Source of the DNA: Thermosynechococcus sp. HN-54
GTDB taxonomy: Bacteria > Cyanobacteriota > Cyanobacteriia > Thermosynechococcales > Thermosynechococcaceae
DNA: 64,000 bases
Direction of reading: 5' to 3'
Assembly (NCBI RefSeq): GCF_023650955.1
Contig: NZ_CP098039.1
Location: forward strand, 2,604,001 to 2,668,000
A model generated the notes under the pieces. It did not search any database. It had not been told where the DNA came from and saw only the letters and a list, made by a program, of their open reading frames with translations. This document shows positions 1-64,000 of this stretch, one piece after another; the stretch's first letter is position 1, and the number at the start of each line of letters is the position of its first letter. The position numbers were made by a program, and so were the translations under genes.

Positions 1-100
1 TTGGATAAGTTTGACTTAAGGCTGAATAAACTGCCTCAAGAATAAATTGTTCTTGATTATAAGTGGGAATCAAGATGGAAACTTTAGGCAAATTGTCCAT
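1..100 (-). CDS. Glycosyltransferase family 2, N-terminal fragment (gene runs off the window)
   Basis: The reverse strand has an ATG at 98-100 and stays open to the window edge. It reads MDNLPKVSILIPTYNQEQ followed by a helix-like stretch ending SQTYP. The pattern VSILIPTYNQ..F..EAV.SAL.QTYP is the classic first strand and nucleotide-sugar loop of GT-A family 2 glycosyltransferases. Only about 33 residues are visible, so the acceptor and the catalytic Asp motif cannot be judged. An AGGG stretch lies just upstream of the start. The gene is transcribed away from the IS. It may belong to a surface-polysaccharide locus beyond the edge; nothing here ties it to the cluster at 4.9-13.9 kb. Confidence 0.8.
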   Translation of the reverse strand, partial: MDNLPKVSILIPTYNQEQFILEAVYSALSQTYP

Positions 101-212
101 TCGCACCCTTGACTATTAGGAAGGGAATCAGCAGTCATACCGGGAAACGACGAAAGTCTCATGATGAATGACGATAAGCTTCCCTTTGTTTCGTTATTTC
201 TCTATTATTTCT

Positions 213-251
213 CTATATTTGCTCCTGTAGTTTTCTTAAGTGCTCTAACAC
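213..251 (-). pseudogene. Detached 3' end of the peroxiredoxin gene
   Basis: If the IS (261-1349) and one copy of the 9-bp duplication are removed, the peroxiredoxin frame continues after ...IHSQE into VLEHLRKLQEQI and a TAG stop at 213-215. These 39 bases are therefore the original last 12 codons plus stop, now cut off from the rest of the gene. The AT-rich stretch from 101 to 212 holds no other gene that I can see. Confidence 0.85.
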
Positions 252-260
252 CTCTTGACT
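252..260. repeat. Target-site duplication, left copy (IS copy 1)
   Basis: CTCTTGACT immediately precedes the IS end at 261 and is repeated at 1350-1358 directly after the other end. A matched 9-bp duplication marks a simple, unrearranged insertion. Confidence 0.95.
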
Positions 261-1349
261 CAGAAGTGTTGAATTCTGCAACAAAACTTAACATCCTAAG
301 TGACAAGTAGCTCTGGCTGCCAATCAAAGCTCCAATGCACTATCGAGCAGCGGCGACTCAGTTCCAGTTGCAAATATCGCAATTTGTCTAATAGCTTCCT
401 GCCAAAGTATTCAGGTATCTCCATTAGCTCTAAAATTAAGTACCCAATCAAAACCATATAAATCTGATTTATCACCCCATTCAAACTCTTCGTAATCAGC
501 TTGTCTAATGATAAATGCATCTTTAGAAACTTCCATAAGTTCTCAATCCCCCACCGATGCCGATACAGCTCACTCACTTCCTCATCACTTAGATGCATTA
601 GATTCGTCGCAATACGAAACTCTGTTCCATGCTCATCAAAAAATTGAACCACTCGGTATCTCTCATGATTGAGCTTCATTCTCATGTTATTCTTGATACG
701 CACAACAAATAAACACTTCCTCTCACTCAGCCGCTCTAAAAATCTCCAACTCGCAAACCCTCTATCCATGATGGCAACGGCATTCTCAGGGATCATTTCT
801 AAAATCTCGTCTTGAAAGCTTAGGTCATGTCTCTCCCCAAAAGAGACTACTGCCTTACCCAGGATGTTCTCTGTTAAATCAAATCCTGTAATTAACTTCA
901 CTTGATGGTATTTGTAGAACCAAAAGAGCTTACTCGTCAGGGTAATGACGGTTGAATCAATAGGAAACAGCATCAGACTTGAACAACGATGTCTCTTGCG
1001 AGCTTGAGACATGAGATGAGTGTAAATCCTCTCAAATAAGGTGGTTGTTCGAGTTTTGTTCGCCTTGGAAAACGTGGACATATCCACTGTAATCCCCGAA
1101 TGATTCAAGCGATAAAATAAGGCTCTCATGCTGGTTAATCCTTGGTCGAGAATGTAGGTCAACCAGATTTTGAAGAACAATTGAGAGTTGAGGACGGGGT
1201 AGTCGCAAGGGCTGAGCTGCTTGAGAATAGACTTGACAAGAACTGAAAAAGATGCCATAGTAAGCTGATTAATTTTTCTTCTTTTGAGGGAAGAATACGA
1301 CATTTCTTCCCTTTTTTCTAGCCTCTTAAACTATCTTTCAACACTTCTG
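261..1349 (-). mobile_element. IS4-family insertion sequence, copy 1 (1089 bp)
   Basis: The element is bounded by the perfect 13-bp terminal inverted repeat CAGAAGTGTTGAA and flanked by 9-bp direct repeats. It carries one transposase gene on the reverse strand. It matches the element at 52631-53719 in length, both ends and the complete transposase translation. It sits in the 3' end of a peroxiredoxin gene. The identity of the two copies and the intact duplication point to recent transposition. Confidence 0.95.
296..1303 (-). CDS. IS4-family DDE transposase, copy 1
   Basis: This 335-residue transposase cuts and joins the element's ends. The catalytic triad is visible as PIDST (first Asp, near residue 117), MDRGFASW (second Asp, near 180) and the glutamate in YRHRWGIENLWKFLK. 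The last segment fits the IS4-family YREK spacing exactly, Y-(2)-R-(3)-E-(6)-K. The frame is full-length and uninterrupted and fills nearly all of the 1089-bp element, so this copy is probably still competent. The protein is identical to the copy encoded at 52677-53684. Confidence 0.95.
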   Translation of the reverse strand: MSYSSLKRRKINQLTMASFSVLVKSILKQLSPCDYPVLNSQLFFKIWLTYILDQGLTSMRALFYRLNHSGITVDMSTFSKANKTRTTTLFERIYTHLMSQARKRHRCSSLMLFPIDSTVITLTSKLFWFYKYHQVKLITGFDLTENILGKAVVSFGERHDLSFQDEILEMIPENAVAIMDRGFASWRFLERLSERKCLFVVRIKNNMRMKLNHERYRVVQFFDEHGTEFRIATNLMHLSDEEVSELYRHRWGIENLWKFLKMHLSLDKLITKSLNGVINQIYMVLIGYLILELMEIPEYFGRKLLDKLRYLQLELSRRCSIVHWSFDWQPELLVT

Positions 1350-1850
1350 CTCTTGACTATGAATCGCGGGATTCACTTTGACAAACCGCTCTCGTAATAT
1401 CCCCTCAGGATCGATGATAAAGCTGTGGCGCAGTGAGACAAACCCCAACCAAGAGCCATAGGCCTTGCTCACTCGGCCATCGAGGTCAGACAGTAATGGA
1501 AATGTCAGGCCTTCACTGTCACAGAAATCTTCATGGGAATCCACAGAGTCGGCACTGACGCCAATCACTTCAGCATTGTGAGCATGGAACTGCTCAATAT
1601 CCCGCTGAAAGCGTTGGGCTTCGAGGGTACAGCCAGAGGTAAAGTCCTTGGGGTAAAAGTACAGCACCACCCACTTGCCGCGATAATCCTTGAGGGAAAT
1701 GGGCTGACCATCCACGCTGCTGGGGAGGGAAAAGTCGGGTGCTGGGGCATTGAGGGGCGGCAATTCACCTCCAAGCGCCCAACTGGGAGCTGATGAACCC
1801 AGAAACAGAATCAAACTCAAAAGGGCAACAAGTAGGGAGCGCAAGAACAT
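1338..1850 (-). CDS. Exported PrxQ/Bcp-like peroxiredoxin, 3' end replaced by IS sequence
   Basis: A thioredoxin-fold peroxidase that would reduce hydroperoxides. An N-terminal signal-like segment (LLVALLSLILFLGSSAPSWA) suggests export to the periplasm or thylakoid lumen. The peroxidatic cysteine lies in DFTSGCTLEA. The usual PrxQ resolving cysteine five residues later is absent (it reads CTLEAQ); another cysteine occurs in EDFCDSEG. The current frame ends ...IHSQE plus QKC and a stop read from the IS end. The ancestral gene was about 179 codons, so 12 native residues of the C-terminal helix are lost. The active site is intact, so activity may remain. It is divergent from the UPF0182 gene. 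Confidence 0.85.
   Translation of the reverse strand: MFLRSLLVALLSLILFLGSSAPSWALGGELPPLNAPAPDFSLPSSVDGQPISLKDYRGKWVVLYFYPKDFTSGCTLEAQRFQRDIEQFHAHNAEVIGVSADSVDSHEDFCDSEGLTFPLLSDLDGRVSKAYGSWLGFVSLRHSFIIDPEGILRERFVKVNPAIHSQEQKC
1350..1358. repeat. Target-site duplication, right copy (IS copy 1)
   Basis: CTCTTGACT, identical to 252-260, directly abuts the right end of the IS and lies inside the peroxiredoxin coding sequence. Confidence 0.95.
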
Positions 1851-1925
1851 GGCTAAATCGCTAAACTGGCCTTAGGAAAGCATCTAGCTGCACTGTACCG
1901 TAGTTTTAGCGCTTTTTCGAGGTTG

Positions 1926-4796
1926 ATGCCGTCGCTCTCCGTTGTACAGTTTATGCCCCGTTGGTTGCGCTGGCTCTCTGGCCTCGTGCTGGCGATCGCC
2001 CTTGGGGTGGGGCTGTGTCGCCTGATTGCCGAAAGCCTCTGGTTTGAACAACTGGGGTATCTAGCGGTCGTGTGGCAGCGCTGGAGTGTGCAAGCCCTCC
2101 TGTTTATCGTGATTACGGGTTTATCGGGACTATTTTATGGCTGGCAACAACACTGGCTGCGGCGTCAACGCACCGTGACCTTCGATCCCACCCTGACAGC
2201 ACAGAGTACCTATCGCGGACTAGGTCTATGGCGACTTTTGTTGTGTGCCAGCGGTCTCATTTGGCTACTCATCGTGGCAACTTATCACATTGGGGCGATC
2301 GCCCTGCAACTGTGGCAACAGCGCTCAGAAATTACGTTTAACAGCCCTCTGCTGCCACAATTGAGTGTTTGGCGGGTGGCGGAGTTATCACTGCAAATGG
2401 TGCAGAATCCTTGGCTACTGGTGCCGAGTTTGGCAGCATTGGTACTGGGGCTGTGGTTGCCCCTGGGCCTCTTTCAGGGAATAGGCATTCTTTTAAGCCT
2501 CGCCATGGGGGCGATCGCCAGCCTCAGTTGGTCAGTTGTCCTCAAGGGACTGTTTGCCGCCAGTGATCCTCATACCGAACCGCTATTTCACCATTCCATT
2601 AGCTTTTACCTCTTTGAAATCCCCCTGTGGGAACTGTTGCGCCTATGGTTGGTGAACCTCAGTGTTGTTGGCTTAGGGGGAACGGCCTTGGGCTATCTCC
2701 TTGCCAATGAAAGTCTCAGTCATGGCAAATTCCTCGGCTTTGTGCGATCGCAACGGCGACATTTGCAGGGCTTGAGTGCCTTTGTTTTTGCCACAGTGGC
2801 TTTGAGTTTTTGGCTAGAACGCTACAAACTCCTCTACTCCACAAATGGTGCTGCCTTTGGGGCAGGTTATACCGACATCACGGTGCGCCTACCCCTCTAT
2901 GGTTGGCTCTCAGCCTCCGCTTTAGGAGTGGCTTGTTTGCTTGCTTGGTCAGCCATGCGACGTGGTGGAGAACGACAGCGGCGGCTCGGCCCCATCGCCC
3001 CTGGACTGTTTGGTTTTACATTGGGCTATTTGATCTTGGTTGTTGTGGCAGACTGGCTCTTGCCAATGGCAGTTGAAGCAGCTATTGTTCAGCCTAATCA
3101 ACTGGAACGGGAACTTCCCTACATTCAACGCACCATTACCCATACCCGTGAAGGCTTTGACCTCGAAAAAATGCGGGTGGAACCCTTCCAGCCGGAAAAT
3201 AACCTTAATGCTGAGATCATTGCCGCCAATGCAGCCACCACTCGCAATATCCGCCTTTGGGACACGCGCCCCCTTCTGGAAACGAACCGCCAACTGCAAC
3301 AACTGCGCTCCTACTATCGGTTCCCATCCGCGTTTTTGGATCGCTACTATCTGAAACTGGATCCTGAGCAAGACCAATCAGAAATTCGCCAAGTCCTCAT
3401 TGCTGCCCGCGAAGTGGACTACAGTGCAGTTCAGCGGTTTGCCCGCAGTTGGATTAACGAGCACCTCGTGTTTACCCACGGTTATGGCTTCACGATGAGT
3501 CCTGTCAATACGGCTGAAGCCAATGGTTTGCCCAAATACTTCGTTCGCGATATTGGCGACACGGGTGAGCTACTGGTCAATCCCCCGCAAATCCGTGAGA
3601 GTATTCCCTTTTTCTACCCGCGAATTTACTACGGTGAACTGACCAATACCTATATCTTTGCCCCCTCCAATGTCCCCGAACTCGATTTTCCCCGTGGTGC
3701 TGAAAATGTCTATAACCACTATGATGGTACGGGGGGGGTTCCCATTGCCAGTTGGTGGCGCCGCTTGGTCTATAGTGTTTATTTCGGTGACTGGCAATTG
3801 CTGCTGACCCCTAATTTGCGGCCAGACTCACGGGTACTTTTTCGGCGATTGATTCAAGATCGGGTGCGGGCGATCGCCCCTTTTTTACGTTTTGACAGTG
3901 AACCCTATCTTGTGGTGGCAGATCCGCGTTCTGAGCACGACATTGCAGCTAGTCCGAGCACTGCGGGGGTCAGCTATCTGTACTGGATCATTGATGCTTA
4001 TACTATCAGTCGCTCCTATCCCTATAGCGATCCGGGCGAGCACTCATTTAACTACATTCGCAACTCTGTGAAAGTGGTTGTGGATGCCTATAACGGCAAC
4101 GTCACCTTCTATGTGGTGGAACCCGACGATGTCATGATTCGCACATGGCAGCGGGTTTTTCCAACGCTCTTTCATCCTCTGAGTACCATGCCCCACCGCC
4201 TCTACCGCCACATTCGCTATCCCATAGACCTGATGCAAGTGCAGTCGGAGCAACTCCTGAAATACCACATGACAGATCCCGTGGTCTTTTACAACCGCGA
4301 AGACCTCTGGCAAATTCCCAAGGAGATTTATCGCCAAAAACCCCAAGCCGTTGCCCCCTACTACTTGATTACCAAACTGCCCATTGGCTACACCGAGGAG
4401 TTTATTCTTCTTGTCCCCTTTACACCGGTGAATCGTCCGAACCTGATTGGTTGGCTAGCGGCTCGCTCCGATGGTCAAAACTACGGCAAGCTCCTGCTCT
4501 ACCTCTTTCCCAAGCAAGAACTGGTCTTTGGCCCCGAACAAATGGAGGCGCGGATCAATCAAGATCCAGTGATTTCGCAACAAATCTCTCTCTGGAATCG
4601 CCAAGGGTCACGATCGGTTCAGGGCAATCTCCTCATTATCCCCATCGAGCGATCGCTCCTCTATGTCGAACCCATTTACCTTGAAGCCGATCAAAACCAG
4701 CTGCCTACGTTAGCGCGAGTCATTGTCATGGACAATCAGCGAATCGTCATGGCGCCCACCCTAGAGGAAGCCCTGCAACAACTCTTTCCCAAATAG
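1926..4796 (+). CDS. UPF0182 family large membrane protein
   Basis: A protein of about 956 residues with the layout of the UPF0182 (COG1615) family. Several strongly hydrophobic segments occupy roughly the first 380 residues. A large extracytoplasmic-looking C-terminal region follows, with family-typical stretches such as RDIGDTGELLVNPPQIRE, YVVEPDDVMIRTWQRVFP and KEIYRQKPQAVAPYYLI. Function is unknown for the family. The ATG at 1926 is chosen; a TTG at 1923 is directly adjacent and equivalent. It is transcribed divergently from the peroxiredoxin and followed by a 94-bp gap before asnB, in which I saw no clear terminator. Confidence 0.9.
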   Translation: MPSLSVVQFMPRWLRWLSGLVLAIALGVGLCRLIAESLWFEQLGYLAVVWQRWSVQALLFIVITGLSGLFYGWQQHWLRRQRTVTFDPTLTAQSTYRGLGLWRLLLCASGLIWLLIVATYHIGAIALQLWQQRSEITFNSPLLPQLSVWRVAELSLQMVQNPWLLVPSLAALVLGLWLPLGLFQGIGILLSLAMGAIASLSWSVVLKGLFAASDPHTEPLFHHSISFYLFEIPLWELLRLWLVNLSVVGLGGTALGYLLANESLSHGKFLGFVRSQRRHLQGLSAFVFATVALSFWLERYKLLYSTNGAAFGAGYTDITVRLPLYGWLSASALGVACLLAWSAMRRGGERQRRLGPIAPGLFGFTLGYLILVVVADWLLPMAVEAAIVQPNQLERELPYIQRTITHTREGFDLEKMRVEPFQPENNLNAEIIAANAATTRNIRLWDTRPLLETNRQLQQLRSYYRFPSAFLDRYYLKLDPEQDQSEIRQVLIAAREVDYSAVQRFARSWINEHLVFTHGYGFTMSPVNTAEANGLPKYFVRDIGDTGELLVNPPQIRESIPFFYPRIYYGELTNTYIFAPSNVPELDFPRGAENVYNHYDGTGGVPIASWWRRLVYSVYFGDWQLLLTPNLRPDSRVLFRRLIQDRVRAIAPFLRFDSEPYLVVADPRSEHDIAASPSTAGVSYLYWIIDAYTISRSYPYSDPGEHSFNYIRNSVKVVVDAYNGNVTFYVVEPDDVMIRTWQRVFPTLFHPLSTMPHRLYRHIRYPIDLMQVQSEQLLKYHMTDPVVFYNREDLWQIPKEIYRQKPQAVAPYYLITKLPIGYTEEFILLVPFTPVNRPNLIGWLAARSDGQNYGKLLLYLFPKQELVFGPEQMEARINQDPVISQQISLWNRQGSRSVQGNLLIIPIERSLLYVEPIYLEADQNQLPTLARVIVMDNQRIVMAPTLEEALQQLFPK

Positions 4797-4890
4797 TCGC
4801 AAATAGTGTCTTACGCCGCTACAGTCAATAACAATTTTCGGCAGCATTAGGTTATAAAGAACGCTAGTACACATTTGAAGACCATCGCTT

Positions 4891-6849
4891 ATGTGCGGCT
4901 TAGCCGGCTTCATCAATACGTCTTTTCTCCAAGATTGGCCAGCAGTCCTCCGTAAAATGATCACGACCCTTACCTATCGTGGCCCAGATGACGAAGGAAT
5001 ATGGGGGGATGAGGCTGCGGGCATTGCCCTAGGCCACCGTCGCCTAGCAATTCTTGATCTCTCGCCCGCTGGGCATCAGCCGATGCTTTCGGCGTGTGGT
5101 CGCTACGTTCTTGTCTTTAATGGTGAGATCTATAACCATCTCGAACTGCGTCAACAACTAACAGCTATTGGGGGAGCACCGTCTTGGCGGGGGCATTCCG
5201 ATACCGAGACGCTCCTAGCCGCCTTTGCCCATTGGGGTGTTGAAGAGACATTAAAACGTACGGTAGGAATGTTTGCCCTTGCCCTTTGGGATCGCAAGAC
5301 TCGTACATTAACCTTGGCAAGAGATCGCATAGGTGAAAAACCCCTTTACTATGGTTGGGTGAATGGAGCCTTGGTTTTTGCTTCAGAACTTAAAGCGATT
5401 CGAGCGTACCCTGAGTTTACAAACTCCATTAATCGCGATGCTCTAGCGCTTTATTTTCGCTACAGTTGGATTCCTGCTCCCTACAGTATCTATGAAAATA
5501 TTTGGAAGTTACCAGCAGGTACCTATCTCCAGTGGTCTGCTGAATCTCTCAGAGCCAACATTCAAGGGCGACCTCAAGCTTACTGGTCACTGCAAACCGT
5601 TATTGAAGAAGGACTAAGTCACCCCTTTCAGGGGACAGAAGCAGATGCCGCTACCGAATTAGAGTATCTTCTGCGGCAGAGTTTGCAAGGGCAACTATTG
5701 GCCGATGTTCCCTTAGGAGCTTTTCTATCGGGGGGATTAGATTCTTCAACCGTTGTAGCCTTAATGCAAAGCCTCTCTTCCCAGCCTGTTAAAACGTTTA
5801 CCATTGGCTTTTATGAAGATGCCTATAACGAAGCTCAATATGCCAAGGCGATCGCCCAACACTTGGGAACCAATCACACCGAATATTATCTAACGGGTCA
5901 AGAGGCGCGCGATGTAATTCCCAAACTCCCCCAGCTTTATGATGAACCCTTTGCTGATTCCTCTCAAATTCCTACCCATCTTGTGTCAGTGATCGCGCGC
6001 CGAGAGGTGACCGTTGCTCTTTCTGGAGATGGTGGTGATGAATTATTTGGGGGATACCACCGCTACTTTTTAGCACCCCTAATGTGGTGTCGCGTCCAAG
6101 GGATTCCTGAAAGTGGTCGTTGGCTCCTAAGAAATGTTCTGAATGTGCTTACGCCTACGCAATGGAATCAAGTGATGGGTGGCGTCAACCGCCTTTTACC
6201 TAGGCATTTACGGTACACAACGGTGGGTGACAGACTTGACAAACTGAGGAAACTCTTAACTGTAAACTCTCGTCAGCTTATGTACCTTTCCTTTTTATCC
6301 CAGTTCGATCCGCCCTCACGTTTAGTCATAGGCGCCAGTGAACCCACCTCATTAGCAACCTGTCCACCCGATGGACTCACAAAACTGCCCTTTGAGTCCT
6401 ATATGATGGCACTTGATCTTTTGACTTATCTTCCTGATGATATTCTTGTCAAGGTCGATCGCGCTGCCATGGGGGTTAGCCTTGAAACTCGTATTCCTTT
6501 TCTAGATCATCGAATTGTTGAGTTTGCTTGGACACTCCCACTTCAGATGAAAATCAGACAGGGGCAGGGTAAGCAAGTACTCCGTAAACTTTTGTATCGC
6601 TATGTCCCGCCACCTTTGATTGAGCGTCCTAAAATGGGATTTGGAATTCCCCTCTCTCAATGGCTACGCTCTGAACTACGCGACTGGGGATCAACTTTGT
6701 TAAATCCAACCCGTCTTAAGCAGGAGGGCTACCTGCAACCCAATCTAGTTTGGCAATACTGGCAAGAGCATCAAACAGGGAAACGCAATTGGGCAGGACA
6801 CCTATGGGAAATATTAATGTTTCAAGCGTGGTTAGAGCGCAGTTTCTAA
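4891..6849 (+). CDS. asnB: AsnB-like glutamine amidotransferase / asparagine synthetase in a polysaccharide cluster
   Basis: A 652-residue class II glutamine amidotransferase. It starts MCGLAGF, placing the nucleophile Cys2 at the mature N-terminus. The synthetase half carries the ATP pyrophosphatase P-loop LSGGLDSSTV and the later SGDGGDELFGGY motif. Family members make asparagine from aspartate. Longer AsnB-like proteins inside O-antigen or capsule clusters (WbpS type) are known or proposed to amidate sugar uronic acids. This gene is followed after 11 bp by a polysaccharide polymerase and then by uronic-acid nucleotide-sugar genes. I infer a sugar-amidating role, though plain asparagine synthesis cannot be excluded. 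Confidence 0.85.
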   Translation: MCGLAGFINTSFLQDWPAVLRKMITTLTYRGPDDEGIWGDEAAGIALGHRRLAILDLSPAGHQPMLSACGRYVLVFNGEIYNHLELRQQLTAIGGAPSWRGHSDTETLLAAFAHWGVEETLKRTVGMFALALWDRKTRTLTLARDRIGEKPLYYGWVNGALVFASELKAIRAYPEFTNSINRDALALYFRYSWIPAPYSIYENIWKLPAGTYLQWSAESLRANIQGRPQAYWSLQTVIEEGLSHPFQGTEADAATELEYLLRQSLQGQLLADVPLGAFLSGGLDSSTVVALMQSLSSQPVKTFTIGFYEDAYNEAQYAKAIAQHLGTNHTEYYLTGQEARDVIPKLPQLYDEPFADSSQIPTHLVSVIARREVTVALSGDGGDELFGGYHRYFLAPLMWCRVQGIPESGRWLLRNVLNVLTPTQWNQVMGGVNRLLPRHLRYTTVGDRLDKLRKLLTVNSRQLMYLSFLSQFDPPSRLVIGASEPTSLATCPPDGLTKLPFESYMMALDLLTYLPDDILVKVDRAAMGVSLETRIPFLDHRIVEFAWTLPLQMKIRQGQGKQVLRKLLYRYVPPPLIERPKMGFGIPLSQWLRSELRDWGSTLLNPTRLKQEGYLQPNLVWQYWQEHQTGKRNWAGHLWEILMFQAWLERSF

Positions 6850-6860
6850 GTATCTAGCCT

Positions 6861-7919
6861 ATGCTTCCCTATTTCTTGGTTTTCTTACTCACATTAACAC
6901 CATCGGTTATAGAAATGCCAAAGTGGTATTGGATATTTCTCTTTGGTATTTATGTTGCTTTTATTGGTCTGAGATTTGAAGTTGGTGGAGACTGGTTTCA
7001 GTATATAAATATACTAGAAGCTTCTAGATATGAGCCATGGATAGGCTTTGAAGCATTACTTGGTGACCCTGCATATCACTGGATTAATAAGATTGCTGCT
7101 GCTCTTAATCAAGAAATTTATTTTGTAAATTTATGTGTTGCAGTGATTTATACAAGCTGCTTATTTACTTTTTGTCAAAAACTGAAAAATCCTTACTTAG
7201 GTTTAACGGTTGCTTTCCCATACTTAACGACTGTTGTAGCAATGGGATATACTCGGCAAGCAGGAGCGATCGCTTTAGAGCTACTAGCACTAATGGCGTT
7301 AGAATCCAATAGAAAAATAAGTTCGACTCTATTTTTTATTTTGGCATTACTCTTTCATAAGACAGCAATATTTCTGATATTAGTGCCGATATTAGTGTCT
7401 TTATTTGACGCACTAAAAACAGGAAAAATAATTAATATCTTAGTTATATCATTATTATTACTGATAGCTCTAGCTGGTGCAATTGCTATTACTAACATCA
7501 GTGACAAATTTTTGGTTTACTATATCGGAGCAGGAATGTCATCTTCGGGCGCTTTAATTCGGCTAACTATGAATCTCTTGCCTGCAACTATTTTTCTGAT
7601 TGAATACTATACAGGGTGTAACTTCTTTAGAACTTCTTCAAAAGTTTATCTCGCTTTATCTTGGCTAGTGATTTTTTCTTTTGCACTCTTGTTGACAGGT
7701 TCTTCAACTGCTGCCGATCGCCTTGCGCTGTACCTAATACCTATTCAGATCTATGTTCTAGGAACTCTGCCCTACCTCTTTCTCACTCAAGGTCGAGAAA
7801 TATTTTATCGGTGGATGCTTTTAGTGCTTGGTTACAGTTTTTTAGTACTATGGGTATGGCTCCAATTTGCTGATCATGCTTTTGCGTGGTTACCCTATCG
7901 CATGTATCCTTTTATTTAA
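6861..7919 (+). CDS. EpsG/Wzy-like polysaccharide polymerase, integral membrane
   Basis: A protein of 352 residues, almost entirely hydrophobic, with about ten likely membrane helices. Landmarks typical of EpsG-family polymerases are visible: GLRFEVGGDWFQY (Arg and Asp in the first loop), GYTRQAGAIAL and LLFHKTAIFL. Such proteins link lipid-carried repeat units into long chains outside the cytoplasmic membrane. Base composition is clearly more AT-rich than neighbouring housekeeping genes, with many ATA and TTA codons, as is common for transferred polysaccharide genes. It lies 11 bp after asnB, and the next gene starts 1 bp after its stop. Confidence 0.8.
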   Translation: MLPYFLVFLLTLTPSVIEMPKWYWIFLFGIYVAFIGLRFEVGGDWFQYINILEASRYEPWIGFEALLGDPAYHWINKIAAALNQEIYFVNLCVAVIYTSCLFTFCQKLKNPYLGLTVAFPYLTTVVAMGYTRQAGAIALELLALMALESNRKISSTLFFILALLFHKTAIFLILVPILVSLFDALKTGKIINILVISLLLLIALAGAIAITNISDKFLVYYIGAGMSSSGALIRLTMNLLPATIFLIEYYTGCNFFRTSSKVYLALSWLVIFSFALLLTGSSTAADRLALYLIPIQIYVLGTLPYLFLTQGREIFYRWMLLVLGYSFLVLWVWLQFADHAFAWLPYRMYPFI

Positions 7920-7920
7920 G

Positions 7921-9075
7921 ATGGAAATTAAAGATCGCTATAGAACACCCAAGCTAAATGGATTGTCATTGATATTGATTTGCAATAATGCTCAGATGTT
8001 AATTAATTTCAGAAGAGATTTGATTTTAGAATTGATTTATACAGGTACCGAGGTTCATTGCTTGGCTCCAGATTATACAGAAGCAGAAATTTCAAAACTA
8101 AGTGAAATGGGTGCGATATGTCATCATTTTTACCTTGTTCGTAATGGTACTAACCCTTGGGAAGATATTAAATCTCTCTTCTCTATCATTGCAATAATGA
8201 AACAAATTAATGCCGATAGTCTCTTGGCTATTAGCTCGAAGCCAATTATTTGGGGACTACTAGCCTCGAAATTTGTTGATATGAAATTTCGCTCTGCCTT
8301 ATTCACGGGCTTAGGCTATGCATTTACTCCTGATCATCAATTTAAATCAAAAAAATTGAAGAATATTCTCGTTTTTTTGTACAAGATATGTTTACCTATT
8401 GCAGATAAAATTATCTTTCAAAATAAAGATGACTGTCATGAAATTACTCAAGCATGCAACCTAGCTCCTTGTAAAACCCTAATCATTAAAGGAACAGGTG
8501 TTAATCTTAAAGAATGGTCGTATTGCGAGCCTTTTTTTAGTCCACTAACATTTACTTTAGTTGCAAGATTACTCATTGAAAAGGGAGTATTAGAGTTTTT
8601 AGAGGCATCTAAATACTTAAAATCTCTGTATCCTCAAGTTAGATTTTGGTTAATTGGTGGATTGGATACCAATCCAGGGAGCTTATCTGAAGCACAAATT
8701 AAGGAATTTATCGAGCTTGGTATAGTTGAGTGGTTTGGCTTTGTTAACATCAAAGAGTATCTACCCAGTACTAGTGTGTTTGTCTTACCTTCCTACCGTG
8801 AGGGCGTTCCCCGCAGTACGCAAGAAGCAATGGCTATGGGTCGACCGGTGATTACTACAGACGCGCCAGGTTGCCGCGAAACCGTTATTGACGGCTATAA
8901 TGGTTATGTTATTCCCCCTCGGGATGTCAATGCTTTGATAACTGCGATGCAAAAGTTTATTGAACAGCCTAGCTTGATTCCTTCAATGGGATATCATAGC
9001 TATCAAATGGCTGTAGAGTTATTTGATGTCAAAAAAATCAATGCTCAATACCTCAAATTCTTTAGTTCATTTTAG
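7921..9075 (+). CDS. Glycosyltransferase family 4 (GT-B)
   Basis: A protein of about 384 residues. The N-terminal half looks like a GT4 acceptor domain (LINFRRDLILELIYTGTEVHCLAP). The C-terminal half has the donor-site signature EGVPRSTQEAMAMGRPVITT followed by PGCRETV, including the E-x7-E pattern of retaining GT4 enzymes. It should add one sugar to the lipid-linked repeat unit on the cytoplasmic face. I chose the ATG at 7921, one base after the EpsG-like stop; a TTG in the same frame at 7867 would overlap that gene. The sequence is AT-rich like its neighbours. Donor and acceptor are not predictable. Confidence 0.85.
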   Translation: MEIKDRYRTPKLNGLSLILICNNAQMLINFRRDLILELIYTGTEVHCLAPDYTEAEISKLSEMGAICHHFYLVRNGTNPWEDIKSLFSIIAIMKQINADSLLAISSKPIIWGLLASKFVDMKFRSALFTGLGYAFTPDHQFKSKKLKNILVFLYKICLPIADKIIFQNKDDCHEITQACNLAPCKTLIIKGTGVNLKEWSYCEPFFSPLTFTLVARLLIEKGVLEFLEASKYLKSLYPQVRFWLIGGLDTNPGSLSEAQIKEFIELGIVEWFGFVNIKEYLPSTSVFVLPSYREGVPRSTQEAMAMGRPVITTDAPGCRETVIDGYNGYVIPPRDVNALITAMQKFIEQPSLIPSMGYHSYQMAVELFDVKKINAQYLKFFSSF

Positions 9076-9144
9076 TCTTCTCAGAATATTGCAATTCTTT
9101 TCACAAAAGTGAAAGATGCCCAAAGTAGTGAAGGTGAGTGCATC

Positions 9145-10425
9145 ATGCTTGATATTTCTAATGCTTTTAAGATTGCTGTGATTGGCCTAGGTTATGTTGG
9201 TCTTCCTTTGGCCGTTGAATTTGGGAAGAAGTATTACACCATCGGTTATGATATTGATGACCAACGTATCGCTGAACTTAAGCAGGGATATGACAGAACA
9301 GGAGAAGTTAGCGAGGATGATTTGCAATCATGTTACTTACTAATGTACACAACATGTCTCGAAGATTTAAGAAAATGTAACATTTTTGTTATTTCTGTTC
9401 CCACTCCAATAGATTATTACAAGGTTCCAGATCTTGAACCTTTAAGAAAAGCTTCCAAGAGTGTTGGTCAGGTTTTATCACCTCAATCTATAGTCATTTA
9501 TGAATCTACTGTTTATCCGGGTGTAACAGAAGAAGTTTGTGTTCCGATTCTTGAGCAGGAATCTAAACTAAGATTTAATCAAGATTTCTTTGTTGGTTAC
9601 AGCCCTGAACGAATAAATCCAGGGGATCATAATCATCGTTTAACCACAATTAAAAAGGTTACCTCTGGTTCAACACCTGAAGTTGCTGATTTGGTTGATC
9701 GTCTATATGCATCAATTATTCCAGCGGGAACACACAAGGCAAGTTCAATTAGAGTGGCCGAAGCAGCAAAGGTAATTGAAAATATTCAACGAGACATTAA
9801 TATTGCTTTTGTGAATGAGCTATCTATTATTTTTCATCTATTAGGAATTGATACTGAAGAAGTGCTAGCCGCCGCAAGTACAAAATGGAACTTTTTGCCT
9901 TTTCGTCCTGGCTTAGTGGGTGGCCACTGCATTGGCGTTGATCCTTACTATCTAACCTATAAGGCGATCGCCCATAACTATCATCCCGAATTGATTCTGG
10001 CTGGCCGTCGTATAAACGACAATATGGGCTTTTACGTGGCAGCACAGTTTCTTAAGTTGCTTGCTATAAAAGGAATTATTTTATCTAACGCTCGTATTCT
10101 AGTAATGGGTTTGACTTTTAAGGAAAATTGTCCTGACTTGCGGAATACACGTGTCATTGACATTATTAAAGAACTTCAAAGTTATGGTTTACAGGTTGAT
10201 GTTTATGATCCTTTGGTTGATCCCCAGCAGGCCGAGGCAGAGTATGGAATAACTCCTATTCAGCAGCTACAGCCTTCTCATTGGGATGGCATCATTATTG
10301 CTGTTGCCCACCAGCAGTTCTACGAAATGGGCTGTGTTGGCATTAAAAAGCTCTTAAAAACGCCGGGAGTTCTCTATGATGTGAAATGGGTATTGCCCAA
10401 AGAAGAGGTGGATGGTCGCCTTTAG
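9145..10425 (+). CDS. tviB: Nucleotide-sugar 6-dehydrogenase, TviB/WbpA type
   Basis: An NAD-dependent UDP-sugar dehydrogenase of about 426 residues. It shows the Rossmann start [18 protein letters not shown], the substrate-domain stretch [11 protein letters not shown], the catalytic-cysteine segment [14 protein letters not shown], and a C-terminal [14 protein letters not shown]. The [10 protein letters not shown] and [12 protein letters not shown] wording is typical of the Vi-polysaccharide TviB/WbpA branch, which oxidises UDP-GlcNAc (or UDP-GalNAc) to the hexosaminuronic acid, rather than UDP-glucose dehydrogenases. The ATG at 9145, preceded by GAAGGTGAG, fits the family N-terminus better than the GTG at 9109. 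Substrate is inferred from family resemblance. Confidence 0.87.
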
Positions 10426-10453
10426 AAAGTTTTAATGACAAGAGGCACTAGAG

Positions 10454-11476
10454 ATGGATATTTTAGTCACTGGTGTGGCGGGGTTTATCGGCAATGCTGT
10501 GGCATTAGAGCTTCTCAAGCGGGGCGATCGCGTGATTGGTCTCGATAATCTGAACGACTACTATGACGTCAATCTCAAGAAAGCTCGCCTTGAGCGACTC
10601 AACCCTTTCACAGCAGGTGATCAATTTGTATTCAGAAAAATTGACCTCGTAGATCGCACAGAGGTGAACCAACTCTTTACAGACTTTGCCCCCCAACGGG
10701 TCATCCACTTGGCAGCACAAGCCGGTGTACGCTACTCCATTGAAAACCCATTAGCCTATATTGATAGCAATATTGTCGGGTTTATCCATATCCTTGAAGC
10801 CTGTCGACACCATCAAGTCGAGCATTTGGTCTATGCCAGTAGCTCCAGTGTCTATGGTGCCAATAAGACACTCCCCTTTTCTGTGCACGACAACGTTGAT
10901 CATCCCTTGAGTCTCTATGCAGCCACCAAGAAAGCCAATGAATTAATGGCACATACCTACAGCTACCTCTATAGCCTGCCCACCACTGGGCTGCGCTTTT
11001 TTACCGTCTATGGTCCATGGGGGCGACCCGACATGGCGCTCTTTAAGTTTACGAAAGCCATCTTGAATAATGAACCATTGCCTGTCTTTAACTATGGCAA
11101 GCACCGTCGTGATTTCACCTACATCGATGACATTGTCGAGGGCATTCTTCGGGTGCTGGATCGACCTGCCACATCCAACCCTTCATGGAGTGGCGAAAAT
11201 CCTGATCCGGCCACCAGTCTCGCACCTTGGCGTGTTTACAACATTGGTGCCCACCGCCCCGTCGAACTACTACGCTATATTGAACTCTTAGAAACCTACC
11301 TTGGGAAAAAAGCACAAGTGAATCTTTTACCTCTGCAACCGGGCGATGTCCCCGATACCTATGCGGATGTACTCGACCTTAAGGCAGACACAGGCTACGA
11401 ACCCACAACTCCTGTTGAGATAGGCGTGCAGCGATTTATTGAGTGGTACTGTGAGTTTTATCAAATTACGATTTAA
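10454..11476 (+). CDS. UDP-glucuronate 4-epimerase-like SDR enzyme (CapI/GAE family)
   Basis: An extended short-chain dehydrogenase of 340 residues. It has the dinucleotide motif TGVAGFIG near the N-terminus, the YAATK catalytic Tyr-Lys pair, and LRFFTVYGPWGRPDMALFKF, a segment characteristic of CapI/GAE-type epimerases. These invert C4 of UDP-glucuronate to UDP-galacturonate, and relatives (WbpP/TviC) act on N-acetyl forms. It directly follows the dehydrogenase, so the pair should supply a galacto-configured (amino)uronic acid for the polymer. The paralogue's exact substrate, with or without an N-acetyl group, is unresolved. GC content returns to the local norm here. Confidence 0.85.
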   Translation: MDILVTGVAGFIGNAVALELLKRGDRVIGLDNLNDYYDVNLKKARLERLNPFTAGDQFVFRKIDLVDRTEVNQLFTDFAPQRVIHLAAQAGVRYSIENPLAYIDSNIVGFIHILEACRHHQVEHLVYASSSSVYGANKTLPFSVHDNVDHPLSLYAATKKANELMAHTYSYLYSLPTTGLRFFTVYGPWGRPDMALFKFTKAILNNEPLPVFNYGKHRRDFTYIDDIVEGILRVLDRPATSNPSWSGENPDPATSLAPWRVYNIGAHRPVELLRYIELLETYLGKKAQVNLLPLQPGDVPDTYADVLDLKADTGYEPTTPVEIGVQRFIEWYCEFYQITI

Positions 11477-11496
11477 CTATACTGAGGTTTACGTTC

Positions 11497-13881
11497 ATGT
11501 CTGCGGATAATTCTTATACGAATGGCAGCTTTGACCAGGAACGCACTTTTCCTAATACTCCTGATGATGATTCAGAAAGCCTTCTACAGCCCATTACTGT
11601 TGATAAAATTACCATTGGAGAACTGCTGTCAGGGTTCAAGCGGCGTTGGAAACCAGCAACGATTCTGGGGATTGCCACAGCTGTGCTCTATTTAGGCTAC
11701 TACTATTTATTTCTAAGAAGCTATCAGCATACTATCTCTTTACAGGTCGAGGCGATTAGGCCGCTCGGAGGGAGGTCGGGCACTAGCTTAGAGTCTATTC
11801 GTGGACTTATTCAATCAATTCCAAGTTTGCCACTCCCCTCTGGTGATACAGCCGGGGATACGACTACTCTTGTGCAAATCCTCAGCAGTGATCTCGTCCT
11901 GAGGCAACTGTACGAAAAGTTCCTAGAAAGAAATCCTGACTTAAATTCTGAAAATTATAGCTATGAGTCTTTCCGTCGAAGTATTCAAATTGAAGTACCC
12001 AGTAATTCTCGTCTTTTTTCTAATAGTGCTAATGCCAAAGTTATTCAAGTAACTTTTACAGCAAACGACAGAAGCAAGGTGAATAGTGCTCTAGATTTAA
12101 TTTCTGAAGAATTGACGCGATTTAATGAAGCAGAAAAACAAGAAAAAATTTTCCAAAACTTGCGGTACGTTAATCAGGAAATCCAAAAAACTCTTAACCA
12201 GATTGATGACTTGGAGGATCAGTTAAACCAATTCCGTACTGAAAATCAAGTTTTGCGCCCTGATTCTATCAGTAGCTCTAGCGCAGGGGGGATGACAGCA
12301 GGAGGGGGTGGCAGTGATTCTGACCTCTATCGAATGCAACTGGCTAATATATTGACAGCAAAAAATGAAAATGACTCAAAAATAGAATTTACACGCCAAA
12401 CGTTCGACGCGCTCAATGCACAGCTACGGATGTCTCCTGCGGAAGCGCTTGTGGCTTCTAACCTCAGTACCTCGACTAATTACACTAACTTACTGACTAC
12501 CCTTACGGACACAGAAAAGCGTTTAGCGGAAGAATTAGGTCGCTTACAAGCGAATTCACCAACTGTACGGAGTCTTGAGGAAGAAAGACAATTACTGCTT
12601 GCTCAAATTAAGCGGGAAGCACAGCAAATTGCTCAGCGCAATCAAGTGGCCAATCCTGAGAACCTAATTGGTTATCAAAGCACTGTTTCAGAAGGGTTGA
12701 TTGGCAAGTATCTTGAGGCTAAAATCGAGCTGGAATCCTTAGAACGAATGGATGTTGAGCTATCCCGTCAGATCGCAAGAGTTCGAAATGAATTAGCACG
12801 AGTCACACGACTGGCTCATCCTTATCGTAAAATTGAACAACGGATGGCAGCGGTGCAGCAGTCTCTACAGCTGCTTCTGCAAACACGACAATCACTCCAA
12901 TTACAAATTGCTCAGCAGGATTTCACATGGCGTCTATTATCGGATATCGATGATATAGAACAATACAAAGTTACGATCCGACTATCCGTCGCATTGGCTA
13001 TTGCTTTGATTCTAGGAACCGCAGCTGGGGTAGTGTTAGCGCTTCTTTTAGATTTGATGGATTCACGCTTCTTGGAAGTCAAACAAGTGCAACAAAATAC
13101 GCGACTGCCGATCGCTGGACAAATCCCCTTCACTCAGGAGTTTGATCAGTATTCTTTTACACGTCTAGAAGCTCCCCTAGCGCTTTGGGGGTTGCAGAAT
13201 CACCTTGCAGGGGCAGCACCTATATTTAGGGAAAGTTTTTATTTTCTCCTCACTCACTTAAGGCAATTAGGCATGCAGCAAGTACTCGCTGTGACCTCTG
13301 CTCAGTCAGGAGAGGGGCGAACGACAATCGCGACTTATTTAGCCCTTGCCGCGGCTACTGTTGGTCAACGGGTTTTGCTTGTGGATGCTAATTTTCGTCA
13401 GCCTGGCTTGCATCAAGTGTTGGGAATTGCTAATACCTCAGGTCTTGCTGAGTTGTTGATGGGAGTGCTTCCTCTTCCTAATTGGATGGATCTTTTTGAG
13501 ACTCATCCTGAAAAACTTTGGGTATTGACCGCAGGGCACTGTCAACAAGAGCCAATTAGTTTACTGAGTTCTCACCAGTGGCATTTGTTTCTTGCGTCTA
13601 TACGGGAAGCGTTTGATCTAGTGATTATTGACACAGCGCCAACAGGACACTATTCAGAAACTAATTCCTTGCTAGAAAGTGTGGATCAGGCGCTATTTGT
13701 TGTCCGCTTGGGTCAAACCAGAAAGGATGCGTTCACTAAGGCACTTAAGGAATATGATTTAGGGCTTAAGGATAAAGTGATCGGTCTAGTAGTGAATGGT
13801 GTTCGTGTACCTAAAAGTGCAGAGGTGGCAGTTTTGGCCATACCTTCACCCTCGCTTCCGCAGTCAGTGTCAGTGGGGTAG
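11497..13881 (+). CDS. Wzc-like chain-length determinant with degenerate BY-kinase domain
   Basis: A 794-residue polysaccharide co-polymerase. It has an N-terminal Wzz region with a membrane helix near residues 55-72, a long coiled-coil periplasmic part (about 200-480), a second helix near 495-520, then a CpsD/CapB-type ATPase domain. Walker A' (LLVDANFRQPG) and Walker B (VIIDTAPT) are present. The Walker A loop reads SGEGRTT, with Arg608 where the P-loop lysine is expected. The C-terminus (ending SPSLPQSVSVG) lacks the usual tyrosine cluster. It probably sets chain length and opens export, but autophosphorylation in the standard way is doubtful. It closes the exopolysaccharide cluster; no flippase or initiating transferase is visible here. 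Confidence 0.88.
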   Translation: MSADNSYTNGSFDQERTFPNTPDDDSESLLQPITVDKITIGELLSGFKRRWKPATILGIATAVLYLGYYYLFLRSYQHTISLQVEAIRPLGGRSGTSLESIRGLIQSIPSLPLPSGDTAGDTTTLVQILSSDLVLRQLYEKFLERNPDLNSENYSYESFRRSIQIEVPSNSRLFSNSANAKVIQVTFTANDRSKVNSALDLISEELTRFNEAEKQEKIFQNLRYVNQEIQKTLNQIDDLEDQLNQFRTENQVLRPDSISSSSAGGMTAGGGGSDSDLYRMQLANILTAKNENDSKIEFTRQTFDALNAQLRMSPAEALVASNLSTSTNYTNLLTTLTDTEKRLAEELGRLQANSPTVRSLEEERQLLLAQIKREAQQIAQRNQVANPENLIGYQSTVSEGLIGKYLEAKIELESLERMDVELSRQIARVRNELARVTRLAHPYRKIEQRMAAVQQSLQLLLQTRQSLQLQIAQQDFTWRLLSDIDDIEQYKVTIRLSVALAIALILGTAAGVVLALLLDLMDSRFLEVKQVQQNTRLPIAGQIPFTQEFDQYSFTRLEAPLALWGLQNHLAGAAPIFRESFYFLLTHLRQLGMQQVLAVTSAQSGEGRTTIATYLALAAATVGQRVLLVDANFRQPGLHQVLGIANTSGLAELLMGVLPLPNWMDLFETHPEKLWVLTAGHCQQEPISLLSSHQWHLFLASIREAFDLVIIDTAPTGHYSETNSLLESVDQALFVVRLGQTRKDAFTKALKEYDLGLKDKVIGLVVNGVRVPKSAEVAVLAIPSPSLPQSVSVG

Positions 13882-13882
13882 G

Positions 13883-14353
13883 CTAAGAAGAACGCTGCCT
13901 AAAGGGAATCCGCAAAAAAGGGGTGGGTAACAGCCCAGCAAAAATTCGCAGAATTATCAACAAGTGGGCACAGAAGGTCAGGCCAACCCAAAAGAGGGGA
14001 AACCAATGGGCACGCGGTTCGCTACTAAGGGGGGGAAAAATTTGATAACCCAGCCAAATCAGGGCGGGTGGCAAAGTAATCAATAAAATGGCCAAAATCA
14101 CGGCGGTATAGGTGAGGCTGACAGGCGGTGTGTTTAGCGATCGCCAGTTAGTACCTGTCCATTGCCAGCGAAAGGTCATGGCACTGTCTTCGAGCCGCGC
14201 TGTTTGATGGCTAAAATCCAAGCTGAGAATATGACGGCAAAAGTTACAGGCATAGGTATCCATGAGTACCATCGGTGCAATTTGACCGTGGCGACAGACA
14301 GGGCATAGATAGACCCCATCGGCTTCCAAGGGCTTAGCAGTGGACTCCGTCAT
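13883..14353 (-). CDS. Small membrane protein with N-terminal zinc ribbon, function unknown
   Basis: A 156-residue protein whose first 40 residues hold two CxxC pairs (CPVC and CNFC, about 17 residues apart), as in a zinc ribbon. Two hydrophobic helices follow (about 80-105 and 118-140) and a basic tail. I do not recognise the family by name. The start ATG at 14351-14353 lies just after the leuA stop, so the two may be co-transcribed. It converges tail to tail with the Wzc-like gene, with one base between them. Confidence 0.7.
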   Translation of the reverse strand: MTESTAKPLEADGVYLCPVCRHGQIAPMVLMDTYACNFCRHILSLDFSHQTARLEDSAMTFRWQWTGTNWRSLNTPPVSLTYTAVILAILLITLPPALIWLGYQIFPPLSSEPRAHWFPLFWVGLTFCAHLLIILRIFAGLLPTPFLRIPFRQRSS

Positions 14354-14359
14354 TGCTAC

Positions 14360-15967
14360 CTAGGCTTGGGGGTGTAACGCCCGTTGTTCCAGACTGCGGT
14401 AGAGGCGGTTGAGGGCATTCATGTAGGCTTGGGCAGAAGCGACGATGATATCCGTGTTGGCTGCATGGCCGGAATAGATACGGTCTTCGTGCTGGAGCCG
14501 AATGGTGACTTCACCCATGGCATCAATTCCCGCGGTGACTGATTGCACCGAGTATTCAATAAGGCGATTGGGAATTTGCACCACTCGGTTAATGGCGCGA
14601 TAAACGGCATCCACAGGGCCTGTACCAATCGCTGCATCGGTCAATTCTTCGCCACTGGGGGTACGTACGGTAACCGTTGCCGTGGGACGGGCGTGATCGC
14701 CACAGGAGACTTGGACAAATTCCAGTTGATAGCCCCGCAAATCAATCCCTTGGGTTTCATCCTTGGCAATCGCCTCTAAATCCCAGTCAGTAATTTCTTT
14801 TTTCTTGTCAGCGAGATCCTTAAAGCGCAAAAAGGCTTTATTCAGTTCCGTTTCACTGAGTTCAAAGCCCAATTCCCGCAGACGGGTGGCAAAGGCATTG
14901 CGGCCAGAGAGCTTGCCCAACACAATTTGATTATCAGCAAGGCCAATGAGCTGGGCATCCATAATTTCATAGGTTTGCTTGTGCTTGAGGACGCCGTCTT
15001 GGTGAATCCCCGATTGATGGGCAAAGGCATTGGCACCGACGATCGCCTTGTTGGGTTGAATCAGCATCCCGGTCAGATTCGAGACTAGGCGGGAGGTTTT
15101 GTAGATTTCGCGGGTATTGATATTGGTCAGGGGGGCTTCTGATTCAGGTGGACGGCCTAGGAAGGGATTGAAGTACTGCCGCCGCACATGGAGTGCCATC
15201 ACTAATTCTTCGAGGGCAGCATTACCAGCCCGCTCACCAATGCCATTAATGGTACACTCCAGTTGGCGCGCGCCATTTTTCACAGCTTCCAGGAAATTGG
15301 CTACGGCTAGCCCCAAGTCATTGTGACCATGAACGGAAATCACGGCGCGATCGATGTTGGGGACATTTTCCTTAATGCCTTTGATCAGGGCACCAAACTC
15401 GGCAGGGGTGGTGTACCCCACAGTGTCAGGAATGTTAATCGTTGTTGCACCGGCGTCAATGACCCGCTCGATGACTTGGTAAAGAAATTCAGGGTCGGAA
15501 CGGCCAGCATCCTCCGGGGAAAACTCGACATCATCCACAAAGGACTTGGCATAGGCCACCATTTCGGGGGCAATTTCTAGTACCTCAGCACGGGTTTTCT
15601 TGAGCTTGTACTCAAGGTGAATATCCGATGTGGCAATGAAGGTGTGAATGCGGGGATAGTAGGCGGGCTTGAGGGCTTTAGCTGCTGCTTCAATATCTTG
15701 GCAAGTGGCGCGGGCAAGGCCACAGATCACAGGTCCCGTTTCGGTGCCGATGGTTTCGGCAATTCGCTGCACCGCTTCAAAGTCACCGGCGCTGGCAAAG
15801 GGAAACCCCGCTTCAATAATATCCACCCCTAGTCGAGCCAGTTGGCGGGCGATCGTCAGTTTTTCATCCACATTCAGCGATGCACCCGGAGACTGTTCAC
15901 CGTCCCGCAGGGTGGTATCGAAAATTAATACCCGATCAACCGTCTGGGGAGGATATTTAATGCGCAT
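14360..15967 (-). CDS. leuA: 2-isopropylmalate synthase
   Basis: Catalyses the first committed step of leucine synthesis, joining acetyl-CoA to 2-oxoisovalerate. The 535-residue protein has the DmpG/HMGL TIM-barrel signature [16 protein letters not shown] near its start, the metal-binding HGHNDLG motif, the [11 protein letters not shown] stretch, and a C-terminal LeuA allosteric domain (region containing [20 protein letters not shown]) that normally senses leucine. The ATG at 15967 matches the family start; an upstream in-frame TTG would only add 12 unconserved residues. Confidence 0.96.
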
Positions 15968-16040
15968 AGACAAGCCCCATCCAAGCTTGAGAAAAAGTAG
16001 CAATTATCTTTACTCTAGCATTTTCGCTGGGGAGCGATGC

Positions 16041-17063
16041 TCAGGGAACTTGCCAAATGCGTTGGTGATAACTCGGCAGATGGTCTAAATCAGCACTTGA
16101 TCCATGGTGGTGGTGATGCCCCCTGTGATCATAGCTGTGGGAGTGGTGCTCATGATCATGATGATGGGGGTGATGATGGCTATGGCCTGCCACCAAACGG
16201 AATTTGCAGGCTTCACAGTTCATGGCCACCTGCCCTGTATGGGTTTCAATTTCCCGTTGCCGCGTCAGATAAAACAGTTGCGGATGCAAGCCAATTTCCG
16301 GCAAGTTCACGTATTCAACACTGGGATACGCCGCTTGAGCTTCCGCAGTGAGGGTATAAATTTTCTTGACCAATGCCCCTGTAAACATAAAGTGGGGCAG
16401 GACAATGACACGGCGGGGCTGGTGAAGATTTGCCCGCACAAATCCTTCGGGTAAGCGGGGATGGGTAATACCAATGAAGCACACCTCAACGGTCTTATAG
16501 CCACTGCCCTCCCAGAGCATGCGGGCTAGCTTAAAGACATCGCCATTGGCGTCAGGATCACTAGACCCGCGTCCGACGACCAAGAGCACCGTTTCCTCGC
16601 GACCAATGCCTTGGGGGTTAAATTCCGGTGAGTCCAAGAGTTCGAGGCGCGATCGCCAGAGGGTTAAAATTTCGGGGGCAATACCATAGTGGCGGCCATA
16701 GTGATAGCGCAATTGTGGAAAAGCACGCCGCGCCCGATCCAACTCATTCGTCACGTCAAACTTATTGTGGCGAGCAGCAAAAAGTAACACTGGCAGCACC
16801 GACAACTCTGTAGGGCCTGCGGCAGCACACTGGCTGAGAACCTCAAAAATCGAGGGTTCCGTTAACTCCAGAAAACAGGGAAAAACAGGCCGACAGGGAT
16901 CCAGTTGATAATAGGCTTGGGCAAAGTCAAGAAATGTTTGACGACCTTCAGGATCGCGCGTACCATGACCCACGAGTAAAAGCGGCCGCGGTTGCGGCAG
17001 GGGGGGTAAATCGAGACTAAACCCGAGGGGATTGAGAAGGGAATCGTTGAGTGCAACAACCAC
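16041..17063 (-). CDS. cbiX: Sirohydrochlorin cobalto/ferrochelatase, long CbiX type with Fe-S and His-rich tail
   Basis: Inserts Co2+ (for cobamides) or Fe2+ (for siroheme) into sirohydrochlorin. Two chelatase repeats are visible: [13 protein letters not shown] with [11 protein letters not shown] in the first, and [17 protein letters not shown] with [11 protein letters not shown] in the second. After them comes MNCEACKFR, the MxCxxC motif known to bind a 4Fe-4S cluster in the Bacillus megaterium long CbiX. A metal-binding tail follows with 17 histidines within 26 residues. The GTG at 17061-17063, preceded by GGAG, is my chosen start; a TTG at 17114 falls at the end of the riboswitch and is less likely. 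The upstream riboswitch argues for a cobamide role. Confidence 0.9.
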
Positions 17064-17116
17064 GTTGAAACTCCATGCCCGTGCGACGCAGGCAAATAGA
17101 GTGAACCACAGCAAGT

Positions 17117-17220
17117 AGGCATTCTGGCTGAGGGGAGATCCCCATCACAGCTGCGGCACAGCACCAGACTTGCACTGGATTTTCCCTACAGGCTGCTCTT
17201 CACAGTGAACGTTGCCAATT
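17117..17220 (-). promoter_or_regulatory. Cobalamin riboswitch upstream of cbiX
   Basis: On the reverse strand the segment reads, in order, GTAGGGAAAATCC, AGTGCAAGTCTGGTGC, TGCCGCAGCTGTGATGGGG and AGCCAGAATGCC. These match the GGGAA..GGTGCAA..CC, CCGCAACTGTGA and B12-box (AGTCAGGATGCC-like) blocks of cobalamin riboswitches, in the right order and spacing. It lies in the leader of cbiX, so cobamide binding should reduce chelatase expression. No T-run terminator follows, so control is probably at translation. The boundaries are approximate. Confidence 0.88.
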
Positions 17221-17272
17221 GTAACGAGATTCTCAGACCCCTGTCTATGCGGGGGGTGGGCACATTAGGGAC

Positions 17273-18799
17273 TTATAGCGCCGCAGCATCGAGAACGCCA
17301 ATGGTTTGGTTGTAGATGGCTTGGGCTTCTTCGGGAGTGTTGCCAATACTCACCAGTCCCAGCTTGCCAAATTCCGAGAGTGCCCCCATGAGGTGAAAGA
17401 CGGTGCCCGTTTCTGTACTGGAGTCAAAGTGAAGATGGTAGCGGGCAATCATATCTAGGAGATCATTGGGCAGGAGGCCGCGATAGTGGGGTTGGCAGAG
17501 GTTATCGGAGGCAATGTAATACTTGGGACGGCGGTGCTTGCTGTAAAACAGTCCAGACGCTAACTCATAGTGGCCATCGGTGAGAAATTTTAAGGTCATG
17601 AAGGGGTGCGTGGTTCCCCCCTTGCGCAGGTTAATTTCAATCGCATAGAGTTCCCACCCTTCTGTTGTTTGGGTTGCAACAACATCGACGCCAAAACAGC
17701 CAATTACCCCCTGCTGGGCTAAATACAGGCCTACCTTTTGCCCTAGCTCTTGGAGGGGTTGGCGATAGTCGGCATGGGCAGGAAATTCACAGCCAATGAA
17801 AATTTGACCGCTGGGGGCATTGAGTAACTGTTCATGGGTGGAGACAATTTCAACACTGCCCTTGGGAGTAATACAGCCTTGAACACTAGGCGATCGCTTG
17901 ACAGCGCCTTCCACAAAGGCTTCGACAATTCCCCCCAGCTCCATAAATCGCTGCCGATAGGAGACCCACGTCTCATTTGGCGCCTGAAAGTCCATGCTCT
18001 CTAGGCTATTCTCAATCCGCTGGAGGTGGTCGGGGGCTTCGGGATTGCCTACGGGTTGCAGTGGTCGTAAATCCAATAGAGCATTACCTTCCCCAGAGAA
18101 AGCCTCATTGAGTTTGACCACTAACCGCTGGAGGTGGGGAAATTTTGCCTGTAGGTGGGCGATCGCCCGCACCAGATCTGGCACACCCTGTAAAAAACCA
18201 GTACCAATCGGATGGGGAATGCCTGCTGCTGCAAAGAGTTCCCGACTGCCAGCCTTGGTTCCCCAGTAGAGGAGATCGGGATCCGTCGAATAGAGGGGAA
18301 TGCCTAAGCGTACTGCCAGTTCTCGTTCCAAAGGGGTGGAGTTAAAACACACCATGTAAGCTTGGTTGGGACGCAGGGCTTGACGAATGCGCTCCAAGAG
18401 GCGAGGCCGTTCTAAAATTTTTGCGGTCAGGGGTTTATCGGAGCGATCGTAGGTAGCCAGCAGGAGCAGGCGATCGCGAGCATGGGAACTTGGTACACCG
18501 GGGAGCAAATCCAAATAATAGTCAATAATGCTGGGGTGCAGCGGCTGGGACGTAACGTAGATCATGCGGGTACGCGGATTCCGCAACTGGATCAGCGTAT
18601 AAAGTTGCCGCTCTTCATAGTGGGTGTAGCCTGTGATCTTTGCCAGCTCCGGTTGGGGAAAACTCAGGGATGGCACCACCACAATATCGCGCTCAATGCC
18701 ACCGGGGCCTTTGGGCAGTTCAGGAATAAAGGTTTCTGTCCCGTCCCAGCACTCCAAGAGGCGCGTTTGCAGTTGGCGGAACTCCTCAGCGATCGACAT
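17273..18799 (-). CDS. ATP-grasp ligase, peptide ligase PGM1-related
   Basis: A 508-residue protein with an ATP-grasp fold. VVKLNEAFSGEGNALLDL looks like the nucleotide-binding lid, and GCFGVDVVATQ...ELYAIEINLRKGGTTHPFM carries the metal-binding Glu/Asn pair. The N-terminal part (VVVPSLSFPQPELAKITGYTHYEERQL) is typical of the cyanobacterial/actinobacterial group annotated as PGM1-related, named after a peptide ligase of pheganomycin synthesis. Such enzymes form amide bonds between a carboxylate and an amine through an acyl phosphate. The substrate here is unknown, and no biosynthetic partners adjoin it. It lies downstream of cynS and upstream of the riboswitch on the same strand. Confidence 0.75.
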   Translation of the reverse strand: MSIAEEFRQLQTRLLECWDGTETFIPELPKGPGGIERDIVVVPSLSFPQPELAKITGYTHYEERQLYTLIQLRNPRTRMIYVTSQPLHPSIIDYYLDLLPGVPSSHARDRLLLLATYDRSDKPLTAKILERPRLLERIRQALRPNQAYMVCFNSTPLERELAVRLGIPLYSTDPDLLYWGTKAGSRELFAAAGIPHPIGTGFLQGVPDLVRAIAHLQAKFPHLQRLVVKLNEAFSGEGNALLDLRPLQPVGNPEAPDHLQRIENSLESMDFQAPNETWVSYRQRFMELGGIVEAFVEGAVKRSPSVQGCITPKGSVEIVSTHEQLLNAPSGQIFIGCEFPAHADYRQPLQELGQKVGLYLAQQGVIGCFGVDVVATQTTEGWELYAIEINLRKGGTTHPFMTLKFLTDGHYELASGLFYSKHRRPKYYIASDNLCQPHYRGLLPNDLLDMIARYHLHFDSSTETGTVFHLMGALSEFGKLGLVSIGNTPEEAQAIYNQTIGVLDAAAL

Positions 18800-18948
18800 C
18801 CATCATAAACTTTGCAAGGGTACTGCCACTATAGCGTAACTTAGTGGTGCGGGGAACTGAAGAGGTGATTCCCGGATTGACGTTACCCGTGGTCAACTTG
18901 TTCCAAAAACTTTCATTCTAGGTTGCCGCTCCCAAAATGCTGTAATGG

Positions 18949-19386
18949 CTACCACTTTTTATAGGGCAAGAACTTACCGTTCATGATCACTTTAACCCTT
19001 GCACCAGCGGGATCCTCTATCTTTTCAACATCTAGCGTGAAATCAATGGCACTCATGATTCCATCCCCAAATTTCTCTTGAATCACGTCCTTGAGGGGCA
19101 GGCCATAGACCTGCATGATTTCGTAAAAACGGTATATCAGGGGATCGGTGGGCACCGTAGGACCTAAACCTTTAACGGGATAAATCATTAGTTCGGTCAA
19201 TTCGGATTCTGGCAGCTCTAGGGCTGCTGATAATTGCTTGACTTGGTCGGCTGTAGCCGTTGCTTGACGATAAAAAAGCGCTGCTGTGAAGACTTCACTC
19301 TGACCAATCAGTTTACCTAATTCAGCAAAAGTGAAACCTTTCTCCTGCTTGGCTTTTAGCAGCTTGACAGTGATCTCTGGAATCAT
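18949..19386 (-). CDS. cynS: Cyanate hydratase (cyanase)
   Basis: Converts cyanate and bicarbonate to ammonia and CO2, letting the cell use or detoxify cyanate. The 145-residue protein has the helical N-terminal domain and the conserved C-terminal catalytic domain. The catalytic Arg and Glu are visible in IYRFYEIMQ and the catalytic Ser in [10 protein letters not shown]; it ends [10 protein letters not shown]. The ATG at 19384-19386 is preferred over an in-frame GTG three codons upstream. It is divergent from ntcB with a 244-bp shared upstream region, which suggests nitrogen control, although I could find no perfect NtcA box there. Cyanate transporter genes (cynABD) are not adjacent. Confidence 0.95.
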
Positions 19387-19630
19387 TATTAGCACACACC
19401 ACTTGCAAAAAGAACATTTTTAAGCCTTTAGGGAAAAGAGACAAGATTTCTGTATCTTTGATAACAATATTCAATCATTGGGATTAATGCTGGAACCAAG
19501 CGGGTATGCTGTAGGAAATTTTCAAGAAACTGTATCAATCAACACCCTTTACTATGCGAAAGTAGCATAAGATTGAGAGCCACAATTGCATCAATCGGTA
19601 TCGACGCAGCGGGAGAACACAGCAGGCACT

Positions 19631-20539
19631 ATGCGACTTGATCAGTTGCAATCTTTTTTGGCCGTTGCTGAAACGGGGAGTTTCCAAGCGGCAGCGCGGC
19701 GGTGTGGGGTGACGCAGCCTACGATTAGTCGGCAAATCCAAGCCTTAGAAGAAAGTTTGGGGATTCAACTTTTGCACCGCTCGAATCGCGCCAAATTGAC
19801 GGTAGCAGGGGATCTCTTTTTGCGCCGTGCCCATCGCATTTGTCAGGAGTGGCAAGCCGCCAATGCTGAACTCAAAGCCATGCAAAATGGCCAGCAGCAG
19901 GAACTCTGCATCGCTGCGATTCACTCCATTTGCCGCTACTTTTTGCCTGCGCTGTTGCCGACGTTTTGCCAAGCCTTTCCCCAAATGCAGTTGCGGGTGA
20001 CGGCCCTAGGGAGCGATCGCGCCCTCAAAGTCTTGCAGGATGGCTTAGTGGATTTAGCCATTGTCATGGGCGATCGCCATCTTCTCAAACAGTCGGAATG
20101 GGTGATTGAACCGCTGTATAGTGAACCTGTGCAAGTGGTAATGGCGGCTGAACATCCCCTTGCAGCTAACGAAACCTTGACATGGCCAGCATTGGCCAAT
20201 TTTCCCCATGTGGTGTTCAAGGATGGCTATGGCATGCGCCGCTTGGTGGCCGAGGAATTTAGCCGCCGAGGCTTGTCTTGGCAACCCGCCCTAGAACTCA
20301 ACACCCCTGATGCGTTTATTGCCGTCATCCGCGAAAGTGAAATGGTGGCTTTGCTGCCGCGCTCAGCGCTCAAGGAAGCGCTCCACGATCCCACCCTCGT
20401 GATTCGTGATTTAACCACGCCACCGCCCCCGCGTCAGGTGTTGGCCACTACCACCCGCGATCGCCTGACCTTACCGCCCGTTGCCCAATTGCTCACCTTG
20501 ATCCGCCAGCAGGCTACCCATGAGTCCTCTCTTTCGTGA
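19631..20539 (+). CDS. ntcB: LysR-type regulator of nitrate assimilation, NtcB
   Basis: A 302-residue LysR protein. The N-terminal helix-turn-helix (MRLDQLQSFLAVAETGSFQAA..., then QPTISRQIQALEESLG) is followed by a periplasmic-binding-like effector domain. In cyanobacteria NtcB boosts the nir operon in response to nitrite. That identity is inferred from the setting: it overlaps cnaT and faces the complete nirA-nrtABCD-narB-narM operon. The ATG at 19631 starts the conserved LysR N-terminus. Its stop overlaps the start of cnaT by 20 bp, implying translational coupling. Confidence 0.87.
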   Translation: MRLDQLQSFLAVAETGSFQAAARRCGVTQPTISRQIQALEESLGIQLLHRSNRAKLTVAGDLFLRRAHRICQEWQAANAELKAMQNGQQQELCIAAIHSICRYFLPALLPTFCQAFPQMQLRVTALGSDRALKVLQDGLVDLAIVMGDRHLLKQSEWVIEPLYSEPVQVVMAAEHPLAANETLTWPALANFPHVVFKDGYGMRRLVAEEFSRRGLSWQPALELNTPDAFIAVIRESEMVALLPRSALKEALHDPTLVIRDLTTPPPPRQVLATTTRDRLTLPPVAQLLTLIRQQATHESSLS

Positions 20540-21572
20540 TCTCCTGAAAAAAGTTGGCAGTGGTGCCCACACCCATAAGGATTTGACCCGTGCTGAGGCA
20601 GCCCTAGCGTTGCGACTGATGCTGGAACAGGTGGCAACTCCAGCCCAAATTGGCGCGTTTCTCATTGCCCATCGGATTAAGCGACCCACGCCGGAAGAGA
20701 TGGCGGGAATGCTCGATACGTACAACGAGCTAGGTCCGAAAATTCCAGCGCTTGAGACCAGTCACCCAGTCATGATCCTCAGTCAACCCTACGATGGTCG
20801 CGATCGCACGTTTCCCCTGAGTCCTCTAACAGCATTGGTTTTGGCGGCTGCTGGACTGCCTGTCCTCCAACATGGGGGCGATCGCATGCCCACCAAGGAA
20901 GGCGTTCCCCTTATTGATCTATGGCGCTGCCTAGGGGTGGACTGGTCAACCCTGACCCTAGAACAAATCACCCATTGCCTAGAGCAAACAGGTTTAGGCT
21001 TTGTTTATCTGCCGCGGCACTTTCCTGCTGCCCAAGGGCTAGTCCCCTACCGTGAGCAAATTGGTAAACGCCCTCCCATTGCCACATTGGAACTCATCTG
21101 GAATCCTTACCAAGGGCGCAGTCACCTCGTAGCAGGGTTTGTTCATCCGCCTACGGAAGGGATCATGCGCGATGCCCTCTATCTCCACGGTGTTCACGAA
21201 TTTACTACCGTCAAAGGCCTTGAAGGCAGTTGTGATTTGCCCCGCGAACGCACCGCCATTATTGGCCTAGCGCGTAACGGAGATAATCCTTGGCAACGCC
21301 TACGTCTGCATCCCCAAGAGTATGGCATGGCGAGCAGTAATGTGCCTTGGCCAGAGGAGACAACGACTGCTACAAAAATGATGGCTGCCGTTCTTGCCGC
21401 AGAAGAGCAGCCCCTCACCACCTCCGTGATCTGGAATAGTGGATTTTACCTGTGGCAGGGGGGCAAAGCCGATAGTCTCAATTCCGGACTCGCACTCAGC
21501 AGCGAACTCCTCCGCAGTGGTCGGGTGGCTCAACACTTACAGAAATTGCAAACCATACTGGAGAAGGTCTAG
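20520..21572 (+). CDS. cnaT: CnaT-like nitrate-assimilation protein (anthranilate phosphoribosyltransferase fold)
   Basis: A 350-residue member of the TrpD superfamily (glycosyltransferase family 3). The N-terminal helical domain (FRDLLKKVGSGAHTHKDLTRAEA) and the Rossmann-like phosphoribosyl domain are recognisable. The hallmark glycine loop GTGGD of true TrpD is replaced (SQPYDGRDRTFPLS), so tryptophan synthesis is unlikely. A TrpD-like protein beside ntcB matches CnaT, which in Anabaena sp. PCC 7120 is required for expression of the nir operon. Its biochemical activity is unknown. It overlaps ntcB by 20 bp and precedes the molybdate transporter by one base. Confidence 0.82.
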   Translation: MSPLFRDLLKKVGSGAHTHKDLTRAEAALALRLMLEQVATPAQIGAFLIAHRIKRPTPEEMAGMLDTYNELGPKIPALETSHPVMILSQPYDGRDRTFPLSPLTALVLAAAGLPVLQHGGDRMPTKEGVPLIDLWRCLGVDWSTLTLEQITHCLEQTGLGFVYLPRHFPAAQGLVPYREQIGKRPPIATLELIWNPYQGRSHLVAGFVHPPTEGIMRDALYLHGVHEFTTVKGLEGSCDLPRERTAIIGLARNGDNPWQRLRLHPQEYGMASSNVPWPEETTTATKMMAAVLAAEEQPLTTSVIWNSGFYLWQGGKADSLNSGLALSSELLRSGRVAQHLQKLQTILEKV

Positions 21573-21573
21573 C

Positions 21574-22713
21574 GTGTTGCGGGAGCGGCTGCGCTTTAAT
21601 TGGCAAGAGCTTAGCGGCAGTTTTGGGGATTTGGGTACGGATTTGCCCCTATTGGTCGGGATTATCATGGCTGCCCAGTTGGATAGTGCTAGCGTCTTCA
21701 CTTTGTTTGGAGTGGCACAAATTCTCACGGGGGTACTCTATGGCCTTCCTATGCCGATGCAACCCCTCAAGGCCATGGCGGTTATTGTGATGACGGAAAA
21801 ACTCAGCGGCTCCATCCTTTGGGCAGGAGGATTAATAGTGGGAGCGATGATGCTGGTGTTGACGCTCACAGGGATCCTGACCCGACTGGCTCGCTGGATT
21901 CCCCAACCGGTGGTGCGGGGCTGTCAATTGGGCTTGGGACTGTCCTTGGCCGCCGTTGCTCTCAAAACCTATTTACCCACGGGTGATGCCTTTGGTTATC
22001 TCCTAGGTGCCATCAGCTTTTTAATCTTGCTACTACTGCCGAAGGAACAGGGGGGACCCGCAGGCCTACTGGTGGTGCTGTTGGGCGTGGGCGTGGCTAT
22101 GAGCCGGGTGCTGGCTGATCCGGAATTGCACTTAACTGTTGCTTGGCAGCTTCCCCACGTGCAGTCTTTAGAGCCTCAGGCCTTGATTCCCGGACTCCTG
22201 ATATTGGCACTGCCGCAGTTGCCGCTGTCGATCGCCAATGCAGTGATTGCAACCCAGCAAACTGCCCACGATCTCTTTCCCGATCGCCCCCTCTCGATTC
22301 GCCAAATTGGCCTCACGTATAGCCTCACCAACTTGCTCCTGCCCTTCTTTGGTGGTGTCCCCCTCTGCCATGGCTGTAGCGGTTTAGCAGGACACTATGC
22401 CCTAGGTGCCCGCACGGGTGGGGCGGTGGTGATCTATGGCAGTCTCTACCTTGTCTTGGGTCTCTTCTTTGGTTCCAGTGTGGATAAACTGCTGAAAATT
22501 TTTCCTCTTTCGATTTTGGGGGTAATTCTTTTGTTTGAAGCGTGGGTACTCATGAGCTTTATTAAAGATCAAGCCCCCATGCCCGAAAATTGGATGATTA
22601 CCCTCTTGGTGGGGGCGATCGCCCTCAGTGTGCCCCAAGGCTTCTTAGTGGGCACCCTCGTTGGTACAACTCTGTACTACCTTGGCAGAAAAATGCCCCT
22701 ACAACTGTCCTAG
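21574..22713 (+). CDS. MOT1-like molybdate transporter
   Basis: A protein of about 379 residues with ten or more hydrophobic segments. The N-terminal signature GSFGDLGTDLPLLVGIIM and the repeated GMPMQPLKAMAV-like stretch (here GLPMPMQPLKAMAVIVM) mark the MOT1 branch of the SulP-related transporters, which carries molybdate. It is the third gene of the ntcB-cnaT unit. Molybdenum is needed by nitrate reductase, so the placement fits. The GTG at 21574, with GGAGAAGG seven bases upstream, is the likely start. It converges with narM, four bases away. Confidence 0.83.
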   Translation: MLRERLRFNWQELSGSFGDLGTDLPLLVGIIMAAQLDSASVFTLFGVAQILTGVLYGLPMPMQPLKAMAVIVMTEKLSGSILWAGGLIVGAMMLVLTLTGILTRLARWIPQPVVRGCQLGLGLSLAAVALKTYLPTGDAFGYLLGAISFLILLLLPKEQGGPAGLLVVLLGVGVAMSRVLADPELHLTVAWQLPHVQSLEPQALIPGLLILALPQLPLSIANAVIATQQTAHDLFPDRPLSIRQIGLTYSLTNLLLPFFGGVPLCHGCSGLAGHYALGARTGGAVVIYGSLYLVLGLFFGSSVDKLLKIFPLSILGVILLFEAWVLMSFIKDQAPMPENWMITLLVGAIALSVPQGFLVGTLVGTTLYYLGRKMPLQLS

Positions 22714-22717
22714 CTTT

Positions 22718-23173
22718 CTAGGCCAGACCAAATTCCTGCAATGCTGGCCAAAAATTGCGATTCTCATGGCCGGGCTGGCTGAGCTTCACAAGGGCAAAGC
22801 GTTGTAGGGGAGTCAGAGCCGCCCATTTCTCCACCGTCAGGCTGTGGTGGGATACCTTGGTCAGTTGTTGTTGCACGGTCTCTGGCAGTTCGGTGGTGAT
22901 GTCCCAAGGATAGGGTTGGGGAATCTCTAAATCACTGGGGGGGGCACCATGATTGTGGGTCACCCAATCTCGCAGTTGTTGGCGATAGTGTGCCTGATCT
23001 TCTGGAGTGTCACAGGGAGTCACCACAAGCCATTGCCGCTGCTCTTGGGAGAGTTGATGCCAGTGGAGCAACTTCAGCTTGACCCCACACAGATCCAGCT
23101 TGTAGCGAACAATCATTGGAATACAGCGCAATGAAGCCGTGAACTCAGCTTCAAAGTCAAAAAAGTAGGACAT
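22718..23173 (-). CDS. narM: Nitrate reductase-associated protein NarM
   Basis: A 151-residue soluble protein starting MSYFFDFEAEFTASLRCIPM, with the family segment LHWHQLSQEQRQWLV near residue 38. It belongs to the nitrate reductase-associated family; NarM is required for a functional NarB in cyanobacteria, possibly in assembly or electron delivery. It is the last gene of the nir operon, 36 bp after narB. No terminator is evident in the 4-bp gap to the converging transporter gene, so transcripts from the two sides probably overlap. Confidence 0.9.
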   Translation of the reverse strand: MSYFFDFEAEFTASLRCIPMIVRYKLDLCGVKLKLLHWHQLSQEQRQWLVVTPCDTPEDQAHYRQQLRDWVTHNHGAPPSDLEIPQPYPWDITTELPETVQQQLTKVSHHSLTVEKWAALTPLQRFALVKLSQPGHENRNFWPALQEFGLA

Positions 23174-23209
23174 TGATAGTCATAACCCTCCACAGGGAAT
23201 TGGATTCTA

Positions 23210-25633
23210 TCATTGCTTGAGAGCAATACCACTTTCCTGCACGGTGGGGGTATAGGGCGTCTGTCGCAATTTTAAGGGCAGCACCTGCACCGCACAGGCT
23301 TTGAGTTCTGGCTGCTGCGACACTGGACAGGCAATGGGGTGGGTCAGTTGGTTTGCCTCACCACTATCGGCAAAGAGAAAGCCCCAGTGCATAGGCACAA
23401 AGAGGGTTCCCGGACGAATTGCCTTGGTGAGGATGACCGGCAGGCACACTTGACCGCGGCGCGATCGCACCTCTACCCAATCCCCGTCTTTGAGATGCAA
23501 GTTTGCGGCATCGTCGGGGTGCATTTCCACAAAGGGATCGGGGTGCATTTTTTGAATTTTGGCAATGCGACCGGTACGGGTTTGCGTGTGCCAGTGACCG
23601 TAGAGGCGACCCGTCGTCAGGGTAAAGCTGTAGATGTCATCGGTCGGTTCAGCCACCCCTTGACTATGAGCAAGGCAAAAACGTGCCCGTTGATCAGGGG
23701 TGTGAAATCGCCAATCGGTATAGAGGCGTTTGGGCTTACGGGCTTCTTCATCACTGGTACCCGCCGGGCAGGGCCATTGTAGAGCGCCTAAACGGGCTAA
23801 TCGCTCGTGACTCAGACCCGATTGATCGCAGGGACGACCGGCAGTGAGTTGCACAAATTCGGCATAGACAGCAGCGGCATCGGCAAAGTTAAAGAGACGC
23901 TCATACCCCAAGCGGCGACCCACCTCGGCAAAAATTTCCCAATCGGCACGGGCAACCCCCGGCGGGGAGCGAAAGGCGGGGGCAAGGGTGACACGGCGCT
24001 CGGAGTTGGTCATGACACCGGTTTTCTCACTCCATTGAGCTGCCGGCAAAATCAAGTGGGCATAGGCTGCCGTCTCCGTGGGAAAGTAGGCATCCTGATA
24101 AACGGTAAAGGGAGATTTGAGAAAGGCCGCCTTGGCACGCTCTAAATGGGGGAAGCTCACCGCAGGATTGGTGGCAGCAATCCACAATAAGCCAACCTCC
24201 CCTCGTTCCAAACCTTCGACAATTTGCCAAGCGGTACGACCGGGGCGATCGCTAATTTGCCCTCGCGGCAGCCCCCAAAAGTCCTCCACCTCTTGGCGAT
24301 GCTGGGGATTCGTCACTTGGCGATAGCCCGGCAGCAAATGGCTTAACCCCCCCGCTTCGCGTCCTCCCATGGCATTGGGTTGCCCTGTCAGTGAAAAGGG
24401 GCCACTCCCTGGGCGGCCAATTTGCCCCGTCAATAGGTGGAGGTTAATGAGACAGCGGGCTTTCGCCGTCCCTTCAGCGGATTGGTTAATGCCCATTGAC
24501 CAGAGGGAGAGTACTGCTTGGGCATGACCCCAATAGCGAGCTGCCTGTTCGAGATCGCCTTGAGCAATGCCACACCGTTCTGCCACCCATTCTGGGGTGT
24601 AGGCTGCTAGCAGCTTTACATACTCGGCAAAGCCCTCAGTACACTCCTCAATGAACTCCGCATCGATCTGTCCCCATTGCAGCAGCAGGTGGCCAATGCC
24701 GTGGAGCAAGTCAATGTCGGTACCTGGTCGAATCGCAAGGTGGAGATCTGCGACTTCTGCTGTGGGGGTGCGCCGCGGATCCACAACAATCAACTTGACG
24801 CGGCGATCGCGCTTGTGGTGGTTGCGCAGACGATTAAAGACAATGGGGTGGCATTCAGCAGTATTGGTGCCAATCAAAAAGGCACAATCGGTGGCCTCTA
24901 AATCGTCGTAGCAGCAAGGCGGACCATCGGCACCGAAGCTAGCCATGTAGGCAGACACCGCCGAGGACATGCACAAGCGGGAATTGGCATCAAAGTTGTT
25001 TGTACCGAGGCACCCCTTCAGGAGTTTCTGTGCCACGTAGTAGTCTTCGGTTTGAAATTGCCCGGAACCGTACATACAAATGGCGTCAGCCCCCTGCTGA
25101 CGGCGCACCCATTCGATGCGTTCCACAAGGCGGGTCATGGCCTCGTCCCAAGAAATTACGGTAAAGGGCTGATCCAGTCGCTCTCGCCAGAGGGGATAGG
25201 CCAAGCGATCGCGATCAAGGGCTTCCAAAATCGTTGCCCCCTTGACACAGACCATGCCTTGGGAGGAGGGATGCTGGCGATCGCCGCGAATTTTATAGCT
25301 CCCCTTACCTTGGGGGACTGCTTCCAAGCCACAACCGACGCCGCAGTAGGGACACAGGGAGGACACAGGCTCAGTTGGTTCAGGCACCGAACGGCCTTTT
25401 TCCTCAATCCGTAGGGATTCACAGGGACAGCACCTGACCCCTTGCTCCGAGGAAATGATCAGATCCGCTGTGGCATCACCATGGAACAAAAGCTGCTGCC
25501 CCGGAAACACCACCCGTTGCCACGTGGGCTGATTTGACAAGTAAATCTGCTGAATGCTGTCGCTAGTGTTGCGGTAGTAGCAGAGGTAACGACTGGACTG
25601 GACGGCCAACGAGCCAACCCGTGGGGTACTCAT
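23210..25633 (-). CDS. narB: Ferredoxin-nitrate reductase with an N-terminal DUF1830-like domain
   Basis: Reduces nitrate to nitrite in the cytoplasm using ferredoxin. The molybdopterin oxidoreductase part has the 4Fe-4S ligands C94, C97, C101 and C129 ([12 protein letters not shown] and GMVCVKG), a molybdenum-ligand cysteine in NSRLCMSS, and the C-terminal molydopterin dinucleotide domain. About 85 residues precede the cluster motif, unlike ordinary NarB, where that motif lies close to the N-terminus. This extension ([16 protein letters not shown], then [13 protein letters not shown], then CCPCESLRI) resembles the small cyanobacterial DUF1830 family. The ATG at 25633 lies 7 bp after nrtD and is preceded by AGAGAG. 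The protein has 807 residues, against about 730 usual. Confidence 0.93.
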
Positions 25634-25640
25634 ACTCTCT

Positions 25641-26456
25641 CTAGTGCCCAAACCGCGTGTACAAAAAGTCAACTACTTGGTTGCGGAGATGGTAGTACTG
25701 CGGATCCTCAAGGAGTTGCGATCGCCGCCGTGGCCGCGGAAAAGGAATTTTCAAAATATCGCCAATGCGAGCGGCAGGGCCATTGGTCATCATCACCACT
25801 CGATCCGCTAGGTACAGCGCTTCATCAATGTCGTGGGTAATCATCAATACCGTCAGGCGGTGGCTGCGCCAAATTTTCAGGAGTTCATCCTGCAACTCCT
25901 CTTTGGTAATGGCATCGAGAGCACCAAAGGGTTCGTCTAAAATCAACACTTCAGGGCGAATCGCAAGGGCACGGGCAATGGCCACCCGCTGTTTCATCCC
26001 CCCCGAAAGTTGGGCAGGGCGCTTATGGGCAGCCGCCGTAAGTCCCACCAGTTCCAAATGCTCCTCCACAATTTGGCGGCGCCGTTGCCGAGTCTTCTGC
26101 GGATAAACCGCCTTCACTGCCAGCTCGATGTTCTGGTAGGCGGTCAACCAAGGCAGCAGCGCATAGTTTTGAAACACCATCATGCGATCAGGCCCCGGAC
26201 GACGCACAGGCACGCCATTGAGGGTAATTTCCCCTTGTGTTGGCGCTGTAAAACCCGCAACCATATTCAGGAGGGTGGTTTTGCCACAGCCAGAATGGCC
26301 AATGAAACAAACAAATTCCCCACTACTCACCTCAAGGTGAATGTCCTCCAGCACCACATGGGTGCCATTGGCACTAGGGTAAGACTTGCTCACCCCTTCA
26401 ATACGCAGGTGTTGGGTAGCAGTCAGGCGAGGGTCAAGACGATAGAGGGTTTCCAT
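25641..26456 (-). CDS. nrtD: Nitrate/nitrite ABC transporter ATPase NrtD
   Basis: The simple ATPase subunit of the nitrate/nitrite importer. Walker A is GHSGCGKTT, the signature is LSGGMKQR, and Walker B is [12 protein letters not shown] followed by the switch histidine in MITHDIDEA. It is about 271 residues from the ATG at 26456; an in-frame TTG at 26480 would lengthen it by eight residues. It pairs with NrtC on the cytoplasmic side of NrtB. Unlike NrtC it has no sensor domain. It is flanked by nrtC and narB in the usual cyanobacterial order. Confidence 0.94.
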
Positions 26457-26483
26457 AGGGTGCGATTCGGTAAAGGACAAAAC

Positions 26484-28478
26484 TTAAACCGCAGCAACTG
26501 CGGATGGGTCAACGGTTCGGATGTCAAGGGCACGACGGATAGTCGCCGCTTCAATGTAGGCCAACGGATTGTCGGGGTCAAAGAGGCGTCCATCAAAGAG
26601 GGCAAATGTACAGCGGTCTGGCTCGTTATCGAGCACCTTGAGATCCCGTGCTGCTGCCCCAAAGAGATCAGCTCGCCGTACTTGCTCGACAATTTCCAGC
26701 CAATTCTTGGGAAAGGGTGTGAGTTGCCAGCGTGCCAACTGGGTCATGATCCACAGCCCCTCCAATCGCCCAGGACAGGGGGAGCGATCCACATAGAACT
26801 GGTGAAAACGGGGTTGAAAAGCAGCAGCAATGCCATCTCCCCAATCGAGGGGATCAACAAACCCCGCATAGGCATCCTCAGGGGTGCAGCCGACATACTC
26901 TGGGCGACACAACAGTTGGGCAATTTCGGCGCGATGCTTGATGGTGTCACAGTATTCGCAGGCTTCGATCAATGCCTTGACCAGCGCTAAATGCTGCTGC
27001 GGGTTGGCCTCAACCCAATCGGGACGCATACCCAAGACTTTTTCTGGATGCCCCGGCCAAATGTCCAGATCCGTTGCCACAACCACCCCAATACCTTCGC
27101 GCACTGCATGGGAATTCCAAGGTTGACCGACGCAAAAGCCACTGATGTGGCCGGCCTTGAGGTGATAGACCATTTGGGGCGGTGGAATCACCAACAACTC
27201 GACATCGTAATCGGGGTCAATGCCGGCGGCTGCCAGCCAGTACCGCAGGAGTAAGTTGTGCATTGATGCGGCATGAACCACACCAAAGCGGGGGCGATCG
27301 CCCGTGCGCTGAATATAGGCGCGCAGATCTTCAGCCGTTTTCACCCCCTGCTGCCACAACTGGCGACTAAAGGTGATGGCATTGCCATTGCGACTCAGCA
27401 CCAAGGAAGTCATGAGGGGTTGGGGGGGTTGACCATTTAGCCCCAACGTCATCGCCAAGGGCATAGCCGCCAACAGTTGAGCGCCCGTCAAGCGACCCGT
27501 GATCACCCCCATCACCAAGTCCTGCCAGCTTTCTTCGCGATGCAGCGTCACCGGCTCCAAGCCATACTTCGCAAAGAAGCCCATTTCCTTGGCAACAATC
27601 AGCGGCGCACTGTCCATCAGGGGCATAAAGCCAAGGGTCAGGCCTGCTGGCACTGTTGGCGCAGCCGTGGGCACCTCCAAAGGCGGGCGGCGGCGTTTCT
27701 GTTGATTGAGAAACGCAATCATCTCATTGCGCAGGCCATAGTAGCTGGGATGGTTGAGCACATCGTGGCGATTGCGGGGGCGGGCAAAGGGAATTTTGAG
27801 AATTTGGCCAATGTGGGCTTCAGGGCCATTGGTGAGCAGCACCACCCGATCCGAGAGCAGCAGCGCTTCATCCACATCGTGGGTCACCATAATGCAAGTG
27901 GTTTCGCTGCTTTGGCACACCTGCATTAATTCGTCCTGGAGCGATCCGCGGGTCAGGGCATCGAGGGCACCAAAGGGTTCATCCAGCAAAAGGACTTGAG
28001 GATCAATGGCAAGCGCGCGGGCGATCGCCACCCGTTGCTTCATCCCCCCCGACAATTGGGCAGGGAATTTATCTCTGGCTTGACTGAGATGGACTTGTTG
28101 CAGGGCTGCCTCCACCCGTGCCCGCTGTTCACTTTTACTGAGGTGGGGCAACACTGACGCCACCGCCAAGGCCACATTCTGGTACACCGTTTTCCAAGGC
28201 AGCAGTGAATAGTTTTGGAACACCACCATGCGATCGGGCCCTGGCTGAGTCACCTGCCGTCCTGCCATTACCACACCGCCACTGGTAGGCCGCTGAAACC
28301 CGGCAATGATATTCAACAGGGTGGACTTGCCACAACCGGAGTGACCCACAAGGGAAATAAACTCCCCTTTTTGGATTTCGAGGTGAATATTCTTCAGGGC
28401 AATGTAGCGATCGCCCCCCGGCAGATCAAAGACCTGATCCACATGGTCAATTTCAATGAAAGGCAAAGACTTGGCCAT
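26484..28478 (-). CDS. nrtC: Nitrate ABC transporter ATPase with C-terminal nitrate-binding domain, NrtC
   Basis: A 664-residue fusion. Residues about 1-260 are an ABC ATPase ([28 protein letters not shown]). A linker rich in Pro and Ala follows, then an NrtA-like solute-binding domain starting near TLGFMPLMDSAPLIVAKEMG. In cyanobacteria this C-terminal domain lets the transporter be inhibited by internal ammonium or nitrate. The ATG at 28478 gives the family N-terminus (AKSLPFIEIDHVDQVF). The nitrate-binding half clearly resembles the nrtA product at 29420-30739, including the SVIVVPPPQMV-like stretch (here ELLVIPPPQMV). Confidence 0.95.
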   Translation of the reverse strand: MAKSLPFIEIDHVDQVFDLPGGDRYIALKNIHLEIQKGEFISLVGHSGCGKSTLLNIIAGFQRPTSGGVVMAGRQVTQPGPDRMVVFQNYSLLPWKTVYQNVALAVASVLPHLSKSEQRARVEAALQQVHLSQARDKFPAQLSGGMKQRVAIARALAIDPQVLLLDEPFGALDALTRGSLQDELMQVCQSSETTCIMVTHDVDEALLLSDRVVLLTNGPEAHIGQILKIPFARPRNRHDVLNHPSYYGLRNEMIAFLNQQKRRRPPLEVPTAAPTVPAGLTLGFMPLMDSAPLIVAKEMGFFAKYGLEPVTLHREESWQDLVMGVITGRLTGAQLLAAMPLAMTLGLNGQPPQPLMTSLVLSRNGNAITFSRQLWQQGVKTAEDLRAYIQRTGDRPRFGVVHAASMHNLLLRYWLAAAGIDPDYDVELLVIPPPQMVYHLKAGHISGFCVGQPWNSHAVREGIGVVVATDLDIWPGHPEKVLGMRPDWVEANPQQHLALVKALIEACEYCDTIKHRAEIAQLLCRPEYVGCTPEDAYAGFVDPLDWGDGIAAAFQPRFHQFYVDRSPCPGRLEGLWIMTQLARWQLTPFPKNWLEIVEQVRRADLFGAAARDLKVLDNEPDRCTFALFDGRLFDPDNPLAYIEAATIRRALDIRTVDPSAVAAV

Positions 28479-28542
28479 AGGGCTAATCAACCTAACGTTC
28501 AAGACAATCAAGACAATTGAGGAAAATTGGCGCTCAAGGGAA

Positions 28543-29388
28543 TTAAGAGTGCACCTCTTCGCCGTGGCTAAGCAAGCGACCTACAAAGGCCACCGAGCGA
28601 TCCAAGACCAAGCCGACAATGCCCACGTAGATCACGGCAACGATAATTTCACTGACTAGGGAGCTGTTCCAAGCATCCCAAATAAAGAAGCCAATGCCGA
28701 CACCGCCAATGAGCATCTCCGCCGCCACAATCGCCAACCACGACAGACCAATACCAATCCGCAGCCCCGTAAACACATAGGGCACCGTTGCTGGCACGAG
28801 AATATTCAGGAAATAATCCTTGCGAGAGAGCCGCAACACCCGTGCCACATTTTTGTAATCCTTGGGAATTTGCTGTACACCGACAATCGTGTTGATGATA
28901 ATCGGCCAAATTGCCGTAATAAAAATCACAAAAATCGCTGCTGGTTCATTGTCCCGCAGAGCCGCAAGGGAAATGGGCAACCAAGCAAGGGGCGGCACTG
29001 GACGCAATACCTGCAGAATAGGATCCACTGCATCGTAGAGCACCCGGCTAGAGCCAATCAGCATTCCTAGCCCTACCCCAATAACTGCTGCCAAGGAAAA
29101 GCCAATAGCCACCCGCCGCAGACTGGTGAGAATTTGCCACCCCAATCCCACATCGGTACCACTCCCTTGATAAAAGGGATCAATGATCAACTCCCAAGTG
29201 TCAGTAATAACAGTCAGGGGCGCTGGTAAGCGGAGCAAACCTGCCATGCAGACAAATTGCCAAATCACCAAAAAGCACAGTACCCCCACACCGCCCAATA
29301 TCACCTTGCGGAATACCTGCGAACGTTTTAAGCCCTTTAGCCAGCGGTGCCACCGCGGACGACTCAAACCAAGAGAACGACTTGCCAT
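28543..29388 (-). CDS. nrtB: Nitrate ABC transporter permease NrtB
   Basis: A 281-residue inner membrane permease with about six helices. It carries the binding-protein-dependent transport EAA-like loop around VARVLRLSRKDYFLNILVPATVPYVFTG, which contacts the ATPases NrtC and NrtD. It begins with a basic cytosolic stretch, then a helix near residues 30-50. Its place between nrtA and nrtC is standard for the nitrate/nitrite uptake operon. Confidence 0.95.
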   Translation of the reverse strand: MASRSLGLSRPRWHRWLKGLKRSQVFRKVILGGVGVLCFLVIWQFVCMAGLLRLPAPLTVITDTWELIIDPFYQGSGTDVGLGWQILTSLRRVAIGFSLAAVIGVGLGMLIGSSRVLYDAVDPILQVLRPVPPLAWLPISLAALRDNEPAAIFVIFITAIWPIIINTIVGVQQIPKDYKNVARVLRLSRKDYFLNILVPATVPYVFTGLRIGIGLSWLAIVAAEMLIGGVGIGFFIWDAWNSSLVSEIIVAVIYVGIVGLVLDRSVAFVGRLLSHGEEVHS

Positions 29389-29419
29389 TGTTTTCTTCCT
29401 TCTGAGTTACGGTGGAAAT

Positions 29420-30739
29420 CTACACTTTCTTGAGTTCCAACTTGCTCAAGTAAGCTTGGGGATTTTGGGGATCAAAGGCCACACCATCAAAGAACGTTTC
29501 CACTCCTCGTGACGTGGTTGTGGGGATTTCTGCGGCGGGCACCCCCATGGCTTTAGCCGCTTCGCGCCACAGATCTTCGCGGTTCACTTTTTGAATGAGG
29601 GCTTTGGTGTCTGTATCCGCAGGCAAATACCCCCAGCGAATATCCTCCGTCAGGAACCACAGCTCATGGCTTTGGTAAGGGTAGGAGGCATTGTCTCGCC
29701 AGAACTTCATCGCTAGATTAGGGTTATCAAAGGTGCGGCCATTGCCAAAGTCAAACTTGCCGAGGGAGCGATCCAGAATATCCTGCTCAGGTACCTTGAG
29801 CCATTGCCGCTGAGCAATCAGTTTCACCATTTCTGGTATATTTTCAGGCTGGTCGCACCACTGTTGGGCTTCCATTACAGCCATCAACAGAGCTTTAGTG
29901 GCCTTCGGATGCTGATCAACCCAATCCGCCCGCAAAGCCAAGGATTTCTCTGGGTGATCCTGCCAAAATTCACCTGTGGTAATCGCACCAACCCCCACCT
30001 TTTGATTCACCGTTTGTTGGGGCCATGGCTCACCCACACAGAAGGCTTCCATGGTTCCCGTTTTCATATTGGCCACCATTTGCGGCGGAGGCACAACAAT
30101 CACAGAAACGTCCTTCTCAGGATCAATGCCGCCGGCCGCCAGCCAGTAGCGCATCCACAGATCGTGGGTACCGCCCGGAAATGTCACTGCCACTTTGATC
30201 TGCTCTTCCTGATTCTGGGCACGCCGTTCAGCTCGCGTCTTTGCAAAAGCCTCCTTCAGGGGGCTACTGTCCGTGCTGATATTCAAATCTTTGTAAGCAT
30301 TGGCCAAGACAATGCCCTGACCGTTTGTGTTCAACCGTGCCAAAATATACATCGGCACTTTTTTGCCACCCGTAATGGTTCCCGCCGTCATCAGGTAGGG
30401 CATGGGTGTCAGGATGTGGGCACCGTCAATCCCGCCGCCGGCTGAACCCAGTACCAAGTTGTCACGGGTAACGCCCCAAGAAGCTTGCTTTACGACTTCC
30501 ACATCCGGCATGCCGTATTTGGCAAATAAGCCTTTTTCCTTAGCAATAATCAGAGGCGCCGCATCCGTCAGAGCAATAAAGCCGAGTTTTGCAGTGGTTA
30601 CCTCCGGGGTTTCTGCGATTGTTGTGGGCTGCGCAACTTGACCCGTTTGTTGCTGGTTACTACAGCCATGGGCAATAAGAGTAGCAGCGGTGGTGGCAGC
30701 AGCGGTAACGAGAAAACGACGACGAGAAAGATTAGCCAT
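29420..30739 (-). CDS. nrtA: Nitrate/nitrite-binding lipoprotein NrtA
   Basis: The 439-residue extracytoplasmic receptor of the importer. The N-terminus has a twin-arginine-like RRRF motif, a hydrophobic stretch and the lipobox AHGC, after which a Ser/Gln/Thr-rich tether follows. The mature part begins ...AKLGFIALTDAAPLIIAKEKG and includes VSVIVVPPPQMVANM, both shared with the NrtC sensor domain. It binds nitrate and nitrite at the outer face of the membrane. It is the second gene of the nir operon, 46 bp after nirA. Confidence 0.96.
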   Translation of the reverse strand: MANLSRRRFLVTAAATTAATLIAHGCSNQQQTGQVAQPTTIAETPEVTTAKLGFIALTDAAPLIIAKEKGLFAKYGMPDVEVVKQASWGVTRDNLVLGSAGGGIDGAHILTPMPYLMTAGTITGGKKVPMYILARLNTNGQGIVLANAYKDLNISTDSSPLKEAFAKTRAERRAQNQEEQIKVAVTFPGGTHDLWMRYWLAAGGIDPEKDVSVIVVPPPQMVANMKTGTMEAFCVGEPWPQQTVNQKVGVGAITTGEFWQDHPEKSLALRADWVDQHPKATKALLMAVMEAQQWCDQPENIPEMVKLIAQRQWLKVPEQDILDRSLGKFDFGNGRTFDNPNLAMKFWRDNASYPYQSHELWFLTEDIRWGYLPADTDTKALIQKVNREDLWREAAKAMGVPAAEIPTTTSRGVETFFDGVAFDPQNPQAYLSKLELKKV

Positions 30740-30785
30740 AGGTTGAGAGTTCCTGAATTAACTAAATCAACAACAGAAAGCAAGA

Positions 30786-32345
30786 CTAGGAAACCACCAT
30801 GACCACGGATGGCGTGGTTGGAGGTGGTGATGTTTCCTGAATGGGTTGTGCCCCAAAGTGGTCGATCAATAGTTGCCGCAGCAACTCTGGCAGCTCGTCA
30901 CAGGGAATGCCTTTCTTGACACAAGTCCCTAGCTTCGCATCCTTGCCCACTTTGCCGCCCATGTATAAATCCACAGCATCCACCGTTTCGCCATTGCGAC
31001 GAGTTTTGGTGCCCATGAGGCCAATATCGGCCACTTGCGGTTGACCACAGGAATTGGGGCAGCCGGTCCAGTGAATGCGTACTGGTTGAGGTACCACCAG
31101 TTGCTGATCGAGCCAGCGGGCAAGGGCGAGGGCACGATTCTTGGTTTCAATGAGGGCAAAGTTGCAAAATTGTGCTCCTGTACAGGAAACAAGGGCACGC
31201 TCTAGGGGCGGGGGTTCAGGCCGAAACTTACTGAGGAGAGGTTCGCGCAGCAGACTTGGTAAAACAGCGTCAGGTACATGGGGAATGATCACATTTTGCT
31301 CCACGGTGAGCCGCACTTCCGACTGCCCATAGACTTGAGCTAGGCGAGCCAACTCATAGAAATCAGCGGCATAGAGTCGCCCCACGGGTACATGCAGTCC
31401 CACATAGTTCAACCCCCGCTGTTTTTGGCGATGCACCCCTAGATGATCTCGCTTGTCCCAGTCAATTTCATCCTTGGGTGCCGCACTGAGGAGTTCAAAG
31501 GGGAGCTTAGCTGCTACGGCTGCTCGGAATTTCTCGATCCCCCACTCATCAATCAGCCACATCAGACGCGCTTTTTGGCGATTCCCCCGCAGGCCATGAT
31601 CCCGGAAAATTTCAAGGATTGCCCGCGACAGTTGAATCACGGCGTCGTCAGGGGGAACCCACGCATCAAGGGGAATAGCGGCAGCGCAGCGACGAGCCGA
31701 GAAGAACCCTCCCACCAAAACATTGAAGCCCAAGCGCTGGTCTCGATAGGCAGGTACGAAGGCCACATCGTTGATTTCGGCATGGACAGAGTTATCCCGC
31801 CCCCCTTCAATGGCAATGTTGAATTTGCGGGGAAGGTTGCTAAATTCGGGGTTCCCTTGACCATTGTTGGTGATCATCGCCTGCAATTTCATAATCAGGG
31901 GGCGAGTATCAATGAGTTCAGCCGCATCAATGCCCGCCACAGGAGAGCCGGTGAGATTGCGCACATTGTCCATGCCAGATTGCACCGAGGTGAGGCCACA
32001 GGCTTGCAGCCGCCCTATGATTTCGGGAATATCCTCAATGAGCAGACCCCGAATCTGAATGTTTTGACGGGTGGTGATGTCACCATTGCCGTTCTCGCCA
32101 TAGCGATTCACAATTTCGCCAAGGGTTCGCAGTTGTTGACTGGTGAGAATGCCATTGGGTACCCGCAGCCGCATCATGAACCTGCCGGGGGTGACGGGAC
32201 GAAAGAAAATCCCAAGCCACTTGAGGCGGACATCGCGGTCGGCTTCAGGAATGTTTTCCCAGCCCATGGCTGCGAATTTCTCTAGCTCTTGTTTAACCGC
32301 TAAGCCATCTTTTTCTTTTTTAATGGCTTCAATTTTGTTGCTCAC
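30786..32345 (-). CDS. nirA: Ferredoxin-nitrite reductase
   Basis: Reduces nitrite to ammonium with six electrons from ferredoxin. The 519-residue protein has the duplicated nitrite/sulfite reductase ferredoxin-like domains. The siroheme/4Fe-4S cysteines are visible as CTGAQFC and GCPNSC, around residues 386-432 (C-x5-C ... C-x3-C). The GTG at 32343-32345 is the start, giving a leader of about 33 bases from the predicted transcription start. It is the first gene of nirA-nrtABCD-narB-narM. Its siroheme derives from sirohydrochlorin, the substrate of CbiX at 16-17 kb. Confidence 0.96.
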   Translation of the reverse strand: MSNKIEAIKKEKDGLAVKQELEKFAAMGWENIPEADRDVRLKWLGIFFRPVTPGRFMMRLRVPNGILTSQQLRTLGEIVNRYGENGNGDITTRQNIQIRGLLIEDIPEIIGRLQACGLTSVQSGMDNVRNLTGSPVAGIDAAELIDTRPLIMKLQAMITNNGQGNPEFSNLPRKFNIAIEGGRDNSVHAEINDVAFVPAYRDQRLGFNVLVGGFFSARRCAAAIPLDAWVPPDDAVIQLSRAILEIFRDHGLRGNRQKARLMWLIDEWGIEKFRAAVAAKLPFELLSAAPKDEIDWDKRDHLGVHRQKQRGLNYVGLHVPVGRLYAADFYELARLAQVYGQSEVRLTVEQNVIIPHVPDAVLPSLLREPLLSKFRPEPPPLERALVSCTGAQFCNFALIETKNRALALARWLDQQLVVPQPVRIHWTGCPNSCGQPQVADIGLMGTKTRRNGETVDAVDLYMGGKVGKDAKLGTCVKKGIPCDELPELLRQLLIDHFGAQPIQETSPPPTTPSVVMVVS

Positions 32346-32384
32346 GGTTGTTGCCCTTGTCTTTAACGGGTTCCTTGAAACCCC

Positions 32385-32426
32385 AATTTAGGCACCTGAA
32401 CCATGAACATTTGTAAATTTTGCTAC
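32385..32426 (-). promoter_or_regulatory. NtcA-activated promoter of the nir operon
   Basis: GTA-N8-TAC, the consensus NtcA site, is perfect at 32413-32426 (palindromic; on the coding strand GTA GCAAAATT TAC). Exactly 22 bp downstream on the minus strand is TAAATT (32390-32385), fitting the TAN3T -10 box. That spacing is the standard class II NtcA promoter layout. Transcription should start near 32378. A weaker GTA-N8-TAG occurs at 32475-32488. Confidence 0.85.
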
Positions 32427-32612
32427 ATTTTTCTTGGTTCTATACAGTTTTTGTATTAAAAGTATGCTGAAACCGTATCTAATGGTAGTGCCGGTGCAGG
32501 GTATTGAACTTGACTAAACAACCCAAACAGTTAAAACTGCTCCATAACAAGATGACATCCCGTTGAGGTAGCTAACACTTTTAGAGAAAAGTTGCCGTTG
32601 ACAATGAATTAA
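32427..32612. other. Upstream region of the nir operon, no gene seen
   Basis: Part of the 358-bp gap between nirA and ahcY. It is AT-rich and has no convincing open frame. It contains the imperfect NtcA-like site noted above and could hold NtcB sites, but I see no clear LysR motif. Confidence 0.5.
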
Positions 32613-32662
32613 GCAATAAATAAAAAGCTGCACCCTGAGATTAGCCCTAGTTAGGATGCAGC
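32613..32662 (-). terminator. Rho-independent terminator of ahcY
   Basis: On the minus strand GCTGCATCCT pairs with AGGGTGCAGC (32662-32627, one G-T or mismatch position) around an AT-rich loop, followed by TTTTTATTTATT. It lies 42 bp after the ahcY stop. Confidence 0.8.
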
Positions 32663-32703
32663 ACGAAATGCTCTATGGTCGGTAATTTTCCAGAGGGAGG
32701 CGC

Positions 32704-34014
<1,311 letters not shown>

Positions 34015-34044
34015 TTACGGCTCCCCATTATACGCAAGAATTGC

Positions 34045-34425
34045 CTAGGGAGAATTTTTCCGCAGTGCCCAACTGGTAACCGTGCCGCCGGGGAGTACGG
34101 GCAAATTTACGGTAGCAATTTCCAAGAGATGCCCCTTGCGATTGCGAAACTGAAAGGCACAAATATCTACCCCCACAGGTTGACAGCCCATCAGTTCGCT
34201 GTAGCCTTGGCTGAGGAGATAGGCCACAATCGGCGTTGTTGTTGTGGCGTTCAGCATGGCAGGATTAACGACCGGTTGCCAACCACGATCAATCAGGCGT
34301 TGGCGGGCATCGGCATAACTCATCCCTTGACGTAAACGGGGCAATCGCTGCGCAAGGGCACCCGGCGCAACCCCTACCCCTGCTGCAATCAAGCCGAGAG
34401 CAACCAAGCGTTTCAGCAGCACCAT
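34045..34425 (-). CDS. Small exported protein of unknown function
   Basis: A 126-residue protein with a clear signal peptide (VALGLIAAGVGVAPGALAQ) and probable cleavage after ALA. The mature part has LRQGMSYADARQRLIDRGWQP, a pattern seen in cyanobacterial secreted proteins of unknown function, and two cysteines (in MGCQPVG and DICAFQF) that could form a disulfide. It lies between chlB and ahcY on the same strand, with 51 bp to ahcY. No function can be assigned. Confidence 0.75.
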   Translation of the reverse strand: MVLLKRLVALGLIAAGVGVAPGALAQRLPRLRQGMSYADARQRLIDRGWQPVVNPAMLNATTTTPIVAYLLSQGYSELMGCQPVGVDICAFQFRNRKGHLLEIATVNLPVLPGGTVTSWALRKNSP

Positions 34426-34508
34426 AGCAATTGCTAATTAAGAGCTAGAGCTAGCTCCTATACCTTGCAAAGATAACCTTTATGCAGGTTTGGCACTGCC
34501 GATGCAGC

Positions 34509-36035
34509 TTAGGCACCCACCGCTTCCTTGGCGGCGTAGAGTACTTCCACTGTGATCTCAGTAATGCCCTGTTCACGGGCAAATTTCTCAGTGTTGCGTT
34601 TCACCTTGCCGCGCACAAAGCCCGGAATCTTGTTCAATTCTGCCAAGCCCTCGGCTGTCCAAGTCAGGTCTGAGTCGGCAGAGAGGGTTTTGTGAATGAC
34701 TTCCTTGGTGTCGTGGCCGCCAAAAATCTCTAGCAGGTGGTCTTCCATACCCAAGGTAAAGGAGTTGTAAATTAAATCCACCAGTTGATTGGTGCCTTCG
34801 TAGCCCAAGAAGGGGCGATAACCCACGGGAAAGTCTTGGATGTGGATGGGGGCAGCAATGACGCCACAGGGAATGTTGAGACGTTTGCCGACATGGCGTT
34901 CCATTTGGGTGCCAAAGATGGCAGCAGGTTCTACGCGGGCGATCGCGTCCCCAACCACCGTGTGGTCATCGGTAATCAGCACCTCATCACAAAAGCCAGC
35001 GACCTCAGCGCGGAACCAGTCGGCATCGTATTTACAGTAGGTGCCTGCCCAAACCACGTGGATGCCCATTTCCCGGCTGAGGATTTTCGTCATGGCTGCG
35101 GCATGGGTATTGTCACCGAAGACAACAGCTTTTTTGCCAGTGAGGTTTTGGCAGTCGATCGAGCGAGCGAACCAAGCGGCTTGGGACACTTCCCGTGTTT
35201 GGTGTTCGATAAAGGCTTCATAGTCAACGTTGGCGCCTTGAGCATTCAGAACCGCTTGAATGGCACGAATACAGCGAGCCGTTTCTACCACGCCCATCGG
35301 GGTAATGCTGACGCTAGGCAGGCCAAATTCGGTTTCTAGGTAGCGGGCGGTGAGACCGCCAATTTCTCGATAGGGGACAAGGTTAAACCACGCTTGGGGC
35401 AGTCGGGCAAGGTCGTGGACGCTGGCACCGGCAGGAATGACAAGATTCACCTGAATGCCAAGATCGGCCATGAGTTGCTTCAGTTCGCGGCAGTCGTGCT
35501 GGTTGTGGAAGCCAAGGGTGGTGATGCCGATGATGTTGACACTGGGCGTCGGGGTTTTAGTTGTCACCAATGTGCCTTGGCGGCGGGCTTTGTCAATGTA
35601 GAATTGCACAATTTGCTCAAGGGTGCGATCGGCGGCTTGCAATTCATTGACCCGATAGTGATTCACGTCTGCCAAAAGGACATCGGCCGTGGTGCTGAGG
35701 CTGGCGCGTTGGACAAAATTTTGTAAGTCTTCTTGGAGGATGCTGGAGGTGCAGGTGGGGGTGAGCACAATTAAATCAGGGTGCTCTTCAGTGTCCTTGC
35801 GAGTGATATTGTCCACCACTTTTTCTTGGGAGCCGCGGGCGAGGACATGGCGATCGACAATACTGGCGGTCACAGGGGTAAAGTCGCGCTCTCGCTCGAG
35901 CATTGATCGCATGACGTTGAAGTAGTCATCCCCAAGGGGCGCGTGCATAATGCCATGAACATTCTTGAAGGAACTGGCAATGCGCAGGGTACCAATGTGA
36001 GCCGGTCCTGCATACATCCAGTAGGCAAGTTTCAT
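34509..36035 (-). CDS. chlB: Light-independent protochlorophyllide reductase subunit B
   Basis: ChlB pairs with ChlN to form the catalytic part of the dark-operative, nitrogenase-like protochlorophyllide reductase. It has 508 residues, the usual length. D36 in APLGDDYF corresponds to the unusual aspartate ligand of the 4Fe-4S cluster, and the cysteine in TPTCTSSI is conserved. The C-terminus has the PCP-reductase-like helical region. The ATG at 36035 is preceded by GGAG; upstream in-frame starts would add an unconserved extension. chlL and chlN are not in the window. Confidence 0.97.
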
Positions 36036-36234
36036 CGCGTCAACTCCTTGGGCGAAGGCATTTTGATGTCCGATCGCGATCGTAGCGAGGCCGTTCCCTT
36101 CCCTCGACAAAACGTTGCAAAACTTGAAGGAAGGGAGAATGCAGCTTAACATACCAACATCTTTCCCCTCTCCCCTAAAATTGATAGATACTGCAATTGC
36201 GATTCAGTTTGCCCCTTTTTAAGGACACGCGCGC

Positions 36235-37383
36235 ATGGTTGCTTGCGAATTTAGCCCTGGTCTTGACGGTATTCCTGTTGCTCAATCGGCCATTAGTTAT
36301 GTGGATGGCCAAGCCGGTATTCTTGAGTACCGCGGTGTCCCGATTCAGGAGCTAGCGGAAAAAAGCACGTTTTTGGAAACTGCGTTTTTGTTGATTTGGG
36401 GCTACTGGCCGACCAAGGAAGAATTGGAGGCGTTTGAACACGACATTACCTACCATCGCCGCGTTAAATACCGCATTCGCGACATGATGAAATGCTTTCC
36501 TGACAGTGGCCACCCCATGGATGCCCTTCAGGCCTCAGCGGGAGCCTTGGGACTGTTTTATTCGCGGCGGGCACTCGACGATCCAGAGTACATTCGGGCA
36601 GCGGTGATCCGCCTTTTGGCCAAAATCCCAACCATGGTGGCGGCGTTTCAACTGATCCGCAAGGGGAATGATCCGGTCATGCCCTGTGATGAGCTGGACT
36701 ATGCGGCCAACTTTCTCTACATGCTCAATGAGCGACGTCCTGATCCCTTTGCAGCACGGGTGTTTGATATTTGCCTGATTCTGCATGCCGAGCACACGAT
36801 GAATGCCTCCACCTTCTCGGCACGGGTGACGGCCTCCACATTGACGGATCCCTACGCCGTGGTTGCTTCGGCGGTGGGTACCCTTGCCGGCCCCCTTCAT
36901 GGCGGCGCCAATGAAGATGTGATCAATATGCTCGAAGAAATCGGCAGTGTCGAGAATGTGCGTCCCTATGTAGAAAAGTGCGTTCGCAATAAGACAAAAA
37001 TTGCTGGGTTTGGTCACCGCGTGTATAAGGTCAAAGATCCCCGCGCCACAATTTTGCAGAAGCTGGCAGAACAGTTGTTTGATAAATTTGGGGGCGATCG
37101 CTACTATGACATTGCCCTGAAACTGGAGGAGGTGGTGGGCGAGTACCTGAGCTACAAGGGGATTTATCCCAATGTGGATTTTTACTCGGGTCTGGTCTAT
37201 CGGCGCTTGGGGATTCCCAGTGATCTGTTTACGCCGGTGTTTGCGATCGCCCGCGTTGCCGGTTGGCTAGCCCACTGGAAGGAACAATTAGAGGCCAATC
37301 GCATCTACCGTCCCACTCAGGTCTATACGGGTGCCCACAATCAACCCTATGTGCCCATTGAAGAGCGCGGCCGTCGCACCTAA
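36235..37383 (+). CDS. gltA: Citrate synthase
   Basis: Condenses oxaloacetate with acetyl-CoA, feeding 2-oxoglutarate for nitrogen assimilation in the cyanobacterial cycle. The 382-residue protein has the catalytic-histidine segments LILHAEHTMNASTF and GPLHGGANED, and GFGHRVYKVKDPRA. Its length fits the short, Gram-positive-like type II citrate synthases found in cyanobacteria. It is divergent from chlB with a 199-bp gap. The ATG at 36235 is unambiguous (MVACEFSPGLDGIPVAQS). Confidence 0.96.
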   Translation: MVACEFSPGLDGIPVAQSAISYVDGQAGILEYRGVPIQELAEKSTFLETAFLLIWGYWPTKEELEAFEHDITYHRRVKYRIRDMMKCFPDSGHPMDALQASAGALGLFYSRRALDDPEYIRAAVIRLLAKIPTMVAAFQLIRKGNDPVMPCDELDYAANFLYMLNERRPDPFAARVFDICLILHAEHTMNASTFSARVTASTLTDPYAVVASAVGTLAGPLHGGANEDVINMLEEIGSVENVRPYVEKCVRNKTKIAGFGHRVYKVKDPRATILQKLAEQLFDKFGGDRYYDIALKLEEVVGEYLSYKGIYPNVDFYSGLVYRRLGIPSDLFTPVFAIARVAGWLAHWKEQLEANRIYRPTQVYTGAHNQPYVPIEERGRRT

Positions 37384-37541
37384 ATTCCCCCCCCCTGAAG
37401 ACAGCCCTTTTCTGAAAATGGATATAGATCTAAGAAATCAAATGCTCTCCTGCACTTGCTCTCACAGCCTTGAGCCTGTTCCATCCTTGGGAAAAGGGCT
37501 GTAAGCTGCTTTATAGTGGCGGTATCCTTGTGGAGTTTCTG

Positions 37542-39146
37542 ATGGCAAAGGCAAAATCAAGCAAACGGCAAGCAGCAAAAACGTCAAAAACATCAAAAGC
37601 GTCGAAATCCACTCCATCAACCTCGACGCAGCAGGTAGCAACCGTTGCGCCTGAACCCACCCCTGTGGATCCCGCCAGTCTTACCTACGAGGCGGTGATT
37701 GGCCTAGAGATTCACTGCCAACTGAGTACCGAAACAAAAATTTTCTCGTCTAGCTCGACCCAGTTTGGCGCACCCCCGAATACCAACATTGATCCAGTGT
37801 GTTTAGGCTTGCCGGGGACACTCCCCGTGTTGAATGAAAAGGTTCTCGAGTATGCCGTAAAGGCGGGCTTAGCCCTGAATTGTCAGATCGCCCCCTACAG
37901 CAAATTCGATCGCAAGCAGTATTTTTATCCTGACTTGCCGAAAAACTATCAAATCTCCCAGTACGACCTGCCCATTGCCCAGCATGGCTATCTAGAGATT
38001 GAATTGGTGGATGAAAACGGCACCGCCCGTCGCAAAAAAATTGGTATTACTCGGTTGCACATGGAAGAAGATGCGGGCAAGCTGGTGCATGCGGGGAGCG
38101 ATCGCCTGTCTGGCTCCACCTACTCCCTTGTGGATTTGAACCGCGCCGGTGTACCGCTTGTTGAGATTGTCTCCGAGCCAGATTTGCGCACGGGTCAAGA
38201 GGCTGCCGAATATGCCCAAGAACTGCGACGCATCCTCCGCTACTTGGGGGTTTGCGATGGCAATATGCAGGAGGGATCACTACGCTGCGACGTCAATATC
38301 TCGGTGCGGCCGGTGGGCAGCAACACCTTTGGCACCAAGGTCGAGATTAAGAACATGAACTCCTTTAGTGCCATCCAACGCGCCATTGACTATGAAATTG
38401 AGCGGCAAGTGGCGGCCGTCAAAGCCGGTGAACCGATTGTTCAGGAAACCCGCCTCTGGGATGAGGCCACTCAGCAAACGCGAACCATGCGGGTCAAGGA
38501 AGGCTCCAGTGACTACCGCTACTTTCCTGAACCCGATCTCGGCCCGATTGAAGTCAGTGCTGAGCAACTGGCGGCATGGCGTGCGGATCTACCTGAACTG
38601 CCGGCGCAAAAGCGTCACCGCTACGAAACCGAGTGGGGCTTACCACCGCAGGATGCTCGTGTGCTCACCGATGAGCGAGCCGTTGCCGAATACTTTGAAG
38701 CCACCGTTGCCGCCGGGGCACCCCCGAAATTGGCGGCCAACTGGATCATGGGGGATATTACTGCCTATCTCAAGGAACAAAAGCTGGCGATCGAGACCCT
38801 GCCCCTGAAGCCCGCCGAATTGGCAGAACTGATCCAACTCATTGAGGCGGGCACCATCAGTAGCAAAATGGCCAAGGATCTGCTGCCGGAATTACTGGCT
38901 CAAGGCGGCTCCCCAAAAGCCTTGGTGGAGAAAAAAGGCCTCAGCCAAATTTCTGATGTTGCCACCTTAGAGGCAATGATTGATGAAGTGCTAGCGGCCC
39001 ACCCCAATGAACTGGAGCAATACCGCGCTGGCAAGACAAAACTTCAGGGCTTCTTTGTTGGCCAAATCATGAAGAAAACAGGAGGGCGAGCCGATCCGAA
39101 GTTAACCAATCAACTCTTGGCCAAAAAGCTAAACGCTAGCGGTTAG
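37542..39146 (+). CDS. gatB: Asp-tRNA(Asn)/Glu-tRNA(Gln) amidotransferase subunit B
   Basis: GatB activates the misacylated Glu-tRNA(Gln) (or Asp-tRNA) for amidation with GatA and GatC. Family landmarks: [42 protein letters not shown] and the C-terminal GatB/YqeY domain. The ATG at 37542 is preceded by GGAG. Before the conserved start lies an unusual tail of about 50 residues rich in Lys, Ser and Thr ([19 protein letters not shown]). GatB normally begins only a few residues before YEAVIGLE. Its 3' end overlaps the converging nnr gene by 18 bp. Confidence 0.96.
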
Positions 39147-40646
39147 GGCACGGCGCAGCGTCGGTAAGAGGTGGGCAATGAGCTGTTCGGGATAGACCCC
39201 CAAGGAAGTGGCTTCTCGTTCGGCTTCAAGGCCAGCTTGGGCATGCCACCAAACCCCACAATAGGTGGCGCTGAGGGCCTCCTGCTGTGCCAAAAGACCG
39301 CCCATGAGACCTGTAAGGACATCGCCACTGCCCCCTCGGGCAAGGGCCGGCGTACTGTGGGGGTTGATCCAGAGGTCACCACTGGGAGAAGCAATGGCTG
39401 TGCGTGCGCCCTTGAGAAGAACAATGGCGTTGCTACGGGCGGCAGCGGTGGTCACTTGATCGAGGCGATCGCCCCCTGCTGTCACCAGATCTGGAAAGAG
39501 CCGCCGAAATTCGCCATAGTGGGGGGTCAAAATTGTGGCACTGGGCAGCGGCCACGGCGAGAGTGTCGCTAGGATATTCAAAGCATCGGCATCTAAGACA
39601 AGGGGTTGCCCTGTCCTGAGAACGGTTTCCACAACCGCCACTGCCTCAGGGGTTAGCCCCGGCCCACAGGCAATGGCTGAGAACTTGCTCAAGTCTAGGG
39701 TTTCCGGTAAGCGCGCGATCGCCCCCCTCGGTGTTTCGGGGCAGCCAACAACAATCGCATCGGGGACTCGTGAGAGTACAAGGGACTTCAGGGACTGGGG
39801 TACTGCCACCACCAACATTCCCACACCCGTACAGCGGGCGGCTAGGGTACTGAGGAGAATACTGCCGCCAAACTGGGCAGAGCCGCCAATGAGTAAAAGC
39901 TGTCCCTGTTGATACTTGTGGGTAATGGGCGATCGCGACAGGGGTAATTCTTGCCAACAGGAAGCATCTAAGCAATGTCGCCGAGACACAGTGGCCAACG
40001 CCGCTTCAATCACCGCCGAGGGAATATCAAAGGGGATGAGCACCCCCTGCCCCACCCAAGGCTGTGCCTCCTCCACCAGTAGCCCTCGCTTCCACAGTCC
40101 TAAACAGAGGGTGCGATCGGCCTGAATTGCTGTACCTAAAATTGCTCCCGTATCACTGTGTAGCCCCGAAGGCACATCAATGCTCACCCGTGGTTGTCGC
40201 CAAGTGTTGATCTGATCAATGGCAGCGGCAAGTTCACCCGTCAGTTGTCGCTCTAGGCCAAAGCCGAAAAGGCCATCCACGATTAGGTCAACCCCCTGCA
40301 ACGCCTCCACCGTCTCCATAAAGGGAATACTGAGAAAGCGAGCGTAGCGGGCATGATCCGCCGTCAGGGGCTTCAGTCGCTCAAAGGGCTGCCAGACCTT
40401 CACCCCATAGCCCCGGTGCCATAGTTCCCGTGCCACCACCAAAGCATCGCCGCCATTGTGGCCGGGGCCTGCCAAGACACCCACATAGGAATACTTCAGC
40501 CTAGGAAAATGCTTCTGGAGAAAGTCACTGAGGCGTTGCCCCACCTTTTCCATGAGGGCAGGAACGGGGAGGCCGGCCTCGAATATCGCCGCCTCAATCG
40601 CTTGCATTTCAGCAGTGGTGACAATGACTGGAAATGGGGTTTTCAT
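39129..40646 (-). CDS. nnr: Bifunctional NAD(P)H-hydrate epimerase / ADP-dependent dehydratase
   Basis: Repairs NADHX and NADPHX formed by damage or side reactions. The N-terminal YjeF_N domain (epimerase) has [17 protein letters not shown]. The C-terminal carbohydrate-kinase-like dehydratase has the stretch [15 protein letters not shown] and HGARG-like catalytic region [20 protein letters not shown]. Length is about 505 residues, as usual for the fused form. Its ATG overlaps the anmK stop (ATGA), which decides the start and implies translational coupling. Confidence 0.95.
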
Positions 40647-41779
40647 GGCTGTCCCACCCAACGCTGACCCAAGGGAACCGCTTGGCGAGCACCTGTGACT
40701 TGGGGCAGATTTCCCGGCAATCCCAACACATGCCAGTAGGCAAGAATGGCGAAGGCGATCGCCTCTTTTGCATCCACTGGTACCCCAGCAGCAGCAGTGG
40801 TTTCCACGGGGATTTCTCCTAAATGCACCTGAAGGCGCTCCCTGAGGAATCCATTGTGGGCACCGCCGCCACAGAGGAAGACCCGCTGTGGTTTTTGGGG
40901 CAAAAATTGGCGATAGCCCTCAACCATACTGCGAGCTGTAAATTCCGTTAGCGTCGCTAGGAGATCCGCAGGGGCTAAACCCGCTGCATCAGTGTGGCAT
41001 CGCTGCCAAAACGGCACACCAAAGTATTCTCGCCCGGTGGACTTTGGCGGCGGCTGGTGAAAGAAGGGGTCTTGCAGCCAGCGATCCACCAATGGTTCGA
41101 TAATTTTGCCCTGCCGTGCCCATGCGCCATCGGCATCATAGGTCAATTCACCCCCTGATAACTCTGTTACCGCCAGATCAAGCAAGACATTGCCCGGCCC
41201 TGTATCCCAACCCATGACCCCTTTGCCGTCGGGATCCTCTCGTTGAGGCGGTAGGTAGGTGACATTGCCGATGCCACCGATGTTTTGCACACAGCGAACT
41301 TCCGTAGGATGACTCAAAAGACACCAATCCACCCGTGGCACAAGGGGTGCCCCTTGACCACCCAAGGCAATATCCTGAGCACGAAAGTTAGCAATGGTGG
41401 TAATGCCCGTGCGCCAAGCAATCCAATCTCCTCGTCCCAGTTGCAGACTGTACCCCAAGCGATCGCCAGCAGGGGGGCGATGAAAAACCGTTTGGCCATG
41501 GGAGCCAATGAGATCTGCCCGTGGATAGCCCTGTTGAACAGTTTCCGCCGCAAGGGCAAAGGCCTCGGCGATCGCCTCATCCAACTCTGCCAATTCAGCA
41601 AGGGTCAAGGGGGTGTCACCACAGACCTCAAGAATCCGCTGCCGTAGGCTGTCTGGATAAGGCACCGTACAAAAATTCAGCACCTCTACTTGAAGGTCGC
41701 GATCGCCCCCCTGTAGCTCCACTAAAGCCGCATCAATGCCATCCACAGAGGTACCGCTCATCAGGCCAATGACTCGCAT
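40643..41779 (-). CDS. anmK: Anhydro-N-acetylmuramic acid kinase
   Basis: Phosphorylates and opens 1,6-anhydro-MurNAc released from the cell wall, so that it can be recycled to MurNAc-6-phosphate. The 378-residue protein begins [21 protein letters not shown], the ATP-binding signature of the family, and has [13 protein letters not shown] and [13 protein letters not shown]. The ATG at 41779 is chosen over a GTG two codons upstream. It lies between a transporter permease and nnr; the four-base overlap with nnr suggests one transcript. Confidence 0.95.
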
Positions 41780-41788
41780 CGTCACCGC

Positions 41789-43513
41789 CTACAGCAGTTG
41801 ATACTTGGTTTCCGCCAAGCGGTAGAGGGGGCGCCAAACAAGGCGGTTCGTCAGGACAACTAGTAACGACATCACTGCGGTTGCCGCCATTAGCAAAGGA
41901 AAATCACCTTGGACACTGGCTGCCGAGATGGTTGCCCCCAAGCCAAGGGTTTGCTCCGTGCGATTTTGAAATTCCACATACTCGCTGACAATGCTGGAGT
42001 TCCATGCTCCGCCTACCGCCGTAATAATGCCCGTAATCAAATAGGGAAAAATCCCTGGCAAAATCAGGGTACGCCAGCGTTGCCACCAAGGCAGTTGATA
42101 TACGATGGCCGCTTCAAATAGCTCTGTGGGAATCGCTTGGGCACCGGCAATGACATTGAAGAGAATATACCACATCGTCCCCAGCATCATCAGCGCCACA
42201 GAACCAATTTCCAGCCCCCCGCCCACGCGAGTAAGGGTTAACAGCAGCACGGGAAACAAAGCCGTCGCCGGCACGGACGCCGCAATTTGAACAACCGGTT
42301 GGAGAATTTGAGCAGCACGGGGATTGCGACCGATCGCCACCCCGACAGGCACCGTCCACAGGAGGGATAGGGTCAAAGCCACAGCCACCCGCGTCGTCGT
42401 CAGCACAGCTCCTAGGCCAATCCGCTGCCAATCTTGCCAATTGACCGCAAACATTTGACGGAAAAAGGCAATCGCCCCCCAACCAACGAGCGCTGCAAAG
42501 ATAAACAGGATGATGGCCGTGATCGGCCAACTGCGTTGGGCTTTCTCAGGTGCAAAGAATTGACGTGGCTGTTTTGGACGCAACTGCTCATCGAGGCCTT
42601 CCCAGAGGGGCGAAAAAACGTTCTGATGAAACGCTCGCAACGTGGGCGATCGCCGCAGGAAATCGAGGACAAAGGATTTAGGAACATTCTCCGCCTCGAC
42701 TATTTCCATCTTGAATTTCTCGCCCCACGCAATCAGGGGACGCCACACCAAAACATCAACAATGATGATCACACTAATCAGTACCGCCAGACCGTAGGCC
42801 AAAGCGGCATAGTCCTGCTGGTTTGCTGCCTCCGCGAGGTAAGAACCCAATCCCGGCAAGGTAAACGTTTTCTCGCCAATGGTGAAGGACTCAATCGCCA
42901 TCAGGAAAAACCAGCCCCCCGCCACTGACATCACACTATTCCAGATCAGGCCAATGGCACCCGCCGGCAAATCCAGCGTCCACACCTGCTGCCACCACCC
43001 TAGCCGATAAATTTTTGCCACCTCCCGCAGCTCCCGAGGCACGCTAATCAAAGACTGATAAAAGCTAAACGTCATATTCCAAGCCATCCCCGTGTAGATG
43101 AGAATGATGGCTGCCAGCTCCACCCCAAGACGGCTCCCCGGAAAGAGGGCAATCAGTGCCAGCACCACCCCCGGCAAAAAGGACAGCACGGGAATCGATT
43201 GCAGAATATCCAGCAGAGGCAGCAGGATTTTTTCGGCCGTGCGATTGTAGTAGGCAATGTAGGAATAGAGGATGCTAAACATCAAGGAGATGATGTAGGC
43301 AATCAGCATCCGCAAGAGGGTTTGAGCGGTGTAACTCGGCAGTACCCTTGGACTGAGCTGAATGGTAATCGTGGAATCGTACTTTCCTGTAAACTGAGCA
43401 GCAGTGTTGACAATCCAAAAGATCAGGGCAATCAAGGCCAGAATGATCAGCCCATCTTGCCATGTCCATGGACGACTCAGGGTCTGATTGTCGGGGGTTA
43501 GGGGACGTGCCAT
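41789..43513 (-). CDS. Duplicated-permease ABC transporter protein (anion type, COG4986-like)
   Basis: A 574-residue membrane protein made of two binding-protein-dependent permease halves in tandem. The EAA-like loops are LREVAKIYRLGWWQQVWTLD in the first half and FEAAIVYQLPWWQRWRTLIL in the second, both followed by PAGA/PGIFPYLITG-like turns. A hydrophilic linker lies near residues 265-325. Such double permeases form the whole channel of an ABC-type anion importer. No ATPase or solute-binding gene adjoins it, so its partners are elsewhere. Substrate is unknown; nitrate-, sulfonate- or bicarbonate-type anions are possible by family. Confidence 0.85.
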   Translation of the reverse strand: MARPLTPDNQTLSRPWTWQDGLIILALIALIFWIVNTAAQFTGKYDSTITIQLSPRVLPSYTAQTLLRMLIAYIISLMFSILYSYIAYYNRTAEKILLPLLDILQSIPVLSFLPGVVLALIALFPGSRLGVELAAIILIYTGMAWNMTFSFYQSLISVPRELREVAKIYRLGWWQQVWTLDLPAGAIGLIWNSVMSVAGGWFFLMAIESFTIGEKTFTLPGLGSYLAEAANQQDYAALAYGLAVLISVIIIVDVLVWRPLIAWGEKFKMEIVEAENVPKSFVLDFLRRSPTLRAFHQNVFSPLWEGLDEQLRPKQPRQFFAPEKAQRSWPITAIILFIFAALVGWGAIAFFRQMFAVNWQDWQRIGLGAVLTTTRVAVALTLSLLWTVPVGVAIGRNPRAAQILQPVVQIAASVPATALFPVLLLTLTRVGGGLEIGSVALMMLGTMWYILFNVIAGAQAIPTELFEAAIVYQLPWWQRWRTLILPGIFPYLITGIITAVGGAWNSSIVSEYVEFQNRTEQTLGLGATISAASVQGDFPLLMAATAVMSLLVVLTNRLVWRPLYRLAETKYQLL

Positions 43514-43678
43514 CGCGACCTCCAGAGGTCATCTCCACGAGGCAAATTATAGCCATCTCCGTTCCCCTAACTCAAAGTCAGTGTTGCCACAAAACTTAAC
43601 TCCGAATGCAAGCTAGGACACCGCAGGATGCCTTAAAGGATGCCTATAGTGAGGGAAGGGTTGATTGCGCCTGCCCTC

Positions 43679-45097
43679 ATGTCCTTCTCCTTTCGTCGTA
43701 CGAAAATTGTCGCCACCATTGGCCCTGCCAGTCGCTCGCGGGACGTGATTCAGCAGATGTTGGCAGCGGGAATGAATGTGGCACGGTTAAATTTCTCCCA
43801 CGGCGACTACAAGGATCACGCCGAAACCATTGCCCTGCTGCGACAAGTGGCCAATGAGGCAGCCACCCCCCTGACACTGCTGCAAGACTTGCAAGGCCCG
43901 AAGATTCGTGTTGGCCAGCTTCCTAAGGGGAGTATTGAGTTGGTGGAGGGGGAGCAAGTCAACCTCGTGCCGCTCGCTGAGGAAGAGACGCAAGGCATTG
44001 GCATTGATTATCCTTATCTCGCCGAAGAGGCGCAGCCGGGGATGCAGGTGCTCTTGGATGATGGTCTGTTGGAATTGGTGGTAGAAGCCGTTACGGGGCA
44101 AACGGTGACTTGCCGTGTCGTTCAGGGGGGCATGCTTAAAAGTCGCAAGGGGGTAAACCTGCCCGATCTAAATCTGCGGTTGCCGTCCCTAACCGATAAA
44201 GACAAACAGGATATTCAATTTGGTATTGAACAAGGAGTGGATATTATTTCCCTGAGTTTTGTGCGACGGGCTGAGGATCTCTGGGAATTACGAGAGTACT
44301 TAGCGGCTCACGGCGCCAGTGATATGCCCGTACTGGCCAAAATTGAGAAACCCCAAGCCGTGGAAAATCTCTCAGCGATTTTGGGGGTAGCCGATGCAAT
44401 TATGGTTGCCCGCGGCGATCTTGGCGTGGAAATGCGGGTGGAGAAGGTGCCGCTGCTACAAAAGCAAATTATTCGCGAGTGCAACTACCGCAGTATTCCC
44501 GTCATTACGGCGACCCAAATGCTAGAGAGCATGATCCACAATCCCCGGCCGACGCGGGCAGAGGCCAGTGATGTTGCTAACGCCATTCTTGATGGTACGG
44601 ATGCGGTGATGTTGTCGGGCGAATCTGCTGTGGGGGCTTTTCCTGTACAGGCGGTGAAGATGTTGGCGCGGATTGCAGCGGATGTGGAGCCGCACCTTGA
44701 GTTTGACAATATGCCCGCCTACCGCAACGATGAAACCCATGCCCTCGGCGAAGCCCTGACCACGATTACCCAAATCCTCGATCTGCGGGCGATCGCCTGC
44801 TTTACAGAAACCGGCTATACTGCCACGATTGCCTCTGGGGAGCGGGTCAAGCCCATGATTGTTGCCTTTACCGATCGCCCCCGTATTTATCACTGGATGA
44901 ATTTGCTGTGGGGTGTGAAGCCGATTCTCTTGGAAACCCTGCCCCTGACCTTTGAAGGGATGATTTCAGTGGCTGAAAACCAACTGCGCGAGCGGGGCAT
45001 TGTGACCGAGGGGGATAAAATTTTGATTTTGGGAGGCATTCCTGCCCAAACCCCCCAGGGAACGAACTTTATTAAGATTCATGGGATTGGGGCCTAG
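43679..45097 (+). CDS. pyk: Pyruvate kinase
   Basis: Converts phosphoenolpyruvate and ADP to pyruvate and ATP. The sequence shows [15 protein letters not shown] at the N-terminus, [10 protein letters not shown], the active-site block [25 protein letters not shown], and [11 protein letters not shown]. At about 472 residues it ends after the standard C domain, without the extra PEP-utiliser domain of longer bacterial forms. I set the start at the ATG 43679 by conservation. An in-frame ATG at 43640 and a TTG at 43661 behind GAGGGAAGGG are also possible, so the N-terminus is not certain. Confidence 0.95.
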
Positions 45098-45159
45098 ATG
45101 GGAACAGACAACCAAGCCTCCACGATCTAAGGACAAACGACATGTCATGATTCTCTTAG

Positions 45160-45882
45160 GTGGTGAGTAGGACTGTGAAACATCCGCTGAGGCCTTTTTA
45201 TCCCCTTGGTCTGGCTGCTGTCCTTTTAGGGGGGGCTGTCGTTATTGCTGAGCGACCCGCCATGAGCCAAGAAGTCCAGCGTACCCTGACAGTGACCGGT
45301 CGAGGCACAGAAACCCTTGCAGCGACGCTTGCCCAAGTCAGCCTTGGGGTTGAGGTTCAAGGGCGTACGGCGCAGGAGGTACAGCAAGAGGTGGCGCAAC
45401 GAGCCAATGCGGTTTTGGCGGTTCTGCGGGGACGCGAGGTGACGCAATTGCAAACCACGGGACTGAGTCTGGCGCCCGACTACCAGTACACCAATAATCG
45501 ACGGATACTGGTGGGCTACATCGGTCGCAATACCGTAAGCTTCCGCGTTGCCAGCGATCGCGTGGGACCACTACTCGATGCTGCTGTGCAAGCCGGTGCA
45601 ACGACAATTGATAGCATTAGCTTTACGGCACCCGAAGCAACCATTGCTGCTGCCCAACGCACTGCCCTGCAGCGAGCGACCCAAGATGCCCAAAGTCAAG
45701 CCCAAGCGGTGCTCAGTGCCCTCAATCTCCAACCGCGCCAAGTGGTGAGTATTCAAATTAATCAGGCGGCACCCCCTCCAAGACCCCTTGCCGTTCGGGC
45801 AGCAACCATGGCCGATAACACGCCTGTGGTGTCTGGGGAATTACAGGTAGAGGCAAGTGTAACGCTGCAAATTAGCTACTAG
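45160..45882 (+). CDS. Exported SIMPL-domain (DUF541) protein
   Basis: A protein of 240 residues with a signal-like N-terminus (LGLAAVLLGGAVVIAERPAMSQ). It then has the SIMPL/DUF541 pattern: VTGRGTETLAATLAQVSLGVEVQGRTAQ, TTGLSLAPDYQYTNNRRILVGY and a final VSGELQVEASVTLQISY. These periplasmic or lumenal proteins resemble E. coli YggE, linked to oxidative stress; the molecular activity is unknown. Several GTG starts lie close together (45160, 45163, 45175), and I keep the first. The next gene begins 9 bp later. Confidence 0.85.
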   Translation: MVSRTVKHPLRPFYPLGLAAVLLGGAVVIAERPAMSQEVQRTLTVTGRGTETLAATLAQVSLGVEVQGRTAQEVQQEVAQRANAVLAVLRGREVTQLQTTGLSLAPDYQYTNNRRILVGYIGRNTVSFRVASDRVGPLLDAAVQAGATTIDSISFTAPEATIAAAQRTALQRATQDAQSQAQAVLSALNLQPRQVVSIQINQAAPPPRPLAVRAATMADNTPVVSGELQVEASVTLQISY

Positions 45883-45891
45883 GTCTGGGTA

Positions 45892-47253
45892 ATGTCTGTT
45901 GATTTCCCTTGGTTTTTGGGGAGCTGTGCGGCGCTCGTTGCCCTCTCCCCCGTCATGGCTCAGGCGCCGGCAACGATTGAAAAACCACAAAAAGTGCTCC
46001 CTTTACCGGGTGCCCTTGATCAGGTGCCTGTGTTTAATAGCAATAGCCCAGAGGTGGTGCAGCGACCGGGCATTCTCCTGTCGACATTTCCGCCAGAGGG
46101 CAAAGCCACCCCCAAGGCTCACTTGAACTTTGCCTTTCGCGATCGCTTTGATATTTTTGCCCACCATATTGCAAAGCCCCTTGACCCACAGGATGTCACG
46201 ACCCTCTACCTAGGGATTCTCGCCTACAACCCCAGTTCTGAACCGGTAACGGTGAATTTGATCCATGCCGCCAGTTACTTGAGTCAACCCGACGCTCCCT
46301 TTCGCCCCCTGCCCAGTCAGCAGGCCAATGATCTCGGCCAAGTTTTTGCCGGTCCGGGCGATCGCGTCATGCTCGATATTCTGCGGCAACGGCGACAATC
46401 GGGCTGGCCTGCACAAGTCGTGATTCCCCCTCGCCGTTATGCCCTGATCGCCAACTTACCGATTCCCGTCAAGGGGCTAGATCCACCTATTAATGGCCGT
46501 TCGCTGCTGATTCGTGCCCGTAGCAGTGGCCAAATTTACTTGGCCAGTTTAGCCCGCTTTGGTGAGGAGCCGCCCACCCTAGAGCAATGGCAGCAGACAC
46601 TCCTACAAGGGGAACTGGTCACCCCCCGCGATCGCGCCCCCACGCCCCCCGATCAAGGGGGGAGCATGATCTATGGCCGAGTCGCCGGTGTCGCCCTTGG
46701 CTCCCGCTGGCATAATCCCCAACAGCAACCGATTCCGATTCCCGCCGCGGGGACTGCCTTTTCCTATCCCATTAGTTCCCTAGTGGCGGGGCGCTTGGGT
46801 ACTGGACAAATTCAAACCGCGCCCTTGGTGGTGCGCTACCCCGATACCGCCTATGCTGCCCATGGTAACTATGCCGTTGAATATGATCTAGTGCTGCCCC
46901 TGCAAAACACCAGCGATCGCCCCCAGACAGTGCGCCTTGCCCTGCAAACTCCCATCAAGTTCGACGCCCCTGCCACCGGATTACGCTTCTTTGCTGAGCC
47001 ACCCAACCGCATCTTTTTCCGAGGCAGTGTCCGCTTGCGCTTCCGCGATGATCAAGGCACCCCCCAAAGTCGGATCATTCACCTTGTCCAACGCCAAGGC
47101 CAACAGGGGGAGGATCTAGTGCGGCTAACGCTACAACCCCAAGAAATCCGCTGGGTACAGTTCACCCTGCTCTATCCCCCAGATGCCACCCCGCCCCAAG
47201 TGTTGACAATTGAAACCTTGGCAGATCCCCTGTCCCGCCCCTCAGTAAAATGA
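45892..47253 (+). CDS. Exported DUF3370-family protein
   Basis: A 453-residue cyanobacterial protein with a signal peptide (FLGSCAALVALSPVMAQA). The mature region begins near EKPQKVLPLPGALDQVPVFN and contains HHIAKPLDPQDVTTLYLGIL and GRVAGVALGSRW, as expected of DUF3370, an uncharacterised, probably all-beta surface or periplasmic family. It sits 9 bp after the SIMPL gene, so the two are probably cotranscribed, and is closed by a strong terminator. Confidence 0.82.
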   Translation: MSVDFPWFLGSCAALVALSPVMAQAPATIEKPQKVLPLPGALDQVPVFNSNSPEVVQRPGILLSTFPPEGKATPKAHLNFAFRDRFDIFAHHIAKPLDPQDVTTLYLGILAYNPSSEPVTVNLIHAASYLSQPDAPFRPLPSQQANDLGQVFAGPGDRVMLDILRQRRQSGWPAQVVIPPRRYALIANLPIPVKGLDPPINGRSLLIRARSSGQIYLASLARFGEEPPTLEQWQQTLLQGELVTPRDRAPTPPDQGGSMIYGRVAGVALGSRWHNPQQQPIPIPAAGTAFSYPISSLVAGRLGTGQIQTAPLVVRYPDTAYAAHGNYAVEYDLVLPLQNTSDRPQTVRLALQTPIKFDAPATGLRFFAEPPNRIFFRGSVRLRFRDDQGTPQSRIIHLVQRQGQQGEDLVRLTLQPQEIRWVQFTLLYPPDATPPQVLTIETLADPLSRPSVK

Positions 47254-47272
47254 AGATTATCCCCTCACCTTT

Positions 47273-47302
47273 GCTGATCGGGTTAGATCAGCCGCATTTT
47301 TT
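47273..47302 (+). terminator. Rho-independent terminator after the DUF3370 gene
   Basis: GCTGATC pairs with GATCAGC around a GGGTTA loop (47273-47292), followed by CGCATTTTTT. It separates the SIMPL-DUF3370 pair from moeB. Confidence 0.85.
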
Positions 47303-47315
47303 ATGAAGGGCTACC

Positions 47316-48488
47316 ATGCTAAATCCAGACCTTTCTACGATTGAACTAACGAAAGACGACTATGAACGCTATTCCCGCCATCTGATTTTGCCGGAGGTGG
47401 GTATTGAGGGTCAAAAACGCCTCAAAGCGGCCAGCGTGCTTTGCATTGGCACCGGTGGGCTAGGGTCGCCCCTGCTGTTGTACCTCGCCGCTGCTGGCAT
47501 TGGTCGCCTTGGTATTGTGGACTTTGATGTCGTCGATAGTTCCAATTTGCAACGGCAAATCATCCACGGTACCTCTTGGGTGGGCAAGCCAAAGATCCAA
47601 TCAGCGAAGCAACGCATCCTTGAGATCAATCCCTACTGCCAAGTGGATCTCTACGAAACTCGCTTGAGCGCCGCCAATGCCCTTGAGATTATGGCGGACT
47701 ACGACATTGTGGTGGATGGCACCGATAACTTCCCCACCCGCTACTTGGTGAATGATGCCTGTGTGCTTCTCAATAAACCCAATGTCTATGGCTCCATCTT
47801 CCGCTTTGAGGGTCAAGCCACGGTCTTTAACTATGAGGGCGGTCCCAACTACCGTGATCTCTATCCCGAACCACCGCCACCGGGTTTGGTACCCTCCTGT
47901 GCTGAAGGGGGCGTTCTAGGCATTCTACCGGGGATTATTGGCGTCATCCAAGCCACGGAGACCATCAAAATCATTCTTGGCAAAGGCACAACCCTCAGTG
48001 GCCGCCTCTTGCTCTTCAATGCCCTCGACATGAAATTCCGCGAACTCAAACTGCGCCCGAACCCCGAACGGCCAGTCATTGACAAGCTCATTGACTACGA
48101 AGAATTCTGTGGTATTCGCCAAGCCAAAGCACAGGAGGCCGCACAAATGGCAGACATTCCCGAAATGACCGTCCAAGAACTCAAAGCCCTCATGGACAGT
48201 GGCGCCCAAGATTACGTCCTTGTGGATGTGCGCAACCCCAATGAGTATGAAATTGCCCGAATTCCCGGCGCTGTACTCGTTCCCCTATCAGAAATTGAAA
48301 ATGGCCCCGGTGTGGAGAAAATCCGCAGTCTAGTGAATGGCCATCGCCTCTTGGTGCACTGCAAGATGGGGGGTCGCTCTGCCAAAGCCTTGGGTATCCT
48401 CAAGCAAGCGGGCATTGAGGGCATCAATATCAAAGGGGGTATTAACGCTTGGAGTCAGGAAGTCGATCCCAGCGTGCCCACCTACTAA
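47316..48488 (+). CDS. moeB: MoeB/ThiF-type sulfur-carrier adenylyltransferase with rhodanese domain
   Basis: Adenylates the C-terminus of a small sulfur-carrier protein (MoaD or ThiS) and passes sulfur to it. Residues 1-270 form the E1-like domain: the ATP loop is GTGGLGSPLLLYLAAAG, and the substrate part has DGTDNFPTRYLVND. Residues 285-390 form a rhodanese domain with active-site cysteine in VHCKMGGRSAKAL. This is the common cyanobacterial 390-residue form. Molybdopterin synthesis links it functionally to NarB and to the molybdate carrier at 21.6 kb. The fusion may serve thiamine or thiolation pathways as well. Confidence 0.93.
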   Translation: MLNPDLSTIELTKDDYERYSRHLILPEVGIEGQKRLKAASVLCIGTGGLGSPLLLYLAAAGIGRLGIVDFDVVDSSNLQRQIIHGTSWVGKPKIQSAKQRILEINPYCQVDLYETRLSAANALEIMADYDIVVDGTDNFPTRYLVNDACVLLNKPNVYGSIFRFEGQATVFNYEGGPNYRDLYPEPPPPGLVPSCAEGGVLGILPGIIGVIQATETIKIILGKGTTLSGRLLLFNALDMKFRELKLRPNPERPVIDKLIDYEEFCGIRQAKAQEAAQMADIPEMTVQELKALMDSGAQDYVLVDVRNPNEYEIARIPGAVLVPLSEIENGPGVEKIRSLVNGHRLLVHCKMGGRSAKALGILKQAGIEGINIKGGINAWSQEVDPSVPTY

Positions 48489-48650
48489 CTGCCACCTGAG
48501 GGCGGGGCTGCGTAAGGGGATGTTGCGATACATGAACTTTCTTGAAGAGATGAACGCTGTCTCTCGCGCGATCGCCCGCCCTTGCCTAGAATAACCACTT
48601 AGGTCTGTGCCTGTGCGCGGACATGACGGAATGCTAGGGAAATAAAAATC

Positions 48651-49118
48651 ATGGCAGAAGAACTGGTTAAGCCATACAATGGCGATCCCTTTGTGGGGCA
48701 CCTATCAACGCCCATTTCTGACTCTGGCCTAGTGAAGACGTTTATTGGCAATCTACCCGCCTATCGTCAAGGCCTCTCGCCCATTCTACGAGGCTTGGAA
48801 GTGGGAATGGCCCATGGCTATTTCCTCATTGGCCCTTGGGTCAAGCTGGGTCCCCTGCGGGACTCCGATGTGGCCAACTTGGGCGGTTTAATCTCTGGTA
48901 TCGCCCTAATTTTGATTGCCACGGCTTGCTTGGCAGCCTATGGTCTAGTCAGTTTTCAAAAGGGTGGCAGCAGCAGCGATCCCCTGAAAACCAGTGAAGG
49001 TTGGAGTCAGTTTACGGCTGGCTTCTTTGTGGGTGCCATGGGTGGTGCCTTTGTTGCTTTCTTCCTCCTTGAAAACTTTTCTGTTGTCGATGGCATCATG
49101 ACGGGTCTCTTTAACTAG
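48651..49118 (+). CDS. psaL: Photosystem I subunit XI (PsaL)
   Basis: PsaL lies at the centre of the PSI trimer and is required for trimer formation. The 155-residue protein has the family's N-terminal stretch [49 protein letters not shown], and two or three membrane helices. It is followed 50 bp downstream by psaI on the same transcript. The 162-bp leader contains TAGAAT at about 48587, a possible -10 box, without a convincing -35. Confidence 0.98.
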
Positions 49119-49168
49119 AGCCTTTGTCACACTTTGCTTTTGATCACCCAGAAGGAGAACCACTGATT

Positions 49169-49285
49169 ATGATGGGATCTTACGCTGCATCCTTTTTGCC
49201 TTGGATTTTTATTCCCGTGGTTTGCTGGTTGATGCCCACGGTGGTGATGGGGCTGCTGTTCCTTTACATCGAAGGAGATGCTTAA
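49169..49285 (+). CDS. psaI: Photosystem I subunit VIII (PsaI)
   Basis: A 38-residue single-helix membrane protein, starting [12 protein letters not shown] and ending [10 protein letters not shown]. It packs against PsaL in the PSI trimer interface. AAGGAG lies about 10 bases upstream of the ATG at 49169. A second ATG follows immediately. It closes the psaL-psaI unit and is followed by a terminator. Confidence 0.97.
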
Positions 49286-49322
49286 GCCAAGGGCTAGCTC
49301 ATCCAGCTAAATGATTGATGGG

Positions 49323-49354
49323 AACTGGTTGGGGAACATCCTAGCCAGTTTTTT
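49323..49354 (+). terminator. Rho-independent terminator of psaL-psaI
   Basis: AACTGG pairs with CCAGTT, extended by GGGG/CCT-like pairs inside, followed by TTTTT (49349-49354). It lies about 40 bp after the psaI stop and just before the end of the converging ycf37. Confidence 0.8.
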
Positions 49355-49375
49355 GTTAACTAGGTTGACGGTTGC

Positions 49376-49909
49376 CTAGGCTGCTGCGCCACTGAGCCGT
49401 TTTTTCAGGGAATTGACTCGGCGTTGGGCGATCGCATTGTTGGGGTCGTATTTTAGGGTGTGCTGATAGGCCTCAAGGGCTGGCTGGGGTAAATTTTTCT
49501 TCTCATAGGCATGACCGAGGTTATTGGCCGCCGTCACATACGCCGGTTGATTTTTTAGGGCTTCTTTGTACTGGCGAATGGCCAAGTCATACTGCTCCTG
49601 CATGAAGTAGGCATAGCCAAGGGCATTGTAGATGGGGGCGAGGTAGGTTTCGCCTTCGTTTTCAGCCGCCTTCAGAGCCTTTTGAAACAGGGGAATTGCT
49701 TGACTGGCGAGCTTCTTGGTGAGGTAGATGCTGCCGAGTTCAAAGTATTCTTGGGTGGTACCCGGTTCCTGCTGAAGTTTCCGTTGGAGGCGTGCCAAGG
49801 TCGATTCAATACGGCGGGTTTTGAGAATTTGTTTGACCACAAACCAAGCTGAGACGCCCAGTAAAATAATCAACACACTGAGATAAATAGCGGGTAAGGC
49901 ATTCTCCAT
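49376..49909 (-). CDS. ycf37: TPR membrane protein, Ycf37-like photosystem I assembly factor
   Basis: A 177-residue protein with one N-terminal membrane helix (LPAIYLSVLIILLGVSAWFVV), a basic linker (KQILKTRRIESTLARLQ) and three tetratricopeptide repeats (for example YNALGYAYFMQEQYDLAIRQY). This layout and length fit Ycf37, which assists PSI assembly or stability in cyanobacteria and some plastids. The neighbouring psaL-psaI genes support that reading. The ATG at 49909 with AGGA upstream is chosen; a longer upstream frame would run into the divergent promoter. Confidence 0.82.
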   Translation of the reverse strand: MENALPAIYLSVLIILLGVSAWFVVKQILKTRRIESTLARLQRKLQQEPGTTQEYFELGSIYLTKKLASQAIPLFQKALKAAENEGETYLAPIYNALGYAYFMQEQYDLAIRQYKEALKNQPAYVTAANNLGHAYEKKNLPQPALEAYQHTLKYDPNNAIAQRRVNSLKKRLSGAAA

Positions 49910-49949
49910 GGTCAGTTTTATCCTCAACGGATTCCTTGCAAATTTAGGC

Positions 49950-49977
49950 TTTACGCACTTATTCCTAGGTCTATGAT
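49950..49977 (+). promoter_or_regulatory. Candidate sigma-70-type promoter of the VWA-tubulin operon
   Basis: TTTACG (49950-49955) and TATGAT (49972-49977) are 16 bp apart, matching four of six and five of six consensus bases. They precede the first gene of the operon by about 55 bp, within the 121-bp gap shared with ycf37. Confidence 0.4.
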
Positions 49978-50030
49978 AAACAGAGGTGACCCGCTTCCTC
50001 CTAGGAATCTTCGCATTTAGGCCAGCGACT

Positions 50031-51098
50031 ATGAATCCACCTGTGGTTCCCGGCAATCGTCCCCTCACTCCCCAGCAAAAGGACGGGCTGGCATGGGTTG
50101 GGCGTTGGGGGGGGCGGGATGTGGTGCTGGCGATCGATCTCACAGAAAGTGTCGGACTCAATGATCCAGGTCGGCTTCACCTGCGGCAAATTATCGAAAA
50201 GACTTTAACCAAAGGAGACACCGTTCATATTCTGCCCTTTGCCATGACGGTGCGATCGTCCGTCGTCTTTGACTACCAAGGGTCTGCGGATATTCCCAAA
50301 ATTTTAGAAGCAGTGCCCATGAATGCTGGCACCGAGCAGGGCACCGATATTATGTGTGCCGAACTCTTTGTCTATCGCTATTTGGCACAACTCAACCAAG
50401 ACCGCCTCCAGAATCAGCAACCGATCAAAAACCAGTCGGTGATTTGGATTACGGATGCTCCCCTCAACCTGCCCCAAGGGCAAGCGGATCAGTGGATAGA
50501 AGTCCCCAACAGTGTCTGTGGCCTAGCCGATACCCCAGAAGCCCAAGAGCGCAGCCAATGGTTTGCGGCTCTACCAATGCAGCAGCGCAGTATTCAGCCC
50601 GGCAAATTTCAGTTAACGGTTGTGGATGTGCCGGCCACAGTACAGGAATTTTGTACCCCTAGACCCGGTGGAGGTGAGGTCTGTCTCGTCAACGCCTACC
50701 TCTGGGAACAACTGTGGTGGCAAATCCTACTGGTCGGTGTCTTAGGGATGTTGAGCCTAGGGGGTGGCCTTTGGTTGACTGCTCGCTGGGTCAGACAGCA
50801 AATTCCTTGGTCGGTGACTGTCCAAGTGGGTGATCAAGAGTATCGCTTTGCCCTCAAGCATGGCCAGAAAATTGGTGTCGGTGGGAGTGTCGCTGGTACG
50901 TTCTTGGTGGTGCCCTTGCCCAGTATGGTGGCGATCGCCACCCTTGAACGACGAGATCAAACCCTTGTCATTCATGCCTTAGAATCAGGAGTTCTAACCT
51001 GTGATGGTCAACCCATCTTCGGCTCAATCACCATTCCCAAACACCGTGGCTTTGTCTTACTTGCATACAAGGATGAAATCATCAGGATAACCCTGTAA
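50031..51098 (+). CDS. Von Willebrand factor A domain membrane protein, first gene of the tubulin/MotAB-like operon
   Basis: A 355-residue protein. Residues about 28-190 form a VWA domain with a MIDAS metal site: DLTES (D36, T38, S40), the threonine in TEQGTDI, and the aspartate in WITDAPL. A single membrane helix follows (WWQILLVGVLGMLSLGGGLWL, about 232-252), then a beta-rich C-terminal domain of about 100 residues. VWA domains usually mediate metal-dependent protein contacts. The ATG at 50031 starts the protein. It is 51 bp upstream of the tubulin-like gene in the same direction and is likely co-transcribed with the three genes after it. Family function is unknown to me. Confidence 0.82.
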   Translation: MNPPVVPGNRPLTPQQKDGLAWVGRWGGRDVVLAIDLTESVGLNDPGRLHLRQIIEKTLTKGDTVHILPFAMTVRSSVVFDYQGSADIPKILEAVPMNAGTEQGTDIMCAELFVYRYLAQLNQDRLQNQQPIKNQSVIWITDAPLNLPQGQADQWIEVPNSVCGLADTPEAQERSQWFAALPMQQRSIQPGKFQLTVVDVPATVQEFCTPRPGGGEVCLVNAYLWEQLWWQILLVGVLGMLSLGGGLWLTARWVRQQIPWSVTVQVGDQEYRFALKHGQKIGVGGSVAGTFLVVPLPSMVAIATLERRDQTLVIHALESGVLTCDGQPIFGSITIPKHRGFVLLAYKDEIIRITL

Positions 51099-51149
51099 GG
51101 TGATTTCTTAAGTTTTCTTTCGTTTAACAGCAGACTCATAGGGGGCTGG

Positions 51150-52630
51150 ATGTTTACCACAGATGCCGCAGAAAACAATCATTTGACCGTTATGCCCGTT
51201 ATCTGTGTGGGGCTAGGGGGCACTGGGCGAGATGTTCTGGTACGTATTCGCCAAAATATCATTGAAGAATTTGGTTCCTTGGCGGAGCTACCGATCATTA
51301 GCTTTGTCCAGATTGATACCGATCGCGGGGGTCCCATTCCCAGTTACCGAGGCCAAAGCATTGAATTTACTCCCGCCGAGGAAGTGCATATCCGCGTTTC
51401 CCTCAACGAAGTCAATGAATTTAAGCAGAACTACGAACGGCGCAAAAAAAATACTTATGTGCAAAATCCCGACGACCATATCCTTGAATGGTTTCCCGAT
51501 CAACTGATTCGCAACCTCAGCGCCATTGAGCAGGGAGCAGGCGCCGTGCGGGCGGTGGGTCGCTTTGCCCTCTTCAAAAACTACAATCAGGTGGTCACAG
51601 CCTTGAACTTAGCCCATGGCCGTGTGGCCGGTGCCAATACGAGTGCCCTGATTGCCCGTGGCATCGAAGTCATGCCGGGGTTACGGGTCTTTGTAGCGGG
51701 ATCCCTGTGCGGCGGTACGGGTAGCGGCATGTTTCTCGACATCGGCTACATTTTGCGACGACTCTTTGCTGCAACTGTGCCCAACTTTGAAACCTACGGC
51801 TACTTTGTCGTCAGCCCTGATCTCTACGGTGGCAACGATGTCGTCAAGGCCAACTGCTACGCTGCCCTTAAGGAACTGGACTATTACACCCGCAAGGGCA
51901 CCATTTTTGATGCCCAATACCCCGGCGAACGCCGTCTAGAGGAATCGCGCTCGCCCTACGACTACACCTACTTGATGTCCAACGCCACCCCCGGCGGCAC
52001 ATTCATCATTCCACCAACGGATGCCAACGCCAAGGGGAAAATTACCAACACCATTGCTCAGAAAATTTGCCTCTTTTTAAGTAGCAGTGCCACCGCTGCC
52101 GCCGCCATTTCTGCCCGTGACAATTTACGTGCTATTGACGCCACCGAAGAATACGACAGACACCCGCGTCCGAATCGCCAGCGCTACATGACCACTGGGC
52201 TGGCGAGCATTTACTTCCCCCAAGACAAGATTAATTTGCTGGCCGGCAACCAAATTAAAATTCAAGTGTTACAGTTCTGGAAAAATGGTCTTGGTCAAGC
52301 CCCCAGTAATAGCCAAATGCAACAGTTCTATACCAGTCAATTTGACTGGGGGACGGATGATCTAGGGCAACTGCTGAAACAACGGTTAGAAAAAGTCCCC
52401 GTGCAGGGGGGAACAGTGAGTAGCAATTTAGAGGGCTGGCGCAACAGCCAATACAGCCAGATTGGTGCAGCCCAATCCCGTGGGCAACAAGATATGTTGA
52501 AAACGCAGTTTCCCCAGAATGCAATGGCATTGCTGAACTATGTGCGCCCTGCGGACAACAGCAAAGAACGGGGAGTTTGGCTCACACCAATTGTTGAGCA
52601 GACGTCAGACGTAACCAATGACATCAAAGC
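51150..52630 (+). pseudogene. Tubulin/FtsZ-like GTPase gene, 5' part (split by IS copy 2)
   Basis: The N-terminal 493 codons of a large tubulin-superfamily protein (Tubulin_2-like). The first glycine loop is GLGGTG (residues 21-26), and the superfamily signature loop is CGGTGSGMF (187-195), equivalent to GGGTGSG of FtsZ and tubulin. Upstream, GGGGGCTGG precedes the ATG. The IS interrupts codon 494. The frame now adds only RSVER-type residues from the IS end and stops at 52649. It probably binds GTP and assembles as a filament or ring, but lacks its second half here. Reading across the excised IS gives one frame of 1070 codons including stop, ending at 55457. Confidence 0.9.
52622..52630. repeat. 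Target-site duplication, left copy (IS copy 2)
   Basis: CATCAAAGC precedes the IS end at 52631 and recurs at 53720-53728. Confidence 0.95.
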
Positions 52631-53719
52631 CAGAAGTGTTGAAAGATAGTTTAAGAGGCTAGAAAAAAGGGAAGAAATGTCGTATTCTTCCCTCAAAAGA
52701 AGAAAAATTAATCAGCTTACTATGGCATCTTTTTCAGTTCTTGTCAAGTCTATTCTCAAGCAGCTCAGCCCTTGCGACTACCCCGTCCTCAACTCTCAAT
52801 TGTTCTTCAAAATCTGGTTGACCTACATTCTCGACCAAGGATTAACCAGCATGAGAGCCTTATTTTATCGCTTGAATCATTCGGGGATTACAGTGGATAT
52901 GTCCACGTTTTCCAAGGCGAACAAAACTCGAACAACCACCTTATTTGAGAGGATTTACACTCATCTCATGTCTCAAGCTCGCAAGAGACATCGTTGTTCA
53001 AGTCTGATGCTGTTTCCTATTGATTCAACCGTCATTACCCTGACGAGTAAGCTCTTTTGGTTCTACAAATACCATCAAGTGAAGTTAATTACAGGATTTG
53101 ATTTAACAGAGAACATCCTGGGTAAGGCAGTAGTCTCTTTTGGGGAGAGACATGACCTAAGCTTTCAAGACGAGATTTTAGAAATGATCCCTGAGAATGC
53201 CGTTGCCATCATGGATAGAGGGTTTGCGAGTTGGAGATTTTTAGAGCGGCTGAGTGAGAGGAAGTGTTTATTTGTTGTGCGTATCAAGAATAACATGAGA
53301 ATGAAGCTCAATCATGAGAGATACCGAGTGGTTCAATTTTTTGATGAGCATGGAACAGAGTTTCGTATTGCGACGAATCTAATGCATCTAAGTGATGAGG
53401 AAGTGAGTGAGCTGTATCGGCATCGGTGGGGGATTGAGAACTTATGGAAGTTTCTAAAGATGCATTTATCATTAGACAAGCTGATTACGAAGAGTTTGAA
53501 TGGGGTGATAAATCAGATTTATATGGTTTTGATTGGGTACTTAATTTTAGAGCTAATGGAGATACCTGAATACTTTGGCAGGAAGCTATTAGACAAATTG
53601 CGATATTTGCAACTGGAACTGAGTCGCCGCTGCTCGATAGTGCATTGGAGCTTTGATTGGCAGCCAGAGCTACTTGTCACTTAGGATGTTAAGTTTTGTT
53701 GCAGAATTCAACACTTCTG
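52631..53719 (+). mobile_element. IS4-family insertion sequence, copy 2 (1089 bp)
   Basis: Same length, same 13-bp terminal repeats (CAGAAGTGTTGAA) and same transposase as copy 1 at 261-1349, in opposite orientation. It is flanked by a 9-bp duplication and splits the tubulin-like gene. The transposase faces the same way as the host operon, so readthrough could still transcribe the downstream genes. Confidence 0.96.
52677..53684 (+). CDS. IS4-family DDE transposase, copy 2
   Basis: A 335-residue transposase identical in translation to the copy at 296-1303. It has the same DDE residues (PIDST, MDRGFASW, and the Glu of RHRWGIEN) and YREK spacing. The frame is intact. Identity of the two copies at protein level, and of every stretch of DNA I compared at both ends, indicates recent transposition. 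Confidence 0.95.
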   Translation: MSYSSLKRRKINQLTMASFSVLVKSILKQLSPCDYPVLNSQLFFKIWLTYILDQGLTSMRALFYRLNHSGITVDMSTFSKANKTRTTTLFERIYTHLMSQARKRHRCSSLMLFPIDSTVITLTSKLFWFYKYHQVKLITGFDLTENILGKAVVSFGERHDLSFQDEILEMIPENAVAIMDRGFASWRFLERLSERKCLFVVRIKNNMRMKLNHERYRVVQFFDEHGTEFRIATNLMHLSDEEVSELYRHRWGIENLWKFLKMHLSLDKLITKSLNGVINQIYMVLIGYLILELMEIPEYFGRKLLDKLRYLQLELSRRCSIVHWSFDWQPELLVT

Positions 53720-53728
53720 CATCAAAGC
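53720..53728. repeat. Target-site duplication, right copy (IS copy 2)
   Basis: CATCAAAGC, identical to 52622-52630. Joining the flanks with a single copy restores the tubulin-like frame (...DIKASIEKFLEQ...). Confidence 0.95.
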
Positions 53729-55457
53729 CAGTATTGAAAAATTTCTAGAGCAAATCCTGCAACCAGATCACCAATTCTTTGGCCTCGATAATGCCATTAA
53801 CTGGCTACAGGAACTCAAGACCAACTTCGAGCGCGTCCGTGCTCAATACGAGGCGAATCGTCCCCAAAATGCGGATGCAGAACTGCGCAATATCACCACC
53901 CAACTGCAAAATGAGGTGCAGGCCATTCAGGGGCAATTTCTTCCCTTTGGCAAAACGACAAAAATTCAAACTGCGTTTCGGGTGGCTGTAGATCAGGTGC
54001 TGACCCTTGCTCGCCAAAACTACCAATCGCAGGTGAGTCGTCAAGTGCGGGTGGCTACAGAAGACCTGATTGCTTTTACGAATCAAAAAATTGCCCAGTT
54101 GGTGCAGTTACGCAACTTTATCCAAGAAAATATCCTCGTATTGCAACGGCGGGGTGAAAAGCTGTCGGAAGTCAACGTCCAAGAGCGGATTGGCTTGCCC
54201 ATTGTCAATCCCCAAGACACCGAAAATGCGATTAATGCGGTGTTGCCCCCCAAGGAAGGAGAGCGGCGCTTGGCTCTCGAACAGCTGTCTACTGAGGTGA
54301 TTCAAAAGGCAGTGGTGGTGAGCACAGACATGCCACCGAGTTTAGAACGCTTCCTAAAACCCCAGTTTGCACCGGCGGAAATTCCCCCCGCCCTTGATCA
54401 AGTGGTGGATAGACGAATTTCGACACTGATGCTGGCACTGCGGGGATCGGCAATTCAACGTTTTATGGAAATGGGCAGCCGTGAGCAGTTAATTGCCTAC
54501 TTAACGTCACTGAAAAACCAGTCGGATATTCTCCTGCCTTTGAATCTCAATGACGGCTATTTTAACAATGCTCCCCATAAGCGAACGTTCTTCATTGCCT
54601 ACCACCAACCCCCCATAGAAGATCCCTATGTTCAAGCCTTTACCCAACTGCTCACGGAAACAGGACTACTGGGAAAGGCTCAACGGGTGCAATTGCCGGC
54701 GTCGGAACAGCATCAAGTGATTTTCATGACGGAGTATGCTGGCTTTCCCCTGCGGTTGATCAATGATTTGACGGCGAAAAATTTTCAGTATGCCTACGAA
54801 AACCGAGGCGAAGCGGGCAATTTTGACGCCCTGCATACCAATAAAACCATTACGCTCACAGATATTTTGCCGCCACCGCCAGAAGTAGTGCGGGAAGTGC
54901 AGGAGTTGTTCTTCAAGTGCCTTGGCTTGAAAATGTTTGCCCTAGAGGGCGATAACCTTGTCTTTGATCCTAAAAACAAGGGCAAGAAAATTACCTTTGG
55001 TAATGATTGGTCAGCCGTTATTGATCAACTGACTTGGGTACAAATCCGCAACCAAGATCAGCGCACCACAACATTAACGGATGTTCTTCGCCAACAACTG
55101 GATGGGGTAATTGAGTTTCTAGTGAGTAATCAAGCCGAGTGGGGCAGCAGCTATCGCCCACATGTGATGGCACTCATTGAGGAAATTCGCGTTTATCCAC
55201 CCGATCACATTAACTTTGCCATGGTGCCGATCGTGGCGGGGACAGAGATTCAAGGCCTCACTGGGATTGCCCAAAAGGGAATTCTTGAAGAGTTAATTGA
55301 GGAACTGGACAAACGTATTAAGGAGCGCTGGGGCAAATCTAACTCAGGCACAACCAAGGCGGATGCCACGATAAAGACGGATCATTTACTGAATCAGTCG
55401 CCCCCGCGGGATAACGAAGAGGTTGACTCAACAGCGGGCAAGGATCAACCCCAGTAA
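53720..55457 (+). pseudogene. Tubulin/FtsZ-like GTPase gene, 3' part (split by IS copy 2)
   Basis: Continues the frame of 51150-52630 after the IS: SIEKFLEQILQPDHQFFG, then a helical, coiled-coil-prone stretch (WLQELKTNFERVRAQYE) and a long C-terminal region to 55457. The two parts together give 3210 bases, exactly 1070 codons, with no other frame damage, so only the IS has broken it. A GTG at 53916 could start a truncated product, but has no proper ribosome site. I do not recognise a domain in this half. The next gene begins 21 bp after the stop. Confidence 0.9.
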
Positions 55458-55478
55458 CTTATTTCTAAGGTAAAAACA

Positions 55479-57302
55479 ATGGAGCTGTTGAATTTGTTTT
55501 TGGCAGAGCTGGAGGGATCGCGGATCCTTCAAGTATTTGTTGGCTTTCCGATTGCGATCGCCCTCCTAAGTGCTGTCCTGCGGTGGTCCCTTTTTTCTCG
55601 GTTAATGTACTTTATCCGCTGGGATTGGGCTGTTGCCAGTCAAACCTCCCAAGCGCCGATTCTCATTCAGAATCTACGGCAGCGGATGACGCGCTGTTTA
55701 GAAAGGTACGACGAGATCAACACGGTTGCCTTGGTGGACTACACGCTTGCCCAAGAACGCTTGTGGGGCATGTCCCTGGAGCAAGTCGAGTACCTGACGC
55801 GAGTGACCCCCAATTTCCTGATTTCGATTGGGTTGTTGGGGACGTTCTTGGGAATTACAGTCAACGTTTACAGCATCATGAACAATCTATCAACGGTCAC
55901 TAGCCTGCCAGTGGCGAATGTTAGCTCCTCGGCAGACCTGATGCAGCAATTGGTCACTCAGTTCCGTGATCCGCTGCGGGGGATGGCGTTGGCCTTTGTG
56001 TCCAGTTTGGTCAGCTTGGCGTTGGGAATTGTCTTGACATTTATCAATTCTGTTTGGAATACAACACTGGTACGGCGGCACTTTTTTACGGCAGTGGAAC
56101 TGTATTTGGAGCATGAACTCGCTAGCGAACAGCGTAATCCCACGGGGCGGTTGATTCAATCCATTGATCGCAACTTTACTGTTTTTTTAGAGAATTTTCA
56201 TGAGACCGTCACTAAGGCAATTGAAGAACCCCTAGAGCGGGAATTGGCCAATCTTAGGCAAATGCACAGCAGGAGTATTGAGCTAGCAGAGAGAGTCTTT
56301 GCCAAAATTGACAACGCCGCGGGCAATCTTGTTGCTGGGGCAAATATCTTTCAGACAGCAGTGCGGACACTGGAAAATAGCCAGTTTATGGAGAAGTTTA
56401 GTACGGCAACACAGCAACTAGCGCAGTTTATTGACCAGTTCACGGAAGCGGGGGCGCGATCGCAAGAACTGAATAGTCAAGTGATTGCCCTGACCAGCAA
56501 AGTTTCAGAAACCCTAGAGCGGGTCAATCGCACTTACGTGAATTTTGAGGAAATTGCCAGCAATCTAAGCACAACCACGAACACCTTTAGACATATTCAC
56601 GACATCGTTCTCGGCTTGGTCAACCAAATTGAGCAGGTGAATCGCCAAGTGGCACAGAAGTCCACGGAACTGGCACAAGTCACGGATCAACTGACGGAAT
56701 TGCTGGCGATCGCCGAAGAGTCACAGGACACCCTCAGCCAAAACCAACAGGAACTCATAACGATGCTGCGCTCCATGGAACGGCTCAGCAGCGATGTTGG
56801 CCAACACCTCCTCCAAGGGAACGAAGAACTGCGGCAGGTGCGTTTTGGGGTCAGCAAGTTTTGCACAGAAGTGTCCAATATTATTGAGCAGAACGAAACC
56901 AATCAAGAGCAGTTACTGAGTATTTTGAAAAAGAGTACCTCCTATGTCGAAGAACTGAGTACAGCCGCGACCCAAATTGCCCGTGTCACAGAGCAGTTGG
57001 ATCGGCAATACAAATCCCTCACAGACCAGTTAACAACTCTCAGAAATAGCTTTGAAAATTATCGCAAGCAACGCTCCACAAGCGATGGCGATCGCCAGAG
57101 TCAGATCAAAGCCCTTGAGAAGCGTCTAGAGCAAGTCACGAATCAAATTACCCAAGTGGTCAACGAGCAGTTAAGTCAATTGAAGAAACAAAGCCAAGAC
57201 TCTAGCCAATCAATGACCAAAGCCGTTCAATCCCTTGAGCAGATCAATCGTAACTTAGTGACTCTCTCCCAAAAAATCGCACCCGTCCCCACTCAAACTT
57301 AG
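55479..57302 (+). CDS. MotA/TolQ/ExbB-type channel protein with long coiled-coil tail (ZorA-like)
   Basis: A 607-residue protein. Three membrane helices are likely: about 15-35, 112-134 (FLISIGLLGTFLGITVNV, the classic MotA/ExbB stretch) and 167-190 (GMALAFVSSLVSLALGIVL). From about residue 195 to the end it is hydrophilic and heptad-rich, as in a coiled coil of roughly 400 residues projecting into the cytoplasm. MotA-type subunits form pentameric ion-driven stators. The long tail is like that of ZorA from Zorya anti-phage systems. It is the third gene of the operon, 10 bp before the MotB-like partner. Confidence 0.87.
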   Translation: MELLNLFLAELEGSRILQVFVGFPIAIALLSAVLRWSLFSRLMYFIRWDWAVASQTSQAPILIQNLRQRMTRCLERYDEINTVALVDYTLAQERLWGMSLEQVEYLTRVTPNFLISIGLLGTFLGITVNVYSIMNNLSTVTSLPVANVSSSADLMQQLVTQFRDPLRGMALAFVSSLVSLALGIVLTFINSVWNTTLVRRHFFTAVELYLEHELASEQRNPTGRLIQSIDRNFTVFLENFHETVTKAIEEPLERELANLRQMHSRSIELAERVFAKIDNAAGNLVAGANIFQTAVRTLENSQFMEKFSTATQQLAQFIDQFTEAGARSQELNSQVIALTSKVSETLERVNRTYVNFEEIASNLSTTTNTFRHIHDIVLGLVNQIEQVNRQVAQKSTELAQVTDQLTELLAIAEESQDTLSQNQQELITMLRSMERLSSDVGQHLLQGNEELRQVRFGVSKFCTEVSNIIEQNETNQEQLLSILKKSTSYVEELSTAATQIARVTEQLDRQYKSLTDQLTTLRNSFENYRKQRSTSDGDRQSQIKALEKRLEQVTNQITQVVNEQLSQLKKQSQDSSQSMTKAVQSLEQINRNLVTLSQKIAPVPTQT

Positions 57303-57312
57303 GTCATCGTTT

Positions 57313-57984
57313 ATGCGTCGACTCCGTCGCCCTTGGCCACAGGACTCAGAGGACTTCAACCCTTGGATGTCCTATACGGATCTGATGTCCAGTAGCCTCC
57401 TAATTTTGAGCTTGATCACATTTTTTATGTTAATTTTTATCATTTTTAACCAAAAACAGATCAATGAATTAAGAAAACAAAAGAGTGTACAGGGTCCCCC
57501 TCCCATTCTCTTTATTCCAGATAATGACAAATTTCGATTCCCTGCGGGTAGTGCCCAACTCTCAGACCCCTTTCGCAAATACATTTGGGTAGAGTTAACC
57601 TCGATGGTTATAGATACTCGCCAAAAGTATGGTATTGACACGGTGGAAATCATTGGCCATACGGACGGGCAACCCAATCAAGGGGGTGGCAGTAATCTGG
57701 ATATTCTCCTAGAGGAAGCGGCAGCCACCAATACATTGTATCGTTTGACGCCCGGTTCCAATGCCGATCTTGGACTCATGCGGGCACTGGCGATCGCTAA
57801 TGAACTGCGCAAAGCTCAAGCCAAGGAACCCAAACTCGCAGGTCTGCGGTTTCGTGCCTACTCTGCGGGTCAACTCTACCTTGCCAATGGCCAATTAGCA
57901 CCTCCCAACCGCAATCCGGATGTTTCCCGTCGTCGGATCGAAGTGCGCTTTACACGGACAGGCAAGACTGAAACAGCCCGCTAA
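57313..57984 (+). CDS. MotB/OmpA-type peptidoglycan-binding stator partner (ZorB-like)
   Basis: A 223-residue protein with a short basic cytoplasmic start, then WMSYTDLMSSSLLIL leading into one membrane helix (about 25-46). The aspartate D23 in YTDLM sits where MotB has its ion-carrying aspartate. The C-terminal half is an OmpA-like domain: IGHTDGQP and SRRRIEVRF are the conserved peptidoglycan-binding stretches. It should anchor the channel at 55479-57302 to the cell wall. It is the last gene of the operon and converges with the MCE gene. Confidence 0.88.
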   Translation: MRRLRRPWPQDSEDFNPWMSYTDLMSSSLLILSLITFFMLIFIIFNQKQINELRKQKSVQGPPPILFIPDNDKFRFPAGSAQLSDPFRKYIWVELTSMVIDTRQKYGIDTVEIIGHTDGQPNQGGGSNLDILLEEAAATNTLYRLTPGSNADLGLMRALAIANELRKAQAKEPKLAGLRFRAYSAGQLYLANGQLAPPNRNPDVSRRRIEVRFTRTGKTETAR

Positions 57985-57996
57985 ACCAATTCCAAC

Positions 57997-59205
57997 CTAA
58001 GGATCACTGGTCACGGCAGCTTCCTCTTCTTTGGGGGGCGTTGCAGCCACACTTGGACTGGGGGCGGTGCTGGGGGGGAGTGGCTGAGTTTCTCCTAGGG
58101 AAGTGGCATGGAGGGCCAATAATTGCTGCTCCAGCTCTTGGCTCGAAGCCAGCAGGCGCCTGAGGATTTGAATTAAGCGCCGTAAATCGGACTGAAAGGA
58201 TTGATCGCTCGTCAGTTTCAGTAGGTCATTGGTGAGTTTTTGGGCGTTGATGAATGTCGCGCGTGCGGCATCTAGGGTTTGGGCGATCGACAGCATAATG
58301 ATAGGACTACTCAGCGTCCCAGAGACTTTATTGAGATTGGCCGCTGCTTCGGCACCATTTTTAATGAGGGCATCCAAATTGGCCAGCAATTCCCCCTGCT
58401 CCAGTTGATTTGTCAGGGGGCGCAGTGCCTTGAGCGTGGTTCTCAGATCTCGGGCAGCACCATCAATGTTGCGCAAGGCAGAGTTAATCGTGTTGCGGTT
58501 GACCTCAACCATTTCACTGATCTGGTTGGCCGCACGGGTCACTGCTTGCGAGGCCGTGCCAAAATTCCGTAGTTCAGCACGGGCTTCATTACTGAGGGCG
58601 TTGAAGCTATCGAGGGCAGTGGTCACCTTCGTCAACGATTGGTCAGCACGGTTAACGGTGCGGGTTGCGCCCAAAATAAGGGTATTGGCGTTATTGATAA
58701 TCCCCGATTCCTCAAGGGCGGTGGTAAAACGAGTGGCCGCTCGCACCAAATCCTCTAAGCTGGCAGTGCGTACCCCAGTCACGCGATCGCCATTACAGTA
58801 GATGAGATTCGGCTGACACTTAGGAGCAAAGGCTGTCACCCCTTCTGGAATCTCTGGCACCTGCTCCTTCGGCGTAAAGTCCAAGAAGGCTTGGCCGATA
58901 AACCCTGAGTGGCGAATCTCTGGCACTGCACTGCGCGGAATCAGCACATTATTGATGCGCACACTCACCTGCACCCCATTGGCATCAAAACCGATGGCCG
59001 TAACTCGTCCCACTTGGACACCGCGATAGCGCACCTGTGTCCCCACCGCTAAGCCGGGGGCTGTGTCCAATTCCACTTCAAGGGTATAGCTATTGGCACC
59101 CGCAAGGTTGCCCCGCAACCAGAGTAGGCCGACCCCCAATGTGGCCAAGCCGGCAAGGATCACCAGACCCACCAAACTTTCCTGCACACGCCGTGACTGC
59201 ATCAT
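57997..59205 (-). CDS. MlaD/MCE-domain lipid-transport protein
   Basis: A 402-residue protein with one N-terminal membrane helix (ESLVGLVILAGLATLGVGLLWL), then an MCE domain (YTLEVELDTAPGLAVGTQVRYRGVQVGRV, the typical start). A long helical tail and a Pro/Ala-rich end follow. MlaD-type proteins form hexamers in ABC systems that move phospholipids between membranes. Cyanobacterial homologues act in the outer envelope and, in plastids, as TGD2. The permease and ATPase partners are not in the window. I chose the ATG pair at 59205/59202 over an in-frame TTG. Confidence 0.88.
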   Translation of the reverse strand: MMQSRRVQESLVGLVILAGLATLGVGLLWLRGNLAGANSYTLEVELDTAPGLAVGTQVRYRGVQVGRVTAIGFDANGVQVSVRINNVLIPRSAVPEIRHSGFIGQAFLDFTPKEQVPEIPEGVTAFAPKCQPNLIYCNGDRVTGVRTASLEDLVRAATRFTTALEESGIINNANTLILGATRTVNRADQSLTKVTTALDSFNALSNEARAELRNFGTASQAVTRAANQISEMVEVNRNTINSALRNIDGAARDLRTTLKALRPLTNQLEQGELLANLDALIKNGAEAAANLNKVSGTLSSPIIMLSIAQTLDAARATFINAQKLTNDLLKLTSDQSFQSDLRRLIQILRRLLASSQELEQQLLALHATSLGETQPLPPSTAPSPSVAATPPKEEEAAVTSDP

Positions 59206-59246
59206 AGGGATAGATCGCCGCAAAAAATTTTTGGAATCTATAGCAA

Positions 59247-60887
59247 CTATAGTTTACTCTGGACGCCTTGAATCGCCGCTTTTTGCCAGTGCTCTCCCCA
59301 AATGAGGGTGTGCATTTGCCAATTGGGATCGGGCTGGGGGTAGTCTTGGCGATAGTGGCCACCGCGGCTTTCCTCACGAAAAAGCGCACTTTTGAGAATT
59401 AAATAGGCAATGTCCAAGAGATTGCGTAGCTCACCCCATTCCCAAAGGGTTGCTTGGGTGGCTTCATTGCTGAGGGTGTAGCAGTGATTGGGGTACAGTT
59501 GACCAAAGGCGATCGCGATCGGATGAGCCAGCAATTCTTGGCGCCATTCCTTTACTTGGGAAAGAGCGGCCATCAGGGTGGGAGCATCGCGACAAATGCC
59601 AGCACTTTGCCACAGGAGTTCCCGCAGATCTTGGCGCCACTGCCGAAAGCTCACTGGCTCAATTTCAAGGGCTTGCTGACCAACAGGGGACACCGCCAAA
59701 GGAAGGGACTGAGGGTACAGATGTGCGAGTTGAGCTGAAAAGACAAAGCATTCCAAAAGGGAGTTACTAGCAAGGCGATTGGCACCGTGGACACCAGTAC
59801 TGGCAACTTCGCCAACGGCATAGAGGCCGGGAAGACTGGTTTTAGCCTGCAAATCGGTGACGACTCCCCCCATCCAGTAATGGGCTGCCGGGGACACGGG
59901 AATGGGTTGCTGCTCAACGTCAATGCCCCACTGCCGACAGACAGCAATGATTTTCGGAAAACGGTAGTGCAGGCGATCGCGAGGAATCGGTCGTAAGTCC
60001 AACCAGACATGGGGGGCATGGCTCTGCTGGAGGTGACGGTAAATGGCACGACTGACAATATCCCGTGGTGCAAGCTCGCCAGCAGGATGGTAATCCACCA
60101 CAAAGCGATGACCTGTGTTGTCGATTAAATGCGCTCCTTCACCGCGCACTGCTTCACTGATCAGAAATCGCGGTGCTCCTTCAACGGCGAGAGCGGTGGG
60201 ATGAAACTGGAAAAACTCGACATCGCGAATATGGGCACCCGCTCGCCATGCCATTGCCACACCATCGCCGGTACTTAAGGGCGGATTCGTTGTCTGCGCA
60301 AAAACTTGACCGCCGCCCCCCGTGGCGAGAACGACTGCACCCGAGCGCAGCCACTGAAGCTGTCCCTGACGCAACAGACACACCCCACAGCATTGCCCCG
60401 ACTCTAGCCACAAATCAAAGACAAAGCTATTGGGAAGGAGGGTGATATGGGAGGCGGCAGTGACTTGTCGTAGCAGTGTAGTAATCAGCGCTTGCCCGGT
60501 GGTATCAGCCGCATGGAGGACACGCGGACGAGAATGGGCGGCTTCGAGGGTTAGCGCCGGGCGATCGCCCGCCCGATCAAAGGCCACCCCCATCGCCAAG
60601 AGACGCTCAACTTGGGCAGGTGCCTGCTCGACCAGAAACTGAACACTGACCGGATCGCAAAGTCCTGCTCCGGCGGCGAGGGTATCTTGGGCATGAAGCA
60701 GGGGAGAGTCCGTTGGATCGATGGCCGCAGCCATCCCTCCTTGGGCCCAGCCGCTCGCCGATTGCTGGAGGTCAGTTTTTGTGATCAGGCCAATACGATA
60801 GGTAGAGGGAAGGGCAAGGGCAGCACTGAGACCCGCAGCACCACTGCCAATGATTAAGACATCAAATTCAGAAGTTGCGGGAGTCAA
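59247..60887 (-). CDS. nadB: L-aspartate oxidase
   Basis: Makes iminoaspartate for de novo NAD synthesis. The 546-residue flavoprotein has the FAD loop DVLIIGSGAAGLSAALALP at the N-terminus, the QGGMAAA motif, the substrate segment FHPTAL, and the active-site segments GEGAHLID and HGANRLASNSLLEC. The C-terminal helical domain is complete. The start ATG at 60885-60887 is followed closely by the FAD loop. The gene stands alone between psbU and the MCE gene. Confidence 0.96.
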   Translation of the reverse strand: MTPATSEFDVLIIGSGAAGLSAALALPSTYRIGLITKTDLQQSASGWAQGGMAAAIDPTDSPLLHAQDTLAAGAGLCDPVSVQFLVEQAPAQVERLLAMGVAFDRAGDRPALTLEAAHSRPRVLHAADTTGQALITTLLRQVTAASHITLLPNSFVFDLWLESGQCCGVCLLRQGQLQWLRSGAVVLATGGGGQVFAQTTNPPLSTGDGVAMAWRAGAHIRDVEFFQFHPTALAVEGAPRFLISEAVRGEGAHLIDNTGHRFVVDYHPAGELAPRDIVSRAIYRHLQQSHAPHVWLDLRPIPRDRLHYRFPKIIAVCRQWGIDVEQQPIPVSPAAHYWMGGVVTDLQAKTSLPGLYAVGEVASTGVHGANRLASNSLLECFVFSAQLAHLYPQSLPLAVSPVGQQALEIEPVSFRQWRQDLRELLWQSAGICRDAPTLMAALSQVKEWRQELLAHPIAIAFGQLYPNHCYTLSNEATQATLWEWGELRNLLDIAYLILKSALFREESRGGHYRQDYPQPDPNWQMHTLIWGEHWQKAAIQGVQSKL

Positions 60888-60924
60888 CGCTAACCCAACA
60901 GACCTTTATAGTTGACGAGGGTGA

Positions 60925-61329
60925 TTACTTGTATAGCCCATTATTATAGCGATCGCCACCCTCAACGAGAGCCGTTTCCACCTCAGTCACCGTAAAGTGA
61001 TCCAAGTTTTGCCGCAGAATTTCCTTTTGCCGCTCCGTCAAACCGGGAATGTTCAGGACATCTTCAACGGCTTGATAGGGGGCATTTTTAACGATTAATT
61101 TAGCTAGGGTTGGGTACAAACCGCGGTATTGAATAAAGGCAGCAATGTTGGTATTGTTGAGGTCAATTTTTTCACCAAAGGCAGTGCCGAGTTTCTCATC
61201 TACCACATTGACCAGTTCTTCCTCGGTGGATGTAGTTGCCGCCAAGGTTGGGGCACTCCAGTTAATCCAGCCCAACAGGCTAACGCCCACGAAGTAAGCC
61301 AGTGCTAGCCAGCGGCCCAAACGTTGCAT
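60925..61329 (-). CDS. psbU: Photosystem II extrinsic protein PsbU (12 kDa)
   Basis: A lumenal protein that stabilises the oxygen-evolving complex with PsbO and PsbV. The 134-residue precursor has a signal peptide ([23 protein letters not shown]); the mature part begins near ATTSTEEEL and has the helix-hairpin-helix-like [18 protein letters not shown], ending [11 protein letters not shown]. The ATG at 61329 is preceded by AAGGAAT. The 237-bp gap upstream holds its promoter; I found no gene there. Confidence 0.97.
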
Positions 61330-61566
61330 AATTCCTTTACCTCCCAAATCTCACAGGTCATTACAAAAAACAGCGGTTCATTAAGAGTCAAAGCAAAGAA
61401 CTGACCACATCGCACAGCGAGCGCAGGCGGCGGTAGCCGATCGCCAGCAGGGTGACAGAGGAAACTGAGGCATCACGCCCACAATAGACTGATGTCTAGG
61501 CTGCCCCCTACAGGTGATTCAATAATATCAGAGGGAGGCCGTCCCTTAATCCCTTTTTTGAGGTGT

Positions 61567-62766
61567 TTAGTGTAGGGTGTCCCTACCTTTGATGGCTTGG
61601 GCAAGGAACCTATGAAGGTCATCAAAGCTGCCTACGTAGGCGGGTACAGGGGCATCATAGCCCTTGAGGTTCAGCACTTGGGGGCGAAAGGAAACAACGG
61701 TTGGACAAGACTGCACAAGGTAGTGGTAGGTGGTTGCCCCCATGGCCAGATCAGCGGCAATGGTTTTAGTGGCACTCTCAAGGCGAAAGGCAGCGTTAAC
61801 GGTATCTCCCAGAGCAGTATAGTCGGGGCGATCGCCACTCCCCGTATTGCCCACCATGGCATAGCCTGTATTCAAGCCAGAACCAATGCGCAGTGGCCAG
61901 GGCAAGGGGTACTGCTGGTGCAGCTCTCCGGTCATCAGCCGTAAATCCTCCAAAGCAGAGAGGGTGTGGCAAATTTCTTGATAGCCAATCTCCTCACTTT
62001 CGTGGATCCAAACCGCCATCACAGCATCCCCGATATACTTATCCACCCAACTGCCGTATTGACGGATAATCTCACCCGCGCGATGAAACCATGTACCAAT
62101 CAGCTCCGATAGTAGCTCCTCTTCGAGTTGCCGGGTCAGCTTGGTAAAGTCACGAATATCCACAACCAAGACCGTCAACAGGCGGCGGACGTGGAGAAGT
62201 GCTGTCGAGGAGCCTTCGGATTGGGGCAAAGACAGAGTGGCATTTTCCACAAACAGGGGGGCAAAGGGTTCGTTAAAAAAGTCCAGTTCCGTTTGGCCAA
62301 AGGTAATGCGATCGCCATTGTGCAGGGCAACGGGAATACTGACGCGGCGACCGTTGACGAACGTACCATTGCGACTGCCAAGATCAATGAGATAAAACTC
62401 CCCCTGTCCCATGCGCTGAATCATGGCATGGTTCCGTGACATCCAGCGATCGCTGAGGACAATTGAATTGTCTTCACTGCGGCCAATCGTCCAGCAGTTC
62501 CCCCCCGTCAAGGGAAAATAGCAAACGGTGTCCTCACTCACGAGTGCTAGATGGGGTTCTGAAGGGGGTGGGGTCTCAGGATGAACGACCTCAGGGGCGC
62601 CGGGAATTTGCGAGAGGGTATGGCGCAGTTGGTTAATAACTTGCTGCTGACGCAAAATAATCGCCACTAATTGTTGGGGAGGTAAGGTCTCGAGGATCTT
62701 TTGATCGGGCAAATTAAACGTCAGGTCAGCATCCATGGGGGGCAAAATAGGAGAAACACTTTTCAT
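61567..62766 (-). CDS. FHA-domain adenylate/guanylate cyclase
   Basis: A protein of about 399 residues. An FHA domain occupies roughly residues 90-180 (IGRSEDNSIVLSD, SRNHAMI, DLGSRNGTFVNG), which binds phosphothreonine. A class III nucleotide cyclase domain follows (about 195-370): the two metal-binding aspartates lie in VVDIRDFT and GDAVMAVW, and the dimer-interface region in PDYTALGDTVNAAFRLE. It would make cAMP or cGMP in response to a phosphorylation signal. The ATG at 62766 is the chosen start. Confidence 0.9.
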   Translation of the reverse strand: MKSVSPILPPMDADLTFNLPDQKILETLPPQQLVAIILRQQQVINQLRHTLSQIPGAPEVVHPETPPPSEPHLALVSEDTVCYFPLTGGNCWTIGRSEDNSIVLSDRWMSRNHAMIQRMGQGEFYLIDLGSRNGTFVNGRRVSIPVALHNGDRITFGQTELDFFNEPFAPLFVENATLSLPQSEGSSTALLHVRRLLTVLVVDIRDFTKLTRQLEEELLSELIGTWFHRAGEIIRQYGSWVDKYIGDAVMAVWIHESEEIGYQEICHTLSALEDLRLMTGELHQQYPLPWPLRIGSGLNTGYAMVGNTGSGDRPDYTALGDTVNAAFRLESATKTIAADLAMGATTYHYLVQSCPTVVSFRPQVLNLKGYDAPVPAYVGSFDDLHRFLAQAIKGRDTLH

Positions 62767-63083
62767 AGTTGAGAAATCACCGTGGGTCAGCTCTCCCCCT
62801 AGCGCCACCGATGCGTAAATGTTTGAAAGTGAAGTCCACCAATAGATGCTAGTCTAGCAAAGGAACTTTGTCTGGCTCAATAGATGCAGTCTGTGCGGTA
62901 GACCCAATCAACCATAGAGCGATCGCCAGAGGAAGCATTAGTCCCTATTTGCCCTCGTAAAAATTATTAACCTTTCCCCTAGGGTTGGGTTGAAGCCCAT
63001 CCGCTAAAATGATGGCAGCTTTGGGAGGGACTGCTCTCTCCGTGAATGCACTTTGACCTATCTGCATTTGAGGACAACACTCC
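62767..63083. other. Divergent upstream region of the cyclase and psaF; possible HLR1/RpaB-like site
   Basis: A 317-bp gap without a gene. On the minus strand 62971-62956 reads GTTAAT-AATT-TTTACG, which resembles the HLR1 element (two GTTACA-like hexamers around four A/T bases) bound by RpaB at photosystem I genes, with 9 of 12 hexamer positions matching. TAAAAT at about 63004 could be the -10 box of psaF, but no convincing -35 is spaced correctly. Confidence 0.35.
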
Positions 63084-63578
63084 ATGCGTCGATTGTTAGC
63101 CCTACTCCTTGTCTTGACCCTGTGGCTAGGTTTTACCCCTCTAGCCTCCGCTGATGTGGCAGGACTCGTCCCCTGTAAAGATTCTCCTGCCTTTCAAAAA
63201 CGCGCTGCCGCTGCTGTGAATACCACTGCTGATCCCGCCTCCGGTCAAAAACGGTTTGAGCGCTACAGCCAAGCTCTCTGTGGCCAAGATGGTCTGCCCC
63301 ACCTCGTTGTGGATGGTCGCCTCAGCCGTGCCGGTGATTTTCTCATTCCCAGTGTGCTCTTCCTGTACATTGCCGGCTGGATTGGCTGGGTGGGTCGCGC
63401 CTACTTGATTGCCGTGCGCAATAGCGGTGAAGCCAACGAAAAAGAAATCATTATTGATGTGCCCCTTGCCATCAAATGCATGCTCACGGGGTTTGCTTGG
63501 CCATTGGCTGCCCTCAAAGAGCTGGCAGCGGGTGAACTCACCGCCAAAGATAACGAAATTACCGTTTCTCCGCGCTAG
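63084..63578 (+). CDS. psaF: Photosystem I subunit III (PsaF)
   Basis: A 164-residue precursor with a signal peptide ([20 protein letters not shown]). The lumenal mature part ([23 protein letters not shown]) docks plastocyanin or cytochrome c6 weakly in cyanobacteria. C-terminal helices follow ([17 protein letters not shown]). It is co-transcribed with psaJ, 38 bp later. Confidence 0.98.
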
Positions 63579-63616
63579 CTTCACTGTTTGTTGTATTGTC
63601 ATAAGGACGACGTACC

Positions 63617-63742
63617 ATGAAACACTTTTTGACCTATCTTTCCACCGCGCCCGTGCTGGCCGCCATTTGGATGACGATTACCGCTGGGATTTTGATTGAG
63701 TTTAATCGCTTCTATCCCGACTTGCTCTTCCATCCCCTCTAA
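63617..63742 (+). CDS. psaJ: Photosystem I subunit IX (PsaJ)
   Basis: A 41-residue single-helix protein, [18 protein letters not shown] at the start and [10 protein letters not shown] at the end, standard for PsaJ. It packs beside PsaF in PSI. AAGGA lies about 10 bases upstream of the ATG. A terminator follows. Confidence 0.98.
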
Positions 63743-63785
63743 GGGAGTGGGGGAGCCTCTCAACTGTTGAACAAACTCGGTACAA

Positions 63786-63813
63786 GGGTGGAACAGCGTT
63801 CTGCCCTTTTTTT
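63786..63813 (+). terminator. Rho-independent terminator of psaF-psaJ
   Basis: GGGTGGAAC pairs with GTTCTGCCC (two G-T pairs) around an AGC loop, followed by TTTTTTT. Confidence 0.85.
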
Positions 63814-63927
63814 GTCGCAATTGCTCCCCAGAGGCTATAGAATAGATATTTGTCCTAAAATAGCAGCCGTAGCCACCAGCGCTGACGCTTGCTGTTAACC
63901 CATCCAGTTCAATGAAAGAGGATCCCC

Positions 63928-64000
63928 ATGGCAAAGCGGGTGCAAGTTGTCTTGAATGAAACCGTCAATAAACTCGGGCGAATGGGTCAAGTCGTCGAAG
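63928..64000 (+). CDS. rplI: 50S ribosomal protein L9, N-terminal fragment (runs off the window)
   Basis: The frame from the ATG at 63928 reads MAKRVQVVLNETVNKLGRMG and continues QVVE to the window edge, matching the N-terminal start of ribosomal protein L9 (MAKRVQVVL...VNKLG). GAGGAT lies about seven bases upstream. Only 24 codons are visible. Confidence 0.88.
   Translation, partial: MAKRVQVVLNETVNKLGRMGQVVE

Follow-up and report, generated by a model that had tools for sequence, protein, structure and literature searches.

The narB gene in the window (the whole stretch of 64,000 nucleotides of Thermosynechococcus sp. HN-54 DNA that we analysed) encodes a nitrate reductase with a DUF1830 domain at its N-terminus. 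We consider it reasonably probable that this domain is PirN, fused in frame to the enzyme, where it would be a direct partner that stabilises NarB or relays PII signals to it. PirN (Ssl2814) of Synechocystis sp. PCC 6803 likewise belongs to DUF1830; its gene is flanked by those of the nitrate transporter and by narB, and the available portion of a 2026 report (PMC13205821) ties the protein to NarB abundance. There it is a separate small protein, proposed to reside partly in the thylakoid lumen with PsbO (PMC13205821), whereas the fused domain forms the front end of NarB itself. The parts are known, as is their functional link in Synechocystis, and the fused form is in no paper that we found: a search of the open-access literature, without supplements, returned no published report of PirN and NarB as one protein, and domain databases may list the architecture. 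The sequence-only reading of this DNA had described DUF1830 as unknown, which no longer wholly holds, since PirC/CfrA and PirN are studied members. It had also proposed that the fusion links DUF1830 to nitrate reduction, and this idea gains from the PirN type of the domain and from the published role of PirN in NarB abundance (PMC13205821).

Layout and predicted fold of the NarB N-terminus

When residues 1-97 were searched against Pfam, they matched PF08865 (DUF1830) with an E value of 1.3e-10 and 41.5 bits (gathering score 25), in agreement with the resemblance first noticed by eye. The match covers NarB residues 18-75 and profile positions 1-65 of 66, indicating a full-length domain with limits close to the residues 13-76 or so suggested from the sequence; the interval given for it then, 25338-25633, does contain the domain (25409-25582) but runs a few codons into the CPYCGVGC motif. 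With the whole of NarB as query, DUF1830 scored 36.6 bits, and the iron-sulphur, molybdopterin and dinucleotide-binding domains were found from residue 90 onward. Better matches to DUF1830 come from two further fused proteins, with E values of 3.8e-19 (G016) and 2.5e-16 (G018). By its sequence the enzyme is NarB, the ferredoxin nitrate reductase, ferredoxin use being predicted; it displays the CPYCGVGC cluster motif and the molybdopterin domains, and lies in a nitrate operon context. The coordinates are collected in Table 1. The Nitr_red_assoc gene also follows narB in G100, G018 and G174, and lies about 1 kb after narB in G016 (tblastn search for neighbours).

Table 1. Features of the fused narB gene and its neighbours in the window
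Feature	Position	Strand	Evidence
narB, fused PirN-NarB (PirN identity probable), 807 aa + stop	23210..25633	-	Pfam DUF1830, Molybdop_Fe4S4, Molybdopterin, Molydop_binding
N-terminal leader, residues 1-17, strongly conserved	25583..25633	-	dN/dS 0.00-0.12, residues 1-16
DUF1830 / PirN-type domain, residues 18-75	25409..25582	-	PF08865 E 1.3e-10, AlphaFold2, tree
Linker, residues 76-93, length and sequence variable among fused proteins	25355..25408	-	alignment, dN/dS
Catalytic NarB, residues 94-807, from CPYCGVGC iron-sulphur motif	23213..25354	-	Pfam, structure match 2nap
nrtD (ATPase gene of the nitrate transporter), immediately upstream of narB	25641..26480	-	sequence and operon context, not profile search
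Nitr_red_assoc (PF09655), directly downstream of narB	22718..23173	-	profile search, E 6e-59

Ordinary cyanobacterial NarB proteins have the same catalytic domains, and the window's protein is 65-70% identical to 31 aligned plain NarBs. The difference lies in the start: the CPYCGVGC motif begins at residue 94 of the window's protein, and plain NarBs start about 8 residues before it, against 93 here. This count, in which the plain start is an ATG at most 40 codons upstream, as in most of the 78 complete genes among 80 named narB loci, agrees with the earlier remark that NarB normally begins near the motif.

AlphaFold2 modelled residues 1-93 with a mean pLDDT of 79.9 and block means of 92-96 over residues 21-70, and the DUF1830 domain is predicted to fold alone as a compact six-stranded beta domain. 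Foldseek returned no PDB match to this model at E <=0.001 (best 0.058). The top VIA-align hit, at Z 6.3 (rmsd 2.7, 59 aligned), was a designed protein; VHL and further beta domains followed at about Z 5. A sequence search of the domain against the PDB yielded nothing, and its profile gave chance-level matches only (best E 0.065). We read the predicted fold as a common beta arrangement for which no clear PDB relative was found. In the full-length model, residues 85-787 superimposed on Desulfovibrio periplasmic NapA (2nap) with Z 42.4 and rmsd 3.9 over 652 aligned residues; since the match spans these residues only, the first 80 residues of NarB are extra. NapA thus shares the catalytic fold and has no counterpart to the DUF1830 part, and its physiological role differs from that of NarB. 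Residues 1-83 had pLDDT <50 in the full-length model, giving no placement of the domain on NarB. The short loop between the cluster motif and RGD (13-16) in the fused proteins was dropped as a sign of fusion, since plain NarBs have short loops too.

Distribution and history of the fusion

The window's family was represented by 29 genomes, 26 of which contain narB at E 1e-100 or better, and the fused frame was found in seven of these 26. Five (the window's own genome G000, G019, G020, G022 and G026) are among the eight narB-bearing genomes of the window's genus, and the other two, G016 and G018, belong to two other genera of the family. The fusion, which the sequence-only reading thought either confined to Thermosynechococcus or wider, is thus slightly wider than the genus; beyond the family, one genome (G174) has a seemingly decayed form with the leader but without the domain. 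No narB was found at E 1e-100 in three of the 11 genomes of the genus (G023, G024, G027), which are drafts. The nir-nrtABCD-narB operon is described as conserved in all Thermosynechococcus genomes examined in PMC9403480, in the part of that paper available.

Two broader samples contained no fusion. Among 80 named narB loci the count was zero, with a free DUF1830 gene just upstream of narB in six; one locus (L119) has <200 bases upstream of narB, and another (L080), with a tblastn match starting at residue 16, had no DUF1830 frame. Phylum-wide, narB was present at 1e-150 or better in 155 of 386 genomes, and the 144 stretches taken upstream of it again contained no fusion; in seven of them narB is directly preceded by a free DUF1830 gene, and in 137 it is not. 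These 144 stretches include G011, from the window's family, and G174; four are without a CPYCGxGC motif in the stretch, and G180 and G393 end early at contig ends. Of the 11 remaining genomes, five are in the family set (G000, G018, G022, G025, G028) and six were left out. The sets overlap, with L124 and G012, L138 and G084, and L064 and G207, for example, looking like the same records. Within the family set, a free DUF1830 gene stands directly before narB in G009, G010 and G012.

A tree of NarB proteins unites every fused gene and the domain-less relatives in a single clade (100/99); G016 and G018, which group with each other (94/93), branch outside the window's genus. The simplest reading of these sequences is a single fusion followed by losses of the domain, which would have occurred in at least three lineages, a number obtained by parsimony with some within-genus forks open. 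The domain is missing from the otherwise intact NarB of G021 with G025, of G028 and of G174, indicating that NarB can do without it. Before the enzyme, G021 has only MLTPVSSL and G025 only MPTPATPVSSL, and the 36-residue extension of G028 consists of the leader, with the remnant ALAVQS, and a stump of the domain. G174, a member of another family, carries the leader remnant GSLALQ without the domain; its NarB is 86% identical to the window's, and its whole nitrate operon (L307) 79-87%. Because the G174 NarB sits inside the fused clade, at 100/100 with the window's genus, its operon was likely acquired by gene transfer, with a third loss of the domain.

Probable kinship of the fused domain with PirN

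We take sll1450-1453 of Synechocystis to be nrtABCD and sll1454 to be narB. The pirN gene (ssl2814) is reported with sll1450-1453 upstream and sll1454 downstream (PMC13205821), and the fused domain lies between nrtD and catalytic narB, which is the position reported for pirN, directly upstream of narB. The order nrtD, DUF1830 gene, narB was found in six of the 144 phylum-wide stretches (G100, G104, G116, G207, G309, G084) and also in G012 and the named loci L064, L082, L113, L136 and L138. In G055 an nrtP-like gene, and not nrtD, precedes the DUF1830 gene and narB, and nrtD was not found in the stretch searched in G009 and G010. G100, G104 and G116 each contain a PirC-type DUF1830 match and a second one beside narB; we infer that these genomes are Synechocystis-like, and in our PirN assignment they stand in for Ssl2814 by gene order. 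Fused genomes also differ in the transporter encoded upstream: the window's genus has nrtD, whereas G016 and, by eye, G018 have an MFS transporter. The PirN-type domain therefore accompanies narB rather than the transporter.

A tree of the domains points the same way. One clade (97/95), separate from PirC, holds all seven fused domains together with the genes beside narB in G018, G100, G104 and G116. The AU test rejected a placement of the fused domains with PirC (p-AU 0.001) and did not reject one common origin for the fused group (p-AU 0.53). The PirN-type identity of the fused domain rests on this tree and AU test; scores against a pirN profile are circular, the profile having been trained on such rows, and are no proof of identity, and the phylum-wide matches were also found with another profile. 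The tree comprises 81 domains and leaves out identical PirC rows, duplicate loci, L003 and domains of <45 residues. Because it has 66 columns, joins long branches and has an unsettled bootstrap, it serves as a guide rather than as proof. The 97/95 clade takes in four of the 14 narB-adjacent genes and leaves out the other ten, and a grouping of the full set with the fused domains received weak support (53/89), so adjacency to narB alone does not make a gene PirN.

PirC/CfrA (Sll0944) is also a DUF1830 protein and PII partner, which binds PII and inhibits PGAM (PMC12077085, PMC7760959, as far as their available text goes). It differs from the fused domain by this inhibition, by its tree position and by an MMASAILSD-like segment, which is common to the PirC rows and missing from the fused domains; the fused domain neither groups with PirC nor has the segment. 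The loops of the fused domain are also shorter than those of PirC in the alignment.

Four further observations concern individual genomes. In G018, a free PirN-type gene (L041:1129-1422) stands in tandem before the fused gene (L041:1435-3939), and the free and fused domains pair in the domain tree (87/76). The PirN-type protein of G100 (L306:5092-5358) displays no hydrophobic signal peptide by eye, which is odd given the lumen location reported for PirN. In Leptolyngbyaceae cyanobacterium C42_A2020_001, a broken DUF1830-like stretch, FEAIPDALLEIHT, lies between nrtD-like sequence and narB (L130, about 4980-5070) and is perhaps a pirN pseudogene. Finally, a 423-residue frame in G207 (L269:505-1773) combines CHAT, TRADD-like_N and a PirC-like DUF1830, a second kind of DUF1830 fusion that may be an assembly error.

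Proposed role of the tethered domain

The narB ATG lies 3 or 7 bases after the nrtD stop codon in all eight narB-bearing genomes of the window's genus (7 in the window). When the five fused genes of the genus were compared pairwise (ten pairs), dN/dS came to 0.00-0.12 over residues 1-16, to 0.10-0.35 over residues 17-76 and to 0.15-0.59 over the linker (residues 77-93; nine of the ten pairs, the tenth not being computable), compared with 0.03-0.06 for the catalytic part. Since dN/dS is low in the extension, we conclude from these codon comparisons that the DUF1830 domain of NarB is translated and under constraint, which is weaker than that on the enzyme. The hallmark residues of DUF1830 (two end cysteines, N, Q and FP) are present, and C18, N22, Q28, F43, P44, F50 and C71 are invariant among the seven fused and six stand-alone narB-adjacent homologues aligned.

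The 18-residue linker between the DUF1830 domain and the first cluster cysteine runs up to the cluster motif, which should place the domain close to the iron-sulphur domain, the presumed docking site of ferredoxin. From there the DUF1830 domain would help NarB to fold or accumulate and offer a handle for PII, by which nitrate reduction would follow the cell's nitrogen and carbon status. As reported in the accessible sections of PMC13205821, loss of PirN in Synechocystis lowers NarB protein and not narB mRNA, and PirN interacts with both PII and PsbO. The explanation preferred there is an effect on the translation of narB, with stability left open; extracts with and without PirN did not differ in an in vitro degradation test. 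The fusion would imply that PirN acts on NarB by direct contact, in a 1:1 ratio and in the cytoplasm, and a fused NarB should not reach the thylakoid lumen. We therefore favour a module that stabilises NarB and docks PII; from the sequence, a regulatory or docking module, as the sequence-only reading had imagined, is plausible. A bolder version, which we advance only tentatively, is that PirN is a NarB subunit, that the fusion makes nitrate reductase a direct PII client and that the role in the lumen with PsbO is secondary. If NarB were such a client, 2-oxoglutarate and energy state would act on the enzyme itself to gate the initial step of nitrate reduction.

The main rival is that overlapping, translationally coupled pirN and narB genes were joined by a frameshift, PirN acting on narB translation or elsewhere, so that the tethered domain adds little. 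Because the domain has been lost repeatedly, this is credible, although we judge it rather unlikely. In G104, G012 (L124), G084 (L138) and L082 the DUF1830 gene and the likely start of narB overlap, which would make such a junction easy to reach, and the published model of PirN favours translation (PMC13205821). Yet dN/dS is well below 1 over residues 17-76 in all ten pairs, the domain is found in seven genomes of three genera, and the seven invariant residues listed above have been kept. Moreover, a Synechocystis narB placed elsewhere still needed >20 times more mRNA without PirN (PMC13205821), suggesting that coupling in cis is not the whole story.

That the domain is a redox sensor using cysteines 68, 69 and 71, which the sequence-only reading had called extra, we regard as very improbable. 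Redox effects on NarB are raised as a possibility in PMC13205821, G022 matches the window's protein in carrying C68 as well as C69, and of the two G020 carries C69. Among the seven fused proteins, however, C68 occurs in two and C69 in three, being absent from five and four respectively, and conservation lends the idea no support. C71 is found in all seven and, like C18, in nearly all aligned DUF1830 rows; invariant in the stand-alone homologues as well, these two cysteines belong to the domain and are not additions to it.

Two explanations can be set aside as scarcely conceivable. A captured PirC, tying PGAM, a glycolytic enzyme, or carbon status to nitrate reductase, might be imagined from the PirC-type DUF1830 gene in the window's own genome, but a PirC origin is rejected by the AU test and by the missing MMASAILSD-like segment. 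Equally remote is a mis-called start, with translation beginning near CPYCGVGC and the upstream frame untranslated: a GTG at codon 90, four codons before the motif, occurs in the window, G022, G020 and G019, but it is GTT in G026 and G016, codon comparison of the fused genes found no start codon near the motif common to all, and purifying selection at codon level over residues 1-76, in a frame open in seven genomes, leads us to reject this reading.

With domain and enzyme joined in one protein, the proposed action of PirN is open to a simple test, for which natural genomes without the domain are ready-made controls. The fused form, if kept from the thylakoid lumen as we expect, bears on the published PsbO model. 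Finally, PirN may control NarB through translation or stability, directly or indirectly, and the natural fusion points to direct contact.
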